DNA of 64,000 bases from Paenibacillus dendritiformis (GTDB lineage Bacteria; Bacillota; Bacilli; Paenibacillales; Paenibacillaceae): positions 124,001 through 188,000 of the forward strand of contig NZ_OX216966.1 in the NCBI RefSeq assembly GCF_945605565.1, read 5' to 3'. The notes under the pieces are model-generated. The model saw only the letters and a list, made by a program, of their open reading frames with translations. It was not told the DNA's origin and did no database searches. Both the position numbers and the translations under genes were made by a program. Positions 1 through 64,000 of the stretch are shown here, piece after piece (positions within the stretch are counted from its first letter, which is position 1; every line of letters begins with the position of its first letter).

Positions 1-2539
1 CGTCATCCGGATCGGCGATGCCGAACAACAGATTCTGCTTGTCGAACAGCTGGATTTCCTTCGGCGTCTGGCCCGGACGCGGATTCATGTCGCGCAGCAT
101 CGTGCCTTTCGGCAGCTGCACAACCAGATTGCCGCCGAAGGTGGACAGCTTGCCGTTCTTGCCGATCGTCGTCTTATACTGTGCGCCCGGCAGCGCGGCA
201 TCCGCATAGTTGACTTCGAAGGTGCCGTTAATCTTCTGCTTGCCCTGCATAACGGTAAATTTGATCTTATTCAGACCCTTTTTGAGCGTAATCTCGCCCC
301 GGAAAATATCCTGCTCGCCCTTCACCAGCTCCTGCTTGCCGATAAGCACTTTATCCGCGCCTTCCGCACGAATACTTACCATTAAGAAGTTCTGGTTCAC
401 GACACTCTCATCCGGCAGCTTTGGAGACAGGATCTCGAACGTATTCTGTTCGCGCGTAATCTCCAGTGTCTGACGGGCTGTCGTAACCCCTTTACGCACT
501 TCGACGGTCACGTTCTTCTTGCCGGATGTCGGGAACTCCAGGCTGTGCAGCAAGAACAAGTGGGACCCTGTCGTCGTATTCTGTTCCTTGAACAGAATCG
601 CCGGATTCGTATTCGGACTGCCGTTAGCGAAGTCGCCCTCGTTCAACGTCGTAATCAGCTTGCCATCAATATACACATTCATCGAGTCCGCGTTCTGGAT
701 TTCCATCCATACGTCAGTCGAACGCTCCTTCGTGACATACTCATAATCTTTAATCAGCTTAAATTTCTGCTCCGTATCTTCCTTGTTCGGATTGGTCGGA
801 TCCTGAGCCACCGGGACCGGATACATCTTCACAATCGCCGGTACATCCTTCGAAAAGAAGAAAACGGTAATCGTATAGCTGATCGGAACCCCGTTCGCTA
901 CCCCGTCGAACGTGATCTTGTTGGGTCCTGGAACCAATTGATCCAGGGAGTGAATGAATTTTCCCGTAGCGTCTACGTTTGTAAGATCCTCTTTTTTGCC
1001 ATTAAAAGTGATGGTAAGCTTTTTCAATTCATCTTGGTTATGCAGATTGAAATTGATAAGCTGTCCTTGAATATCAGGCAGCCCATTGGCCATATCGAAA
1101 GTCTTGCCGTCATGGACGTTCGTCAACTTAATATATGGGCCGGGCGAATAATTCAGCTTAACCTCAAAGACTTCCCCGCCGACCTCGATTTTCAGCGTTT
1201 GATCCCCGGCCGGCATCGCATCGATCCGGATCACCGGTTCGCCGTTGACCGTTCTCAAGCTCGAATTGCTTTGGAACTCGGTGCTCCCGACCTGCTTGCC
1301 GTTTTGCCAATCGGTAACCGCAATCGACTGACCTGAAAAATTATTCACGTCCAGCTTCAGATAAAGCGGCAGCTCGAAGACGGTGCTGTTCTGCGCGAAC
1401 GTCGCCTCCGCGCCGAACGATACCGAGCTTCCGCTCTCCTGCGGATTGAACAACTGCTTCACGCCCAGGATCTCAGCCGCATTCGCGTCTCTGACCGTGA
1501 AATGATTATAGAAGACATTCGTTTTGCCGTCGAAGGCGACCTTCAAGTTCAATTTATACTTCCCGGTTGAAGACGGAGAAGCTGAAGCCGTTGTCTCATA
1601 CTCATAAATGATATAAGTCGAGCCTTCTTCCTTCTTCGTCACGTTCGTGATGCCGGTCTCATTGAAAATCTCGGAGCCGTCACTTTCCTTCGTGATGACC
1701 ACATCAACGGTAGGCGGCGCAGGCGTGTTATTCTGCTGCGACTTCGGCACGATGAACTTTCCTTTAACCGTGCCGCTTACCGGAGAGGACACATAGTGGT
1801 TCGCCGTCGCGTCAATTGCGCTGGCGCCGATGAAGGTGTCATAGCCGGTAAGTACGCCATTGAACGAGATAACATGGCGCGTAATCGTATACGTCAGGTT
1901 GCCGTTCGTGGCCACGATGACGAGCTCGTTCAAGCCAGGTTGAAGGGCTACCCCGGAGGATACGAACATGCCCGCGCCGCCATTGAACATTTGACGCCCA
2001 TTGAGCGTCACGGTCGTTGCGTTCGGCGCCTTGAGAGACACGGACGCGGTGTCGCCTTTCACAATCAGCGGTACGCCGGACTCGAGAATTCTGCCATCGG
2101 ACAGCTTAATATCCGAGATAGCGGGCGCATTGCTGAACTCAACAAAGGCACTCGCCTCTACGGTGTTCCCGTTCGGCCCCAGACCGGTGACCGTTACGAT
2201 ATTCAAGCCGGTCTTGAGCGGAACCGCACGGAAAATAAACGAGTTGCCGGTAATAATCGGCTTCACATCGGTTCCGTATGTCGTGTGCTCAATCTTCCCG
2301 TTTACTTCCAAATCAACCCGGTAGCCGATCGAACTCGAGGACACTCCGTTGAAGGTACCCTTCACTTCGATCGTTTCGGTATTGACCTGGGTCGGATGTT
2401 CTTTGGCTGTACTCAAATTGTCAAAGTGAAAATATCTGGCACCATCTTGATCTGCCGCCTTGGCGATATCCAGCGGAATCGACATGGATATCAGCGCAAT
2501 GACAAGCAGCATGTACAATGGTTTAAGCCAAGCACGCAT
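1..2539 (-). CDS. Secreted Ig-like repeat protein, C-terminus beyond the window
   Basis: An open frame runs without a stop from an ATG at 2539 to the left edge, giving at least 846 residues. The start is preceded by a strong GGAGG eight bases upstream. The N-terminus is a signal peptide: MRAWLKP, a hydrophobic stretch, then a likely cut after DIAKA. The rest is rich in beta-strand, Asn, Thr and Val and looks like successive Ig-like or cadherin-like modules with recurring phrases such as G-x-N-x-I-T/V-F and V-x-V-N-G-K. I see no catalytic motif. The role is probably extracellular or wall-associated, and an SLH or other anchor could lie in the missing C-terminus. It follows tagO behind that gene's terminator, so it is probably transcribed separately. 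The family is not recognised with certainty. Confidence 0.8.
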   Translation of the reverse strand, partial: MRAWLKPLYMLLVIALISMSIPLDIAKAADQDGARYFHFDNLSTAKEHPTQVNTETIEVKGTFNGVSSSSIGYRVDLEVNGKIEHTTYGTDVKPIITGNSFIFRAVPLKTGLNIVTVTGLGPNGNTVEASAFVEFSNAPAISDIKLSDGRILESGVPLIVKGDTASVSLKAPNATTVTLNGRQMFNGGAGMFVSSGVALQPGLNELVIVATNGNLTYTITRHVISFNGVLTGYDTFIGASAIDATANHYVSSPVSGTVKGKFIVPKSQQNNTPAPPTVDVVITKESDGSEIFNETGITNVTKKEEGSTYIIYEYETTASASPSSTGKYKLNLKVAFDGKTNVFYNHFTVRDANAAEILGVKQLFNPQESGSSVSFGAEATFAQNSTVFELPLYLKLDVNNFSGQSIAVTDWQNGKQVGSTEFQSNSSLRTVNGEPVIRIDAMPAGDQTLKIEVGGEVFEVKLNYSPGPYIKLTNVHDGKTFDMANGLPDIQGQLINFNLHNQDELKKLTITFNGKKEDLTNVDATGKFIHSLDQLVPGPNKITFDGVANGVPISYTITVFFFSKDVPAIVKMYPVPVAQDPTNPNKEDTEQKFKLIKDYEYVTKERSTDVWMEIQNADSMNVYIDGKLITTLNEGDFANGSPNTNPAILFKEQNTTTGSHLFLLHSLEFPTSGKKNVTVEVRKGVTTARQTLEITREQNTFEILSPKLPDESVVNQNFLMVSIRAEGADKVLIGKQELVKGEQDIFRGEITLKKGLNKIKFTVMQGKQKINGTFEVNYADAALPGAQYKTTIGKNGKLSTFGGNLVVQLPKGTMLRDMNPRPGQTPKEIQLFDKQNLLFGIADPDD

Positions 2540-2686
2540 TATATCGCCTCCATATGACTGTATTGATTCCAAACGCTACATACCCCTTTTTATCGGTTCG
2601 GCATCGCATATTTTTTAGACAATGTCCAAAATCGAGTTAAATTCTTGACGAAAATAGAGTCCTGATGCCATCTGCAAAAAAGGCAC

Positions 2687-2717
2687 AAAAAAAAACTTGC
2701 TCCGCAACCGGAGCAAG
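2687..2717 (-). terminator. Rho-independent terminator after tagO
   Basis: A 9-bp stem (CTTGCTCCG paired with CGGAGCAAG, loop CAAC) is followed on the minus strand by nine U. It sits about 20 bases past the tagO stop and separates tagO from the downstream secreted-protein gene. Confidence 0.9.
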
Positions 2718-2737
2718 CTTGGTTTTATCACATACAA

Positions 2738-3865
2738 TTATTTCGACCGCGAATCCGCATTGGCCTTCACGCGCATACGGTGAATCATATTCAACAGCGG
2801 CCGCTTCGTCTTGCTGACGATGCCGATGACCTCGGCGCCGAGCTGAAGCGATACAATCAGAATGCAGATGACGACAAACGTCACCCAGTTCGCATCATGC
2901 GAGGCCGCCACCGACTGAATGATGGCCAGTACGCCGAAAAAAGTGGCAATGGCATAGATGACAAGCACCGTCTTGCGGTGGCTGAAGCCCAACTCGCGCA
3001 AGCAGTGATGCAAATGCCCCTTGTCAGGCGCAAAAATCGGCTTCTTCTGGACCGCTCTGCGCACAATCGCGAAGAACGTATCCGACAAAGGAACACCAAT
3101 AATCAAGAGCGGCGTAATAAACGATACGATGGCAATCTGCTTAAAGCCTAACAAGGACAATACCGCCAGGCTGAACCCGAGGAACAGCGATCCGGTATCC
3201 CCCATAAATATTTTCGCCGGGTGAAAGTTGAAGAACAAAAACCCGATAATGCTGCCAAGCAGCACGGCGCACAATAAGATAACCATCGGATTGCCCATGA
3301 AGACCGCCATGACGAGAATCGTGGCGATGGAAATCGCAGATACCCCAGCGGCCAAGCCGTCCAGCCCGTCAATCAGGTTAATGGCGTTCGTCACGCCCAC
3401 GATCCAGAAGATCGTCAGCGGAATGGCAATCCAGGATTCAATATTCCAGTATTGGTCGCCGAAAGGCACATTGACGAAGTCGACCGTCAGATCGAAGCCG
3501 AACACGACGACGCAAGCGGCGATGATCTGGCCGACCAGCTTCACCTTGGCCGACAATTCAAAGCGGTCATCCAGCGCGCCCGTCAGCACGATAATGGCGC
3601 CACCAGAGAGCAACGCCCATATTAAGCTGGAATCGCGGCGTCCGAACAATATATCAGGAACAAATAATGCCAATAAACATAACGTGATAACAAAAGCGGC
3701 AAAAATCCCTAAGCCGCCCATACGCGGCATAATGCGGGTGTGCACTTTACGTGCATTGGGCACGTCGACTGCACCGACTTTTATCGCGAACTTCTTCACT
3801 AGCGGCGTCAAACCGGTGGCCAGCAGCAAAGCAACCAGCCCACCTACTACATATACGGTTATCAT
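2738..3865 (-). CDS. tagO: Undecaprenyl-phosphate GlcNAc-1-phosphate transferase (TagO/WecA type)
   Basis: This polytopic membrane enzyme transfers GlcNAc-1-phosphate from UDP-GlcNAc to undecaprenyl phosphate, the first step of wall teichoic acid and secondary wall polymer synthesis. The MraY/WecA family signatures are all present: N-A-R-K-x-H...PRMGG near the N-terminus, the DDRF motif, the NLIDGLDGLA motif, FMGDTGSL, and a HLHH loop. About ten hydrophobic segments fit the family topology, and 375 residues is a normal length. The frame can be extended to a TTG at 3877, but its GGGGG lies only one base away. The ATG at 3865 has GGTTGG at a usable distance, so I chose that. It lies downstream of tagA and csaB in the same direction, which suits a wall-polymer cluster. 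Confidence 0.93.
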   Translation of the reverse strand: MITVYVVGGLVALLLATGLTPLVKKFAIKVGAVDVPNARKVHTRIMPRMGGLGIFAAFVITLCLLALFVPDILFGRRDSSLIWALLSGGAIIVLTGALDDRFELSAKVKLVGQIIAACVVVFGFDLTVDFVNVPFGDQYWNIESWIAIPLTIFWIVGVTNAINLIDGLDGLAAGVSAISIATILVMAVFMGNPMVILLCAVLLGSIIGFLFFNFHPAKIFMGDTGSLFLGFSLAVLSLLGFKQIAIVSFITPLLIIGVPLSDTFFAIVRRAVQKKPIFAPDKGHLHHCLRELGFSHRKTVLVIYAIATFFGVLAIIQSVAASHDANWVTFVVICILIVSLQLGAEVIGIVSKTKRPLLNMIHRMRVKANADSRSK

Positions 3866-3979
3866 CGGTTGTTCCAACCCCCATTTATGGTACCGGATTG
3901 AATTATACTCCGTTCATAAGGGAAACACCAACAGCAGATTATGGAGCATTCTTACGAAATCATAAGCATAGGCTCCATT

Positions 3980-4750
3980 TCATTGCACTTTTGTCACCTT
4001 ATCTTTATCGCGCATCACTTTCCAAGCGAACCTCGGCAACGCCAGCATCCGGCCGAAGCGCTTCGGCTCCCGAAGCAGGCGGTACAGCCATTCCAGCCGC
4101 AGCCGCTGCATCCATACCGGGGCGCGCTTGCTTCTGCCGGAGATGACATCGAAGCTTCCCCCGACTCCCATCATCAACGGAACCTGCAGCTCATGGCGAT
4201 GCTTCGCAATCCACGGCTCCTGCGTATCGAGGCCCCTGGCGACGAACAGAATATCCGGGGCAGCCTCGCGAATGGACTGAACGACCGCCTCATCCTCCGC
4301 TTCGCCGAAGAAGCCGTCACGCACGCCGACGATCTCTACTAGCGGATATTGCTGGCGCAACCGTTCCGCTGCAGCGTGAACCACGTCGGGCGCCGCGCCG
4401 AGGAGAAAGACCTTCCAGCGGCGAACCTCGCCTGCCTTCATCAGCTCATGCAGCAAGTCGAAGCCCGTGACCCGCTCCGCGACTGGTTCGCCTACATAGT
4501 TCGCGGCCCACACGATGCCTGTCCCATCCGGAATGATGAGATCGGCCTGCTTCATGACACTCATGAACTTAGCATTCTCCAATGCCTCCATCACCATGAT
4601 CGGATTGGCTGTAATCAGTTGGATCGAATGCCCGCTTTCGATTACATTCTCCAGATAGGCAACCGTATCCTGCATATTTAGCTTGGAAAAGCGGATTCCA
4701 TATATTGAAACGGTAGGTATTTTCACCAGACTGTCCATTTGGCCCATCAT
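3980..4750 (-). CDS. tagA: WecG/TagA/CpsF family glycosyltransferase (ManNAc transferase)
   Basis: Family members add ManNAc from UDP-ManNAc to undecaprenyl-PP-GlcNAc on the cytoplasmic membrane face, forming the linkage disaccharide of wall polymers. The 256-residue protein has the family core: ITANPIMVMEAL near the start, LIIPDGTGIVWAA with the conserved Asp, ERVTGFDLL, and VFLLGAAPDVV. The C-terminus is basic (LLREPKRFGRML), typical of the membrane-binding appendage. It starts 12 bp after the csaB stop with a weak GGGTGAT ribosome site, so it is cotranscribed with csaB. The required UDP-ManNAc could come from mnaA at 41176-42330 in this window. The exact acceptor polymer is inferred. Confidence 0.9.
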   Translation of the reverse strand: MMGQMDSLVKIPTVSIYGIRFSKLNMQDTVAYLENVIESGHSIQLITANPIMVMEALENAKFMSVMKQADLIIPDGTGIVWAANYVGEPVAERVTGFDLLHELMKAGEVRRWKVFLLGAAPDVVHAAAERLRQQYPLVEIVGVRDGFFGEAEDEAVVQSIREAAPDILFVARGLDTQEPWIAKHRHELQVPLMMGVGGSFDVISGRSKRAPVWMQRLRLEWLYRLLREPKRFGRMLALPRFAWKVMRDKDKVTKVQ

Positions 4751-4762
4751 GCATCACCCACT

Positions 4763-5983
4763 TTATTTCTTCTCGAGCAGCTTGCGGACGATGTTCTGCG
4801 CAGGAGTCATCGCTTCGCGCTTCAACGCTTCAATCGCGTTCCGATGGGCCTCCCGCCAGCTGTCGGCACCATCCAGCAGCTTCACCAATTCATCAGCCGC
4901 AGCTTCGCTGTCGAGGCTGTCCGTCGAACCGGCTGCCGTCATGCCAAGCCGGTGGAGGAACTGGTCGATCTTCGGATCGTAGGATATGCCGGCCATCGGA
5001 ACGTCCTGGGAAGCGGCATAGATAAGCGAATGCAGGCGCATGCCAACGAGCGCACGGCAGCGGCTGACCTCGTACAGCATTGCCTGCGGATGCTCCCGGG
5101 CCGGGCACAGGCTCATCACCGAGCCGCCCGCCTCTGCCTCATCCCCTTGGGCGGAATCTGCATCCCCGGTCCAGACCGGAACCTCTTCTCGCAGCAGGTC
5201 CATGACATACTGCGACGCTTCCGTATCGGCCTCCCCGTGGAACGGGAGCATGCGCAGATGCACAGGACGCTTGCGAGCCGCCTGCTTCAGCAGCTCCGCA
5301 ATCGCCCGCATATCCGAACGATCGTCCTTCCAGAAGCGAAGCGATACCCCGACAATCGGGCGGCCAGCCATATCGAAGCCCTGCCCGTCCCCTTCGGCAT
5401 GTGGTCCGTTCTCCTTCATGGCACCCCGGCCTTGCGGAAGCTCCAGCCCCATGACCGGATCGGGAACGACATCGATGCGTTCCCGGCCCAAGCCCATGCG
5501 GGCCAGCAATTCCGCCGACTCCGCATCGCGGACGGAGAGATAGGCCGATTTGTTGAACACGCGGCGGATATAAGGGTAGAAGGCCTGTCTTCCGACCGGC
5601 CCCACCCCCTGCGCGTAAATAAAGGTCGGCTTGCGGAACCACTGCGCCAGCTTCAATACCGCCAAATAATAAGGGATCGTCTTCCAGCTTGTCGCATCCT
5701 GCAGCAGACTGCCGCCACCGCTGATGAGACCGTCGCATTCGCGAATTGCGCCGAGCAGCTCGCCCGGCTTCATCCGATGAGCGGCTTGCACCCCGTACAG
5801 CCTAGAGGTCGTCACCGGATCGCCGGACAGCACGATTGGCTGAATCCGGAGGCCTTCCTCCTGGCCCGCCCGCTCCAGCGCGGTCAGAATCGAGAGCAGC
5901 ACGGCCTCGTCTCCGCTGTTGCCGAATCCGTAATAGCCGGACAGCGCTATGCTTCGAACTTCGGCCGCCATGCCTCCCAACAC
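4763..5983 (-). CDS. csaB: Polysaccharide pyruvyl transferase CsaB
   Basis: CsaB adds a pyruvate ketal to the secondary cell-wall polysaccharide, creating the ligand for SLH domains. The N-terminus carries the family signature SGYYGFGNSGDEAVL (GT-B-like first domain). A glycine-rich SGGGSLLQD follows near residue 90. The C-terminal half has GMRLHSLIYAAS and GISYDPKIDQFL, both diagnostic. The length of 406 is normal. The start is uncertain: the frame opens with GTG at 5983, with GAAAG directly upstream, while an in-frame ATG at 5971 has GGGAGG only one base away. Either start overlaps the end of the upstream DUF5693 gene by about 25-37 bp, indicating translational coupling. An SLH protein (19366-22230) is encoded in the window, consistent with this role. 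Confidence 0.92.
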   Translation of the reverse strand: MLGGMAAEVRSIALSGYYGFGNSGDEAVLLSILTALERAGQEEGLRIQPIVLSGDPVTTSRLYGVQAAHRMKPGELLGAIRECDGLISGGGSLLQDATSWKTIPYYLAVLKLAQWFRKPTFIYAQGVGPVGRQAFYPYIRRVFNKSAYLSVRDAESAELLARMGLGRERIDVVPDPVMGLELPQGRGAMKENGPHAEGDGQGFDMAGRPIVGVSLRFWKDDRSDMRAIAELLKQAARKRPVHLRMLPFHGEADTEASQYVMDLLREEVPVWTGDADSAQGDEAEAGGSVMSLCPAREHPQAMLYEVSRCRALVGMRLHSLIYAASQDVPMAGISYDPKIDQFLHRLGMTAAGSTDSLDSEAAADELVKLLDGADSWREAHRNAIEALKREAMTPAQNIVRKLLEKK

Positions 5984-7947
5984 CTTTCAATGATATTCCA
6001 TATCAGCACGAAGATAAGGGCAACCACGATGCCAAGCCCGATGCCCAATACCGTGCGAATGAGCGAAATAATGACCGGGGTATGGATATGGGCGAACGTA
6101 TCCACCATGGACAGTTGGCCAATCGATCCGATAATGAACAGATAGACGCCGAAGCGATAACGGTAAGCAATGAAGGCGCCCGCAATCAGCAGCGGATGGG
6201 CCATCAGGAACTCCTTATTACGCGGACGGACGCCAATCGTATTTTCCAGCAGCGCCCGGAAGGTCGCTTCCCCCGGAAGCAGCGTCCCGGCATTGCCGGT
6301 GCGGGACAGGTAGAACAGCCCGACTGCGCCAACGACGCCCAAAGCGAGGACCCACAATACCGTAATCGGAGTGAACAGCCAACGCTTGCCTTCCTTGAAC
6401 ACCGATTCGCCGCGATACAGGAACACATACAGCGCGGTCAACACAATCGGCACGAAATGAAGCAGGCTGACGCCGCGGAACTGCTCCAGCACCAGGCTGT
6501 ACGTAATATTATTCAACAGCGCAATTACGAACGGAACCGCCATCAGCGACAATACCGTCGTACGAAGGAACAATCCGAGCGCTTTGGCCAACCGGGCTCC
6601 CCCTGCGGTAACCGTAGGACTCATATCGACCCGGCGGACAGCCAGCACCATCGCGATCGTCGGCGCGCTGATGGCGACGCCCAGAGCGAGCGCCTGCTCC
6701 AGCAGATTCGGCTTCAATACGAACAAGCCTGCGCTGCCGATCAAGCCGATAAGGAAGGCCGGCAGCATCACGTAAGGAACGAAGAACGAGATCATAAGCG
6801 CGATCATCGCGACTCCGCCGATGACGACCAGCAGCTTCGCATAGCGCTGCCATGGCGCATCGACGACATGGAACGCTTCCGCCTGCCCTAACGTATATCC
6901 ATTGGCTTCAATCGAGGCAATGGCATGGCCCGGTTCCTTCAAGCTGTGAAGCATATTATCAATCGAATTGACGATTTCCGCTTTGGTGAAGTCTTTCTTC
7001 ACCCCGATATTGAAATAAATCATCCGAATATTCCGGTCCTTGGTCGCGAGAGACAAGCGGTCACCCAGCACATCCGGCTCATTGAACGCTTCCTGATCGG
7101 TAATGGAGTGCAGGCGGATGGCATTATAGTCCGTCAAATAGGCCAGCCTGTTCATTCCTTTTTGATCCACTTTCAAGCCTTCAATGGCGGCAATCGCGAT
7201 ATCATATTTTTTCAACAAATCGGCAAATGCAGTCAAGCTATTCATTTCCAGATCATCATTGAAGCCCTTGACCGACTCGCCGTCGAAAATAATCGTCTTC
7301 ACGCCGATATCGTGGTAGCTCTTCAGCAGCGCTTCCACCTGCTCCTGATTGTACGGGAGCGCGTCGGACAGCCGCGGCACGATGTGGAAGCCCTTGGCGA
7401 GCAGCTGCTCGACCGCAATCGGATCCTGCGGCAGCGGCTTCATGGACGCGCTCTCTACAGGCGCCTCGATAATGAGGCCGTTCTTCCCGCTCCACAAACG
7501 CACATTAATATCAAGACCGAGGAACGTTTTCTCGATCATCGGGGACAACCGCTCCGCATACTCCGGACTCGTGAAGAGCACATATGTATAATTTTCATTG
7601 AGAGGCGGCGTCTTCTGATCAAGCAAAGCCGCATCCTGAGAACTATACAGCAGGACGCGGTTGGCATTGCGAAGCTCGGCCAACGAGCTCTCGAACATGG
7701 CCATCGATACGACGCCGGCTTCCTTCAACCGATCGAGCTGTTCATTCATATAATTCGCCGGATGAGGCGCGTATGCGGCAACCTCCACCAGGTTACGATA
7801 ATTCACGACCAATTCTACTTGATTCGACGATTGCTCCGTCTGAACCCGCTGGACAGCAACCGGTATGGCAGCCACCAATCCGACGATGACAAGCAGCCAC
7901 AGCCACTTTTTCATGCGGCGGTTCCATCTTTCCAACTGTTGAAGCAC
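5947..7947 (-). CDS. DUF5693 family multi-pass membrane protein
   Basis: This 666-residue protein has an N-terminal membrane helix (about residues 14-32) followed by a large extracytoplasmic domain of about 320 residues. That domain has features such as YIYFNIGVKK-like beta/alpha segments and repeated references to sequential ages of a TIM-like fold. After it come about nine hydrophobic helices to the C-terminus. I recognise it as the DUF5693 protein commonly found next to csaB in Paenibacillus; its function is unknown. It starts with GTG, with AGGAGGGAA seven bases upstream, and overlaps csaB at its 3' end. Position and topology suggest a role in export, polymerisation or modification of the pyruvylated wall polymer, but that is inference only. 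Confidence 0.85.
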   Translation of the reverse strand: MLQQLERWNRRMKKWLWLLVIVGLVAAIPVAVQRVQTEQSSNQVELVVNYRNLVEVAAYAPHPANYMNEQLDRLKEAGVVSMAMFESSLAELRNANRVLLYSSQDAALLDQKTPPLNENYTYVLFTSPEYAERLSPMIEKTFLGLDINVRLWSGKNGLIIEAPVESASMKPLPQDPIAVEQLLAKGFHIVPRLSDALPYNQEQVEALLKSYHDIGVKTIIFDGESVKGFNDDLEMNSLTAFADLLKKYDIAIAAIEGLKVDQKGMNRLAYLTDYNAIRLHSITDQEAFNEPDVLGDRLSLATKDRNIRMIYFNIGVKKDFTKAEIVNSIDNMLHSLKEPGHAIASIEANGYTLGQAEAFHVVDAPWQRYAKLLVVIGGVAMIALMISFFVPYVMLPAFLIGLIGSAGLFVLKPNLLEQALALGVAISAPTIAMVLAVRRVDMSPTVTAGGARLAKALGLFLRTTVLSLMAVPFVIALLNNITYSLVLEQFRGVSLLHFVPIVLTALYVFLYRGESVFKEGKRWLFTPITVLWVLALGVVGAVGLFYLSRTGNAGTLLPGEATFRALLENTIGVRPRNKEFLMAHPLLIAGAFIAYRYRFGVYLFIIGSIGQLSMVDTFAHIHTPVIISLIRTVLGIGLGIVVALIFVLIWNIIERCWEAWRPKFEA

Positions 7948-8133
7948 GAAGTTCCCTCCTTAATCCAATACCGGCACGGATGCTCCATGTCGAATAAGCC
8001 CGCCATCACCCGAGAGCATATGACCTCGTTCGACAGGAACAAGACATAATGATTCGATCACGGATCGCTTATCGTATAGAATAACCGAACCATGCCGAAT
8101 CATTGCATGAATTTTCCGATTCCGTACCTTTCT

Positions 8134-8565
8134 TTACGTGCGGTCCGCCAGAGCGAACATCAATTCGCCTTCCGCGACAACTTGGTCGCCAACCTTGGCT
8201 ACGGCTTGCCCTTTGCCGACGCTTCCTTTGAGACGGGTAATCTCGACCGACAGCGTCAGCGTATCCCCAGGCACAACCTGCCCGCGGAACCGGAAATGAT
8301 CGATGCCGGCGAAGAAGGCCAGCTTTCCTTGGTTCTGCTCCAGCTTCAAAATCGCGACGGCCCCGACCTGAGCCAACGCTTCCACAATCAATACGCCAGG
8401 CATGACCGGATAACCCGGAAAATGTCCGGCGAAATGCGGCTCGTTCATCGTGACATTTTTGATGCCTACCGCGCGTTTGCCTTCTTCCAGCTCCACAATC
8501 CGATCCACCAGAAGAAATGGATAGCGGTGAGGGATAATTTCTTGAATTTGTTCAATATTCAGCAT
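8134..8565 (-). CDS. fabZ: 3-hydroxyacyl-[acyl-carrier-protein] dehydratase FabZ
   Basis: FabZ dehydrates 3-hydroxyacyl-ACP in type II fatty acid elongation. The 143-residue hotdog-fold protein has [12 protein letters not shown] near the N-terminus and [16 protein letters not shown] containing the catalytic His48, with Glu62 in IVEALAQ. It starts at an ATG with AAGGAG about 10 bases upstream. In B. subtilis the orthologue (ywpB) also lies near flhO/flhP and mbl, so the position is ancestral. A 186-bp gap separates it from the DUF5693 gene downstream, with no obvious terminator. Confidence 0.97.
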
Positions 8566-8673
8566 GTGCGCATGCTCCTTTCGATAAATTCAGGACTCGC
8601 ATGAATAAAAGCGTTCCTCCTCGTCTACACTAACATCATCCTTCAATGACTGCAGGCGTGAAGGTTAAGATAG

Positions 8674-8713
8674 AGAGCTTCCCCAGCGGCGAGGCGCTGT
8701 GACGGGAGGCTCT
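8674..8713 (-). terminator. Hairpin after the phosphatidyltransferase gene, possible terminator
   Basis: An interrupted inverted repeat (AGAGC...GCTCT outer arms, CAGCG/CGCTG inner arms) lies between the CDP-alcohol phosphatidyltransferase stop and fabZ. The minus-strand tail CTATCTTAACCTT is only weakly U-rich, so termination is uncertain. I see nothing else in the gap 8566-8849. Confidence 0.35.
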
Positions 8714-8849
8714 TTGTATTCTCATGGCTGTGAACACGCTCTTATCTTCTGCAGGACAAGACCGCTTTTGGCCGATATCCGGCTTCTCTCTAAATGGTTA
8801 CAGTTTATTCGCTGCCTTTTCTGTCTCGCGAGGCATGGGCTCACCGCCG

Positions 8850-9365
8850 TTATGCTTCGCTCTTTCGGTTCACGCGGACGACGAGCACCAGATACATGAA
8901 GGTCGTGACGAAGGAGAACAGGATGACGCCCCATAAGATGGCATGCGCTTGCGGCCATTGAAAATAGATGAACAAAATGGCGATATAATACAATACCGTC
9001 GTCAGCTTGCCCATCCAATTGGCAGGAACCGTCCGCTTGCCCTTAAAATGCATCAACGCCGCTCCCGCAATCATCCCCGCATCGCGCACCAGCATCGCCA
9101 GCGCCGCGGCAATCGACAGATCGCCGGCCCATAGCAATGACAGCATGACCGTCAACATCATCAGCTTGTCTGCCAACGGATCAAGCATCATCCCTACCGA
9201 AGTCACCATATTATGCTTGCGGGCCAAATACCCGTCCAGGATATCCGTCACTCCCGCCAACAGCCAGATTCCGAACGCGGCGAACCGCTCACCGAAGAAG
9301 AACAAAGTCAAAAAGACGGGGATAAGAACAAATCGAACCATGGTCAGCGCATTAGGCAAATTCAA
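8850..9365 (-). CDS. CDP-alcohol phosphatidyltransferase family protein (PgsA-like)
   Basis: This family transfers a phosphatidyl group from CDP-diacylglycerol to an alcohol such as glycerol-3-phosphate. The complete signature D-x2-D-G-x2-A-R-x8-G-x3-D-x3-D is visible (DILDGYLAR, then GMMLDPLADK). The 171 residues contain about five to six membrane helices. Translation appears to start at a TTG with GGGGG seven bases upstream. It probably makes phosphatidylglycerolphosphate or a related anionic lipid, but the alcohol acceptor cannot be read from the sequence, so no gene symbol is given. A terminator for the upstream gene (9507-9530) lies in front of it, suggesting its own promoter. Confidence 0.9.
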   Translation of the reverse strand: MNLPNALTMVRFVLIPVFLTLFFFGERFAAFGIWLLAGVTDILDGYLARKHNMVTSVGMMLDPLADKLMMLTVMLSLLWAGDLSIAAALAMLVRDAGMIAGAALMHFKGKRTVPANWMGKLTTVLYYIAILFIYFQWPQAHAILWGVILFSFVTTFMYLVLVVRVNRKSEA

Positions 9366-9472
9366 ACGTAAGACCCCCAGTTCCCCCCATATTACAGTTC
9401 CTCCAACTCATTATACATGCCTGCTATTAAAATGAAAACCGCACAAGCTCAAGCTCAGAACGGGCCCAATCG

Positions 9473-9489
9473 GCGCCGGATTCCGGCGC
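9473..9489. repeat. GC-rich perfect inverted repeat
   Basis: GCGCCGGA and TCCGGCGC flank a single T. It lies just downstream of the terminator at 9507-9530 and upstream of the phosphatidyltransferase gene. It could extend termination or be an operator, and there is no U-run. Confidence 0.4.
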
Positions 9490-9506
9490 TGGAGAGAAAA
9501 AGACAT

Positions 9507-9530
9507 AAAAAACCCCGCCAAGGCGGGGCC
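9507..9530 (-). terminator. Rho-independent terminator after the EpuA-like gene
   Basis: The stem CCCCGCC/GGCGGGG with a tiny AA loop is followed on the minus strand by six U. It lies immediately after the stop of the gene at 9535-9939 and closes the mbl-flhO-flhP-epuA transcription unit. Confidence 0.9.
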
Positions 9531-9534
9531 AAAA

Positions 9535-9939
9535 TCAGGCAAACACCAGTTGAAACAGGTGTCTCCACGTATCAAAATTGAGCGCTTCCGCCACCGTGCC
9601 CTTACCTACGACGACGTATCCGGTAATCAACCCTGCAATCAGCGTCAAAACGCACGTCAGCGGAACAATAACCAGACGGACCAACCATTTGACCGAACTG
9701 CGCGACTTCTTTTTCGCCGTTCCGTTGGATTGTCCCTCTGTTCTCTCTGTATCATTACGGCGCTGCGGCTTGCGTGCGGTCGTCCGCTCCGCCGCTCCGC
9801 TATGCTGAGCCGGCCTCGGTGCATCCGCATTCCTTGGATCCCCCGGAACCGTCTCCTCTCCCCGTCTGCGCGCAATGCGCTGCAGCGAGATATCCTGCTG
9901 ATCCGGCTCGAAATCCGGCAGCCTCTTCTCGTCACTCAT
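9535..9939 (-). CDS. EpuA-like small membrane protein (annotated in some genomes as RNA polymerase subunit beta)
   Basis: The 134-residue protein has a hydrophilic, Arg/Glu-rich N-terminal region of about 80 residues. A single hydrophobic helix follows (about residues 86-110), then the conserved ending TWRHLFQLVFA typical of the EpuA family (PF11772). Databases often label this family as DNA-directed RNA polymerase subunit beta because of a fusion elsewhere, but nothing here resembles polymerase catalytic sequence. It is membrane-anchored with a cytoplasmic N-terminus. It follows flhP by 18 bp and ends at a strong terminator, so it is the last gene of the mbl-flhO-flhP operon. Function is unknown. 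Confidence 0.85.
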   Translation of the reverse strand: MSDEKRLPDFEPDQQDISLQRIARRRGEETVPGDPRNADAPRPAQHSGAAERTTARKPQRRNDTERTEGQSNGTAKKKSRSSVKWLVRLVIVPLTCVLTLIAGLITGYVVVGKGTVAEALNFDTWRHLFQLVFA

Positions 9940-9957
9940 TGCTATTCACCTGCTTCA

Positions 9958-10785
9958 TTACGCACGCAGACTATTGGCCAGCCCCCACATCGCATCACCC
10001 GACATCAATGCCCGCGAAGCCAACTGATAGGCCCGCTGCGCCTGAATCAATTCCGCCATCTCGTCCGCCATCGACACGTTCGATTCTTCCAGCATGCCCT
10101 GCATCACATAGACGTGAGGCGCATTCGGATCCGAACGATCCCCGGTCAGATTCAAGGTCTCCACGATCGTGTTCCGGTCGGCTCCCTGCGGTAGCACATA
10201 CAGATTATTCTCCGTCTGCACGAGCAGCTCCGGCTTCAATGGCCGGACAACCTTAATCTGTCCGAGCTCCTCGTCCGGTTCGCCTGTCTTCACGCCGAAC
10301 ACCCGGCCGGCCTCATCGATCTTCATCTCATAGCCTGCCGGAATGCGAATCTCCGTATCGTTCGTGCTCATGACGGGATGACCTTCAGCGGAAGTAAGAA
10401 TCCGTTCATCCCCATCTATTATATAATGGAAAGAACCTTCGCGCATCCATGCCGTGCCGGTTGGGGTCCCCACTTCGAATAAAGCGTTCCCCTGCAAGGC
10501 CACATCGGTGCTGACCCCGGTATGCTGCAGCGAGCCTTGGCTCATGTCGCGGCTCAGCCCGGTCAGCATGGAACCGTAGCCGAGCGTATATCCCATCGGA
10601 GTGACCCGCCCAGGCTGACGGAAGTCATCATTATGCTGCTGCACGTTCGTCAGCACGTCGGCGAAGGATGCCGTCTTGCGTTTGTAGCCCTTCGTATTCA
10701 AGTTCGCCACATTGTCCGCGATGATGTCCAGCTTCCGCTGAAGGCCATTCATCGAGACTGCAGCCGCTATCATCGTCTGATTCAT
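9958..10785 (-). CDS. flhP: Flagellar hook-basal body rod protein FlhP (FlgF/FlgG family)
   Basis: This 275-residue rod or hook-basal body protein is of the FlgF/FlgG/FlgE type. The N-terminus has the family heptad region with DIIADNVANLNTKGYKR. The C-terminus has the matching VSMADEMAELIQAQRAYQ coiled-coil helix, which assembles with neighbouring subunits in the axial structure. B. subtilis flhO and flhP are likewise placed after mbl, away from the main fla/che operon, and this arrangement is kept here. The start ATG has GGGAGGAA six bases upstream, and the gene follows flhO by 21 bp. Confidence 0.93.
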   Translation of the reverse strand: MNQTMIAAAVSMNGLQRKLDIIADNVANLNTKGYKRKTASFADVLTNVQQHNDDFRQPGRVTPMGYTLGYGSMLTGLSRDMSQGSLQHTGVSTDVALQGNALFEVGTPTGTAWMREGSFHYIIDGDERILTSAEGHPVMSTNDTEIRIPAGYEMKIDEAGRVFGVKTGEPDEELGQIKVVRPLKPELLVQTENNLYVLPQGADRNTIVETLNLTGDRSDPNAPHVYVMQGMLEESNVSMADEMAELIQAQRAYQLASRALMSGDAMWGLANSLRA

Positions 10786-10806
10786 GTCGTTCCTCCCGCC
10801 CTGGCG

Positions 10807-11673
10807 TTAGACTCGGCCCACTTCATTGACCGTCTTGTCCAGCGTTCTGTCATAGAACTGCACAACCTTCTGATTCGCTTCATAGGCACGGTATGCCGTC
10901 ATCATATCCACCATCGATTGTGCCGGATCCACGTTGGAACGCTCCACCACGCCTTGGCGAACCTCCACGGCATCGCCTGCGGCCACCGGGGTCCCCTGGG
11001 CAGCGCCCTGCTGCAGCCGGAAGCGGCCATTGCCGGCCCGAAGCAGATCATTCGGATTGTCGATGCGGCTAATCAGCAGCTCCCCGCCTGCGATCGGCGT
11101 GCGGGTCCGGGTATCGATCAGTTGGCCCTCTCCGTTCACCTGGATGAACTCCAGAGGTTGTCCATTCTCCAGGACGATCGGCGCATTATTGCGGTTCAGC
11201 ACCAATGAACCATCCGACGTCACCAGTTCATTTTGCTCATTCACATGAAAACGGCCGTCACGGGTATACATGATCTCATCCCCGGCCTGCACCGTAAAAA
11301 AAGCTTCCGGCTGGAATACAGGATTGCCGTTCGCATCCTGGCCCTTGCCCGTCGCATCGAAGGTAACGCCCGGCACCTGGATATTAGAGAGCAGCGCGAA
11401 GTCGCCCGGCTGCTTCGTCTCCATCAGCTCGCCCTGCATGAAGATCAAGCGGCTCTCTTCAGCGAATACGCCCGTGTTCAACCGGCCGATCGTCTGGCCT
11501 TGGGCCGGATCGTTGCCCATCAAGGTCAGCAGCATCTCAGGAAAGGAGCGGCTTACTTCGGTAACCGCCTTATAACCTGGCGTCTGCAGGTTAGCCACGT
11601 TATTCGTCACTGTGTCATGCCGGCGCTGCTGGGTAACCATACCCGAAGCAGCAGTGTATAATCCTCTAATCAT
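10807..11673 (-). CDS. flhO: Flagellar hook-basal body rod protein FlhO (FlgF/FlgG family)
   Basis: The 288-residue axial protein begins MIRGLYTAASGM, the standard opening of FlgF/FlgG-type rod proteins, followed by TVTNNVANLQTPGYKA. It ends with SMVDMMTAYRAYEANQKV and VNEVGRV, the C-terminal helix of the family. The open frame reaches 11700, but the ATG at 11673 is preceded by GGGAGGAG and matches the family start. It lies 45 bp downstream of mbl, with flhP next. It is exported by the flagellar type III apparatus, without a cleaved signal. Confidence 0.94.
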   Translation of the reverse strand: MIRGLYTAASGMVTQQRRHDTVTNNVANLQTPGYKAVTEVSRSFPEMLLTLMGNDPAQGQTIGRLNTGVFAEESRLIFMQGELMETKQPGDFALLSNIQVPGVTFDATGKGQDANGNPVFQPEAFFTVQAGDEIMYTRDGRFHVNEQNELVTSDGSLVLNRNNAPIVLENGQPLEFIQVNGEGQLIDTRTRTPIAGGELLISRIDNPNDLLRAGNGRFRLQQGAAQGTPVAAGDAVEVRQGVVERSNVDPAQSMVDMMTAYRAYEANQKVVQFYDRTLDKTVNEVGRV

Positions 11674-11718
11674 GGAAGCTCCTCCCGTAACTGTAGACAA
11701 TATACCTTGTATATCGGA

Positions 11719-12726
11719 TTATACGAACCGTTTCTTAATGACTTTATCCAAATTATCGAGCATCATGCCCGTTCCCTTGACGACGCAATGCATCGGATCT
11801 TCCGCGATCAGCACTGGAACCTTCAGCTCCTCGGCCAGCAGCTCATCCAATCCGTCCATCAGGGCGCCTCCCCCGGTCAGAATCACGCCGCGATCGATAA
11901 TATCCGCCGACAATTCCGGCGGTGTCCGTTCCAATACCGATTTGGCGGCTGCCACAATAGAGGAGATCGGATCCCATAAGGCTTCACGCACTTCGTTCGA
12001 CGTGATTGTCACCGTATATGGCAGGCCGGATACCATGTCGCGGCCCCGAATATCCATCTCGCGCTCATTGCCGGATCCCGACGGGCGAACCGTACCGATG
12101 TTCACCTTAATGTCTTCGGAGGTGCGCTCCCCGATCAGCAGCTTGTACTTCTGCTTGATGTAGCGCATAATCGCGTCGTCGAACTTGTCCCCCGCGACTT
12201 TAATAGAAGAGGCGGTCACGACATCCCCCATGGACAACACGGCCACGTCGGTCGTTCCGCCACCGATGTCAACGACCATATTGCCGCTCGGCTGGAATAT
12301 ATCCATACCTGCGCCAATCGCCGCCGCCTTCGGCTCCTCTTCCAAAAATACTTCCTTCGCGCCGCTCCGCTCGGCCGCTTCGCGGATCGCTTTCTGCTCA
12401 ACCGAGGTAATGTTCGTCGGGGCGCAAATCAGAATCCGTGGATGCGAGTACCATTTGCGGCCGCCGACGCGTGAGATGAAATGCTTCAGCATCGTTTCCG
12501 TAATTTCAAAATCGGCAATGACGCCGTCCTTTAAGGGACGGATCGGCACAATATTGCCCGGAGTCCGTCCAACCATTCTTCTCGCTTCTTCCCCAACGGC
12601 AAGCACACGCTTGGCATCGCTCTCAATCGCCACGACGGCCGGCTCGTCGAGCACAACCCCCTTTCCCTTGACATGGATCAGAACGTTCGCCGTTCCTAAG
12701 TCGATTCCGATATCCTTGCTTAGCAT
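11719..12726 (-). CDS. mbl: Rod-shape actin homologue Mbl (MreB family)
   Basis: Mbl is an ATP-binding actin-like protein that directs lateral wall synthesis at the membrane. The opening MLSKDIGIDLGTANVLIHVKG is almost the textbook Mbl start. Phosphate-binding loops DIGGGTTDVAV and GGGALMDGLDELLA are present, as are GRTPGNIVPIRPLKDGVIADF and LICAPTNITSVEQKAI. The length of 335 is normal. The frame extends to an ATG at 12750 with no ribosome site. The ATG at 12726 has GGAGG 11 bases upstream and fits the family. The position after spoIIID and before flhO is the same as in B. subtilis. Confidence 0.96.
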   Translation of the reverse strand: MLSKDIGIDLGTANVLIHVKGKGVVLDEPAVVAIESDAKRVLAVGEEARRMVGRTPGNIVPIRPLKDGVIADFEITETMLKHFISRVGGRKWYSHPRILICAPTNITSVEQKAIREAAERSGAKEVFLEEEPKAAAIGAGMDIFQPSGNMVVDIGGGTTDVAVLSMGDVVTASSIKVAGDKFDDAIMRYIKQKYKLLIGERTSEDIKVNIGTVRPSGSGNEREMDIRGRDMVSGLPYTVTITSNEVREALWDPISSIVAAAKSVLERTPPELSADIIDRGVILTGGGALMDGLDELLAEELKVPVLIAEDPMHCVVKGTGMMLDNLDKVIKKRFV

Positions 12727-12927
12727 AAGTTCAAGAGCCTCCACATTCATTTTTCAACTGATTTTCGATGAAATCCGACCGATTCCTGCAAAATATTTAC
12801 TCATCGTTTACCATATCATACTAATAGCGCTGGATTCAATGAAAGAATGAAGGAGGATCTGTCTTATTCGGAACAAGGCCAGGAGGCGATACGATCCGGC
12901 GGCGATTCGCATGTTCGGAACTGCCGG

Positions 12928-13215
12928 CTAGGACTTGCCTGCCGTCATCACTTCACGTTTTTTTGAACTCGATTTCTTGTATTTGATCTTCGTCGCTTCC
13001 CCTCCCCGCAGATGGCGCACGGATTTATGGTACTCGAGAATGTGCTTCACCTGGTCCGCCAAATCGGGATTAATTTCGGGCAGCCGTTCGGTCAGATCTT
13101 TGTGTACCGTGCTCTTGGATACGCCGAACTCTTTGGCGATAGTGCGAACCGTATGCTTGGTCTCGACGATGCAGCGGCCGATTTTTATGGTCCGTTCTTT
13201 GATGTAATCGTGCAC
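12928..13215 (-). CDS. spoIIID: Sporulation transcription factor SpoIIID
   Basis: SpoIIID is a small helix-turn-helix regulator that acts in the mother cell during sporulation, turning off early and activating late sigma-E genes. The 95 residues open HDYIKERTIKIGRCIVETKHTV. They contain the recognition region IAKEFGVSKSTVHKDL (about residues 26-41), then LPEINPDLA and HLRGGEATKIKYKK, all conserved in the family. The start is a GTG at 13215 with GGGAGG seven bases upstream; the frame stays open far upstream, but that part is not SpoIIID. It ends with a basic tail. A sigma-E-like promoter is visible just upstream. Confidence 0.97.
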   Translation of the reverse strand: MHDYIKERTIKIGRCIVETKHTVRTIAKEFGVSKSTVHKDLTERLPEINPDLADQVKHILEYHKSVRHLRGGEATKIKYKKSSSKKREVMTAGKS

Positions 13216-13249
13216 GTTCCCGCCTCCCTCTACTCGGTTTAATTGGTAC

Positions 13250-13277
13250 ATTATATGAGTAGGTCGCACACTTATGC
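13250..13277 (-). promoter_or_regulatory. Putative sigma-E promoter of spoIIID
   Basis: On the minus strand GCATAAG (13271-13277), a 13-nt spacer and CATATAAT (13250-13257) resemble the sigma-E elements (-35 with ATA, -10 CATACAnT). The expected start lies about 28 bases before the GTG. spoIIID is sigma-E-dependent in B. subtilis. The match is by eye. Confidence 0.5.
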
Positions 13278-13513
13278 GTTGTTGAACAGCGTGACAAGCC
13301 TGGCTTAACCGATAAATTTGACAAGACGGGGAGAAGAGGCCCGGGAGACGCGGGCGGAACGTAGACGCTTGTCCTGTGCAAAAATGGCGATGCGATGCGG
13401 AAAAATTGGAAGCCGAAGGCCGTACGGAAGCGATCTCAGGAAGGCTGTCCACCGAAATAGAACCATCTGAAAAAAATTTAATCCAGGCTGTCCCACTCCA
13501 TCCACTGGAACGG

Positions 13514-13544
13514 CAAAAGGCGGAAGCATATTCGCTTCCGCCTT
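13514..13544 (-). terminator. Rho-independent terminator after spoIIQ
   Basis: AAGGCGGAAGC pairs with GCTTCCGCCTT around a short AT-rich loop. A UUUU run follows on the minus strand, about 20 bases past the spoIIQ stop. Confidence 0.85.
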
Positions 13545-13564
13545 CTTTCGGAGAGTGGAGAAGA

Positions 13565-14347
13565 TTAGTTTTTCGCCAACAGACTGGTCGGATTAACCGG
13601 CTTGTTATTGTCGTACACTTCAAAATGCACGTGCACGCCCAATGCCTTCTCCAGCTCGCTGCGCCCGGCCGTTCCAAGCGTGTCGCCCTTCTTGACCGTA
13701 TCGCCTTTCGCGACTTTGACATCTGCCAGACTCTGATAGACTGTCTTCATGCCCCCGCCGTGATCCACTTCCACGACGAAGCCATTTTTCGGATGCTGCT
13801 CTGCCCGGGTGACTTTACCGCTCATGGCAGACAGGACGTCGAACGATTTCTGATCCTTGCGGGCCAGGTCGATTCCTACATTCGGCGTGAAGGTCTGTTC
13901 GAACTCTATCAGCGCCGCCGCTTGCTCTTCCTTGCTGGCCGTCTCGTCATAGAAGGACATGACGACGTCTACTTCTTGCGCGTCTTTGACCGGCCAGCCC
14001 AACGTCTCGTTGGATGCGACCACTTCGACCGCGTCTTCGTTGACCGTTCCCTCCGCCTGTGTTCCGGAATCTACCACCGTCTGATCGACCTGCGCCGTCT
14101 CCGCGTTCGGGTCGAGCGGCCGGTTCATATCCTGGTAGACCCACACTAACGTTAGGATGATTGCTGCTGCGGCCATGTACAAAGCAGGAAAGACCCATCG
14201 CTTGGACAACAGCTTTCTCCATGTGGAAGTGTGAACCGCCTGCGCTCCCTGGATTGGTTTGGAAGCTTCCGGCGTGTTCGCTGCATTGTTAGCCGATGAA
14301 CTGGTTGTGGATTTGTTTTTCGAGTTGTTTTGGTTTTGTTCACTCAT
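13565..14347 (-). CDS. spoIIQ: SpoIIQ-like M23-family (LytM) sporulation protein
   Basis: SpoIIQ is the forespore half of the SpoIIIAH-SpoIIQ engulfment channel. The 260-residue protein has a hydrophilic Asn/Ser-rich cytoplasmic head, one membrane helix (about residues 51-71), a linker, and a C-terminal LytM domain (about 145-255). The HxH motif is present (HVHFEVY, His239/His241). The first metal-binding His of HxxxD is replaced by Asn156 in NVGID, so zinc binding and peptidase activity are probably lost, as in B. subtilis SpoIIQ. It lies between spoIID and spoIIID, has GAGGTGA before the ATG, and has a sigma-F-type promoter. Confidence 0.92.
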   Translation of the reverse strand: MSEQNQNNSKNKSTTSSSANNAANTPEASKPIQGAQAVHTSTWRKLLSKRWVFPALYMAAAAIILTLVWVYQDMNRPLDPNAETAQVDQTVVDSGTQAEGTVNEDAVEVVASNETLGWPVKDAQEVDVVMSFYDETASKEEQAAALIEFEQTFTPNVGIDLARKDQKSFDVLSAMSGKVTRAEQHPKNGFVVEVDHGGGMKTVYQSLADVKVAKGDTVKKGDTLGTAGRSELEKALGVHVHFEVYDNNKPVNPTSLLAKN

Positions 14348-14367
14348 TTGTGATCACCTCAGTAACC

Positions 14368-14395
14368 ATTGTTACCGGGGCTATCGCTTTTATAC
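14368..14395 (-). promoter_or_regulatory. Putative sigma-F promoter of spoIIQ
   Basis: Minus strand: GTATA (14391-14395), 14-nt spacer, GGTAACAAT (14368-14376). This matches the sigma-F pattern GyATA and GGnnAnAnT. It ends just upstream of the ribosome site. The spoIIR promoter in this window has the same spacing. Confidence 0.65.
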
Positions 14396-14431
14396 GTGCA
14401 AGTTTGCTAATTTTTTAGATTCATAGTTCTC

Positions 14432-15595
14432 TTACGAGGAAGGCGGCCCGGCTGCAGTTAGTAACTTCGAAGCTTTGTCCAACTTCACCCCTGTATAATA
14501 GTAGGTCAATATCCGCTTGGCCGCCGCTCCCTGCTTCGCCATGCCCTGCGCCCCATACTGGCTCATGCCGACGCCGTGGCCATAGCCGTATGTCGTAATG
14601 CGCAGCTTGTCACCGTCCCGCTCCCAATCAAACGCGCTCGAACGCAGATTCAACTTCTCACGGATATCCCGGCCGCTGAAGCGCTTCGATCCGAATTGAA
14701 CCTCCTCCACCCGCTTCCCCGCCGTGCGGGACAGGATGCGCACATCTGCCGCCAGCCCGCCTCCAGCCACTGTGTCCGAGGACGGGCTCCCCGATCCGCC
14801 TCCGCCCTGCCGCGAGGCTTGGGCGAGACCCGGTACCGCCGCCGGAGTCAGGCCGAGCTTATCCAGGACTTCGTTCAGCGGCAGCTCCACCGTCTCGGCG
14901 TACCGGGGAGACTCGGCCTGATCCCAAGGGCTGGGCACGCTCTTCAAGTAGGGAACGGGATTCTTCCAATAATCCTCGGCATTCTCGGTATAGCCGTTGC
15001 TCGTCGAGAAGAAGGCGGCCATAATCGGCTCCCCTTGATAGGTAATCACTTGATCCCGCGTCTCATTGACGGCCTGGTTGAGCTTTACGATCGTATGCTT
15101 CGGCCGCTTCGCCAACTCAGCCAGCGGGATATACGCCTGATGGGCGACGGTATCCGTCACGTCAGCCCCCTCGGGGACGCCAGCGGTGTCGCCCGCCCGA
15201 AGGCGGCGCACGATATACGTGCGGGCGGCGATCGCCTGCGCCTTCAGCGCCTCGAGCTCGAAGTCGGCCGGCATCTCTGCCGCCAGGACGCCGCGCACGT
15301 ATTGCTCCAGCGGGACATTCTCTATCTTGCGCGCATTCGCTAGATAGACGCGCACTTCCGTCCCGCCCTCGGGCGTGCCCGTCATGGCCGGCGGCGGGCC
15401 GGGACCGGTCTCCGCGGCGGGCGGCCGATCCGCCAGCCGGTCTACCAGCCCGAGCGGCAGCAGCACCGCCAGGACCATCAGGCCCGCCGCCCATAGGATA
15501 GCTCGTCCCAGCATGTCGTTCCCCCGGGATGATCGTCTTGCCCCGGAACCGCCCTTCCACCGCTTGGCAGACATTCGTGTCGGCAGCATGGTCAT
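14432..15595 (-). CDS. spoIID: Stage II sporulation protein D (peptidoglycan lytic transglycosylase)
   Basis: SpoIID cleaves glycan strands in the engulfing mother-cell membrane complex (SpoIID/M/P). The 387-residue protein has a basic N-terminus, one membrane helix (about residues 29-50) and the SpoIID domain. The catalytic-type Glu107 is in VLAAEMPADFE. AIAARTYIVRR, FFSTSNGYTENAEDYW and the C-terminal GYGHGVGMSQYGAQGMA are diagnostic. A Gly/Ser-rich low-complexity stretch (about residues 263-280) interrupts the domain. The start ATG has GGAGAG at a good distance. It lies between murA and spoIIQ as in B. subtilis. Confidence 0.95.
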   Translation of the reverse strand: MTMLPTRMSAKRWKGGSGARRSSRGNDMLGRAILWAAGLMVLAVLLPLGLVDRLADRPPAAETGPGPPPAMTGTPEGGTEVRVYLANARKIENVPLEQYVRGVLAAEMPADFELEALKAQAIAARTYIVRRLRAGDTAGVPEGADVTDTVAHQAYIPLAELAKRPKHTIVKLNQAVNETRDQVITYQGEPIMAAFFSTSNGYTENAEDYWKNPVPYLKSVPSPWDQAESPRYAETVELPLNEVLDKLGLTPAAVPGLAQASRQGGGGSGSPSSDTVAGGGLAADVRILSRTAGKRVEEVQFGSKRFSGRDIREKLNLRSSAFDWERDGDKLRITTYGYGHGVGMSQYGAQGMAKQGAAAKRILTYYYTGVKLDKASKLLTAAGPPSS

Positions 15596-15989
15596 AAATT
15601 CTCTCTCCTTATCCTCCCGCTGGATCCCTCTTTCTATGAACCCGGTATAGAGGGAAGGGGGTAATCTACTTCCATCCTATGCTTTTTTGAGAGACGAAAG
15701 AACCGGAATCTGACAAGCTCTCTCCGCAGCCTGCCGTGGAACGACATCGGTTACAGGCTATCCGTATCTATAGTATTATCCCTTTCTCGTATTCATTTTT
15801 GAATGGCCCCGGTCGATATGATGTACAGCAGCATGCTCAAGAAATCGAAGGTTTCCGCACCAGATTGGAAGGGGAACGCACCACTCGCCACCGCATCTTC
15901 TGTCCCGCTTCTTCGTTAATAGCAGCCGACTTTTTGAACAGCCGCTTGCAGGAAAGGAAAAATCATGTGGAGAAGGGGATGGAGATGCA
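15596..15989. other. Intergenic region between spoIID and a plus-strand gene
   Basis: This 394-bp divergent gap must hold the promoters of spoIID (minus) and of the gene at 15990 (plus). I could not find a convincing promoter match for either, and I see no hairpin with a U-run or repeat. Confidence 0.5.
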
Positions 15990-16448
15990 ATGAAGGCATC
16001 CATTTCATTGGACGGCTTTGAAGGACAGGAAGTGGAAGTGAAGGCCAATGGCTTGGGCAAGCCGCGGCTGTTCATTAACCGGCAGCCGGTGCCGGTCGGC
16101 AAAAAGGGCCGGATGACGCTCCGGCGCAATGACGGAACGGAAGCGATCGCGACATGGAAGAACAGCGTCATCGGGGATCTCCCGAAGCTGGTTGTAGACG
16201 GGAACGTTATTGAGTTGGCGAAGCCTGCGCCATGGTATGTCAAGCTATGGTGTGTCTTGCCGCTCGTGCTTATCTTCGTCGGCGGAGTGATCGGCGGCGC
16301 CCTCGGCGGAATAGGGGCGATAGCCAACTTCGCCGTTTTCCGGACGCAGCTTCCCGCCATGGCCAAATACATGACAACGCTGCTTATGACGATCGCTTGT
16401 GCCGCCGGATGGTGGATGCTCGCCATGATGGCAGCCGGCCGACTGTAA
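15990..16448 (+). CDS. Small membrane protein of unknown function
   Basis: The 152-residue protein is one of only two likely plus-strand genes in the window. The ATG is preceded by AGGGGATGGAG, a usable ribosome site. The first about 75 residues are soluble, with a beta-rich pattern that reads like a small PH-like or SH3-like domain. Two membrane helices follow (about residues 83-115, Gly-rich with GGVIGGALGG, and about 125-148). No known family was recognised. It faces the murA terminator across the repeat region. The Gly-rich first helix and the soluble N-domain are the only functional hints. Confidence 0.65.
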   Translation: MKASISLDGFEGQEVEVKANGLGKPRLFINRQPVPVGKKGRMTLRRNDGTEAIATWKNSVIGDLPKLVVDGNVIELAKPAPWYVKLWCVLPLVLIFVGGVIGGALGGIGAIANFAVFRTQLPAMAKYMTTLLMTIACAAGWWMLAMMAAGRL

Positions 16449-16596
16449 GGAATAACAGGAGGAAGCTGCGCATAAACACAGCAAGGGACTGTGCCATATT
16501 CATGAATACGGTCGCAGGGGCAAGAGGGGACAACAGAGAATGTGGAGGCGGGAAAGACGGGGGCGGGGGAAGCGGAGGAAGATGGATGGGGGAGCG

Positions 16597-17080
16597 AAAT
16601 CCTGCGTTTATCAGGCGGTTGAGAACGTCCAAGGGATTGTGTGGCGCTTCATTTTTTATGTGGCGGATCTCGTCTCTCCGTAGAAAAAATCAATGTAAAA
16701 CGCTATCGGTCCAATTCTGAGTAGGAAAATGGACAATCTCTACCCCTTCGTGAAAAACAGGGGGGTTCTAACAGCCTGAAAACTGCATGATTTCTCCAGA
16801 CACGCCTAATCGGTAAGCGAAATCCTGCGTAAATACAGCAATTCGATATGGACGACTTTACCAGAAAGGGAATCCTGCAAAACGGCAGGAATTTCACCCC
16901 TTTTCGCTTCGATTTGAAGCAAAAGGGCCTAAAATGATGTAGATTTGCAGCAATTCCTTGGGATGTGGACTCATTGAGCCGAAATTCCTGTAAAATAGCA
17001 GCAATTCCCTCCACACGTTCAAGCCCCAGGAGGCAACGATGCCTCTGGAAGGCAATGATGCCCCCAGGATCCGACGCGGT
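16597..17080. repeat. Intergenic repeat copy 1 (inverted relative to 55758-56368)
   Basis: Read on the minus strand, this segment matches 55758-56368 almost throughout. It starts ACCGCGTCGGATCC, continues through GAACGTGTGGAGGGAATTGC and GGTAAAGTCGTCCATATCGA, and ends near CTACGGAGAGACGAGATCC and AATCCCTTGGAC. It carries no convincing ORF and no transposase. It contains several short palindromic boxes of the type CCTGC-n5-GCAGG (for example at 16868-16893). It occupies most of the 905-bp gap between the plus-strand gene at 15990 and murA. The part 16449-16596 is purine-rich and resembles 59166-59290. Confidence 0.85.
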
Positions 17081-17196
17081 CTCTTGGATCCCGTAAAATC
17101 AGGCCGTTAAGAAGCCTATGGCAATTTTTGCAACTTCATTTTTTTATATGGTGGACCTCTGCATTCTCGCAGTTATTTCGGCAAGTCGAGTTGTGA

Positions 17197-17247
17197 GAAA
17201 AAGGGGGCTGTCTCACTGTAGCTAAAAGCTACTTATGGGACAGCCCC
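17197..17247 (-). terminator. Terminator hairpin after murA, GGGGCTGTC family
   Basis: GGGGCTGTC (17204-17212) pairs with GACAGCCCC (17239-17247), and GTAGC/GCTAC form an inner arm. The minus strand continues into UUUUU. It lies about 105 bases past the murA stop. A hairpin with the same outer arms occurs at 59497-59540. Confidence 0.8.
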
Positions 17248-17353
17248 TTCATGACGTCTGGTTCCGCCGCATCCGATTCTGTGCCGGGGCGAATCTCAGT
17301 CCGTATCGTATATTCAAGCTATTACTGTAAGGAGAGCGAAGCGGACATCCGGC

Positions 17354-18685
17354 TTACGCCCAGGTCGGCTGAGCGCTGAACAGCGGAATCTCCTGTTCTT
17401 CCTTCACTTCCTGCGGTTGCTCCTCGATCGAGACGCGATAGATATCGGCTCCGAGCGCAGACAGCTTCTCCGCGATATTGACATAGCCGCGGTCGATATG
17501 CTGCACGCCGCTCACCTCGGTCGTTCCTTCCGCCACCAGACCGGCACAGATTAAGGCCGCGCCTGCGCGCAGGTCTGTCGCGCACACCTTCGCCCCGACG
17601 AGCTTGGCGCCTCCCGTGACGACGGCGGTGCGTCCGTCAACTTTAATGTTAGCTGACATCAGGTTGAACTCATCGACATGCATAAAGCGGTTCTCAAATA
17701 CCGTCTCCGTGACGACGGAGGTGCCTTCCGCCACGAGCAGAAGCGCCATCATCTGCGATTGCATATCCGTAGGGAAGCCCGGATAAGGCAGCGTCTTCAC
17801 GTCTACGGCCTTGAGCGGCCGATCGGCCCGAACCCGGATTCCGTTCTCGTCCGGTTCGATCTGTACGCCCATCTCTTCCATCTTCGCAATGACTGGACCG
17901 AGATGGTCTGCAATGGCTCCTTCAACGTACACATCCCCGCCGGTCATCGCCGCAGCCACCATATAGGTGCCTGCTTCGACCCGATCCGGGATGACCGTAT
18001 GCTCAGCCCCGTGCAACTGCTCTACACCTTCGATGCGAATGACTCCGGTGCCCGCGCCCCGCACCTTGGCGCCCATCTTGTTCAAATAGTTGGCCAAATC
18101 GACGATTTCCGGCTCGCGGGCCGCGTTCTCAATCGTCGTCGTGCCTTCGGCTAGCGTTGCAGCCATCATAATATTTTCAGTCGCGCCGACACTCGCCACA
18201 TCCAGATAGATCTTGGCGCCCTTCAGTCGGCCGTTCACTTTCGCTTCAATGTAGCCCTGACCCAATCCAATCTCCGCACCCATCGCTTCGAAGCCCTTCA
18301 GATGCTGATCGATAGGCCGCGTTCCAATCGCACAGCCACCCGGCAAGGAGATCCGTGCCTGACCCGCGCGGGCCAGCAATGGGCCCATCACGAGGAACGA
18401 TGCCCGCATCTTGCGCACCAGCTCATACGGAGCTTCATACGAGTGAAGATGCTCTGCGTTTACGCGAATGGTTTCATTGGAATATGTAAGGTTGGCTCCC
18501 AGCTTCTCCAACACATGGTGTATCGTCTTGACATCGTCGAGTGGAGGCGCGTCACATATTACACTTACGCCATGCTCTCCCAATAACGAAGCAGCGATGA
18601 TCGGTAGCACAGAATTCTTTGCGCCGCTTACGCGGACGGTTCCCGTCAATCGTTTGCCTCCGCGGACGATAAATTTGCTCATCAT
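17354..18685 (-). CDS. murA: UDP-N-acetylglucosamine 1-carboxyvinyltransferase MurA
   Basis: MurA transfers enolpyruvate from PEP to UDP-GlcNAc, the first committed step of peptidoglycan synthesis in the cytoplasm. The active-site loop Cys118 is seen in [15 protein letters not shown], so the enzyme should be fosfomycin-sensitive. The substrate-binding GAKNSVLPI (residues 21-29) and [12 protein letters not shown] are intact. The 443 residues include a C-terminal extension of about 20 acidic residues. The start ATG-ATG follows GGAGGGAAAC. The place before spoIID and after a DUF1146 gene matches the B. subtilis murAA context. Confidence 0.96.
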
Positions 18686-18980
18686 GTTTCCCTCCGCGCC
18701 TTTTTTCGCCCCATCCTCACATCACTGTACAAGATGGTAGGTCTCTCTCTTGCCCAACCCTCATCATACCACCGCCTAACGGGGCCGACAAGCGATATTT
18801 TTCGACATACCCTTCCACAATTTACTTGGGGCTACTCCCATTGTTGACATCTTTATTCGATGTTATTCGACAAGCACCGAAACCGCAGCCGTCCCCCCAC
18901 ACTCTGCCAACGGCAGCGCGACGGCAGGGACGACTGCCGGCATGCGGTGAATGTTTTTCATTTCCTCTTAACCACAATCG

Positions 18981-19241
18981 CTACGCTCCAAACAGATAAC
19001 GTACGGACTGCGTCCAGCCCCAGTAATCGATGAAGAATCCCGCCACTGCGCGCCCGACGATAATCGCCAGGAGCAGGTGCAGCATTTTGCCCTGCGGGCT
19101 CTGCGGATGGCGGATGAACAGATCGAGCTTGACATGCTGCAGCGACCACCAGGCGACGCCGATGCACAGCAGCGTGACGAGCATGTTCACCACTCCGCCC
19201 CAACCGACAGCTGCCGATATGTTGGACCACGAATTGTCCAT
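18981..19241 (-). CDS. DUF1146 family membrane protein (YwzB-like)
   Basis: This 86-residue protein has two membrane helices (about residues 15-35 and 52-75) with the family features WWSLQ between them and an aromatic WGWTQSVRYL end. In B. subtilis ywzB lies between the atp operon and murAA, and here the gene also precedes murA. The ATG is preceded by AAGGAGG seven bases away. Function is unknown. The 295-bp gap to murA (18686-18980) shows no clear terminator. Confidence 0.88.
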   Translation of the reverse strand: MDNSWSNISAAVGWGGVVNMLVTLLCIGVAWWSLQHVKLDLFIRHPQSPQGKMLHLLLAIIVGRAVAGFFIDYWGWTQSVRYLFGA

Positions 19242-19365
19242 AACCGAGCCTCCTTATATAGAGGTTGTTCGAAAAGTCCACTTCTGATCACGAGGTGATT
19301 CAGGAAGTAACTCGGCATCGAAGCTTGCACACTCTTGCAAAGCGGACCACACGATATTGCGGCGC

Positions 19366-22230
19366 TTACCGCAGCGCGACGAGCATCGACACGAACTCCG
19401 CCCGCGTCGCCTGCCGATCCGGGGCGAACATGTCCTCGTCCATCCCCTGGATGAGGCCCTGCTCCTTCATGGCGGCCAGCATCGGAGCGGCCCAATGGTT
19501 CACGGGCACGTCGCGGAACGGAGCTTCCGCCGGGCGCTCCGGTTGAATGCCGAGCGCCTTCCCCATCATGACGGCCATCTCCGCCCGCTTGACCGGCAAC
19601 CCCGGACCGAATCGCCGGTTGCCGATTCCGCCGGTGATTCCGGCCTTCGCGACCCGGGAGACATCAGCGTAAGCCCAATGCTTCGCCGGAACGTCCGTGA
19701 AGGTTGGAGCTCCTTGAATGCTTCCGCCCAGCTCGAAGGCTTTGGCCAATACGGCCGCCGCTTCGGCCCGGGTAATCTGCCGGCCCGGACGGAACAGCGC
19801 CTCGTCATAGCCTGAGATCCACTTGGAACGGACAGCCTCCACAATCGCTTCCTGAGCCCAGTGGCCGCCGATATCGCGGAAGCCTTCAACCAACGGCTCG
19901 GTGCTGAAGGATAACCGGTAATATTTCGTATCGAACTTCTTGTCCGTCGTCAGGCGTACATAATACGTTCCCAGCTCCAGGACAGCGCCCGCCGATATCT
20001 GCTCCAGCTTGGTCCCGCTTTGCGCGCCGGCGATCTTCTTCTGCTCCTTCGTCAGCACGGTCATGCTGACGTTCCGGTCGGACGGGAGGTTCTTCAGTGC
20101 CACCGTGCCATAGACCGGACTCTTGATCGTGAACTGGAACCAGTCCACATCGCTGTCTTTGTCGAACACGCCAACGTATTCGGTGCCTTCGCTCATCGTG
20201 ACCGCTTCATACATCTTGTCGTTCGGTTCATTCGGATCGGTGTATTGCGTAATATATTCCACATGCAGCTTATACTCGCCCGCGACCGGTTCCGGATGCG
20301 CCGTGACGACATTCTGCACTTGAATGTAATATTTCCCCGCGGGAAGATCGGTCAGCACGGCCGATTCCGGCCGTCCCTCCTTCTCTTCGTCAATCCATTG
20401 CGTTCGAATATGCGAGCCGCGTATCTCCAGCGCCGGATCGATCCGCACCGTATCTACGCTGACCTTCAGTCGCAGCGTGCCTTTGCGCGGCAGCTGAATC
20501 ATATACCAGTCGACATCGCCCGTATGGCTGAACGTGCCGACAATATCCTGCGTCCGGGCCGGAATCGTGTAGGCCTGGTACTGCAGGTCATTGGATTCGA
20601 ACGGATCCTCGTAGATGAAAAACCGGGAAGACAGCTTATAGGACAACGATTCCTTCCCTTCATAGCCTTGATGCTGAAGACGAATCATATTCAGGCCCTG
20701 CTTCACCGGAATAAGGGTCTTCTTGCCGCCCGCGTCGCTATATGTCTTGCCTATGCTCTGCTTCCCTACATAGTGCGCCGCCTGAACGGTTCCCTTCCCT
20801 TGTATCCGCTCCAGCGAGAGCTGCAGCGTGCCTTCGTAAGGGGCATCGACAGCGAACCATTGGGTCCGCTTATTCGGGGCGAATACGCCGCTGACCGACG
20901 TGTCGATAGGGAACACGCGCGAGCTGCCGCGAGTCGTATTCTTACCGAATGCTTGTTCATCGTAAGGAATACGAAGCGCCTCGTCGACGCGCAGCAGGCC
21001 GTATCCGCTCTGCCGATCCCAGCCTGGCGACTCGATATTCTGCGCGGTGCGGCGGAGATGCTCCCGAATCTGGTATGGCTTCAGTGCGGGATATTTGCTC
21101 CACAGCAGGGCGGCCGCCCCGGCCGCTTGCGGCGCAGACATCGATGTTCCTTCTTCTGCCTTGTAGCCGCCGCCGAGGGCTGTCGTATAGACATGCCACG
21201 GCGCGACCAGATCGACCTCCGGCCCCGTGTTCGACCGCGGCTCTACCAACAGATCGGGCGAGCTTCCCCCGACAGCCAGAACAGTCGGATAGGCTGCCGG
21301 ATATTTGACCTCTACCTTCTCTTGGTACCGCAAGCCGTCATTACCCGTGGCCGCGACGAGAAGCACGCCCTTTTTCTCGGCGTAATTCACGATATCTTCC
21401 ATATATTTTGAATAACGATACAGTCCCACTGACATGACGACAATTTTGGCTCCGTGATCGACAGCGTACAGTATGCCTGCGCCTAACTTGTCTTCATCTC
21501 CGTAGCCTTGGGCATCCAATGCCTTAATCGGCATAATCTTCGCGTTCCACAGCACCCCCGTGGTGCCCTTCCCGTTATTCCCAACCGAGGCTAGCACGCC
21601 CGCTACGCTGGTGCCGTGGCCGTTATCATCCTGAGGCAGGCCCGCCTCCAGCAGGTTCGTGCCTTTGACGAGATTAGGCTTCAGATCAGGGTGGTTCAGG
21701 TCCACTCCGGTATCCACCAGCGCGATCGTAATGTTCGAGTTGGCCTTGGCCTGCGCCCAGGCCTTATCCGCCCCGATCTGCCGCAAATAGGTCTGCTGGG
21801 AATATAGCGGGTCATTGGGCTTGACGGCCGCGTTCAACGTCCGGACCGACTGATTCGGTTGAACATATTCGACATGCTCCGACTGTCTCAGCGTCTCCAG
21901 CCATTCCCCGGTGGTCTCCGCCTGCTGCGGCTTGACGATCGAAATATTGACCGCCTGTTGCTCGCTTACGATTTCGCTGTTCGCCAGCAACCGTTCATCT
22001 TGGTGTCCAGTTTTCCATTTTACAATCCAGGAGTCGGCTGCCTCTTCATTCGCAATGCTTTCCCATCGCATCTCGCTTAAGGAGACAAGATTGCCGTCCT
22101 TCCCCGCCCGGTCGACCGGCTGCAGATTACGAATCTCTGTCTGCAGCGGAGTCAAGGAATTCACCAGGACAAGCAAGGCTAGGGCTGCAACCAACATCGA
22201 TCCGACGGCTGTTCGCCATCGTGTCTTCAT
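19366..22230 (-). CDS. SLH-anchored subtilisin-like (S8) serine protease
   Basis: A secreted protease of about 954 residues. The signal peptide (MKTRWRT, then VAALALLVLV) is followed by an inhibitor-like propeptide region (about residues 60-125). The S8 catalytic domain has Asp173 (IALVDTGVDLNHPDL), His205 (DNGHGTSVAG) and Ser363 (GTSMSAPQAAG). Two PPC-like beta domains follow (each with D-P/F-E-x-N-D and GDVDWYM or SDVDWFQF). Three SLH repeats close the protein (FRDIGGHWAQ, FTDVPAKHWAY, FRDVPVNHWAA). SLH repeats bind pyruvylated wall polymer made with CsaB. The frame extends to a GTG at 22266, but the ATG at 22230 gives a proper signal peptide; its ribosome site is weak. A palindrome lies just upstream. 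Confidence 0.92.
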   Translation of the reverse strand: MKTRWRTAVGSMLVAALALLVLVNSLTPLQTEIRNLQPVDRAGKDGNLVSLSEMRWESIANEEAADSWIVKWKTGHQDERLLANSEIVSEQQAVNISIVKPQQAETTGEWLETLRQSEHVEYVQPNQSVRTLNAAVKPNDPLYSQQTYLRQIGADKAWAQAKANSNITIALVDTGVDLNHPDLKPNLVKGTNLLEAGLPQDDNGHGTSVAGVLASVGNNGKGTTGVLWNAKIMPIKALDAQGYGDEDKLGAGILYAVDHGAKIVVMSVGLYRYSKYMEDIVNYAEKKGVLLVAATGNDGLRYQEKVEVKYPAAYPTVLAVGGSSPDLLVEPRSNTGPEVDLVAPWHVYTTALGGGYKAEEGTSMSAPQAAGAAALLWSKYPALKPYQIREHLRRTAQNIESPGWDRQSGYGLLRVDEALRIPYDEQAFGKNTTRGSSRVFPIDTSVSGVFAPNKRTQWFAVDAPYEGTLQLSLERIQGKGTVQAAHYVGKQSIGKTYSDAGGKKTLIPVKQGLNMIRLQHQGYEGKESLSYKLSSRFFIYEDPFESNDLQYQAYTIPARTQDIVGTFSHTGDVDWYMIQLPRKGTLRLKVSVDTVRIDPALEIRGSHIRTQWIDEEKEGRPESAVLTDLPAGKYYIQVQNVVTAHPEPVAGEYKLHVEYITQYTDPNEPNDKMYEAVTMSEGTEYVGVFDKDSDVDWFQFTIKSPVYGTVALKNLPSDRNVSMTVLTKEQKKIAGAQSGTKLEQISAGAVLELGTYYVRLTTDKKFDTKYYRLSFSTEPLVEGFRDIGGHWAQEAIVEAVRSKWISGYDEALFRPGRQITRAEAAAVLAKAFELGGSIQGAPTFTDVPAKHWAYADVSRVAKAGITGGIGNRRFGPGLPVKRAEMAVMMGKALGIQPERPAEAPFRDVPVNHWAAPMLAAMKEQGLIQGMDEDMFAPDRQATRAEFVSMLVALR

Positions 22231-22260
22231 AACTTTCATCCCATTCCAATCATTCAGGTT

Positions 22261-22279
22261 ATGCACGGACGTCGTGCAT
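22261..22279. promoter_or_regulatory. 19-bp near-perfect palindrome upstream of the protease gene
   Basis: ATGCACGGACGTCGTGCAT reads almost the same on both strands (7-bp arms ATGCACG/CGTGCAT). It lies about 31-49 bases before the chosen start and could be an operator. If translation begins at the GTG at 22266 it would overlap coding sequence. Confidence 0.4.
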
Positions 22280-22663
22280 CATTCAGAGGATGATTAAACC
22301 AGACCGTCATCCTGCTGTCAATCGGTAAACCTTGCTTGTTGACAGAGTATTCCTGTCCGTTATGCCATTCGCCATGGAGCCCATTGCTATTGTAAGGGAT
22401 GCCGAATGACTGCACAAGGCGTCGTAAGATATATAAGATTCGTCACACGAAAAGGACAATCCTTTATTTACAGTCAATATAGTTCCCTGGACCTATCGTC
22501 GACAAATTCCGCAATGACGGGCTGGCAAAGTCCGCACTCCGGGCCATCGCAAACCAGCCGCCAGCGCCCATTTTCAAAGGATCTGCGGCATGAAATCCGA
22601 TGATGACTTCGTATAGTTTTCTCCGGAAAAAAATCGCCCTCAGTTCTCAACCTTCCCGTTAAA
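22280..22663. other. Intergenic region between the SLH protease and nuoN
   Basis: This gap of about 380 bp should contain the protease promoter. I found no convincing gene. A 64-codon frame at 22474-22668 has a Cys cluster but overlaps the nuoN terminator and lacks a ribosome site. Confidence 0.5.
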
Positions 22664-22703
22664 AACATAAAAGCCCCTGAACCTGGTGCCCAGGTTCAGG
22701 AGC
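22664..22703 (-). terminator. Rho-independent terminator of the nuo operon
   Basis: An 11-bp stem, CCTGAACCTGG/CCAGGTTCAGG with a 3-nt loop, is followed on the minus strand by a UUUUAUGUUUUU tail, just past the nuoN stop. Confidence 0.92.
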
Positions 22704-22719
22704 CCAAATGACTCATTTT

Positions 22720-24264
22720 TTATCTCACCAGCAAATCGGCCCCGATGGAGAATACCCGGCTCAGCGCTTGGATGACCGGGTTCGGGAATGCCCCGAGCCC
22801 GACAATCGCGAGCACGCAGACGATGATGACGAGTCCTTGCGTCCATGGTATGCGCACCGCTTCCTCATTGTCCCCGCGCATATACATCTGGCGGATGAAG
22901 CCGAAGTAGAAATAGAAGGAGACGACACTCGCGACCATCATGACGATGGCGATCCAGAGTGTGTGCGAGGCAATCGCTCCAAGAATAATGAATAGCTTCC
23001 CGAAGAAGCCCGCCGTAACCGGAATGCCGGCCAGCGACAAGACGATCACCGTCATCGCGACGGCCAGCCATGGCGAACGGTAGTAGAGACCCGCATAGCC
23101 GCTTAGATGATCATGGCCGGATGACCGCTCGATAACCATATGAACGGCAAAGGCCCCGAAGGTCATCAACAAATAGGCGATAAGATAATAGATGAATTCC
23201 GCGAAGTTCGACGCGTGCAGATGCTGACCGAACAAGTTCAGACTGACCGGAACGAGCAGGTAGCCCGCATTCGCGATTCCGGACAGGGCAAGCAGCCGCT
23301 TGACGTTGGCCTGGCGAAGCGCCATCGTCGTTCCGACGATCATGGACAAGGCTGCGATGGACAGCAATATCGTCGACAAGTCCGAATAGATGGCCATATC
23401 CTGGCCCAGACCGAGATACATGCTGTAGAACATGCGGAACACGACGGCGAGCGTCGCCGCTTTGGACACGACGCCCAGAAAGGCGGATATCGGCGTCGGC
23501 GCGCCCTGATACACATCCGGGGCCCAGGCGTGGAACGGAGCCGCCGCGATTTTGAAGCCGAAGCCGACAATCATCAGAATGAAGCTGACATAAATGAGCG
23601 GCTCGAACCCGGCGGTGCGATCAGCCAAGGCATGGGCGATTCCATTGAAGGCCGTGCTTCCGCTGATTCCGTACAGGAACGACATTCCGTATAAAATAAA
23701 GGCCGAGGCCACGCTTCCGAGCACCGTATACTTGAACGCGCTCTCCGTCGACTTGCTGTCGTTCTTTTTCATCGCCACTAAAATATACGATGTGATGCTG
23801 AGCAGCTCCAAGCCGACATAGAGCGTAATCAGGTCGCCGGACGAAGCCATCATCATGCCTCCGATGGCGGCCGGAAGGAGCAAATAATAATACTCTCCCC
23901 GATTCGGCAGCTCTTCCTTGCGCAGATTGCCGAGGCTCATCATGATGACGAAGCCGACGCCAATCAGGATGATGGCCTTCACGATTAGGGCGAAGCCGTC
24001 GATGCGATAGCTGTGTTCGAGCAGCTGCACCGCCTGCGCGGCCTCTGCCGTCAGCTTCGCCCGCTGATACAGCTTGAGCAGGACAAAGCCAAGCGACACG
24101 GCGATGGCGAGCAGCGAGAGCACGCCCATGACGTCGCGATGGATGCGGCGGGGAAGCGCCAGATCAATGAGCGAGATGACAATGGCCGCAATGACTAGCG
24201 TAAGCTCAGGCGCCAGCAGTGCGAGATCGGCCAAATGCAGCAGTTGAACATGTGGCGTATCCAT
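22720..24264 (-). CDS. nuoN: NADH-quinone oxidoreductase subunit N
   Basis: One of the three antiporter-like proton-pumping subunits of complex I. The 514-residue protein has about 14 membrane helices. The family core is visible: YYLLLPAAIGGMMMASSGDLITLYVGLELLSI, with the conserved Glu in TM5, and FHAWAPDVYQGAPTPISAFL, with the Lys-containing helix before it. The start ATG is four bases after the nuoM stop, with GAGGGGGTAGG overlapping the nuoM end. It is the last gene of the operon. Confidence 0.96.
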   Translation of the reverse strand: MDTPHVQLLHLADLALLAPELTLVIAAIVISLIDLALPRRIHRDVMGVLSLLAIAVSLGFVLLKLYQRAKLTAEAAQAVQLLEHSYRIDGFALIVKAIILIGVGFVIMMSLGNLRKEELPNRGEYYYLLLPAAIGGMMMASSGDLITLYVGLELLSITSYILVAMKKNDSKSTESAFKYTVLGSVASAFILYGMSFLYGISGSTAFNGIAHALADRTAGFEPLIYVSFILMIVGFGFKIAAAPFHAWAPDVYQGAPTPISAFLGVVSKAATLAVVFRMFYSMYLGLGQDMAIYSDLSTILLSIAALSMIVGTTMALRQANVKRLLALSGIANAGYLLVPVSLNLFGQHLHASNFAEFIYYLIAYLLMTFGAFAVHMVIERSSGHDHLSGYAGLYYRSPWLAVAMTVIVLSLAGIPVTAGFFGKLFIILGAIASHTLWIAIVMMVASVVSFYFYFGFIRQMYMRGDNEEAVRIPWTQGLVIIVCVLAIVGLGAFPNPVIQALSRVFSIGADLLVR

Positions 24265-24268
24265 GAGC

Positions 24269-25882
24269 CTACCCCCTCACCTTGAATAGTTCGATAATAT
24301 GCGCAACGCTGTTGTCTATCGGGGCGGTCACGAAGGACGGGAACAGACCGATAAGGACAATGCATGCGGTCAGCACCATAATCGGGATCGCCTCCGCCAG
24401 CCGCGCATCCTTCAATCCCGCGAAGCGGTCATCCATCGGCCCGTACGAGATGGCGAGCACCCCGCGCAGTACGTAGACGGCGCTGAAGATGAGCCCAAGC
24501 GCTCCGAGTATCGCGGCCCATGATGCGGTGCCGTACAGTCCGAGGAGCGTCAGCAGCTCCGCGACGAAGCCGGACAGCCCCGGCAGGCCGAGCGATGCCA
24601 GACCGGCAAGGAGCAGAATCCCGCATAAGAACGGCATGCTCTTCGCCAGTCCGCCCAGCTCCCCGATGCGCGTCGTGCCCGTTCGCTCGCTGAGACTGCC
24701 GACGAGCAGGAAGAACAGGGCCGAGATGAAGCCGTGCGACACCATCTGAACGACTGCGCCCTGTATGCCCAGCTCGTTCATGGCCGCGACGCCGAGCAGC
24801 ACGAAGCCCATATGACTGATGCTGGAATAAGCCAGCAGCAGGCGCAGCTCCCTCTGCCGGAAAGCCAACACTGCGCCATACAGCACATTGATTACGCCGA
24901 GCACGGCCAGCACGGTCGCCCAGGAAGCGGTCTCCTGCGGCAGCAGCGCCGCCCCGAATTGGACGAGCCCGTAAGCCCCCATTTTCAACAAAATACCCGA
25001 GTGAAGCATGACGACCGGAGCCGGAGCTTCGGCATGCACCTTCAGCATCCACGTATGGAACGGGAAGAACGGCAGCTTGATGCCGAAGGCGATCAGCAGC
25101 AGCACGAACACCGTCGTCTTCATTCCCGCGGTCAGATAAAAGACGCTGTAGTCCGCCTGATTGACGTAGGCCGACGCGCTCCCCAGATTGTCCATAATGA
25201 CATTCAGATTGCTGCTGTAGATATAGTGGCCGCCATCCGGGAAGTCCGGATGAGTCGTGAAGCCCGCGGTTACCGTCAGAATGACGAAGGCCACGAGCAG
25301 CAAGGCCGATCCGAGCCCGTTATAGACGAGGAAGCGGTTCGCCGCCTTCTCCCGGTGCATCAATCCCCATATGCCGATGAGGAAGAAGGTCGGCACCAGC
25401 GTCCATTCGAAGAACATGAAGAACAGGAGCAGATCCCGCGCCAGGAAGACGCCGATCATCCCGACCTCGAGCAGGAGGAAGAGGATGTAGTACGTTTTCC
25501 ACCTTTTTTTGATGCCCAATGAAGCGATGGCCGCCATCGAGGCCACAATCGTCGTCATGACGACGAGCGGCAGCGATAAGCCGTCAATCGCCAAATGATA
25601 GTCGATGTTGAACGACCAGGATTGAATGCCGCTGGCGATCTCCAGGTTCAGCGGAAGAGAGATCCAGGCGTATTGCTCGGTTAATGACGCTCCCTTATCG
25701 ACCAGATCATAGATGCCGTACACCGTAAGCGCCAGGATGAGCGGCAGGAAGGTCGCCGCGATGCCGATGATTTGAATCGCGCGCGTGCGGCCCTTCGGCA
25801 CGAACAGCAAAATCAGTACGCCCAACAGCGGAGAGAAGGTCAGCAGTGTCAACAAGGGCAGCGATGTAAGCCCGTTTACCAT
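24269..25882 (-). CDS. nuoM: NADH-quinone oxidoreductase subunit M
   Basis: Antiporter-like membrane subunit of complex I with 537 residues and about 14 helices. Typical motifs are FFMFFEWTLVPTFFLIGIWG (TM5 Glu), FFPFHTWMLKVHAEAPAPVVMLHSGILLKMG (conserved His and Lys), and LLLAYSSISHMGFVLLG. The ATG directly abuts the nuoL stop, and its ribosome site AGGAGG lies within the end of nuoL, so the two genes are translationally coupled. Confidence 0.97.
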   Translation of the reverse strand: MVNGLTSLPLLTLLTFSPLLGVLILLFVPKGRTRAIQIIGIAATFLPLILALTVYGIYDLVDKGASLTEQYAWISLPLNLEIASGIQSWSFNIDYHLAIDGLSLPLVVMTTIVASMAAIASLGIKKRWKTYYILFLLLEVGMIGVFLARDLLLFFMFFEWTLVPTFFLIGIWGLMHREKAANRFLVYNGLGSALLLVAFVILTVTAGFTTHPDFPDGGHYIYSSNLNVIMDNLGSASAYVNQADYSVFYLTAGMKTTVFVLLLIAFGIKLPFFPFHTWMLKVHAEAPAPVVMLHSGILLKMGAYGLVQFGAALLPQETASWATVLAVLGVINVLYGAVLAFRQRELRLLLAYSSISHMGFVLLGVAAMNELGIQGAVVQMVSHGFISALFFLLVGSLSERTGTTRIGELGGLAKSMPFLCGILLLAGLASLGLPGLSGFVAELLTLLGLYGTASWAAILGALGLIFSAVYVLRGVLAISYGPMDDRFAGLKDARLAEAIPIMVLTACIVLIGLFPSFVTAPIDNSVAHIIELFKVRG

Positions 25883-27778
25883 TTACCAGAACCTCCTTCC
25901 GAGCGCCAGGATGAACACGATCAGCGCAACGAATCCGAACAGCGACATCAGCCCGTACGTCTGCAGCTGCCCGTTCTGCAGCCGGGTCGACGTCTTGCCG
26001 ATGCCAACCGCCGCTCCCGAGACGAGCCGGACAATCCCGTCGACAATCCATTTGTCGAACGCCTGCAGTACGCGGCCGAGGCCGGCAAGCGAGCGAACGA
26101 AGATCAGCTGATACAGCTCGTCGATATAGTACTTATTCGCCACAAGCCGATAGAACGGATTGGACGATTCCTGCGAAGCGCCGCGGCGGGTTCCGCGCGG
26201 CCCGTACCACATATAACCTAACCCGATGCCGAGCACGCCCGCCAGCACCGAGATAATCATGGCGGCGGCATGAACGGAGGAGCCCGGTTCATCCCCGTTC
26301 AGCCACGTGCCGAATGCGCCGCTGAATGGAGTATGAACGAATCCGGCGACGGCAGCCAGCACGGCCAGCACGACGAGCGGGAATGTCATGGAAGCCGAAG
26401 ATTCGCGGACGCTCTCCGCATCCGAATCGGCGGCAGGCGGCCCTGTAAAGACCAGGAAGAACAATCTCGCCATATAGAAGGCGGTAATGAATACGGTGAC
26501 CGCTCCAACGATGAAGAGCAGCATATTTTGTTCCCAGGCAGCCGCCAGTATAGCGTCCTTGGACCAGAAGCCGGACAGCGGCGGAATGCCGGACAGCGCC
26601 AGGGCGCCGATGGCGAAGGTCCAGGCCGTCACCTTCATCCGGTTCCCCACTCCGCCCATGCGGAATATATCCTGTGTATGTATGGCGTGAATGACACTGC
26701 CTGCCCCGAGGAACAGCAGCGCCTTGAAGAAGGCATGGGTGAACAGATGAAATATCCCGGCCGTAACCGCCCCGAGTCCGAGCGCCATCATCATATAGCC
26801 AAGCTGGCTGACGGTGGAATAGGCCAAGATTCGCTTCATGTCCCGCTGCGCTGCGGCAATCGACGCCGCGAAAATCGCGGTGAAGCCGCCTGCGCCCGCG
26901 ACGATCATCATCGCCGTCGGCGAGATGGCGAAAATATCAAAGGTCCGGGCGACCAAATATACGCCGGCCGCAACCATCGTCGCCGCGTGGATCAGCGCGG
27001 AGATGGGCGTCGGCCCCTCCATCGCGTCCGGCAGCCACGTATGCAGCGGGAACTGGCCGGATTTGCCGACGGCTCCCAAGAAGATCAAGGCCGCAATCCA
27101 GGTGCCCAAGCCGGCGGAGATGCCGTACTGAGCCATGGAATCGGCATTGGCGAACACGTTGCCGATCATCGTAAAATCAAGCGCATGGTTCGGCATATGC
27201 CAGAACAGGATGAGAATCGCGAGCAGCAGCCCGACATCGCCGATGCGGGTGACGATGAAGGCTTTTTTGGCGGCGGCGCGCGCCGCAGGCCGCTCATACC
27301 AGAAGCCGATCAGCAGGAAGGAACAGACCCCGACCAGCTCCCAGAATATATAGAGCTGAATGAGATTCGGCGACAGGACCAGTCCCAGCATGGCGCTCGT
27401 GAATAGAGCAATGTACGCATAGAACACCGTCTGCCGCTCGTCGTCCTCCATATAGGCTTTGGAATACACATTGACCAGCGTGCTTACCAGCGTGACAATC
27501 ACGAGCATCAGCGCATTCAGGTTCGTGATGTCAAATCCGAACTCGAGACGGATGTCGCCGATGCGGAACCATTCGAAGCTGCGGGTGTAGTCGTCAGGCG
27601 CACCTGTCATCCGCTCCCACAGGATGAGGACGGAGAGTACGCATGCGGCGAACGAGCTGAAGACGCCGAGCATGACGGCAGCACCTTTCATCTGGCGGCC
27701 GAATGCCGTCAGCACGAGGAACGCGAGCAGCGGAATGACCGGGATAATCCATGCATATTGCGACAAGACGGATTCCAT
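25883..27778 (-). CDS. nuoL: NADH-quinone oxidoreductase subunit L
   Basis: The distal antiporter-like pump of complex I, carrying the long lateral helix at the C-terminus. The 631 residues contain VNVYSKAYMEDDERQ, FWELVGVCSFLLIGFWYERP, and FPLHTWLPDAMEGPTPISALIHAATMV, followed by ILAYSTVSQLGYMMMALG. The start ATG has AAGGAGG eight bases upstream. A 19-bp gap separates it from nuoK. Confidence 0.97.
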   Translation of the reverse strand: MESVLSQYAWIIPVIPLLAFLVLTAFGRQMKGAAVMLGVFSSFAACVLSVLILWERMTGAPDDYTRSFEWFRIGDIRLEFGFDITNLNALMLVIVTLVSTLVNVYSKAYMEDDERQTVFYAYIALFTSAMLGLVLSPNLIQLYIFWELVGVCSFLLIGFWYERPAARAAAKKAFIVTRIGDVGLLLAILILFWHMPNHALDFTMIGNVFANADSMAQYGISAGLGTWIAALIFLGAVGKSGQFPLHTWLPDAMEGPTPISALIHAATMVAAGVYLVARTFDIFAISPTAMMIVAGAGGFTAIFAASIAAAQRDMKRILAYSTVSQLGYMMMALGLGAVTAGIFHLFTHAFFKALLFLGAGSVIHAIHTQDIFRMGGVGNRMKVTAWTFAIGALALSGIPPLSGFWSKDAILAAAWEQNMLLFIVGAVTVFITAFYMARLFFLVFTGPPAADSDAESVRESSASMTFPLVVLAVLAAVAGFVHTPFSGAFGTWLNGDEPGSSVHAAAMIISVLAGVLGIGLGYMWYGPRGTRRGASQESSNPFYRLVANKYYIDELYQLIFVRSLAGLGRVLQAFDKWIVDGIVRLVSGAAVGIGKTSTRLQNGQLQTYGLMSLFGFVALIVFILALGRRFW

Positions 27779-27797
27779 TGTCGTATCCTCCTTACGG

Positions 27798-28109
27798 TTA
27801 TCTCTTCAATTCGTTATATTCGTCCACGTTGGCCGTGCCGCGGTTCCGATACAACGCGATTAGAATGGCGACGCCGACCGCCGCTTCCGCCGCGGCGACC
27901 GCAATCGTGAAGAGCGAGAAGATCTGGCCCTTCAGATTCGGCACGACCCCGTACTTGGAAAAGGCGATCAAGTTCAAATTGGCCGCATTCAGCATCAGCT
28001 CGATGGACAGCAGCACGATGACGGCATTGCGCTTCGTCAGCACCCCGTAGAGTCCAATGCAGAACAGGATGGCTGCCAGCGTAAGGTATGAAGCCAGCAT
28101 GCTCCCCAT
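27798..28109 (-). CDS. nuoK: NADH-quinone oxidoreductase subunit K
   Basis: A small 103-residue subunit with three helices. It contains [19 protein letters not shown], carrying the conserved membrane Glu, and [20 protein letters not shown] with the second conserved Glu. Both Glu residues belong to the proton path of complex I. The start ATG immediately follows the nuoJ stop, with GGAGGCGG overlapping the end of nuoJ. Confidence 0.97.
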
Positions 28110-28631
28110 TTAATCCGCCTCCTTCTTCGCGAGCACGATGGCCCCGATGAATGCGACGGTCAACAGCACCGACAGCAACTCGAACGGGATAACATGCTCT
28201 GTGAATATCTGCTTCCCGAGCTGGAGCGCATTGTCCTGGGCCAGGGCGGCCGGCTCAGGCACGGGGAAATCGGTGCCGCGTATCGTAAAGAACAGCACCC
28301 CGAACAAGGCCAGACAGCCAAGCGCGGCCAACGTCTCCCTTAGCGGGCGCGATACCTCTTCATCCTGCCGATCATGCCGGGTCATCATGATGCCGAAGAT
28401 CATCAGAATCGAGATGGCTCCCGTGTAGACCAGCACCTGGACGAAGGCGACGAACTCGGCTTCCAGCATAACGAAGATGCCCGCCAGCCCGAGAAAGGCG
28501 AAGGCCAGCGATACGACCATATGAACGACCTTCGTAAAATTAAGCATCAATACCGATCCGGAAATAATGCAGATGGCAAGCACGAAGAAGGCTACCGTTT
28601 CTCCCGTCCACTCGATGGAGAAGTTAAACAT
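28110..28631 (-). CDS. nuoJ: NADH-quinone oxidoreductase subunit J
   Basis: Five-helix membrane subunit of complex I, 173 residues. FAFLGLAGIFVMLEAEFVAFVQVLVYTGAISILMIFGIMM is the conserved TM3 region with the pi-bulge used in coupling. The ATG lies inside the end of nuoI (8-bp overlap) after AAAGGAGG, so translation is coupled. Confidence 0.96.
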   Translation of the reverse strand: MFNFSIEWTGETVAFFVLAICIISGSVLMLNFTKVVHMVVSLAFAFLGLAGIFVMLEAEFVAFVQVLVYTGAISILMIFGIMMTRHDRQDEEVSRPLRETLAALGCLALFGVLFFTIRGTDFPVPEPAALAQDNALQLGKQIFTEHVIPFELLSVLLTVAFIGAIVLAKKEAD

Positions 28632-29076
28632 TTTTTCTGGCGCCTCCTTTAGGCATGGCTGAATTGTTTTCCTGCCGTATATTCTGGTTGTTCTCGTTCA
28701 ACCATTCCATGTTTTTGAACAGCTCGTCGCGGCTGTACGTCGCCAGCTCGAAATTGTTCGTCATGACAATCGCTTCCGTTGGACATACCTCGGTGCACAA
28801 ATCGCATAAAATGCAAATTTCAAAGTTGATGTCAAACGTATCGATAACCTTGCCCTTCTTCTCCGGATCCGGATTCGGCTTCCCAGTGAGCGTGATGCAA
28901 TCCGTCGGACAAATGCGCGCGCACATGTTGCAGACGATGCACTTGTCCGGTTCGAAATATTGAATGCCGCGGAACCGGTCAGGCATTTCCAGAGGCTTAT
29001 CGGGATACGGATAGGTGACTTTTTTGGAAGTCAGCGCCTTCATCGTGACGCCCAGCCCTTTGAATAATCCTTTCAC
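28624..29076 (-). CDS. nuoI: NADH-quinone oxidoreductase subunit I (8Fe ferredoxin subunit)
   Basis: This peripheral-arm subunit carries the N6a and N6b clusters that pass electrons toward NuoB. Two Cx2Cx2CxxxCP motifs are present: CIVCNMCARICP and CILCDLCTEVCP. The length of about 150 is normal. The frame begins with GTG at 29085, but the GTG at 29076 has GGGGTGA six bases upstream and is my preferred start. The N-terminus is an amphipathic region (VKGLFKGLGVTMKAL) that seats on the membrane arm. Confidence 0.96.
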   Translation of the reverse strand: MKGLFKGLGVTMKALTSKKVTYPYPDKPLEMPDRFRGIQYFEPDKCIVCNMCARICPTDCITLTGKPNPDPEKKGKVIDTFDINFEICILCDLCTEVCPTEAIVMTNNFELATYSRDELFKNMEWLNENNQNIRQENNSAMPKGGARKNV

Positions 29077-29092
29077 GTATTTCACCCCTAGC

Positions 29093-30109
29093 CTATTTGT
29101 TGAATAATTCGATATATAGCGCCGTCAGGAAGACATTAAGAAGCGCCAGCGGCAGCAGCACTTTCCATCCGAAGCTCATCAGTTGATCTACGCGAATGCG
29201 CGGCATCGTGGCCCGCAGCCAGAAAATGAAGAAAACGCAGAACGAAAATTTGAGCACGAACCACAAAATCCCCGGAACAAAATCAAGGAACGGAAATGGC
29301 GGATGCCAGCCCCCGAGGAACAGCACCGTCGTCAGCGCGGAGAGCGCGAACACGTACACATATTCCGCCAGCATGAAAAAGGCAAACCGGAAGCCGCTAT
29401 ACTCCACATGATAGCCGGCGACCAGCTCCGATTCCGCCTCCGGCAAATCGAACGGAGTCCGGTTCAGCTCGGATATCCCCGCAATGAGGAAGACGACGAA
29501 GCCGATAATCTGCGGGAACAGATTCCATTCCCAAAAATAATTGCCCTGCCCTTCTACAATGGTACGCAAACTGAGCGATCCATTCAATAGAATAATGCCA
29601 ACGACGGAAATGACAAGCGGAATCTCGTAGCTGATCATCTGCGCTGCAGAGCGCATTCCGCCCAAAAGTGAATATTTATTGTTGGAGGCCCAGCCGCCGA
29701 TAATGATGCCGATGGTCGTAATGCTGGAGAGGGCGGCGTAGTAGAGCAAGCCTACATTCAAATCGGCGAAGCCGAGCCGTTCGCTGTACGGTATCGTCGC
29801 CAGGACGGCGAACGCGGGCACATAGGCGATGACCGGAGCAAGGATGAACAAGGCCCGATCAGCTTTGCGCGGAATGGTGTCTTCCTTAATAAGCAGCTTG
29901 AATATATCCGCGACCGTCTGCAGCAGCCCGAGCGGTCCGACCCGGGACGGGCCATGGCGGAACTGCATCCAGCCGATCACTTTCCGTTCGAAATAGATCG
30001 CATACGTGACGAAGCCCAGAACGACCAGCATCATGACAACGGCCCAGCCCAGAAAGATGAAGGTATTCGTCCAGGTGAGCGATTGTTGGATTAGTTCTTG
30101 CACTAGCAA
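29093..30109 (-). CDS. nuoH: NADH-quinone oxidoreductase subunit H
   Basis: Membrane subunit at the quinone-site junction, 338 residues with about eight helices. It contains ERKVIGWMQFRHGPSRVGP and LADIFKLLIKED-type loops, and the acidic loop LNRTPFDLPEAESELVAGYHVEYSG, all conserved. The start is either TTG at 30109 or GTG at 30103; both lie at imperfect distances from GGGGAGG, and the former overlaps the nuoD stop by 7 bp. Confidence 0.96.
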   Translation of the reverse strand: MLVQELIQQSLTWTNTFIFLGWAVVMMLVVLGFVTYAIYFERKVIGWMQFRHGPSRVGPLGLLQTVADIFKLLIKEDTIPRKADRALFILAPVIAYVPAFAVLATIPYSERLGFADLNVGLLYYAALSSITTIGIIIGGWASNNKYSLLGGMRSAAQMISYEIPLVISVVGIILLNGSLSLRTIVEGQGNYFWEWNLFPQIIGFVVFLIAGISELNRTPFDLPEAESELVAGYHVEYSGFRFAFFMLAEYVYVFALSALTTVLFLGGWHPPFPFLDFVPGILWFVLKFSFCVFFIFWLRATMPRIRVDQLMSFGWKVLLPLALLNVFLTALYIELFNK

Positions 30110-31203
30110 TCCACCTCCCCGACGACGATATCGACCCCGCCCAATATCGTAATAAGGTTCGTCATCGTCTCTCCGACGAGCAGCTTCGGCAGGATTTGCA
30201 GGTTGACGAAGGATGGACGCCGGAACTTCAACCGATAAGGCTCCTGCTTGCCCCGGGATACGATATAGCAGCCGATCTCGCCGCGCGGCGACTCAATCCG
30301 CGCATAGATCTCTCCTTCCGGCGGACGGATGACGCGCGGCACCTTGCCCATCGTCTCGCCTTGGCCCGGGAATTGTTCCACCGCCTGCTCCAGAATGCGC
30401 AGGCTCTGGCGAAGCTCCTCCATCCGGAGGACGTATCGCGTGTAGCAATCGCCGCCTTTTCCCACCGGGACATCGAATTCGAACCGGTCGTACAGGCTGT
30501 ACGGCTCATCCTTGCGCAGATCCCACTTCACGCCGGTGCAGCGAAGATTCGCTCCGCTCAATCCATAGGCGATGGCCGTATCGGCATCATAGGTTCCGAT
30601 TCCTTTGATCCGGGCCAAAAAGATCTCATTGCCGCTTACCAGCTTGTCGTATTCCTTCAACCGCTTGCGCATGTAAGGAATGAAGTCGCGCACCTTGTCA
30701 ATCCATCCCGGCGGAGCGTCCCACTTGACGCCGCCGACCCGCATATAGTTATAGGTCAGCCTCGCGCCGCACAGCTCGTTAAACAGATCGATGATGATTT
30801 CGCGATCGCGGAACGCATACAGGAACGGGCTCATCGCTCCGATGTCCAGCAGGTAGGTGCCCCACCAGACGAGATGGCTGGCCACGCGCTGCAGCTCCAT
30901 TACGATCAGGCGGAGAAATTCGGCGCGTTCCGGAATTTCCAGCTGCATCATTTTCTCGACGGCATGGACAAGCACATAGTTATTCGTCATCGCGGACACA
31001 TAGTCCATTCTATCAGTGTAAGGGATAATTTGCGTGTAGTTGAGGTTCTCGGCCAGCTTCTCCGTTCCCCGGTGCAGGTAGCCCATCACGGGGGTGGCTT
31101 CCTTGATCACTTCGCCGTCAAGCTTCACGACAATGCGAAAAACGCCATGCGTGCTCGGATGCTGAGGACCGACGTTCAAGAGCAGTTCTTCTGTGCGAAT
31201 CAA
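30103..31203 (-). CDS. nuoD: NADH-quinone oxidoreductase subunit D (49 kDa)
   Basis: Catalytic peripheral subunit forming the quinone pocket with NuoB, related to the large subunit of NiFe hydrogenases. The opening LLLNVGPQHPSTHGVFRIVV contains the conserved quinone-site His, and GYLHRGTEKLAEN and YVSAMTNNYVLVHAVE follow. The C-terminus GGVDIVVGEVDC (ending in Cys) keeps the shape but not the usual Arg ending. The 366 residues are a normal length. Translation begins at a TTG with GGAGGTG nine bases upstream. Confidence 0.96.
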   Translation of the reverse strand: MIRTEELLLNVGPQHPSTHGVFRIVVKLDGEVIKEATPVMGYLHRGTEKLAENLNYTQIIPYTDRMDYVSAMTNNYVLVHAVEKMMQLEIPERAEFLRLIVMELQRVASHLVWWGTYLLDIGAMSPFLYAFRDREIIIDLFNELCGARLTYNYMRVGGVKWDAPPGWIDKVRDFIPYMRKRLKEYDKLVSGNEIFLARIKGIGTYDADTAIAYGLSGANLRCTGVKWDLRKDEPYSLYDRFEFDVPVGKGGDCYTRYVLRMEELRQSLRILEQAVEQFPGQGETMGKVPRVIRPPEGEIYARIESPRGEIGCYIVSRGKQEPYRLKFRRPSFVNLQILPKLLVGETMTNLITILGGVDIVVGEVDC

Positions 31204-31209
31204 GGGTGA

Positions 31210-32364
31210 TTACACCTCCGAATCCAACGGCTCATAGTCTTTGCGCAGCGGGTGGCCGACCCAATCGTCCGGCATCATGATGCGGCGCAAATCGGGATGT
31301 CCGGGAAAGTCGATGCCCAGCAGGTCATACACTTCCCGTTCACACCAATTCGCGGTAGGCCAGATCGGCGTTACCGAAGCAATGGACGGCTGCTCCCGAT
31401 CGGTCTTGACATGAACGGCCGCCTCGGCCTTCGTGGATAAATTGATGAAATAGTACACAACCTCGAGATGCGTCTCGTGGTCTGCGCCGGCCAGATTCCG
31501 CAAGTAATTGCAGGACCATTCCGGATGATGCCGGAGCAGGCTAGCGCAAGCCAACCAGTGCTCGTTCTTCACCGTAATCGTCGGCAAATGCCCGTTCTCT
31601 TCGTTGATGACAGCGGCCTCCACCGCATCCTCGGCCACCTCCGCCTTCAGCAGGGCGACCAGCGCATCGAGCACGGGCTGCTTCGGAGAAGGCTCCTTCG
31701 GCTTCGGCGGTTCCTCGCTCGCCTTCGCTCGCGGCGCACGTGCCGGCCGCTCGGGCTTATCGCCGGCTGCGGCAGCCGCTGCCCGGGCAGGCCGTTCGCC
31801 CGCAGCTCCCGCGGCGTCCGTGGCTCCTTCGGCCGCAGCCTTCGCCTTCGCGGCGCGCCGCTCCTCCGCCGCCTTCAGTCGGGCGGCCTTCTCCTCCTCG
31901 CTGAGCGGCGCGCGCTTCGCCTTGTCCGCCGGCGCTGCCGGTTCGGCCGCGTCGGGCTCGGAAGCCGGCTTCGCAGCGGCTTCGGCGCGCTCGCCCGCCT
32001 CCACGGCAGGCGGCGCACTTTCAGCGGCCGGGGACGCCGCTTCCTTCGCCGGCTCCGCCTTCAGCGCTTCCGCAGCGCCTTCCGAATCGGATGCAGGCTC
32101 TTCCTGCGCCGCAGGCGATTTCTCGACTTTGCCCCTGGTTCCGGCGCTCTCGTTTTGTTCGGTTTCTTTCATCTGTGCATCTGTCTGGGCTTGATCGTTT
32201 TTCTCAGCCTTCACAGTCTCTTCCGCTTTCTCAGTTCGCTCTTCCTTCACAGTCTTTTCGCTTTTTTCAGTCTGATCTTCTTGCACAGCCTCCTCGGCCA
32301 TCCCTGTCTTCTCGGCTTCTAGCGGCGGCTGAACCGCTACCTGATCCTTCTTCTCCTCGCTCAC
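31210..32364 (-). CDS. nuoC: NADH-quinone oxidoreductase subunit C with a long low-complexity N-terminal extension
   Basis: The C-terminal about 154 residues (231-384) are a normal NuoC (30 kDa) domain, with [45 protein letters not shown] and [16 protein letters not shown]. The first about 228 residues are a low-complexity, Ala/Glu/Lys/Pro-rich extension of a kind that should be disordered or form charged helices. It starts Glu/Lys-rich, becomes Ala/Pro-rich, and turns basic before the NuoC domain. The start GTG overlaps the nuoB stop by four bases (GTGA), with GGGTGA upstream. The extension has no recognised function. Confidence 0.95.
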
Positions 32365-32879
32365 GCATCTGTCACCCGCTTTCCGGTCTTCGCTTCATAG
32401 CGGATTTTCGCTTGCAGCTTGTTAATGCCATAAATCAATGCCGCCGGATTCGGCGGGCAACCCGGTATGTAGATATCGACCGGAACAATCTGATCGACGC
32501 CTTTGATGACCGCATACGATTTGACATAAGGCCCGCCGGCCGTCGCGCAGGAGCCCATGGCGATCACCCATTTCGGCTCAGGCATCTGATCGTACAGCCG
32601 CTTCAACAGCGGCCCCATCTTCTTCGTAACCGTTCCCGAGACGATCATGACATCCGACTGGCGGGGAGAGGTCCGGAAGATGACGCCGAAGCGGTCCAAA
32701 TCATAGTGCGAAGCACCGGTGCCCATCATCTCGATCGCGCAGCAGGCGAGACCGAACGTCAGCGGCCATAGCGAGTTGCTGCGCGCCCACGCCTTCAATT
32801 GCTCCAGCGTGCCGAAAAATACGTTGCGTTCCAGCTCCTGCCGTTCTTCCAACGTGATTGATTCTAAAGAGAATCCCAT
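32361..32879 (-). CDS. nuoB: NADH-quinone oxidoreductase subunit B (N2 cluster)
   Basis: NuoB holds the terminal [4Fe-4S] cluster N2, which reduces the quinone. The ligand set is visible: the Cys pair in [11 protein letters not shown], the Cys in MGSCATAGG, and the Cys in [11 protein letters not shown]. The 172 residues are a normal length. The open frame runs further upstream into nuoA, but the ATG at 32879 has AGAAGGTG before it and matches the family. It overlaps the end of nuoA by 16 bp. Confidence 0.96.
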
Positions 32880-33232
32880 CGAAACACCTTCTTTTTCCAG
32901 GCGTAAATTAGACCAACCAACAGCAATCCGACAAAAATCAGCATCTCCACCAGCGCGAACAGGCCAAGCTGCTTGTAAGCAACCGCCCACGGGTACAAGA
33001 AAACGGTTTCCACATCGAAAATGACAAACATAAGCGCAAACAAATAATACCGGATGTTAAACCGAACTTGTCCCACACCAACCGGATCGTTACCGCTTTC
33101 ATACGTTGTTTGTTTCATGTCTGTCGGCTTCTTCGGCCTGAGCAGCCGGCCCGCTGTCAGAGCGGCCACCGGCAGAAAAATACCGAGTCCGATAAAAATG
33201 GCCACGATGACGTAATTGTTGATGTACTCCAA
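32864..33232 (-). CDS. nuoA: NADH-quinone oxidoreductase subunit A
   Basis: A three-helix membrane subunit of about 122 residues and the first gene of the operon. It contains the conserved [10 protein letters not shown] loop and the [22 protein letters not shown] helix with the membrane acidic residues. The ATG at 33238 is directly attached to GGAGGGG, while the TTG at 33232 sits eight bases from GGAGG. I favour the TTG, although the ATG cannot be excluded. Confidence 0.95.
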
Positions 33233-33301
33233 AGACATCCCCTCCGTCGCAGCTATCGTATTACAGACAACCCTATATTGAATTGTTCTAAACCCGCCAC
33301 A

Positions 33302-33330
33302 ATTATAACAAAACCTACCAACCCCGTCTA
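33302..33330 (-). promoter_or_regulatory. Putative sigma-A promoter of the nuo operon
   Basis: Minus strand: TAGACG (33325-33330), 17-nt spacer, TATAAT (33302-33307), with an extended -10 TG one base before TATAAT. The start point would lie about 60 bases before nuoA. Confidence 0.6.
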
Positions 33331-33660
33331 TGCAATTCCTGGCATAATCTGTATTCCTTCTTGCAGCGCGGCAAATGGATATATATTGCTATATTTTATT
33401 CATCGTGACGGTCCAATAGAAGCATTTCAAAGAAGCTTTTGTGACAATATAGACATATTCGATCGAATATAAATCCAGAGAGGTAAAGCCTATTATTACT
33501 ATCGGCTTAGATAGAATGATGCAAGATTCATCGTTGAGGAAGCGTTGTTGCGGGATGCATGGTCGAATGGCCGCGCCCAATAGAAGCCGGGGCGGCGGCT
33601 GTCAACTAACCTGGGGTCAATTCCGGCGGCAGGGCGCTGCGCAAGCCCTCCGGATACAAA
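33331..33660. other. Intergenic region between atpC and nuoA
   Basis: About 330 bp with a locally AT-rich core (33370-33520), in contrast to its GC-rich surroundings. It holds a perfect 16-bp palindrome at 33455-33470 (ATATTCGATCGAATAT). No ORF is convincing. Confidence 0.5.
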
Positions 33661-33692
33661 TCAAGCCGAGACGCAAGAAGCGCCTCGGCTTG
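33661..33692 (-). terminator. Hairpin after atpC, likely operon terminator
   Basis: AAGCCGAG/CTCGGCTT arms with an inner GCGC/GCGT pairing begin eight bases past the atpC stop. The tail GATTTGTATCC is only weakly U-rich. Confidence 0.65.
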
Positions 33693-33698
33693 AGTCTA

Positions 33699-34121
33699 TT
33701 ATCGTGACACGTTCCGTTGGGACACTTGGATCCGTGTTACGGCACGTTGGAGTGACAATTCCGCACGGCGGAAATCGACGTGATCCTGTTTGCTCCGTTG
33801 AGCCATCGCCAGGCGTTGTTCCGCACGCGCCTTTGCTGCCTTCGCACGCTCGATGTCGATTTCTTCCGGCAGCTCCGCGCTTTCCGCAAGGACAACAACC
33901 TTGTCTCTGCGTACTTCCACGAATCCGCCATGAACAGCAAGCCAGTGCTCCTTGCTGCCTGTCTTAATCTTCATCGGCCCAACCTGCAGCGGCGTTACCA
34001 TCGGGATATGTCCTGCCAAAATGCCGAGTTCACCTTCCACGCCCTTGACGGTAATCATGTTCACTTGATCCTCGAACACTTTATGCTCGGGTGTGACGAT
34101 TTCCAATAAAAAGGTGCTCAA
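33699..34121 (-). CDS. atpC: ATP synthase epsilon subunit
   Basis: Epsilon subunit of F1, part of the central stalk and an inhibitor of ATP hydrolysis. The 140-residue protein has the N-terminal beta barrel (FLLEIVTPEHKVFEDQVNMITVKGVEGELGILAGHIPMVTPL) and a C-terminal helical hairpin. The frame runs to 34145, but the TTG at 34121 follows GGAGG by eight bases and aligns with the family start. It is the last gene of the atp operon. Confidence 0.95.
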   Translation of the reverse strand: MSTFLLEIVTPEHKVFEDQVNMITVKGVEGELGILAGHIPMVTPLQVGPMKIKTGSKEHWLAVHGGFVEVRRDKVVVLAESAELPEEIDIERAKAAKARAEQRLAMAQRSKQDHVDFRRAELSLQRAVTRIQVSQRNVSR

Positions 34122-34188
34122 CTGCGGTTCCTCCTTCCGTTCCATCCGGAACTACCCGTTCCGGACAGCCCGTTTCACGTCAAGCCGC

Positions 34189-35622
<1,434 letters not shown>

Positions 35623-35638
35623 CTATCCTGTTACCCGT

Positions 35639-36499
35639 TTAAGCTTGAGCGTTCGCTCCAGCTACAATTTCAGAAATTTCCTGCGTGATCGCCGCTTGGC
35701 GCGCACGGTTATAAGACAATGTCAGCGAGTTGATCATCTTCGTCGCGTTCTTCGTCGCGCTGCCCATAGCAGTCATCTGCGCGCCGAATTCGCTTGCTTT
35801 CGCATCCAGCAGCGCGCTGTAAATGAGCGTCTCCGCATATTTCGGCAGCAGATCATGCAGTACCGCCTCCGGCGAAGGTTCATACTCATAACTGGTCGTC
35901 TCTCCGATCAAAGCATCATCATCCAATGGAAGAAGGCGCTTCTCGACCGGTACCTGCGTGATCGCGTTGACGAATTCGTTGTAGAACAGGTTGAGTTCGT
36001 CGTACTGCTCTTCTTCAAAATATTTCACGGCTTTATAAGCTATCGTTTTAATATTCGCGAAGGTTGGAGAATCAGGCAGCTCCGTCACGACCTCCACCAT
36101 CGGCATTTCCCGTCTGCGGAAGTAATCGCGGCCTTTGCGCCCGATGACGAACAATGCATATTCATCCGCCGAACGGTGACGCTCGTTAATGACCTGCATC
36201 ACTTTGCGGAGCACGTTGGCATTATAGCCGCCCTTCAATCCGCCGTCGGAAGTGATGACCAGATATCCCGTCTTCTTCACCGGACGCTTCGCGAGCATTG
36301 GATGCTGAATGCCTTGCGTGCCTGCGGCGATGCTGGAGACGACTTCCTTCAGCTTATCCGCATAAGGACGGGCCGCTTCCGCCTTCTCCTGTGCGCGGCG
36401 AAGCTTCGCTGCCCCCACCATTTCCATTGCCTTCGTGATCTGCCTTGTACTCTGTATGCTCTTGATCTGACGTCGTATTTCGAGAATCCCTTTAGCCAC
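35639..36499 (-). CDS. atpG: ATP synthase gamma subunit
   Basis: Central rotor shaft of F1, 286 residues. The N-terminal helix IRRQIKSIQSTRQITKAMEMVGAAKLRRAQ and the C-terminal helix AMGSATKNATKMINSLTLSYNRARQAAITQEISEIV, which form the coiled coil, are both clear. The start is GTG after AGGTGAAGG. The about 100-bp gap to atpA contains a small hairpin (CTTTGC/GCAAAG) without a U-run. Confidence 0.97.
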   Translation of the reverse strand: MAKGILEIRRQIKSIQSTRQITKAMEMVGAAKLRRAQEKAEAARPYADKLKEVVSSIAAGTQGIQHPMLAKRPVKKTGYLVITSDGGLKGGYNANVLRKVMQVINERHRSADEYALFVIGRKGRDYFRRREMPMVEVVTELPDSPTFANIKTIAYKAVKYFEEEQYDELNLFYNEFVNAITQVPVEKRLLPLDDDALIGETTSYEYEPSPEAVLHDLLPKYAETLIYSALLDAKASEFGAQMTAMGSATKNATKMINSLTLSYNRARQAAITQEISEIVAGANAQA

Positions 36500-36602
36500 T
36501 TACCTTCACCTGCCTTTCACACTTTGCGGGAGGCAAAGCGGAATTCATCCCTGTGCAGGCCGGGCCGCCATTGGCTTCCCGGCTTGCCTGTTCACTCTAT
36601 AA

Positions 36603-38123
<1,521 letters not shown>

Positions 38124-38151
38124 TCACCCCATTCTTCCGTGCTTATATCGT

Positions 38152-38694
38152 TTAACGTACTTGTGTTTTCAACGTTTTTTGAATACGTTCCAGCTGGCCG
38201 GACAAGCTTCCGTCATACAAGACGTCGCCGATGCGCACCTTCATGCCGCCGATGATCGAAGCATCGACCTCATTCTGAACGCGGATCGTCTTGTTGAGCA
38301 TCTGTCCGAACTGGGCGGCAACCTCTTGCTTCCCGGCCTCGTCCAGCGGAAAGGCAGTAGTCACGTAGGCATCAGTCACGCCGGTCGCTTCGCCGACGAT
38401 GCGGACGAAGTGATTCTCCAGCTCGGGAAGGATGCGGATGCGCCCCCGTTCCGTCAGGAGCAGCAGCGTATTCAGGACAATCTCGGATACTTCGCCTTCG
38501 AACGCCTGCCGAAGAATGGCCTGCTTCACGCTGACATCAATATTCGGCGCGGAGAACAGGACGAACAGTTCCGAAGTCGAGTTCATGACTTCCACGACAG
38601 CCTTCAATTGTTGTTCGGTCTCGGCAACGGCTTTGCGCTCGGATGCCAGGTCGAACAGCGCTTTGGCATAACGTTTCGCTATATCTTTGCTCAT
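38152..38694 (-). CDS. atpH: ATP synthase delta subunit
   Basis: Peripheral stalk subunit at the top of F1 (OSCP type), 180 residues. The helical N-domain starts IAKRYAKALFDLA, and the C-domain has INPxxIGGMKVRIGD-type sequence (DASIIGGMKVRIGDVLYDGSL). The ATG overlaps the atpF stop, with AGGGGGC upstream. Confidence 0.96.
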   Translation of the reverse strand: MSKDIAKRYAKALFDLASERKAVAETEQQLKAVVEVMNSTSELFVLFSAPNIDVSVKQAILRQAFEGEVSEIVLNTLLLLTERGRIRILPELENHFVRIVGEATGVTDAYVTTAFPLDEAGKQEVAAQFGQMLNKTIRVQNEVDASIIGGMKVRIGDVLYDGSLSGQLERIQKTLKTQVR

Positions 38695-39176
38695 TGTTTG
38701 CCCCCTACCTCTTTCAGGTACTGGTCAACCAATTGGTCTTGATCCTTCTCGTCCACCTGCTTCTGAAGAAGCTTCGAGGCGATGGCGACAGACATGCCGC
38801 TGACCTCATTGCGCAGGGCAGCCACAGCCTTGTTCTTCTCGCTCTCGATATCGCGGGCTGCTTCTTCCTTCAAGCGTGCTGTCTCGGCCTTCGCTTGACC
38901 GATGATATCGTCGGCCTGTCTAACGCTGGTCTGCTTCGCCTGCTCGATAATGTCATAAGCTTCTTTGCGGGCAGAATCGAGAGCCTGCTTCTGCTCTTCG
39001 ATATAAGTCTGAGCTTGCGTCCGGCTGTTGGCTGCTTCATCGAGCTGCTGCTTGACCAGCTCGCGGCGTTTCTCCATGACGCTGAACAAAGGCCCGAATG
39101 CATACTTTTGAAGCAAAAAATATAGGATGAGGAAAGCGATGATCGCCCATACGAAATTTTCCCACACGAATTTCAC
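38691..39176 (-). CDS. atpF: ATP synthase b subunit
   Basis: Peripheral stalk b subunit of about 161 residues. One N-terminal membrane helix (FVWAIIAFLILYFLL) is followed by a long charged helix rich in Glu, Lys, Ala and Gln that dimerises and reaches F1. The frame opens at GTG 39185, but the GTG at 39176 lies eight bases after AAAGGAG and is preferred. Confidence 0.95.
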   Translation of the reverse strand: MKFVWENFVWAIIAFLILYFLLQKYAFGPLFSVMEKRRELVKQQLDEAANSRTQAQTYIEEQKQALDSARKEAYDIIEQAKQTSVRQADDIIGQAKAETARLKEEAARDIESEKNKAVAALRNEVSGMSVAIASKLLQKQVDEKDQDQLVDQYLKEVGGKQ

Positions 39177-39268
39177 TACAGTCACTCCTTTCCGTTAACA
39201 TGACGCGCAAGTACAAAACGAAGGCGCGGATGGCATCGGCCTTCCCCGCCAGACCGTTTGTCTATTCA

Positions 39269-39535
<267 letters not shown>

Positions 39536-39579
39536 TCACCCGAAATAGCTCATCAAAATGATGGATTCGGCAGAGTTTG

Positions 39580-40365
39580 TTAATGTTCTTCATGCACGGA
39601 CGCTTGCCCGATGTACACCATCGTTAGCATCGTGAAGATAAAGGCTTGCAACGCGCCGATAAAGATACTGAATCCTTGCCACGCCGCGAGGAACGGAAGA
39701 CCGAAGATGCCTGCTCCGATAAGCGTCGATATCAGAATCTCCCCCGCGAAGATGTTCGCGTACAACCGGATGCCAAGCGCGATCGGCTTCGCCAGATTCT
39801 CCACAATGTTCAATGGAAGGAAAATCGGGAACGGCTCGAGATAATGCTTCAAGTAATGCTTGCGATTTTTCTTCAGGCCCAGGAAATTCACAATAACGAA
39901 GACCATGAACGCCAGACCGAAGGTTACGGAAACATCCGCTGTAGGCGACTTATACCATAGCAGGTGGACGTGCTCCGGTTTGCCTTTGGCAGCGAGATCG
40001 TCGAAGACCTGTTGGCTCGTCGTAATGATCTCCTTGCCGAAGATCGTCTCCGGATGGTGTGCCTCCGTGATGACCGCGAACGGCAATCCCAGCAGGTTGG
40101 ATACAAAAATAAACAAGATAAGCGTCATCCCTAAGGAGATGTATGCCTTGCCTTTCTTGAAATCCATCGCGCTGCCGATAATCCCCTGTACGAATTCGAC
40201 AACCCATTCCATGAAGTTCTGCATTTTGGAAGGATTCTCGACCGACAGATTGCGGACGGCCAATCGAGCAATGATGAATACGACGACTACACTGATGAGA
40301 AGCGTGAGTATGATGGATAAATCCAACTGTAGCCCGCCAACCTCAATAATCGGTGATGAGTGCAT
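39580..40365 (-). CDS. atpB: ATP synthase a subunit
   Basis: Stator a subunit carrying the proton half-channels, 261 residues. The essential Arg is in the conserved helix (IALGIRLYANIFAGE), and the C-terminal helix AWQGFSIFIGALQAFIFTMLTMVYIGQA is typical. The open frame begins with GTG at 40377, but the ATG at 40365 has GGGGTGA at the right distance and is chosen. Confidence 0.96.
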   Translation of the reverse strand: MHSSPIIEVGGLQLDLSIILTLLISVVVVFIIARLAVRNLSVENPSKMQNFMEWVVEFVQGIIGSAMDFKKGKAYISLGMTLILFIFVSNLLGLPFAVITEAHHPETIFGKEIITTSQQVFDDLAAKGKPEHVHLLWYKSPTADVSVTFGLAFMVFVIVNFLGLKKNRKHYLKHYLEPFPIFLPLNIVENLAKPIALGIRLYANIFAGEILISTLIGAGIFGLPFLAAWQGFSIFIGALQAFIFTMLTMVYIGQASVHEEH

Positions 40366-40395
40366 AAATGTGTTCACCCCTTTCCAATAAGCTGC

Positions 40396-40773
40396 TTATT
40401 CACCTTTTCTCCATTCCATAATGACGCTGACGATAATGGTCACGACTTGCATGAATATCAGTCCCACAATAGTCGACACAAGCGACACCTGTTCGAACTT
40501 CATGCCGATCATCACGGCCAAGAGAACGATACACATTCTCGTAACGAGTCCAAGACTGAACCTTTGCCTTGTCTGACTGGCGGCAAGTTCGGCCAACTGT
40601 CTCACCTTCATCGACAAATAGCGCGCATTAATGAGACCGGCGACGGTTCCTAGCGTCAAGCCGGCTGCATAAGGGCGGTGCTCCGGTGAAAAAGCCCATA
40701 CGAGAAGGAACATCGACATCAGGATGAATGCCACCCTGGTCACGGCATGGACAATCGAAGTCATATCATTCAT
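40396..40773 (-). CDS. atpI: ATP synthase subunit I (AtpI)
   Basis: The 125-residue protein has four membrane helices and is placed directly upstream of atpB, as AtpI usually is. AtpI helps assemble the c-ring or handle magnesium in related species. It starts at an ATG with GGGGGAAC upstream and overlaps atpZ by 8 bp. Sequence conservation of AtpI is low, so the call leans on topology and position. Confidence 0.85.
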   Translation of the reverse strand: MNDMTSIVHAVTRVAFILMSMFLLVWAFSPEHRPYAAGLTLGTVAGLINARYLSMKVRQLAELAASQTRQRFSLGLVTRMCIVLLAVMIGMKFEQVSLVSTIVGLIFMQVVTIIVSVIMEWRKGE

Positions 40774-40999
40774 CTTGTTCCCCCATGAACTTCCTTACAA
40801 AATAAATAATGTTCATGATGCCGAGACACATCCCGGCGATCATGCCGACGGCCAGCCACAGCTTGGGCCCGTCCAACACTTGCGCCAGCCATTTCCCCGC
40901 AAAGTATCCGATGACGATGTACACGGCGAGCGTGACACCGGCTCCACCGATGCTGAGAGCGATGAACCAAGCGCTGTCATTGCGTTTCGAAGTCTTCAT
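40766..40999 (-). CDS. atpZ: AtpZ/AtpI-family membrane protein
   Basis: A 77-residue protein with two helices (about residues 12-35 and 46-70). It contains the family pattern G-G-A-G-V-T-L-x3-IVIGYFAGKWL and DGPKLWLAVGMIAGM. It opens the atp operon and overlaps atpI, which fits AtpZ. The leader between the predicted promoter and the ATG is only about 13 bases and contains no clear ribosome site, unlike every other atp gene here. Confidence 0.85.
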   Translation of the reverse strand: MKTSKRNDSAWFIALSIGGAGVTLAVYIVIGYFAGKWLAQVLDGPKLWLAVGMIAGMCLGIMNIIYFVRKFMGEQDE

Positions 41000-41018
41000 A
41001 GGCTAATAATTCCCATTC

Positions 41019-41048
41019 ATTTTACTGAACAATACGAGATTTTGTCAA
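41019..41048 (-). promoter_or_regulatory. Sigma-A promoter of the atp operon
   Basis: Minus strand: consensus TTGACA (41043-41048), 18-nt spacer, TAAAAT (41019-41024). It lies directly upstream of atpZ in the 176-bp gap to mnaA. I see no clear terminator for mnaA there. Confidence 0.75.
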
Positions 41049-41175
41049 TTCGTTAAAACCTTGTATTTATAAGGATGAAAACGTTGTATTTTGTCTCTCG
41101 ATGTCGTAAAAATCCGCGTAAACCGTACAGTATCACTGTATGCTGGTACGTTAGGGTATAGAAGATGCTCCGAAT

Positions 41176-42330
41176 TCAAATTGTGAACTTTGTGTGAAAA
41201 GATTCCGGACGCTCCGCTTGCCGCCCGAAACTGTGAAGAATCGCACTGACAATACGCCGGGACGCCTTCCCGTCTCCGTATGGATTCGCCGCTTGGCTCA
41301 TCCGGGAATACAGCTCCTGATCGGTCAACAATTGTTTGGTTCGGCTATACACCTTCTCTTCGTCCGTGCCGACAAGCTCCAGCGTGCCCGCTTCAATGCC
41401 TTCCGGACGCTCGGTTGTGCCCCGAAGCACAAGTACGGGTACGCCAAAGGACGGCGCCTCTTCTTGCATGCCGCCGGAATCCGTAAGGATAAGATGCGTG
41501 TGCGGATAGATGTTGTGAAAATCAGCGACATCGAGCGGCTCGATAAGCTTGATCCGCGGGTGATCGCCCAGCATCTCATGCGCCGGAACACGAACAGCCG
41601 GGCTTGGATGCACCGGATAGACAATCGCGATATCCTCGAATTCATCGGCGATGCGCCGCACGGCACGGAAAATATTGCGATGCGGCTCCCCTTGCGATTC
41701 CCGGCGGTGAGCCGTCATCAGCACAAGGCGCTTGCCCTGTGCCCATTCCAGCACCTCATGGGTGTAATCGGAACGTACTGTATATTGAAACACATCTGTT
41801 ATTGTGTTGCCTGTGACATATATCGATGATTCTTTCTTATTCTCCTGCTTCAGGTTGTTCGCGGACCATTCTGTCGGGGCAAAATGCAGGTCCGCCAACA
41901 CCCCGGTCAGCTGCCGGTTCATCTCTTCCGGATACGGCGACAGCTTGTTCCACGTGCGCAATCCCGCCTCGACGTGACCGACCGGAATCTGCTGCATGAA
42001 CGCCGCATAACTGGCCAGGAAGGTCGTCAGCGTATCGCCGTGTACAAGCACGATGTCCGGCTTCGCCTCCTTCAGCACCGGCTCCAGCCCTTGCAGCACC
42101 CTGATCGTAATATCGTTCAGCGACTGCTGGGCCTGCATAATGTCCAGATCGTAATCCGGCCGAATGTTGAATACGTCCAGCACTTGATCAAGCATTTGAC
42201 GGTGCTGGGCCGTCACGCAGACGATCGATTCGATCTGGTCCGGATGCTTTTGCAATTCCAGAATAAGAGGCGCCATCTTGATCGCCTCCGGGCGGACACC
42301 GAACACCGTCATCACTTTCAGTTTCGACAT
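41176..42330 (-). CDS. mnaA: UDP-N-acetylglucosamine 2-epimerase (non-hydrolysing)
   Basis: Interconverts UDP-GlcNAc and UDP-ManNAc, the donor needed by TagA-type transferases for wall polymers. The 384 residues show the GT-B-like family motifs: VFGVRPEAIKMAPLI, CVTAQHRQMLDQVL, VHGDTLTTF, GHVEAGLRTWNKLSPYPEEMNRQL, MTAHRRES, and the C-terminal LTDSGGMQEEAPSFG with RGTTERPEG. The start ATG follows GGAGGAGAACGAG; the frame extends eight codons further upstream without a better site. It sits between upp and the atp promoter, as in B. subtilis. Confidence 0.96.
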   Translation of the reverse strand: MSKLKVMTVFGVRPEAIKMAPLILELQKHPDQIESIVCVTAQHRQMLDQVLDVFNIRPDYDLDIMQAQQSLNDITIRVLQGLEPVLKEAKPDIVLVHGDTLTTFLASYAAFMQQIPVGHVEAGLRTWNKLSPYPEEMNRQLTGVLADLHFAPTEWSANNLKQENKKESSIYVTGNTITDVFQYTVRSDYTHEVLEWAQGKRLVLMTAHRRESQGEPHRNIFRAVRRIADEFEDIAIVYPVHPSPAVRVPAHEMLGDHPRIKLIEPLDVADFHNIYPHTHLILTDSGGMQEEAPSFGVPVLVLRGTTERPEGIEAGTLELVGTDEEKVYSRTKQLLTDQELYSRMSQAANPYGDGKASRRIVSAILHSFGRQAERPESFHTKFTI

Positions 42331-42416
42331 CTCGTTCTCCTCCGCTATTTCCATATTATCGGCATGCTATAACCATATTATCGGCAGTTTATGCCACATT
42401 CATTTAGCGATATGCC

Positions 42417-43046
42417 TTATTTCGTACCGAAAAGCCGGTCGCCCGCATCGCCCAATCCCGGCACAATGTAGCCGTGGTCGTCCAGACGCTCGTCCAGCGC
42501 GGCCAAATAAATATCGACGTCAGGATGCGCATCCTGAACCGCCTTGACCCCTTCCGGCGCCGCAATGAGACACATCAGCTTAATCTGGGTGCATTCGCGC
42601 TTCTTCAGCACATCAATAGCAGCAATCGCCGATCCGCCGGTCGCCAGCATCGGATCGATGACGATAAGCGCCCGCTCACGCACATCGGTCGGCAGCTTCG
42701 TGTAGTATTCAACAGGCTTCAACGTCTCTGGATCGCGGAATAGACCGACATGTCCGATTTTGGCCCCCGGAATCAGCTTCACTACCCCTTCCACCATGCC
42801 CAGGCCGGCCCGCAGAATTGGAATCAAGCCAAGCATACGGCCGGAAATGACCTTGCATTCCGTCTCCGCCACCGGCGTCTCCACAGTGGAAGTCTGCAGT
42901 GGAAGTTCGCGCGTAATCTCATACGCCATTAGTGTTGCGACCTCGTCTACCAATTCGCGGAAATCTTTCGTGTTCGTGCGCTTGTCACGAATCAGTGTCA
43001 ATTTGTGTTGAATCAAAGGATGATCGCAAATGATCAATTTGCCCAT
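42417..43046 (-). CDS. upp: Uracil phosphoribosyltransferase
   Basis: Salvages uracil with PRPP to UMP. The 209-residue protein has the PRPP-binding [15 protein letters not shown] (about residues 128-142), the uracil-binding region [17 protein letters not shown] at the C-terminus, and the N-terminal [14 protein letters not shown]. The ATG has GGAGGG nine bases upstream. The 86-bp gap to mnaA lacks a terminator, so the two may be cotranscribed. Confidence 0.97.
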
Positions 43047-43125
43047 ATAACATGTCCCTCCGCTTTTTACTCATGTTGCTTGCTAGAAAATGTCCAGCGA
43101 TTCTTATTCATCGTCAAACAGGCCT

Positions 43126-43131
43126 ATTATA
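43126..43131 (-). promoter_or_regulatory. Putative extended -10 promoter of upp
   Basis: TGTTATAAT (TG one base before TATAAT) is read on the minus strand about 80 bases upstream of the upp start. The -35 region (about GTGCA) is weak, so the extended -10 would carry recognition. Confidence 0.5.
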
Positions 43132-43164
43132 ACATTCCCGCCTTGTATCTGCACGTTTTCAAGA

Positions 43165-43430
43165 TCACTTTATGACTCCCATTTATCGCCTGGCCGATCG
43201 TGACAAATCGGCTCTATCCCTATTAGTGACATCCCGCCCTCTGGTTATACCTGGATCAAAAATAAAGTTTGTGCCCTTTTTACATTTTCTCCGTCCCGCG
43301 CACGTCCTTTACGTCACCCTCCCATCTAATCAGCTTTATCGCCTCCACAGTCCATTACGCCACTCTCCCATTTAGTCAGATTATCGGCACTATCATCCTT
43401 TTCGTAACTATCCCATCTCGTCAGGTGCGG
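43165..43430. repeat. Imperfect direct repeats between upp and glyA
   Basis: Three units of about 37 bp begin near 43306, 43352 and 43396 (period 44-46), each with the pattern TCCnTTACG-nnAC-n-TCCCATnTnGTCAG followed by TTATCG in two of them. Two weaker relatives occur around 43165 and 43215. The rest of the 661-bp gap (43047-43647) shows no ORF. Confidence 0.6.
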
Positions 43431-43647
43431 TCATGTATGGTCATCGCCCACGTCCCGTTGCGAGTAAGCAATGTCTGCCGAGCGAATTCTTTATCGCTCC
43501 CGGTCTCAATCAGCCGAGAGTGCGGCTCGGGACGTTGCTGCTCTGTGGAGGCGAAGAAAGTACAAACTACAAATGCAAACGGGTGAAAAATTGAACTCTG
43601 AGCTATGGGGATATTGCATATAAGAGGCCCGCTGCATCTCCTTACAT

Positions 43648-43695
43648 AAAAAATCCGGTCCTCCCCTGAGCTGCCGCCCCGGGGAAAGCCGGATT
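43648..43695 (-). terminator. Rho-independent terminator after glyA
   Basis: AATCCGG and CCGGATT, with an additional CCCC/GGGG arm and a purine/pyrimidine internal bulge, are followed by six U on the minus strand, about 12 bases past the glyA stop. Confidence 0.9.
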
Positions 43696-43707
43696 ACATA
43701 TGTCCAA

Positions 43708-44958
43708 TTAATATTTTAGCGATTGATACAGCGGGTATTGCGCCGTCAGCTCCTGCACCATCCGGCGCGCTGTCGCCAGCGTTTCTTCGTCGGCCGGGTT
43801 TTTCAGCGTCATGGCAATCACCTTGCCGATCGTGCGCATCGCTTCGACATCCATACCGCGTGAAGTTGCAGCCGGCGTGCCGATGCGGATGCCGCTCGTA
43901 ATGAACGGACTCGTCGGATCGAACGGAATCGCGTTTTTATTCACAGTAATGCCTACCGAATCCAGCACCTTCTCCGCATCCTTGCCCGTAATGTTGACGT
44001 TGCGCGTATCAATCAGCATCAGATGATTATCGGTGCCGCCGGATACGATGTTCAGCCCTTCTTCGACCAGGGTAGCCGCCAGCGCTTGCGCGTTCTCGAT
44101 GACCTGTGCCGCATATTGCTTGAAGGATGGCTGCAGCGCTTCGCCCAGCGCGACTGCCTTGGAAGCAATCACATGCATGAGCGGACCGCCCTGCGTGCCC
44201 GGGAAGACGGCTTTGTCAATCGCCTGTGCCCAGGCCGAACGGCACAGAATCATTCCGCCGCGCGGACCGCGAAGCGTCTTGTGCGTCGTCGTCGTCACGA
44301 AATGCGCATGCGGCACTGGGCTTGGATGCAGACCCGCGGCCACCAGACCGGCGATATGCGCCATATCGACCATGAACAGCGCGCCTACGTCATTGGCGAT
44401 GGACCCGAGCGCTTCGAAGTCGATGATGCGAGGGTAGGCGCTGGCGCCGGCAACGATCATTTTCGGACGATGCTTGAACGCAGCCTTGCGCACCTTGTCA
44501 TAATCGATGAGGAATGTCTCTTCCTCTACGCCATAGGCCACGAAGTTATACAGCAAGCCCGAAGCATTGACCGGGCTGCCGTGCGTCAAGTGGCCGCCAT
44601 GCGCCAGATTCATGCCAAGGACCGTGTCTCCCGGCTTCAGGGCCGCCAGATAGACCGCCATGTTCGCTTGCGCACCGGAATGCGGCTGCACATTCGCATG
44701 CTCGGCCCCGAACAGCTCTTTCGCCCGGTTGCGCGCAATGTCCTCGACGATGTCGACATGCTCGCAGCCTCCGTAGTAGCGCTTGCCTGGATAGCCTTCC
44801 GCATATTTATTCGTCAGGACGGTCCCCATCGCTTCCATGACCGCTTCGCTTACGATATTTTCCGAGGCGATAAGCTCGATATTGTTCCGCTGACGCTGCA
44901 GCTCCAAATCCATCGCTTTCAGCACTTCCGGATCCGATTGTCGTAAATGTTCTATCAT
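43708..44958 (-). CDS. glyA: Serine hydroxymethyltransferase
   Basis: PLP enzyme converting serine and THF to glycine and 5,10-methylene-THF, the main entry to the one-carbon pool. The 416 residues have the PLP Lys227 in [33 protein letters not shown] near the start, and [14 protein letters not shown] with the PLP-binding Asp. The ATG follows GGGAGGG by nine bases. It is preceded by ywlG and rpiB; the whole group may be under the ZTP riboswitch at 46348-46422, which would sense 10-formyl-THF shortage. Confidence 0.98.
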
Positions 44959-45030
44959 TGGCCAAGCCCTCCCATTTCATCCTTAATCATAATTAGAAAT
45001 CAACCTTGCGAAAACAGGCCGCGAACGGCG

Positions 45031-45600
45031 TCAATCGCATGAAGTTCCGCTATCGTCCGGTAAACGGTAGACCGCCCGCTCGCCGCCGATCAGCTTCGGC
45101 CGCGTCGACGCCATCGTTACCCTGGCGCTGCCGATGGAACGGAGCTCCGTTCGCAGCGGAACGGCCACGCGGCGCAAATGCATGCCGATCAGCGTCTCGC
45201 CGATGTCGATGCCGGCATGCGCCTCGATGGACTCGGCCAGACATGCGTCCGGCAGCATGCGGTACGCCTGTGCCGCCATCGAACCGCCCGCATGCGGGAC
45301 AGGCACCGCGGCGACCTCCTCCAGCCGGAATTGCTCCAGCGTGCGGCGCTCCACGACCAGCGCGCGGTTCAGGTGCTCGCAGCATTGAAAAGCGAGCTGC
45401 AGGCCGAACTCGGTCCGCAGCACATTCAGCCCGTCGAACAGCATCCGGGCAACGTCAAGCGTGCCGGCCGTGCCGATCCGCGCGCCGGCTACTTCGCTTG
45501 TGCTGCAGCCGATGACGATCAGTTGGCCCGGGGCAAGCTTCGCTGCAGCCGCCAGTTCCCGGGCGGCCTGCTCGGCCTGCCGCTCATAAGAAGAATTCAT
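45031..45600 (-). CDS. ywlG: TIGR01440 family protein (YwlG)
   Basis: The 189-residue protein belongs to the conserved YwlG family, usually next to glyA and rpiB in Bacillales. Typical stretches are GQLIVIGCSTSEVAG, FQCCEHLNRALVVE, and the C-terminal MASTRPKLIGGERAVY. The Cys/His-rich FQCCEHLNRA suggests a metal or catalytic site, but the function is not established. The ATG has GAGGAGG upstream. It follows rpiB by 23 bp and precedes glyA by 72 bp. Confidence 0.93.
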   Translation of the reverse strand: MNSSYERQAEQAARELAAAAKLAPGQLIVIGCSTSEVAGARIGTAGTLDVARMLFDGLNVLRTEFGLQLAFQCCEHLNRALVVERRTLEQFRLEEVAAVPVPHAGGSMAAQAYRMLPDACLAESIEAHAGIDIGETLIGMHLRRVAVPLRTELRSIGSARVTMASTRPKLIGGERAVYRLPDDSGTSCD

Positions 45601-45623
45601 GTCGTATCCTCCTCACTGATGCG

Positions 45624-46082
45624 CTACGGTGCCGGGTTGTACTTGCGCTCGGCTTCCTCCACCTTGCGGATGCGGCCTGCATGGCGCTCCCCTTGACTGA
45701 ATTCCGTGCCGAGCCAGACGCGGACGATCTCTTCCGCCAGGCCAGGGCCGATGACCCGTTCTCCCATGGCGAGCACGTTCGAATCATTATGCTCCCGCGT
45801 CGCCTTCGCGGAGAACAAATCATGCACGAGCGCGCAGCGAACGCCAGGCACCTTGTTCGCGGCGATGGACATGCCAATCCCGGTCCCGCAGATCAGAATT
45901 CCGCGATCGGCTTCGCCGGCGGCCACCTTCTCGGCGACAGGCACGGCATAATCCGGATAGTCGACCGAATCAGTGCAATGGCAGCCGAGATCCTCTACCT
46001 CATGCCCCAGTTCTCGAATTACCGCGATAATACCGTCCTTCAGCTTCACACCTGCGTGATCCGCTCCAATTGCAATTTTCAT
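45624..46082 (-). CDS. rpiB: Ribose-5-phosphate isomerase B
   Basis: Interconverts ribose-5-phosphate and ribulose-5-phosphate, feeding PRPP synthesis. The 152-residue RpiB/LacAB protein has IAIGADHAGVKLK near the start, the catalytic-type Cys65 in ILICGTGIGMSIAANK, and REHNDSNVLAMG. The open frame is longer, but the ATG at 46082 follows GGAGGGAAC and matches the family. It is the first gene of the rpiB-ywlG-glyA group, with a 386-bp leader region containing a riboswitch, a terminator and a second promoter. Confidence 0.96.
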   Translation of the reverse strand: MKIAIGADHAGVKLKDGIIAVIRELGHEVEDLGCHCTDSVDYPDYAVPVAEKVAAGEADRGILICGTGIGMSIAANKVPGVRCALVHDLFSAKATREHNDSNVLAMGERVIGPGLAEEIVRVWLGTEFSQGERHAGRIRKVEEAERKYNPAP

Positions 46083-46155
46083 GTACGTTCCCTCCATCCC
46101 ATCATTCCCTGGGCGAGGCCGCAGCCCCCTCCAGGAAACAATATGCTGTCTGTCC

Positions 46156-46161
46156 ATTATA
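46156..46161 (-). promoter_or_regulatory. Putative second promoter of rpiB, downstream of the riboswitch terminator
   Basis: Minus strand TTGGTTATAATGG holds a consensus TATAAT about 75 bases before rpiB. The -35 is weak. The same 13-mer occurs in front of ychF (53759-53771). It would allow expression that escapes riboswitch control. Confidence 0.45.
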
Positions 46162-46296
46162 ACCAATTTTCGAACAGTTGGCCCGCATCTTCGACATGAT
46201 TTTGCCGAAAGCTTGCTTCTCAATGCCAGCACCGGAACAAGGGGCTGCATCCCTCCCGTAAATGCCTTTAAGTGCGTGTTCAAGAACTGAGTCCTC

Positions 46297-46346
46297 AAAA
46301 AAAAGAAAAAAGAGCATAGCATGGCCTTAACCATGCATTGCTCTTT
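46297..46346 (-). terminator. Riboswitch expression-platform terminator
   Basis: AGAGCA/TGCTCT and GCATGG/CCATGC arms are followed by a long U-rich tail (UUUUUUCUUUUUUUU) on the minus strand. It starts two bases after the conserved end of the ZTP aptamer, so ligand binding can control whether it forms. Confidence 0.9.
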
Positions 46347-46347
46347 C

Positions 46348-46422
46348 GCCCAGGCGACCGGCCGTATATCACTCGATGCTCCACCGTGGTTCTCCCACTT
46401 CCGTCGCCAGTTACACCGAGTG
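46348..46422 (-). ncRNA. ZTP (pfl) riboswitch aptamer upstream of rpiB-ywlG-glyA
   Basis: On the minus strand the conserved core is present in order: AACTGGCGA, a P2 hairpin GTGGGAGAACCAC followed by GGTGGAGC, and the 3' signature CCGGTCGCCTGGGC. P1 forms by pairing CACTCGGTG (46414-46422) with CATCGAGTG (46370-46378), nine pairs with one G-U. CGCC in the P3 loop can pair with GGCG of the first junction, the known pseudoknot. ZTP riboswitches sense ZTP/ZMP, which build up when 10-formyl-THF is low. The gene set downstream (glyA, rpiB) fits that signal. Confidence 0.9.
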
Positions 46423-46439
46423 CCACTCATCTATTTCCG

Positions 46440-46468
46440 ATAATAATGGATGCGCCGCGGAAATGCAA
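46440..46468 (-). promoter_or_regulatory. Putative sigma-A promoter driving the ZTP riboswitch
   Basis: Minus strand TTGCAT (46463-46468), 17-nt spacer, TATTAT (46440-46445). It ends about 18 bases before P1 of the aptamer and abuts the ywlE stop codon. Confidence 0.65.
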
Positions 46469-47062
46469 TCACTTTGTGTCAGGCGGGGCCAGCTTGTCCA
46501 CCACGACGAGCAGCGCCTCCCGAATCTGCAGCGCGGTCATCCGGTATTCCTCCAGCGAACCGCCGAACGGATCCGCGACATCCGGATTCGGGCAGAGCCG
46601 ATCCAATTCGGCCAGTTCCGCCAGCTCCTCCGGCGTCGGCTCCTGTCCCAGCGCCTGCTTCAGCTGCAGCTCGGCGGCCAGCTCCTGCAGCCGATCGCGC
46701 TCCCCGGAACCGCCTTCTCCCGGCTCCGCATATTCCCTCAGCGTATAAGTCTTGTCGGCCGCTGCGGGGAACCGCTGCAGCACATGGCGCTTATGGCCGA
46801 CGGTCAGCGTCAAGATAAGATCGGCCCAGACCACCTCCGCTTCGCTCAGCGCCGTCGAAGCAAACGTCTCGTATCCCTCAACATGATGCTCCTTCAACAC
46901 GGCAGCGGCATGATCCGACATCGGCGTTCCATCCCATGCCGATACGCCCGCCGACTTGACCTCCAGCTCCAGCCCCCGTTCGGCGGCCAGTTGGCGGAGC
47001 ATCGCTTCCGCCATCGGACTGCGGCAGGTATTGCCTGTACATACGAATAATATCCGGTTCAT
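46469..47062 (-). CDS. ywlE: Low-molecular-weight protein arginine phosphatase (YwlE-like)
   Basis: Removes phosphate from arginine residues phosphorylated by McsB. The P-loop CTGNTCRS gives Cys8 as nucleophile, Arg14, and the diagnostic Thr12, which in YwlE selects phosphoarginine over phosphotyrosine. The general-acid Asp164 lies in VADPFGGS. At 197 residues it is longer than the usual about 150. Residues about 112-157 form a Glu/Leu/Ala-rich insertion before the DPFGG motif. The gene follows a 33-codon ORF and mntP. Confidence 0.92.
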   Translation of the reverse strand: MNRILFVCTGNTCRSPMAEAMLRQLAAERGLELEVKSAGVSAWDGTPMSDHAAAVLKEHHVEGYETFASTALSEAEVVWADLILTLTVGHKRHVLQRFPAAADKTYTLREYAEPGEGGSGERDRLQELAAELQLKQALGQEPTPEELAELAELDRLCPNPDVADPFGGSLEEYRMTALQIREALLVVVDKLAPPDTK

Positions 47063-47093
47063 AGGCCGTCACTCCTTTGGATGGTGTATGATT

Positions 47094-47195
47094 CTATTTT
47101 CGGTAGGGCGGCACGGGTGCGAGCGCACCGGCTCCCTGATTATCGATAACTCCGGCCGCTGCATCATCGGCGGATGTTGTCACCTTCGTCGTCAT
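47094..47195 (-). CDS. Possible 33-residue small protein between mntP and ywlE
   Basis: An ATG at 47195 with GGGGGAG five bases upstream opens a 33-codon frame ending in TAG at 47094. The peptide starts MTTKVTTSADDAAAG and ends PPYRK. It is hydrophilic, then Ala/Pro-rich, and has no membrane helix. The strong ribosome site and the position in the mntP-ywlE gap are the only support. No family is recognised. Confidence 0.45.
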   Translation of the reverse strand: MTTKVTTSADDAAAGVIDNQGAGALAPVPPYRK

Positions 47196-47268
47196 GATCA
47201 CTCCCCCAAGGAGAGGATCCCTTTATCCCTATCGTACCCGAATGCCTCCCGGATTCACAGTTCAACCG

Positions 47269-47832
47269 TTACGGCAGCAAAAAGAGAATGCCGAAGGTGA
47301 GCAGAATCGCTCCTCCGATCGCTTCCCCGTACTCGCCGATGGTGGCCCCGACCCGCTGGCCGAGCACCAATCCCATGACGGACATCGCTCCTCCGGCCAG
47401 TCCAAAGGCAACGATGGTCACCATAAGGCTGGTTTGGAACATGCCCAGCGATACGCCGACGGAGAATGAATCGACGCTTACGCTCAATCCGAACAACAGC
47501 GTCCCCCAGATCGACATCTCATAGAGAGAGCCCGAGGACCCTCTCCGGAAAGAACTGAACATCATATGTCCGCCCAGCATGATGAGCAGCCCGCCAGCGG
47601 CCATCACCGCTACATGTCCAAGGATGGAGCTGATATAATGCCCCGTCAAGACGCCAAGCAGCGGCATCACGACATGGAGCAGCGCGATAACTCCGCTGAT
47701 GCGGAATATCTCCGCCGAGCGCATCCCTCTCATGCCCAGGCCCAGACAAAGTGAAAAGGCGTCAAAACCGAGTGCCACGGCCATGACGACTATCGTGATC
47801 CACTGACCTGCCGGTACTGCCGTCTCCCACAT
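47269..47832 (-). CDS. mntP: Manganese efflux pump MntP (YwlD-like)
   Basis: A six-helix membrane exporter of Mn(II) of the DUF204 family, 187 residues. The two related halves are visible: VALGFDAFSLCLGLGMRG and LSVSVDSFSVGVSLGM, each with the conserved intramembrane Asp. The open frame reaches 47904, but the ATG at 47832 follows GGGGAGAAC. Genomic place (ywlD in B. subtilis) agrees. No yybP-ykoY type manganese riboswitch is visible upstream. Confidence 0.93.
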   Translation of the reverse strand: MWETAVPAGQWITIVVMAVALGFDAFSLCLGLGMRGMRSAEIFRISGVIALLHVVMPLLGVLTGHYISSILGHVAVMAAGGLLIMLGGHMMFSSFRRGSSGSLYEMSIWGTLLFGLSVSVDSFSVGVSLGMFQTSLMVTIVAFGLAGGAMSVMGLVLGQRVGATIGEYGEAIGGAILLTFGILFLLP

Positions 47833-47941
47833 CGCGTTCTCCCCTTGTCCATCGTCTGAGATCAGCGTATGCGGACAAGGAGGCAATGATGACAAGTCCT
47901 TCAAGGCGGGAAACGTGGCGGCCAGCGGCTATCCCGCTTGT

Positions 47942-49105
47942 TCAGCAGCGGATAACGCGGTGCCCGGCGGCCTTTAGCAGCCGGTTCATGACTGCCAATC
48001 CGATCCCTTCGGTGGAGCAGGCTTCCGCCATAATGAAGCCGACCCCTTCCTCGTCGAAGCGGCGCAGCCCTTCATACAGCCGGTGCGCGGCCTCCTCCGG
48101 CGCGGACACGCTGCCCAGCGGCACGACGACATCCGCCCGATACGCGGCCGTATGCTCGGTGAAGGCGAGCACGCCGGTGCGCTCTCCGCGCTGCCGGGCG
48201 GCGTCGAGCTCCGCCTGGATGCGGCGGGCCGCGGCTTCCGGCGAGGCGCTCTGCACGATCGCGAGCGTGCCTTGCGGCGCATAATGGGCATATTTCATGC
48301 CCGGGGAGCGCGGCGCCGCTAACGTCTCGCCGGCTTCCTGCGCCGCGGGCGCCGCGAGCGCTCCGTCCGGATCGACAGCCGGGTCGATCGTGACGTTGGC
48401 GGCCATCTCGCGCAGCATGGCGATCGTCACGCCGCCGGGGCGCAGCACATGAATACGGTCGCCGTGCAGCTCCACGACGGTCGATTCGACGCCGACGCCG
48501 GTCGGTCCGCCATCGACGATGCCGCCGATGCGGCCGTCCAGATCCTCGGCGACATGCTCGGCCCGCGTCGGGCTCGGGCGGCCGGAACGGTTCGCGCTCG
48601 GCGCAGCTACCGGGCAAGCGGCGGCGCGGATCAAGGCCAGCGCCGTATCATGCGCCGGCATGCGGACGCCGACCGTGTCGAGGCCGGCCGTCACCCGCGG
48701 CGAGACGGCTCCGGGGCGCACCGGCAGCACGATCGTAAGCGGGCCGGGCCAGAAGCGGTCCATCAGGCGCCGCGCCGTCCCGCCGAACGGCTCGACCAGC
48801 TCATCCAGCATCGCCATATCGGCGATATGCACGATGAGCGGATTGTCGGACGGGCGCCCCTTGGCGGCGAAGATGCGTTCGACGGCACGCGTATCGCGCG
48901 CGTCTGCGCCGAGGCCGTAGACCGTTTCGGTCGGGAACGCGACCGTGCCGCCTGCGGCTAGCAGAGCAGCCGCCTCTATAATGGCCGGCTGTCCCTCTAG
49001 CGGCTGCTCCGCGTCGACCGTCCAGTGCTTCGTTGCCTCTCCCTTACGGCCGGCAGCCGCCTCCGCAGGCTGGTCGGCAAGCTTCGGTTCATTGAATCGA
49101 TTCAT
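47942..49105 (-). CDS. ywlC: L-threonylcarbamoyladenylate synthase (Sua5/YwlC type)
   Basis: Makes threonylcarbamoyl-AMP for t6A modification of tRNAs reading ANN codons. The 387-residue protein is the long Sua5 form. A YrdC domain spans about residues 35-230 (GGTVAFPTETVYGLGADA, KGRPSDNPLIVHI, APSANRSGRPSPT). A Sua5 C-domain starts after SPGMKYAHYAP. The first about 35 residues are a charged extension. The ATG at 49105 has AAGGA nine bases upstream, and another in-frame ATG at 49114 is too close to it. Confidence 0.93.
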   Translation of the reverse strand: MNRFNEPKLADQPAEAAAGRKGEATKHWTVDAEQPLEGQPAIIEAAALLAAGGTVAFPTETVYGLGADARDTRAVERIFAAKGRPSDNPLIVHIADMAMLDELVEPFGGTARRLMDRFWPGPLTIVLPVRPGAVSPRVTAGLDTVGVRMPAHDTALALIRAAACPVAAPSANRSGRPSPTRAEHVAEDLDGRIGGIVDGGPTGVGVESTVVELHGDRIHVLRPGGVTIAMLREMAANVTIDPAVDPDGALAAPAAQEAGETLAAPRSPGMKYAHYAPQGTLAIVQSASPEAAARRIQAELDAARQRGERTGVLAFTEHTAAYRADVVVPLGSVSAPEEAAHRLYEGLRRFDEEGVGFIMAEACSTEGIGLAVMNRLLKAAGHRVIRC

Positions 49106-49324
49106 GACGTTCATTCCTTATTCTCTCAGATGGGGATCAACGCAAGAAAGATGCCAAAACAGCTTCGGCATCTCCCAGTCCATCCCGTCGAATTGATGTC
49201 TTCTTCTAGTTGTACCATAATTGCCGAGAGCTCGTCCAGCATGCGGCGCTGCCCGGCCGGCCCGTAACGGGCGGCAACGATAGCACAGCGCTAGCGAATC
49301 AATAGCCTACAGAGGAGCCTATAA

Positions 49325-50113
49325 TTAACCGATAAGAGCATTCCACACCTCTGCCAGCCATTGGAATAAGCTTACCAGCATATCCCATAAAAAGAAGCGC
49401 ACTTCCGTCCCGCCATCCGCACTTGGCTCCGCTCCCGAAGCCTCGAGTCCGCCGGCAGCTCCGGCCGTTCCGCCTCCCCCGTCCGCCGGAGCTCCATCCT
49501 GCCCCTTCGCTGCCGATGAGGCGCCTCCGCTTCCGCCACCGGAGTCCGCCTTCGCCTGGCCCGTATCGCCATCAATGAAGCAGAGCGGCGGGAACAGAAC
49601 GCACCACCAGTTCTGGCCTTCCCCCGCGCCCAGCGTCACGAGCAGGGCTTCGTACATGCCCGCCGGATACACCTGGCCGCCGTACAGCTTCGCCGGGAAC
49701 GGCACCTCGTCCAGCGTCAGCTCCGCCGAATACGGCATGCCTTCATCCGCCAGCGTCAGGGCGACCGTGGTCTCCAACTCCTCAAGATGCCCGGCGATGA
49801 ATTCCCGGGCCTCCTCCCGCGTCTGCGGTTCGGCTTGCTGCTGCAGCCAGCCGTTCAGTTGCTCGACGATGCGATCCCGCACCAGCCGCTTCACCCGCTG
49901 ATCGCCGTCCGTGTCCGAATTCGCCAGCACGCGCAGCCGAATCGCATCTTCGGGTATCGCCGCTGCCATCGTCTGTCCGGCTTCCGCCGTCGTTATCCCT
50001 GCCATGCCTGCTTCTTCCATAGCCGCTGCCGCGCGGCCTTGATCCCAACGCATCCACGTCCCTGCGGCGACGATGGCCAGCAGGAGACCGAGTACGAACA
50101 TCCGTGATCTCAT
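49325..50113 (-). CDS. spoIIR: Stage II sporulation protein R
   Basis: SpoIIR is secreted from the forespore and triggers SpoIIGA to activate pro-sigma-E in the mother cell. The 262-residue protein has a signal anchor (FVLGLLLAIVAAG). The family core reads IRLRVLANSDTDGDQRVKRLVRD and GMYEALLVTLGAGEGQNWWCVLFPPLCF. After this core a Gly/Ala/Ser-rich low-complexity segment (about residues 185-237) precedes an amphipathic C-terminal helix (FFLWDMLVSLFQWL). The ATG follows AAGGAG, and a sigma-F-like promoter is present. Confidence 0.94.
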   Translation of the reverse strand: MRSRMFVLGLLLAIVAAGTWMRWDQGRAAAAMEEAGMAGITTAEAGQTMAAAIPEDAIRLRVLANSDTDGDQRVKRLVRDRIVEQLNGWLQQQAEPQTREEAREFIAGHLEELETTVALTLADEGMPYSAELTLDEVPFPAKLYGGQVYPAGMYEALLVTLGAGEGQNWWCVLFPPLCFIDGDTGQAKADSGGGSGGASSAAKGQDGAPADGGGGTAGAAGGLEASGAEPSADGGTEVRFFLWDMLVSLFQWLAEVWNALIG

Positions 50114-50156
50114 GTTCTTCTACTCCTTGTGAGGTTGGGCGCGCCTCTTGTCTATC

Positions 50157-50184
50157 AGTATGTCCGGCAGCGTCAGGATTAAAC
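50157..50184 (-). promoter_or_regulatory. Putative sigma-F promoter of spoIIR
   Basis: Minus strand: GTTTA (50180-50184), 14-nt spacer, GGACATACT (50157-50165), matching GGnnAnAnT. The start point would be about 37 bases before the ATG. spoIIR is sigma-F-dependent in B. subtilis. Confidence 0.6.
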
Positions 50185-50209
50185 GTCGGCAATTCATAAT
50201 TCATAGAAT

Positions 50210-50275
50210 AAAAAAATAGAGTCCCGCGCCCCGGGCCCGCCTGAGAGACGGGCCGCGAAGAAAAGGAACTCTATC
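50210..50275 (-). terminator. Rho-independent terminator after prmC
   Basis: ATAGAGT (50268-50274, minus read) pairs with ACTCTAT, and an inner GC-rich hairpin (GGCCCG/CGGGCC) extends it. A UUUUUUU run follows. It separates prfA-prmC from spoIIR. Confidence 0.85.
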
Positions 50276-50365
50276 AATAATGAACACCATATTATCTAGC
50301 GATTTACAATTTTATAGGCATGATTTGGGAGATTCGTTCAATTGGCTGCTCTGGCCTCCCAATAC

Positions 50366-51349
50366 TCAGCGTTCTGCCGTGCCGTCTTCCGCTCCGCCGC
50401 GGCCAGCCGGCTCCCCATCGTCCGGGCGCATGGCGCGCACGCCGATGACATGGCGCTCGATGCCGGCCAGATCCGGCACGATGACGAGGCGCTCCCCGTA
50501 GCCTGCCGCCTCCAGCAGCGCAGCAACGTCGCGGGCTTGGCCCTGGCCGACCTCGAAGCCGATGAGGCGCGGCGGGCAGTCCAGCAGCGGCAGCATGGCG
50601 ACGATGCGGCGGTACGGGTCGAGCCCGTCCGCTCCGCCGTCCAGCGCTGTGCGGGGCTCATAATCGCGCACCTCGCGCATGAGCCCGCCAATCTCGGCGG
50701 CCGGGATATACGGCGGGTTGGACACGAGCACGTCCAATCCGCGGCCGGCCAGCGGCGCCAGCAGGTCGCCCTCGCGCCAGCTCAGGCGCGCCGCCACGCC
50801 GAGCTGCTCGGCGTTGGATTGCGCCATCCGGAGCGCCGCGGGCGAGATGTCGGTCGCCGTCACCTGCCAGGATGGCCGCAGATGCGCCAGCGTGCAGGCG
50901 ATGGCGCCGCTCCCGGTGCCAATATCGGCCGCCCGCAGCGCGGTCCCGGCCGGCCAGAGGCGATTCGCTTCGGCCACGATCGCCTCGACCAGCAGCTCCG
51001 TCTCCGGACGCGGAATGAGCACATCCGGAGACACGGCGAACGGCAGGCCGTAGAAATGCTGCTCCCCGATAATATATTGGGTCGGCTCGCCTCCGGCCCG
51101 CCGTTCAATCGCGGCCTCGTACGGACGGCAGGCCGCTTCGGGCATCGGTTCGGGCAGCCGCACGAGATAGGCCGCCCGCTCCCAGCCGAGCGCATGGCGC
51201 AGCAGCAGCTCCGCATGATGCGGCGCGTCCTCCACCCCGCCGGCCGCCAAAAAAGAAGAAGCCTGCACCCAGGCTTCTCTTATCGTTAACGGCCAGGCTA
51301 GGCGGAAGGAGCCTTGCGCTCCCTGCTCCGATCCGCCGGGCCGGCTCAT
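50366..51349 (-). CDS. prmC: Release factor glutamine N5-methyltransferase PrmC
   Basis: Methylates the Gln of the GGQ motif in release factors, using SAM. The 327-residue protein has the N-terminal helical domain with [15 protein letters not shown], the SAM-binding [12 protein letters not shown] (about residues 141-152), and the catalytic NPPY at 211-214. A short low-complexity tail ([10 protein letters not shown]) ends it. The ATG overlaps the prfA stop in ATGA, so it is coupled to its substrate gene. Confidence 0.96.
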
Positions 51350-52419
51350 GCGTGATTCTCCCGCTCCATCAGCTCGGCCTGTTCGGTCAGCGTCAGCGCC
51401 TGAATAATCTCTTCCATATCCCCGTTCATCACCTGATCCAGCTTGTGCAGCGTCAGGCCGATGCGGTGATCCGTCACGCGGCTCTGCGGGAAGTTGTACG
51501 TGCGAATGCGCTCGCTGCGATCGCCGGTGCCGACCTTGCTTTTCCGCTCGCCCGCGTATTTTGCTTCCTCTTCCTGCCGCTTGATATCAAAGATCCGGGC
51601 CCGAAGTACTTGAAGGGCCTTCACTTTGTTGTCATTCTGCGATTTGCCGTCCTGACAGGTCGCCACGATGCCTGTCGGAATGTGGGTTACCCGCACGGCC
51701 GACTTGGTCGTGTTGACGGATTGCCCGCCGGCGCCGGACGAACAGAACGTATCGACGCGAATGTCCTTGTCGAGAATCTCCACTTCGACTTCATCGATCT
51801 CCGGCATGACAGCGACGGTCGAGGTCGAAGTGTGAATGCGGCCGCCTGATTCCGTCGCCGGAATGCGCTGCACGCGATGCGCGCCGCTCTCGTATTTCAG
51901 CTTGCTGTAAGCGCCCTTGCCCGAGACGAGGAAGATGACTTCCTTGAATCCGCCCAGATCGCTGATATTCGCTTCCATCAGCTCCGTGCGCCAGCCCTGG
52001 GCATCGGCGTAGCGCGTATACATGCGGTACAGATCGGACGCGAACAGCGCCGCTTCGTCGCCGCCGGCCGCGCCGCGAATCTCGACGATGACGTTCTTGT
52101 CGTCATTCGGGTCTTTCGGGAGCAGCAGCACGCGGATGCGCTCCTCCAGCTTGACCTTGCGCTCCTCCAGCTCCTCGATTTCCATCTTCACCATTTCGCG
52201 CATGTCATCGTCCAGCTTTTCCTGCAGCATGGCTTTCGCTGCATCCAGCTCGCTTATTACGTTTTTGTACTCCATATAGGCTTCGTACGCAGGCTGCAAA
52301 TCGGACTGTTCCTTCGAATAGTCGCGCAGCTTCTTCGGATCGTTCGCCACATCCGGATCGCACAGCAGCTCGCTCAATTTGTCATAGCGATCCGCCAAAG
52401 ATTGCAGACGGTCCAACAT
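51346..52419 (-). CDS. prfA: Peptide chain release factor 1
   Basis: Recognises UAA and UAG and releases the nascent peptide on the ribosome. The 357 residues include the codon-reading PAT motif at 187-189 ([10 protein letters not shown]) and GGQ at 231-233 ([11 protein letters not shown]). The ATG has AGAGGTGAAC upstream. It starts the prfA-prmC pair. The 121-bp gap to ychF has no clear terminator. Confidence 0.98.
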
Positions 52420-52540
52420 ATCACGTTCACCTCTTTCTAATATGCAACTTGCTTTCTATTTTCAAATACCCGATTACCCGAATAGCCCGAGGCTATCAAC
52501 AGCAATATGCCGCCGCCGTGCAATCGGCGCATGCTTTTAT

Positions 52541-53641
52541 CTATACATTGAACCGGAAGTGCATGACGTCTCCGTCCTGCACGACATATTCCTTGCCTTC
52601 CAGCCGCAGCTTGCCCTGCTCCTTCACGACGTTCATCGATCCGGCCGCGACCAGATCGTCATAGGACACCACTTCCGCCCGGATGAAGCCGCGCTCGAAG
52701 TCGGTATGGATGACGCCCGCCGCCTGCGGCGCCTTCATGCCCTTGCGGATGGTCCAGGCGCGCACTTCCTGGACGCCTGCAGTGAAGTACGTATACAGCC
52801 CAAGCAGACGGTAAGCCGCCTTGATGAGCCGGTTCAGACCGGACTCCTCCAGCCCGAGCTCCTGCAGGAACATCTCCTTGTCCTCGCCGTCCAGCTCCGC
52901 GATCTCTGCCTCGACCTTGGCGCTGATCGGCACGACCTCCGCATTCTCCTGCGCCGCGAAGTCGCGCACTTGCTGCACGTACGGATTATTGTCTGCATCC
53001 GTTACGCCGTCCTCGCTTACGTTCGCCGCATAGAGCACCGGCTTCATCGTCAGCAGATGCAGATCGCGCACGAGCAGCTTCTCGTCATCGGTCAGGTCCA
53101 GACTGCGAGCCGGCTGATCATTGTAGAGCACTTCCTTGAGGCGCTCCAGCACCTCTGCCTCCTGGGCAAATTTCTTGTCGCCGCTCTTCATGTTCTTCTT
53201 CGTCCGATCAAGACGCTTCTCGACCGATTCGAGGTCCGCCAGAATCAATTCCAGATTGATAGTCTGGATATCGCTAACCGGATTCACTTTGCCGTCCACG
53301 TGCGTAATATTTTCATCCTCGAAGCAGCGGACGACGTGAACGATCGCGTCCACCTCGCGGATATGAGCCAGGAACTTGTTCCCGAGCCCTTCGCCCTTGC
53401 TCGCGCCGCGAACAAGGCCGGCAATATCGACGAACTCGAATGCCGTCGGTACCGTCTTGTTCGGCACGACGAGCTCGGTCAATTTGTCCAGACGCTCATC
53501 GGGAACCTCCACCACGCCAACATTCGGATCGATCGTGCAGAACGGGTAGTTGGCGGATTCCGCCCCCGCTTGCGTAATCGCATTGAACAGCGTCGATTTG
53601 CCGACATTCGGCAGTCCGACGATACCAGCTTTCAAAGCCAT
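52541..53641 (-). CDS. ychF: YchF/Ola1-type nucleotide-binding protein
   Basis: Conserved P-loop ATPase of the Obg family associated with ribosomes and redox stress. The 366-residue protein has the P-loop GLPNVGKST (residues 9-17), followed by a central coiled-coil region and the C-terminal TGS domain ([18 protein letters not shown]...[14 protein letters not shown]). The specificity motif is of the altered type known for YchF, which favours ATP. The start has GGAG 12 bases upstream, a slightly long spacing. Confidence 0.96.
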
Positions 53642-54048
53642 TTATAATGACAACTCCTTCATTCGATGTGCTCTATCCATAAGTCCATTGTGCCGGCAGG
53701 GTTCAAGGCCTGCCCTATCATTGACCATTGCTGTAGAAAGGACGCAAAAATTCCTTAACCATTATAACCAACAACACAAAAAAAACCTAGTCATCGACTG
53801 GATTTTTTCCGAATTGTCTACATATTCGGGTTGGGCTCCCTGTTCGGGTCCCCGCTTCGCGGCTGCCCGGGCGTATGAGCCTTCAGGCAAGACAGCTCCC
53901 CCCGGTTCCGGGATGATCGGGAAGCCCCGCATCCGCTGAACCGCTGTGCGCGGTGAGTGGATAAGTCATCCGCCATCGGCGAAAAGTAAAAATCGGGCCT
54001 TGATAACCGCCCGCAACAATAAGCTCAGGAAGAAAGAGGTGCAAGACG
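53642..54048. other. Divergent intergenic region between ychF and a small plus-strand gene
   Basis: A TATAAT at 53761-53766 (minus strand, in TTGGTTATAATGG) is a likely -10 for ychF, with a poor -35. The side facing the plus-strand gene shows no clear promoter. No further gene is visible in the 407 bp. Confidence 0.5.
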
Positions 54049-54189
54049 ATGGAAAACAAAACGCATCGCGGCAACTACAAAGGCACGACGAAAATGAAAG
54101 CCCAAAATCAGGACATGGCCTTCGTGAACGATAACGTCGAAGATGCCAAATCGGTCAATCCGCTTCCCGATAAGCGGGCAAGGGACTAA
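54049..54189 (+). CDS. 46-residue hydrophilic protein of unknown function
   Basis: A short plus-strand gene with AGAGGTG eight bases before the ATG. The peptide is hydrophilic, starting MENKTHRGNYKGTTK, with NQDMAFVNDNVEDAK in the middle and ending PDKRARD. It is Asn/Lys/Asp-rich with no membrane helix and no Cys. The composition is like that of small spore proteins, but no SASP motif is seen. It stands alone between ychF and a convergent gene, and a GGCCGCC/GGCGGCC hairpin follows at 54246-54262. Confidence 0.6.
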   Translation: MENKTHRGNYKGTTKMKAQNQDMAFVNDNVEDAKSVNPLPDKRARD

Positions 54190-54245
54190 TAAGGGCTCTC
54201 CATTGCGGCCAACAGGCCGCTGACCGCTAGCGCCGATGGAAGGCG

Positions 54246-54262
54246 GGCCGCCTCAGGCGGCC
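54246..54262 (+). terminator. GC-rich hairpin after the 46-residue gene
   Basis: A 7-bp stem GGCCGCC/GGCGGCC with a TCA loop lies 57 bases past the stop. Only two T follow, so it is a weak terminator candidate. It also lies 20 bases past the stop of the convergent gene at 54282. Confidence 0.4.
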
Positions 54263-54281
54263 TTACTGCAGCCGAAGAGGT

Positions 54282-55442
54282 CTAGGTCAGATAACGGTAT
54301 AGGCTTCGAATGAGACGGCTTGCTCCATACCGCCCGGCATTCGGCATCTCCACCTGATACTGCAGGCATAGCTTGATCACTTTCGCGACGACGGGCGGCT
54401 CATTCTCCGGTTCGATCCCGGTCTCCGCGTCGCGGACCCCAGCGAACAAAGAGGACAGCATCCCATCCGCCACCAGCATCGGCCCGTTCCAATTCCACTG
54501 CAGCCACTCTTCATCCCATTGCACCGTCGAGGCCCCGATTTCCCAGACGACCTGACGGGAGCGCTGGCGGTGCGCCTGAATGGTCCGTTCCAATGCCTTC
54601 ATCCAAAATTCGGCCCGCTCCTCGCGCGAGGCGGATCGGGCAAGAGCCAGGCATGCGGCCTGGGCGCATACGGAAGAGATGGCGCCATCCGCCCACGGGA
54701 ATTGAATCCGCTCAAGCCGCGGCAAGGCGCAGCCTTGAATCAGCTGCTCCCACTCTTTCCGTCCAAGCGACTCCTGCCCGGCAAGCGCCATGCAGATGGA
54801 ACGGACAGCTTCTTCCCTTACATCGTCGCGGTGTTGACCGAGCGCAAGCGAAGGATTGAATGGCTTATGAAGCCGGCGGCGGCAATCGGCAAGGGCTATC
54901 AGCCCGTTCAGTCTAACGCGCTGCCATTCCCCGTGCAAGGAAGCGTGAAGCAGCATATCCTCCGCTTCCGGCGCTGCGTCCTGCATCAAGTGAATGACAT
55001 AGATGGCCTGAATCGCCGTCTGCTCGTCTTCATGCAGGAGCGCAGTCCACTCTGCGAACCGATCCCGCAGTGCCGCCAGCCACCGTCCGGCCAACTGTTC
55101 GGCTTCATCCTCTCCCGCCGCATCCCGGATCCGGGCGTTCGGCGTGACGCCGAACGGAAGGCGGCAGGTCGCCGTCAGACGCAGCACCTGGGCGATGCCG
55201 TTCAAAATCGTCGCCTTGGCCACTGATTTGTTCTGCACGCTCAAAATATCGATCAGCGGATGGATCAACCCGCAGACGGCGAGATCCATCTCGTTGCCGT
55301 CGCTGCATAATTGTTCGAATAGCGAATGGGCCGCATCTGCCGATTGCTCCCGCGAACCGTTCTCCATCACGTTGAGCAATTCGGGCATATAATCTCCAGA
55401 GCCGAACGCATGCAGCCATCCCGCATCATAAGCCGTCCCCAT
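54282..55442 (-). CDS. HEAT-like helical repeat protein of unknown function
   Basis: The 386-residue protein is almost entirely alpha-helical, with recurring Leu/Ala-rich helix pairs (for example LNGLIALADCRRRL, EEAVRSICMALAGQ, AACLALARSASREER). This suggests HEAT- or armadillo-like repeats and a scaffolding role. No enzyme motif, signal peptide or membrane helix is seen. The frame opens at 55457, but the ATG at 55442 follows GGAGG by eight bases. It is a single gene on the minus strand next to the repeat region. Confidence 0.75.
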   Translation of the reverse strand: MGTAYDAGWLHAFGSGDYMPELLNVMENGSREQSADAAHSLFEQLCSDGNEMDLAVCGLIHPLIDILSVQNKSVAKATILNGIAQVLRLTATCRLPFGVTPNARIRDAAGEDEAEQLAGRWLAALRDRFAEWTALLHEDEQTAIQAIYVIHLMQDAAPEAEDMLLHASLHGEWQRVRLNGLIALADCRRRLHKPFNPSLALGQHRDDVREEAVRSICMALAGQESLGRKEWEQLIQGCALPRLERIQFPWADGAISSVCAQAACLALARSASREERAEFWMKALERTIQAHRQRSRQVVWEIGASTVQWDEEWLQWNWNGPMLVADGMLSSLFAGVRDAETGIEPENEPPVVAKVIKLCLQYQVEMPNAGRYGASRLIRSLYRYLT

Positions 55443-55673
55443 TACTCTCTCCTCCATATGCCTGCCCTTTCCATCGGGGCCGTGGTTTTAATTGCCATTA
55501 TATCACTTCAGGACCGGGAAGTTACTGAAAAATATCGGAAAATGTCGAAAAGAAAATGCCCGCCGGCCGCAGCCCCTCCAAAAATGCATCAAACTGCTGT
55601 TTCAATCGTCCGGGAAGCGGTGAAATCTATAGTAGCATGACATTCTCCCCCTTTTCGAATAGACGGCACGGAA

Positions 55674-55704
55674 CGCCCCCTGCAGCCTTGCGCCGCAGGG
55701 GGCG
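55674..55704. repeat. GC-rich inverted repeat upstream of the HEAT-like gene
   Basis: CGCCCCCTGC and GCAGGGGGCG pair over 10 bp around an 11-nt loop. There is no U-run on either side. It lies about 55 bases outside intergenic repeat copy 2. I see no gene in 55443-56567. Confidence 0.5.
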
Positions 55705-55757
55705 CTTCCATTTCCCCGCAGCCGGCATATCCGGCATCCGAAGCAGGATCTCGCAGC

Positions 55758-56368
55758 ACCGCGTCGGATCCTGGGGGCATCATCGCCTCCAGGAGGTATC
55801 ATCGCCTCGATGCCTTCAGCAGGCATCGTTGCCTCTCGGGGCTTGAACGTGTGGAGGGAATTGCTGCTATTTTACAGGAATTTCGGCTCAATGAGTCCAC
55901 ATCCCGAGGAAATGCTGCAAATCTACATCATTTTAGGCCCTTTTGCTTCAAGCCGAAGCGAAACGGGTAAAATTCCTGCAGTTGTGCAGGATTCCCTTTC
56001 TGGTAAAGTCGTCCATATCGAATTGCTGTATTTGCGCAGGATTAGGATTTCGCTTGCCGAATAGGTGTTGAAATCGTGCAGTTTTGCAGACTTCGCTTAC
56101 CGAATAGGTGTGTCTGGAGAAATCGTGTAGTTTTGCGGATTTCGCCTACCGGATAGACGTGTCTAGGGAAATGGTGCAGTTTTCAGGTCGTTGGAAAACC
56201 CCTGTTTTTACGAAGGGGGGGAGATTGTCCATTTTCCTACTCAAAAATTGGCACGCATAGCGTTTTAAATCGATTTTTTCTACGGAGAGACGAGATCCAC
56301 CACATAAAAAATGAAGTGCCAAAGAATCCCTTGGACTTTCTCAACAGCCTGACTTTTACAGGAATTGT
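55758..56368. repeat. Intergenic repeat copy 2
   Basis: The plus strand matches the minus strand of 16597-17080 nearly throughout. Local differences are an extra copy of a GGyATCATCGCCTC motif near 55777-55832 and extra 49-nt units at 56071-56168. There is no transposase, no convincing ORF, and no obvious target-site duplication. It fills most of the 1.1-kb gap between the HEAT-like gene and the three-repeat secreted protein. Confidence 0.85.
56021..56190. repeat. Tandem array of 49-50-nt units inside repeat copy 2
   Basis: Units begin at 56021, 56071, 56120 and (partial) 56169. Each has AAATCGTGCAGTTTTGC, then a TTCGCTTACCG and AATAGGTGTGTCTGGAG segment. Copy 1 has one full unit (16794-16843, reverse strand) plus the partial one. 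Conservation spans the whole unit, with no variable spacer. Confidence 0.85.
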
Positions 56369-56496
56369 TCAGAAGTCACCCTCCAACGCAATAAAAAACT
56401 GTAAAATTGCAGCTTTGCCGCCACAGGTTTCGTTATGCAGAAAGTCGGAACGCAGGGTAAGCCTAAAACAGAGCTAGTATCTCATCAGAACATAGA

Positions 56497-56529
56497 ACAG
56501 TCCGGCCAGAATCACTCCGGCCGGACTGT
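56497..56529 (-). terminator. Terminator-like hairpin after the three-repeat secreted protein gene
   Basis: An 11-bp perfect stem ACAGTCCGGCC/GGCCGGACTGT around an 11-nt loop. The minus-strand tail UCUAUGUUCUG is moderately U-rich. It lies about 40 bases past the stop. Confidence 0.7.
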
Positions 56530-56567
56530 CTTCATCCGCTGACTGGCGGCGGATGCTCAAAACTATT

Positions 56568-57557
56568 TTACTCCGTTACGACAATTTGATAGGCATAGCT
56601 CATCGGCGGCAGGGACATGGTCATAATTTGCGCATGGAAGCCGATAATTTTTTGGCCGGCCTTCAGTTCGCTCATCTTCAGCTCCTTGCCGTCCTTGGTC
56701 ACGATCGTTGTATCCTTATTGATGGACAACACGATATCGTTATTGGTATTCCCGTCGGAATCCGCATCCAGCCGAATCGACGCTTGATCGCCTTTCGCAT
56801 TCACATTCAGAATCGTGCCTGTCTGGCGAACCGTCTCTTCTTTGACCACGATGCTGGCGGCATTGCTGATCGGAGGCAGGCTCTTCGTCATGACCGCACT
56901 GTAGCGGGCTTCCACCCGGACATTGTTCTTGAGCGCATCGGCGGTCAGCTTGTTGCCCTTTTCATCCTTGATGACCGTCTCGTCGGTAATGTTCAGAATA
57001 ACCGGGTTCTCGCCCAGCAGCTCGATGCGATCCTTGCTTGCGTTCACGATGATGCCATCCGTTTTCTTTTCGTTCTTGTGCTCGTCATTGCCATTGCTTG
57101 GGCGTTCGACGACGATCTTTTCCGCCGTGCCTTGCGCTGGAATGCTGCGTGTCAGCTTCGGTCCGTACCAAGCGGTCACCGTCCAGCCTTTTTTCACCGC
57201 TTGGTGCAAATGCGCCTTTTTGCCGTTCTGATCCACAATCGCCGTATCCTCCGTCAAAGCCAGCACCACCGTATCTTGTGCGTTAGCCTGCACGCCCTCG
57301 CCGGTAACCGTGACGTAAGCACCGTCCTTATTGATGCGGATTTCTTCCATTGTGCCTTTCGTAGCGAGCCAGTCCTGTTGAATTGGCCGATCAAGGTCCT
57401 TATGTTTGTTGTCTTTCTCATAACGGTCTGCCTGTTGGCTGACGACCTGACCATTCACTTTATTGTTATTCTCTTGGGCCGCCGCAGTCAACGGCATGGC
57501 CGCCATCGCAAGCATGCTTACCGTCAATATCATTTTTGTCCATGTACGCTTTTTCAT
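56568..57557 (-). CDS. Secreted protein with three tandem repeats
   Basis: The 329-residue protein has a signal peptide (MKKRTWTKM, then LAMAAMPLTAAAQE). Three similar domains of about 75-85 residues follow (about 67-152, 166-240 and 244-329). Each ends in a variant of Y-x4-T-x-S-I/L-P-x4-A-x-x-IVV, as in YGPKLTRSIP, YSAVMTKSLPPIS and AQIMTMSLPPMS, and has a central V-x-L-x-I/L-T-D/E-D-T-x-I-V strand pair. They look like small beta-barrels, but I do not recognise the family. The frame reaches 57641; the ATG at 57557 follows GGAGG by seven bases. No anchor is seen, so it is probably released or loosely wall-bound. Confidence 0.85.
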   Translation of the reverse strand: MKKRTWTKMILTVSMLAMAAMPLTAAAQENNNKVNGQVVSQQADRYEKDNKHKDLDRPIQQDWLATKGTMEEIRINKDGAYVTVTGEGVQANAQDTVVLALTEDTAIVDQNGKKAHLHQAVKKGWTVTAWYGPKLTRSIPAQGTAEKIVVERPSNGNDEHKNEKKTDGIIVNASKDRIELLGENPVILNITDETVIKDEKGNKLTADALKNNVRVEARYSAVMTKSLPPISNAASIVVKEETVRQTGTILNVNAKGDQASIRLDADSDGNTNNDIVLSINKDTTIVTKDGKELKMSELKAGQKIIGFHAQIMTMSLPPMSYAYQIVVTE

Positions 57558-57723
57558 CTGAATTCCTCCCTGTCGCGTCCTGTTCCTGCAAGTTCGGCGC
57601 TTCACCCGTTGTGTATAATGCGGGAGAATTGCCGTGTTCATTGTTACAGACGGGCCCAGGTTGGCAGATGTTGCACTTCGCCGTCATTTTTTTTCGGAGC
57701 AAAGGACAAGGGACCGAAAGACA

Positions 57724-59079
57724 TCACAATATGCCGATGGAGGAGAGGAAAATGAGAATAATCAAAATTGGCACGACATAGCGCATCATCATTCCCCACA
57801 CCCGTCCCATAAACGGCCGGAGCCCCGCTTCCTCCTTGGCGCCGGTCCAGACGAAGCCGATCAGCAGCGTCACGAACAAGCCGCTTAACGGAAGCATAAT
57901 ATTGGAGGTGATGAAGTCGAGCCAATCGAACAGATTGCGTCCGCCCGGCTTCCAATCCGTCAATACGCCGCCGGCGGCCAGCGTCGCCGGGAGGGCGATA
58001 ACATACACCGCCCCCATGACAAGCGCCGTCGCCCAACTGCGCTTCATCTGGAACCGCCGGATAATAAAGGCTACCGGAACTTCGATCAACGACAGACAAG
58101 ATGTAAGCGCCGCGATGGCAAGCAGAATGAAGAACAGCCCCCCGAACCATTCGCCATACGGCATCGAGGCGAAAGCAGCGGGCAGCGCCGCGAACACAAG
58201 GCCGGGCCCCGCATTCGGCTCGATTCCGAACGTGAAGATCGTGGGGAAAATAATGAGTCCGGCAATCAGCGCATACACCAGATCCCCGGCACCGACCGCC
58301 AGAGTCGCCGCGGGCAGCGACTGATGCGAATCCACGTATCCGCCATACGTAACCATCGCCCCTATCCCGAGAGAGAGGGAGAAGAAAGCAAGCCCAAGCG
58401 CCATCAGCGCGGATTGAAACGTCAATTTTGAAAAATCGGGATACAAAAAGTAGGATATGCCTTCAGCGGCACCCTCCAGCGTTAATGTCCACACCAGCAT
58501 GACCAACAAAATGATCAGCAGTCCGGGAATGACGATTTTATTGAATTTCTCAAGCCCTCCCGTAATGCCGCGGGCAATGATGTAGCCAGTCAGCAGAAGC
58601 ACGGCCAACTGCCACAGAACCGGCCCCCAGCCGGCGGTGAAGGCCGTGAAATGTCCTCCATAATCCGGATCGGCATACAAGACGCCTGTCAACGATTCAA
58701 AGGCATAATGAAGCGTCCATCCCGCAATAGTGCTGTAATACGTTAAAATAAGAAAGGGAGCAAGCACCGCAATAAATCCGATCGCGCCCCAGCCTCTCTT
58801 TCCGGACAGCTTGCGGAAGGCCGTGACCGGATCCCCTCTGCCTGCCCGGCCCACTGTCAGCTCGCCCAGCAGCACCGGAAGCCCTACCAGCACAAGGCAG
58901 AAGATGAACAGGAGGAAAAAGGCGCCTCCCCCGTTTTGGCCGGTGACATAGGGGAACTTCCACATATTGCCCAGCCCTACCGAGCTGCCGATGGCCGCCA
59001 GAATAAACCCGGAAGAGCTGCTGAATTGATCTTTGTTTTTGTCGATGCGACGATAAGTTGATTTTTGTTGTCTTGACAT
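57724..59079 (-). CDS. Neurotransmitter:sodium symporter (NSS/SNF) family transporter
   Basis: A sodium-coupled importer with the LeuT fold, about 451 residues and 11-12 helices. TM1 carries the sodium and substrate region AAIGSSVGLGNMWKFPYVTGQNGGGAF, highly conserved in bacterial NSS proteins. TM6 has FFSLSLGIGAMVTYGGY. Substrates are probably amino acids, but the specific one cannot be read. The frame begins with GTG at 59094 (ribosome site too close). The ATG at 59079 is 14 bases from AAGGAG, so neither is ideal. The gene is monocistronic. Confidence 0.92.
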   Translation of the reverse strand: MSRQQKSTYRRIDKNKDQFSSSSGFILAAIGSSVGLGNMWKFPYVTGQNGGGAFFLLFIFCLVLVGLPVLLGELTVGRAGRGDPVTAFRKLSGKRGWGAIGFIAVLAPFLILTYYSTIAGWTLHYAFESLTGVLYADPDYGGHFTAFTAGWGPVLWQLAVLLLTGYIIARGITGGLEKFNKIVIPGLLIILLVMLVWTLTLEGAAEGISYFLYPDFSKLTFQSALMALGLAFFSLSLGIGAMVTYGGYVDSHQSLPAATLAVGAGDLVYALIAGLIIFPTIFTFGIEPNAGPGLVFAALPAAFASMPYGEWFGGLFFILLAIAALTSCLSLIEVPVAFIIRRFQMKRSWATALVMGAVYVIALPATLAAGGVLTDWKPGGRNLFDWLDFITSNIMLPLSGLFVTLLIGFVWTGAKEEAGLRPFMGRVWGMMMRYVVPILIILIFLSSIGIL

Positions 59080-59165
59080 GCGTAATGATTGCACTCCTTG
59101 CTCTGCTCTATTTTTTCTAGGTTACCCGCAAACCCCGGTCACTGCAATAGTTGTGCCAAAAAAAC

Positions 59166-59420
59166 AAAGGGACTGTCCCCATCGGACACTTAAAAATGAA
59201 GAGACAGAAGACGGGATTGCGGCAAATGTCGAGGCGGAGAAGACGGCGGGGCAATGCGGCGGAACATAGATGAGACAGTGAAATCCTGTGTAAACGGAGG
59301 AATTTCCCCTATTTGAGCCGTTATTGGATGAAATTCCTGCAAAAGCTCAATTTCTCCGATTATTGCTTTCATTCCATTGATATGGCTGAAATTCCTGGGG
59401 TATGCAGGAAATGGCTGTAA
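59166..59420. repeat. Diverged relative of the intergenic repeat family
   Basis: The first half (59166-59290) shares with 16481-16610 an AAGGGACTG start, purine-rich GGAGGCGGnnAAGACGG runs and the end GAAATCCTG. The second half repeats the GAAATTCCTG box (near 59332 and 59388) seen in copies 1 and 2. It lies between the NSS transporter and the ecfT gene. The similarity is patchy and judged by eye. Confidence 0.5.
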
Positions 59421-59496
59421 CCCAACCGTCACATCGAATCAGGCTTGAACAAACGGACTCGTCCGGGAAAAGGCGGTATTCTTTGTTCAACAGGCA

Positions 59497-59540
59497 GGGG
59501 CTGTCTCACGGCAGTCTAATACTGCTTATGAGACAGCCCC
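59497..59540. repeat. GGGGCTGTCTCA hairpin downstream of ecfT
   Basis: A 12-bp outer stem GGGGCTGTCTCA/TGAGACAGCCCC with an inner GCAGT/ACTGC arm lies 24 bases past the ecfT stop. It shares the outer stem with the murA terminator at 17197-17247, but it lacks a U-run here, so termination is uncertain. Confidence 0.75.
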
Positions 59541-59563
59541 ATTCGGTCCCGGCGCCGATCGCC

Positions 59564-60394
59564 TCAGGCGAAGGGATACCAGAATGTCCCGAATCCCTGA
59601 ACGCGCGCTATAATCGCTGCGATCAGCGCGACGGCGCTAATCGTTATAATGACGTAATCCTCCCGCTGCCACACCGTGGCCGAATACCAGGTGCGGCGCG
59701 CATGCTTGCCGAAGCCCCTCAAATCCATCGCATTCGAGATCGTCTCGATCCGGTGGAGCGAGGACTGAACGAGCGGAATCGCGATCGATATAAAATGCTT
59801 CAGCCGCTGCGAGAACGAGCCTTCCCCCTTGCCAAAGCCGATCCCGCGCGCCTGCATCGCATTCGAGATGTTGCGGAATTCCGCCTGCATGTCCGGAATG
59901 TACCGGAAGGCGATGCTGAACGCGTAGGCGACCTTGTACGGCACGCCCACCCGGTTCAGACTGCTGGCCAGCCGGGTCGGATGCGTCGTATAGATGAAGA
60001 GCACCGTAATCGGCATAAGGGACATATATTTCATCGACAGAGTCAATACGTAGATGACGGTCTCCAACGTCAGCACGTTGTAGCCCAGATTGGCGATGAC
60101 CGTCGTCGAACCAGTCACCTCGCTCCCGTAAGCCGGTGTCACGACGAGGGTGAACAGCGAGTTGAACACATTGAAGACGATCATGAGCCAGACGAGCAGG
60201 CGAATGCGCCGCCACGGCAGCTTCGCGCTGACGAGCATGATGATGCCCAACAGGAAGAGCGGCACGAAGACGCGCAGATCCTGGAACAAAAAGACGGCGA
60301 CCGTCCACACGGCCAGCAGAAGCAGCTTGGCCGCCCCGTCCATCCGGTGGAACAGGGTGTTGCGGTCGATGTAGAGCATCCCCGCCTTACTCAT
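59564..60394 (-). CDS. ecfT: Energy-coupling factor transporter transmembrane protein EcfT
   Basis: The T component that links the substrate subunit to the ATPases in ECF vitamin/metal importers. The 276-residue protein has about five to six helices. The cytoplasmic coupling helices include MQARGIGFGKGEGSF and ETISNAMDLRGFGK, each with the Ala-Arg-Gly-like motif that docks on the ATPase. It overlaps the upstream ABC gene by 8 bp, so it is coupled. The N-terminus begins MSKAGMLYIDRNTLFHRMDGAAKL. Confidence 0.92.
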   Translation of the reverse strand: MSKAGMLYIDRNTLFHRMDGAAKLLLLAVWTVAVFLFQDLRVFVPLFLLGIIMLVSAKLPWRRIRLLVWLMIVFNVFNSLFTLVVTPAYGSEVTGSTTVIANLGYNVLTLETVIYVLTLSMKYMSLMPITVLFIYTTHPTRLASSLNRVGVPYKVAYAFSIAFRYIPDMQAEFRNISNAMQARGIGFGKGEGSFSQRLKHFISIAIPLVQSSLHRIETISNAMDLRGFGKHARRTWYSATVWQREDYVIITISAVALIAAIIARVQGFGTFWYPFA

Positions 60395-62099
60395 GATGAT
60401 TCACCTTCTTCTCATGTGCAATGAAATCGCGCACAAGCATGTCCGGGGCAGCGGCGCCCGTCAGCCGCGCCAGCGCGCCCAGCGACGTCTCCTTCAGATT
60501 CGCGCGCGCGATAGCGGATACATCCGTGAGCACCGACGCCGTCTCGCCGCAAGCGATGATGGCGCCGTCGCAGAGCACGGCGGCCCGCTCGGTATACTCC
60601 AGAGCAAGATGCATGTCATGGGTAATGAACAGGAACGACAGCCCGCTGTCCGCCAGCCGCGAGATGAAGCTCATAAATTCCGTATAATGCTTGTAATCCT
60701 GTCCGGCCGTCGGCTCGTCCAGAATCATCAGCCGCGGTTCCAGCGCCAGAATCGAAGCGATCGTGACGCGCTTCTTCTGGCCGTAGCTCAGGGCGGAGAT
60801 CGGCCATTCCCGGTAGCCGTACAGACCGCAGATGCGCAGCGTCTCCTCGACCCGGGCAGAGACCTCCTCCTCGCCAAGCCCGCGCACGCGCAGGCCCAGC
60901 GCGACTTCATCCCAGATCATCGCCTGGGTAATCATATGATTCGGGTTCTGCATGACGTAGCCGATCTGCTGGCCAAGACGGCGAATCGACCAGCTGCGGG
61001 TGTCTTCTCCCAGCAGGCGGATCGAGCCGGACGAAGGCTTGGCAATTCCGGTCAGCAGGTGGGACAGGGTGGACTTGCCCGCGCCGTTATTGCCCAGCAG
61101 GGCCAGCCGTTCTCCTCGCCCAATCGTCAGACTGACTCCGCGAATGACCTCGCGCTCGCCGTCGTACGAATAGCGGACATTGTCCATCTCGATCAGCGGT
61201 TCGCGGTCAGGCAGCGGCTTCTCCGCATCGGCTGCGGCGACGAAGGCGGCCAGGCGGGAACGGTATTCCGGATTCGCGCCGACCTGCGCGAGTGAGGACG
61301 GATGATCTTCCGGATTCAGCTCGCAGCCGGCATATTTGAGCGCGGTCACATATAGCGGTTCGCGCAAGCCATGCGCGCTCATGACGGAAGAAGCCAGAAT
61401 CTCGTCCGGGGTTCCCGTCCGGACAATCCGTCCCTCCGCCATAATGACGATGCGATCGACAGGCTGCTCCAGCACATCCTCGACGCGATGCTCGATAATG
61501 AGAATCGTCTTGCCCGTCTGCTTATGAATGTCCTCGATCAGAGCCATCGCATGCTTGCCGCTGGCCGGATCCAGATTCGCGAGCGGCTCGTCGAAGAGCA
61601 GGACGTTGGCCTCCATCGACAGCACGCCCGCAAGCGACACCCGCTGCTTCTGTCCCCCGGACAGCTCATGCGGGCTGTGTCCGGTATGAGGCAGCATGTC
61701 GACGATCTCCAGGGCGCGTGCGACCTTCGGCTTCATCTCCGCTACCGGCATGCAATCATTCTCGAACGCGAAGGCGACATCCTCGCCGACGGACAGTCCG
61801 ATGAACTGGCCATCCTGATCCTGCAGAATCGTGCCGACGCTGCGGCTGATCTCGAAGATGCTCAAATCCGCGGGACGCCGCCCTTGCAGGCTGTAATCGC
61901 CGCTAATCGTGCCGCTGTACGTAAATGGAATCAGCCCATTGATGCAATGGGCCAATGTGGACTTGCCGGAACCGCTCGGTCCGGCAATCAATATTTTCTC
62001 CCCCGGGTAGATGTCCAGGGTGATATTTTTCAAAGTCGGTTCAGACAAGCTGCGATATTGAAAGCTGAAATCCCGAAACGAGATAAGCGGTTCCCTCAT
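60387..62099 (-). CDS. ECF transporter ATPase with two fused ABC domains
   Basis: A double-NBD energizer of about 570 residues. NBD1 has Walker A GPSGSGKST (residues 40-48), signature LSGGQKQR (146-153) and Walker B VLLFDEP. NBD2 has Walker A GNNGAGKST (336-344), signature LSYGQKKR, which departs from LSGGQ, and LMILDEP. A linker of about 60 residues joins them. The ATG at 62099 is 11 bases after GGAG; another in-frame ATG at 62129 has no better site. Fused EcfA-A' proteins next to UPF0397 subunits are common in Firmicutes. Confidence 0.93.
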   Translation of the reverse strand: MREPLISFRDFSFQYRSLSEPTLKNITLDIYPGEKILIAGPSGSGKSTLAHCINGLIPFTYSGTISGDYSLQGRRPADLSIFEISRSVGTILQDQDGQFIGLSVGEDVAFAFENDCMPVAEMKPKVARALEIVDMLPHTGHSPHELSGGQKQRVSLAGVLSMEANVLLFDEPLANLDPASGKHAMALIEDIHKQTGKTILIIEHRVEDVLEQPVDRIVIMAEGRIVRTGTPDEILASSVMSAHGLREPLYVTALKYAGCELNPEDHPSSLAQVGANPEYRSRLAAFVAAADAEKPLPDREPLIEMDNVRYSYDGEREVIRGVSLTIGRGERLALLGNNGAGKSTLSHLLTGIAKPSSGSIRLLGEDTRSWSIRRLGQQIGYVMQNPNHMITQAMIWDEVALGLRVRGLGEEEVSARVEETLRICGLYGYREWPISALSYGQKKRVTIASILALEPRLMILDEPTAGQDYKHYTEFMSFISRLADSGLSFLFITHDMHLALEYTERAAVLCDGAIIACGETASVLTDVSAIARANLKETSLGALARLTGAAAPDMLVRDFIAHEKKVNHHE

Positions 62100-62227
62100 G
62101 ATTTCGATAACTCCTGTCACATGCTGCATGCCAATCCATGTCCCACCAGGAGAGGGCCCGATGGGGGACTTCCGATCACGCCACGCGCCCCCTCCTATGC
62201 TGTGGAACTCTATTCGTTTCTAGCAGC

Positions 62228-62791
62228 TTATTTAAGTACCCGCAAATTCGAATTGCGGCGGTTCAAACGGATAAGACCAAGCACGGCCGAGATGCCCAGC
62301 ACCAAATGAACAGCGATGTTGGCCAAGGTCGAAGCAACGAACTGGAGCCACATTTTGTCCGGCGCTTCTCCCAGCAAATACACATCCAGGATGCTGGACA
62401 GTCCGAAGCCGACAGCCAGCCCCAATGAACCGGTGATCGCGAGCGTCAAGATAGCGCCCTTCGTCGAACGGCCTTCATTGACATCGAAAGATTTGTTTAT
62501 GTAGACGAGACCCATTCCGAATCCGGAAATCGCGGATCCAAGCACCCATGTCCACCAGATCGTGCCGCCGCCCCAAGTCAAATCGGTGATGATATGACCG
62601 ATGGCCCCGCTCAACAGACCGACGATCGGACCGAACATCGCGCCGAAAATGGTCAGAATCGCAATGGCCGGGCGCAGGCCCGTCTGCGGCACCAGCGGAA
62701 TCGTAATGGTGCTCAGCAAGCCGTATAATGCCGCTCCGATCCCGATGGCAACAACCGTTTTGGTGCTAAAGTTGAACATCGATTGTTTCAT
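62228..62791 (-). CDS. ECF transporter S component, UPF0397 family
   Basis: The substrate-binding membrane subunit, 187 residues with about five to six helices. The opening [19 protein letters not shown] and the following [46 protein letters not shown] match the UPF0397 family. The first helix with its AxxxA-like small residues provides the EcfT contact. The substrate is unknown for this family in general; databases sometimes say riboflavin, which cannot be verified here. The ATG follows AGAAGGG by seven bases. Together with ecfA and ecfT it forms a complete group II-like module. Confidence 0.9.
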
Positions 62792-63048
62792 GCTTCAACC
62801 CTTCTTTCCTGGTTTAATATGTATCGACATTCGCCCGTTCGGCAGTCTTAGGAGAGCGATATGCGTAAAATCCGAACGTTTGATTGTGATTCCGATAATA
62901 ATATAAAGGATATTCCAAGGTAAGGGTACAGTTTTTATTTCCCATAAATGAAGGTGACTCACAGTTCTGGCAAGGCGAGTGGGACAAGCTGAGTGAAGTG
63001 CTTCATAGGCGCAGGTTGGACACCCTCCGGGCCCGATAGCCGGGAGCA
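62792..63048. other. Leader region of the ECF operon
   Basis: It contains an inverted repeat CGTTCGG/CCGAACG (62836-62842 and 62872-62878) and an AT-rich tract near 62890-62925 that could hold the promoter. I compared it with TPP, FMN, cobalamin, lysine and purine riboswitch cores and found no match. Confidence 0.4.
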
Positions 63049-63080
63049 TAAAGGAGGCCACAGGCTCGGGGTCTGTGGCC
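63049..63080 (-). terminator. Rho-independent terminator after fni
   Basis: An 8-bp stem GGCCACAG/CTGTGGCC with a 9-nt loop, followed on the minus strand by CUCCUUU, lies about 30 bases past the fni stop. Confidence 0.75.
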
Positions 63081-63110
63081 GTTGGATGTGTCCATTATAG
63101 CAAAGCTTGC

Positions 63111-64000
63111 CTAATTTGGCATCAGCCGATTCGTGGCGCGCAGATCCCGAATGCGGCCCGCGCCGATGCCGAACATGGCGATGCGGAGCTCCAGCTCCAC
63201 CTGCGCCAGCACCTCGTCCACCGCCTCCTCCGAATCGGCGGCGGCGGCCAGCAGGGAGCGGCCGAATCCGGCCAGATCCGCGCCGAGCGCCAGCGCCTTC
63301 GCCGCATCGGCGCCGGTACGCAGTCCGCCGCTTGCAATAAGCGGCTGGTGCGGCAGCGCTGCCCGGATAAGCCGGACGCTCTCCGCCGTCGGAATGCCCC
63401 AGCCGGCGAACGCTTCGGCCGCGCGGCGGCGAATCGGGTCGGCGGAGCGGAGCTTCTCGACCTGGCTCCAGGACGTGCCGCCCGCGCCGGCCGCGTCGAT
63501 GAATGCCGCGCCGGCATCGGCGAGTTGCCGCGCGGTATCGCCGGCGATTCCCCAGCCGACCTCCTTGATGCCGACGGGTACGTCCAACTGGCGGCATAAT
63601 TCCTCAATACGACGCAGCAATCCTGCGAAGTTGACGTCTCCTTCAGGCTGGAACACTTCCTGCAGCGCGTTCAGATGGAGAATTAAGCCGTCCGCTTCCA
63701 CAAGCTCCACGGCGCGGCGGCATTCCTCGATCCCCATTCCCATGTTCAGCTGCACGGCCCCGATATTCGAATAGATCGGCACCGTCGGCGCAATATCCCG
63801 AATCCGGAATGTGCCCGACAGTCCCGGATTCTCCACCGCCGCTCGGACGGAGCCTACGCCCATCGCCCAGCCCCGCGCCTCCGCCACCGCGGCCAGCCGG
63901 CGGTTGATCGGGGCAGCTATACTGCTGCCCCCGGTCATCGAGCTGATAAGGAATGGCGTGCGAATCCGCTTGCCCAGCCATTCTGTCGCCAGATCGATCT
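63111..64000 (-). CDS. fni: Type 2 isopentenyl-diphosphate delta-isomerase, N-terminus beyond the window
   Basis: FMN-dependent enzyme interconverting IPP and DMAPP. The frame is open through the right edge, so the start is missing. The visible part begins with LGKRIRTPFLISSMTGG, the flavin-binding opening region. It continues through YSNIGAVQLNMGMG, LILHLNALQEVFQPEGD (substrate-binding HLN and QE), VGIKEVGWGIAGDTA, IDAAGAGGTSW, and SGGLRTGADAAKALALGAD. All are family motifs. The about 296 residues present imply a full length near 350. A terminator follows at 63049. Confidence 0.95.
   Translation of the reverse strand, partial: IDLATEWLGKRIRTPFLISSMTGGSSIAAPINRRLAAVAEARGWAMGVGSVRAAVENPGLSGTFRIRDIAPTVPIYSNIGAVQLNMGMGIEECRRAVELVEADGLILHLNALQEVFQPEGDVNFAGLLRRIEELCRQLDVPVGIKEVGWGIAGDTARQLADAGAAFIDAAGAGGTSWSQVEKLRSADPIRRRAAEAFAGWGIPTAESVRLIRAALPHQPLIASGGLRTGADAAKALALGADLAGFGRSLLAAAADSEEAVDEVLAQVELELRIAMFGIGAGRIRDLRATNRLMPN

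Follow-up and report, generated by a model that had tools for sequence, protein, structure and literature searches.

The leader in front of rpiB-ywlG-glyA very probably acts as a transcriptional ZTP/ZMP riboswitch that controls this operon in Paenibacillus dendritiformis. The aptamer, the terminator, the operon, their conservation throughout the window's taxonomic order (hereafter the order) and a conserved TATAAT box behind the terminator are read from the DNA itself, from which we infer ligand binding, the ON direction, read-through and the activity of the putative promoters P1 and P2. The riboswitch class is a known one, and the biological meaning appears narrower than first proposed. Two previously unremarked features of the leader, the terminator abutting the aptamer and the TATAAT box behind the terminator, appear to hold order-wide.

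The window, that is, the whole 64-kb stretch of DNA that was analysed, contains the following features:

46469..47062, minus strand: ywlE, low-molecular-weight phosphatase family (PF01451), the upstream neighbour that bounds the leader
46440..46468, minus strand: putative promoter P1 (sequence; recurrence in relatives)
46341..46424, minus strand: ZTP/ZMP aptamer RF01750 (cmscan; pair coordinates from its alignment)
46297..46347, minus strand: intrinsic terminator (folds, terminator scan, conserved in relatives)
46153..46172, minus strand: promoter-like block P2, CGAAAATTGGTTATAATGGA, with TATAAT at 46161-46156 (conservation in leaders)
45624..46082, minus strand: rpiB, ribose-5-phosphate isomerase B, 152 aa (TIGR01120 and NF004051 above cut-off; PF02502)
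45031..45600, minus strand: ywlG, DUF436/UPF0340/TIGR01440 protein, 189 aa (TIGR01440, PF04260)
43708..44958, minus strand: glyA, serine hydroxymethyltransferase (SHMT), 416 aa (NF000586, PF00464)

A ZTP aptamer upstream of rpiB-ywlG-glyA

A cmscan search of the whole window returned an RF01750 (ZMP-ZTP) match at 46341-46424 on the minus strand (57.4 bits against an Rfam gathering cut-off of 39 bits; E 1.1e-6), which spans positions 1-86 of the 86 of the model and is the sole Rfam gathering match in the 64 kb. The match lies within 46340-46430, where the sequence-only reading had predicted a ZTP aptamer and proposed this search, and bears that prediction out. One ZTP element was found in the whole genome (6.72 Mb, one contig). 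In the covariance alignment, P1 of the aptamer comprises 10 pairs (46422-46413/46379-46370) rather than the nine previously counted, P2 is formed by GUGG/CCAC (46398-46386) and P3 by GCC/GGC (46362-46360/46350-46348), with the model's two outer P3 pairs being non-standard here. The same alignment contains the pseudoknot of the class, earlier suggested as a possibility, between GGCG in J1/2 (46408-46405) and CGCC in L3 (46356-46353), and the aptamer carries the CGCCUGGGC motif that is also present in relatives. The ZTP class controls purine and formyl-THF genes, glyA included (PMC2864571, excerpt); here the aptamer stands upstream of a one-carbon gene, glyA being the third gene of the operon and the only SHMT gene found in the genome (one match). 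The assignment of this RNA as a ZTP riboswitch, with the terminator and operon behind it, is supported, ligand binding would be that of the class and the ON direction we infer by analogy with the class.

Pfam and NCBIfam matches confirm the proposed identities of all three operon genes, and the genome search yielded one PF02502 gene and one rpiA. The description of ywlG as uncharacterised is outdated: excerpts of the published work report a direct contact of YwlG with HPF, a solved structure, glutamate dehydrogenase activity and compensation for the missing glutamate dehydrogenase GudB in S. aureus (PMC9522360), as well as an influence of ywlG on how much EF-P is modified in B. subtilis (PMC5885033). 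Solved YwlG homologues are 7z06 and 1v8d, and the residues that are invariant among 15 sequences include QCCEHLNRA. The rpiB frame is stop-free from an ATG before the aptamer through the leader, giving a 268-codon open reading frame (45624-46430, minus strand) that is probably due to chance.

The candidate promoter P1 starts directly after the ywlE stop codon and consists of TTGCAT (46468-46463), a 17-nt spacer and TATTAT (46445-46440). Its fit to the sigma-A consensus is weak (8/12 positions), and it is absent from a consensus promoter scan with a threshold of 9. By contrast, 59 of 79 relatives have the pattern TTG-N20-TAnnnT 41-50 nt (once 62 nt) ahead of where the aptamer is estimated to start, compared with 2.0 expected from single-base shuffles. 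It is because of this recurrence that we accept the promoter proposed earlier at this position as a probable one.

The terminator abuts P3 and leaves it unused

The terminator stem is formed by GAAAGAGCA (46347-46339) pairing with UGCUCUUUU, has the upper stem GCAUGGU/GCCAUGC and is followed by a U tract (46311-46297) with one interrupting C. Folding of the 136-nt leader gives -50.7 kcal/mol (z -3.1), a stability reached by 1/200 shuffles. The sequence-only reading had recognized this terminator but placed it two bases further on, whereas the stem begins directly after the GGGC of P3 (at 46347 or 46346), within the range reported for RF01750. Defined as an uninterrupted stem of at least 7 pairs that starts no more than 3 nt from GGGC and has a U run at its end, such an abutting terminator is present at 77/79 ywlG sites and 59/62 other ZTP sites of the order (136/141), compared with 4/24 outside the order. 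Four ZTP sites from outside the order that carry its abutting platform (L160, L167, L169, L172) could reflect horizontal transfer.

In the ywlG class of terminators, GAGC within the first 10 nt and a later GCUC occur in 73 of 75 distinct sequences, one of the two misses being cut by the 50-nt limit and the other a wrong motif match. The region between GAGC and GCUC is represented by 69 distinct sequences with a mean ungapped identity of 0.31, but folds at a median of -16.1 kcal/mol compared with -7.8 kcal/mol when shuffled. A fixed lower stem together with a variable, yet stable, upper stem indicates that the hairpin is under selection and that its base (AAAGAGC/GCUCUUU in the glyA class) is held in sequence and not only in pairing.

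In the ZTP switches studied previously, an invading strand base-pairs to P3 at its 3' nucleotides and then moves on through the pseudoknot (PMC10085676, PMC7337938, excerpts). We therefore scored the duplex energy of the P3/L3 segment with the ~80 nt downstream against shuffled downstream sequence. Outside the order, the mean was -17.1 kcal/mol compared with -12.6 kcal/mol for shuffles and 20/24 sites lay at or below -14 kcal/mol, whereas the means were -9.7 compared with -11.8 kcal/mol for 79 ywlG sites of the order, window included (3 sites at or below -14), and -9.8 compared with -9.3 kcal/mol for 62 non-ywlG ZTP sites of the order (4 sites); this contrast is descriptive, because the -14 kcal/mol line was set after the values had been seen, 11 of the 24 outside sites belong to one family (f16) and several of the outside sites lack a U run and perhaps do not act on transcription. 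By these duplex energies, a P3/L3-complementary downstream invader was not found at the ywlG sites, among them the window. The published route of antitermination appears to be absent here, since neither P3 nor the pseudoknot has a standard base pair in common with the terminator. A covariation study of whole riboswitches limited the ZTP post-aptamer sequence to 5-35 nt (PMC13273304, excerpt), a limit that may omit part of the leaders described here.

A promoter-like block behind the terminator

Between the terminator and rpiB lies CGAAAATTGGTTATAATGGA, which occurs once in the genome at up to two mismatches and is identical at 17/20 positions in 8 aligned leaders of the 19 from the genus; AAATTnGnTATAAT is present behind the terminator in all 19. 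A TATAAT between the terminator and the first gene was found in 19/19 genus leaders (2.1 expected) and 39/57 others (2.9 expected), that is, in 58 of the 76 leaders of the order (three of 79 were unparsed) compared with 5.0 expected from single-base shuffles, a test that overstates independence because the leaders are related. In a second pass with another selection, a perfect TATAAT was present in 56/79 leaders, with a G two bases upstream in 55 of the 56. A G at this position is a feature of extended -10 elements. A clear -35 box was not seen for P2, where the U tract of the terminator often occupies the corresponding region, and P2 is absent from the consensus promoter scan. We suggest that the block is probably a ZTP-independent promoter, which, if real, would give ZTP-independent transcription of an operon that contains the only SHMT gene, with the riboswitch adding to this floor. 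The earlier description of the leader missed this block, which could feed the operon without ZTP. In many leaders from outside the genus (for example L062, L067, L071, L074 and L078), a CGUC motif sits just 3' of the terminator U tract, about 20-24 nt before the second TATAAT.

Distribution of the switch and loss of rpiB

All 19 genomes of the genus carry a ZTP element (27 sites), one of which lies between ywlE and rpiB in every genome, with the remaining 8 sites having other neighbours; ywlE is upstream in 19/19 of these loci and in the majority of loci fetched elsewhere. Within the family to which the window belongs, 295/295 genomes carry a ZTP element, and 152/295 have a match to the RpiB of the window. 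In 18/19 regions centred on rpiB from other genera, the ZTP element again separates ywlE from rpiB, the exception being a lone rpiB (L073) in a genome whose ZTP-ywlG-glyA locus (L083) is without rpiB. Of 21 ZTP-centred regions (L078 and 20 more), which were picked mostly from genomes without an RpiB match, 18 have the arrangement ywlE-ZTP-ywlG-glyA without rpiB and 3 have no nearby window genes. A DJ-1/PfpI family protein is also a frequent ZTP target in the window's family (L030 1631-2698, L016, L028, L034, L042 and others), forming a cluster of 19 downstream proteins, of which the single member searched matches PF01965. Elsewhere among the relatives (L005, L008, L041), ZTP elements precede folD together with a formiminotransferase-cyclodeaminase-like gene, an ATP-grasp gene resembling PurT and a gene for SAICAR synthetase.

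Across the order, 147/149 genomes have a ZTP element and 147/149 have ywlG. When the 147 ywlG sites were joined by coordinates to the 150 ZTP places listed, at least 56 had an upstream ZTP element, at a bimodal distance of 117-340 nt (25 sites, with no room for rpiB) or 583-787 nt (31 sites), and in fetched loci of both kinds rpiB is absent or present accordingly. Twenty of the 91 unjoined sites, from many genera, were fetched, and 19 of these contain the ZTP element (17 with rpiB in between, 2 without). Altogether, the switch precedes ywlG, with or without rpiB in between, at 75 of the 76 resolved ywlG sites, a set drawn from the 147 that has the window's own site among the other 71. In one genome (G318, L141; 1.4 Mb, 91% complete), ywlE-rpiB-ywlG-glyA is kept and a ZTP element was not found in the genome.

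Within the class Bacilli, a ZTP element was found in 38/151 genomes, 26 of them outside the order. Among the places listed for these and compared by eye, none lies before ywlG, and 24 outside-order ZTP sites have none of the window's genes nearby. All 20 fetched ywlG loci of Bacilli from outside the order have the arrangement rpiB-ywlG-glyA, and a ZTP match was found in 0/20. Among named genomes, the best 80 of 585 ywlG loci include 41 with an upstream ZTP motif, all from Paenibacillus, Cohnella, Saccharibacillus or Thermobacillus, the motif being missing in one Paenibacillus locus (L233) and in all 38 others; for 20 of the 80, cmscan gave the same result as the motif search (8 positive, 12 negative). 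From 14 of these 41 riboswitch loci, again within the best 80 of 585, rpiB is missing, and the switch then stands directly before ywlG-glyA.

Since the rpiB-ywlG-glyA arrangement is found without the switch around the order, the arrangement would be older than the switch. The simplest history is a single gain of the switch, in the ancestor of the order, by an operon that already existed, and the order has retained the switch almost without exception since then.

glyA and ywlG as likely steady targets

The sequence-only reading took the placement in front of rpiB to implicate both pentose supply and YwlG in the response to folate stress. The case for pentose supply is weak, because the gene arrangement exists without the switch, rpiB is repeatedly lost behind it and rpiA offers a second isomerase: rpiA is present in 29/31 genomes tested, including 26/26 of the window's family, and a PF02502 match is absent in 13/16 genomes chosen as being without rpiB at this locus. 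Thus, rpiB appears to be a replaceable, dispensable passenger and not what keeps the switch in place. The part concerning YwlG fares better, as co-regulation of YwlG persists after rpiB loss and seems to hold throughout, although the linkage of ywlG to glyA predates the switch. The natural reason for the switch is glyA, because it encodes the single SHMT and is a known target of the class (PMC2864571, excerpt). We consider it likely that ywlG and glyA, and not rpiB, are the steady targets, with glyA as the main point.

Proposed mechanism and alternatives

In the proposed mechanism, RNA polymerase would start at P1, just 3' of ywlE, and when ZMP/ZTP is absent the terminator would form right after P3, such that most P1 transcripts end at the U tract. 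A shortage of 10-formyl-THF would raise AICAR (ZMP) and ZTP, which would then bind the aptamer and lock P3 and the pseudoknot so that the polymerase reads through. Read-through would raise mainly glyA, and thereby the supply of serine-derived one-carbon units, along with ywlG and, where present, rpiB, and the switch would add to a ZTP-independent base level that P2 probably provides. Because a complementary downstream strand was not found, the coupling would differ from the invasion of P3 and the pseudoknot described in the literature. Our guess is that P3, once docked and bound to ligand, prevents the terminator helix from growing out of the last base of P3, through competition, steric or by stacking, for the AAAG that follows GGGC. 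We put forward only tentatively, as doubtful, the fuller proposal that the order has a distinct ZTP platform, with no shared paired strand, a ligand-locked P3 that blocks the terminator helix sterically or by tertiary contact, and a second promoter further downstream, whose constant output the ZTP response would supplement.

A functional aptamer could also have rpiB as its physiological target, supplying ribose-5-phosphate for PRPP alongside one-carbon units. Indeed, rpiB heads the operon in the window and in 19/19 genomes of the genus, and in G301 and G310, two genomes from the order, no ribose-5-phosphate isomerase other than RpiB was found. We nevertheless regard this as unlikely, since the switch stays where rpiB is gone, both at the 14 of 41 named loci (best 80 of 585) and at the 25 of 56 coordinate-joined loci without room for it, and the occurrence of the gene arrangement without a switch and the presence of rpiA in 29/31 genomes point in the same direction.

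An objection to our account is that P2 could make the operon partly or wholly switch-independent. In the extreme, P2 would carry most of the transcription and the ZTP element would be a weak add-on or relic of little effect, for which AAATTnGnTATAAT in 19/19 genus leaders, the excess of TATAAT in the order (58/76 compared with 5.0 expected) and the usefulness of a constitutive supply from a single-copy glyA can be cited. This seems improbable, as the aptamer (57.4 bits) and the terminator features are kept across the order, unlike a relic, and the putative P2 has no clear -35 box in view. That the RNA binds a changed ligand or acts as an OFF switch, its platform differing from the ZTP switches studied, would fit the lack of a strand common to P3/pseudoknot and terminator, but we consider it highly improbable: the aptamer match is full-length with only the two outer P3 pairs non-standard, and at other sites in the order this platform stands in front of folD and a cyclodeaminase-like gene, purT and a SAICAR synthetase gene, which is the expected regulon.

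ZTP switches are a model for riboswitch control by strand displacement. An abutting, non-overlapping terminator throughout an order would, if true, show a second coupling of aptamer to termination, that is, antitermination without strand exchange. Natural losses of rpiB distinguish a passenger from the steady targets ywlG and glyA, and would connect folate stress with YwlG, a protein that in other Firmicutes is associated with ribosome hibernation and the modification of EF-P. If transcription also starts from a promoter 3' of the terminator, such leaders would have to be read as providing an added dose rather than a gate.

Comparison with known systems

In B. subtilis, glyA is controlled by PurR. 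The operons of Bacillus and other Bacilli share the order rpiB-ywlG-glyA, often with ywlE upstream, with the window, which differs by the presence of a ZTP element that was not found in those loci. The switches of C. beijerinckii (pfl), F. ulcerans and T. carboxydivorans (PMC10085676, PMC7484762, PMC7337938, excerpts) are likewise transcriptional with an intrinsic terminator near the aptamer; in these, downstream nucleotides pair with P3 and break the pseudoknot, whereas such a strand was not found here. With the ZTP (pfl) class RF01750 as a whole, the window shares a full-length covariance match, the P1-P2-P3 architecture and the GGCG/CGCC pseudoknot, as well as a glyA-type target and a terminator 3' of the aptamer (PMC2864571, excerpt). 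It differs from the class in having rpiB as the first gene, a terminator that abuts P3 and leaves it unused, and a TATAAT box 3' of the terminator.
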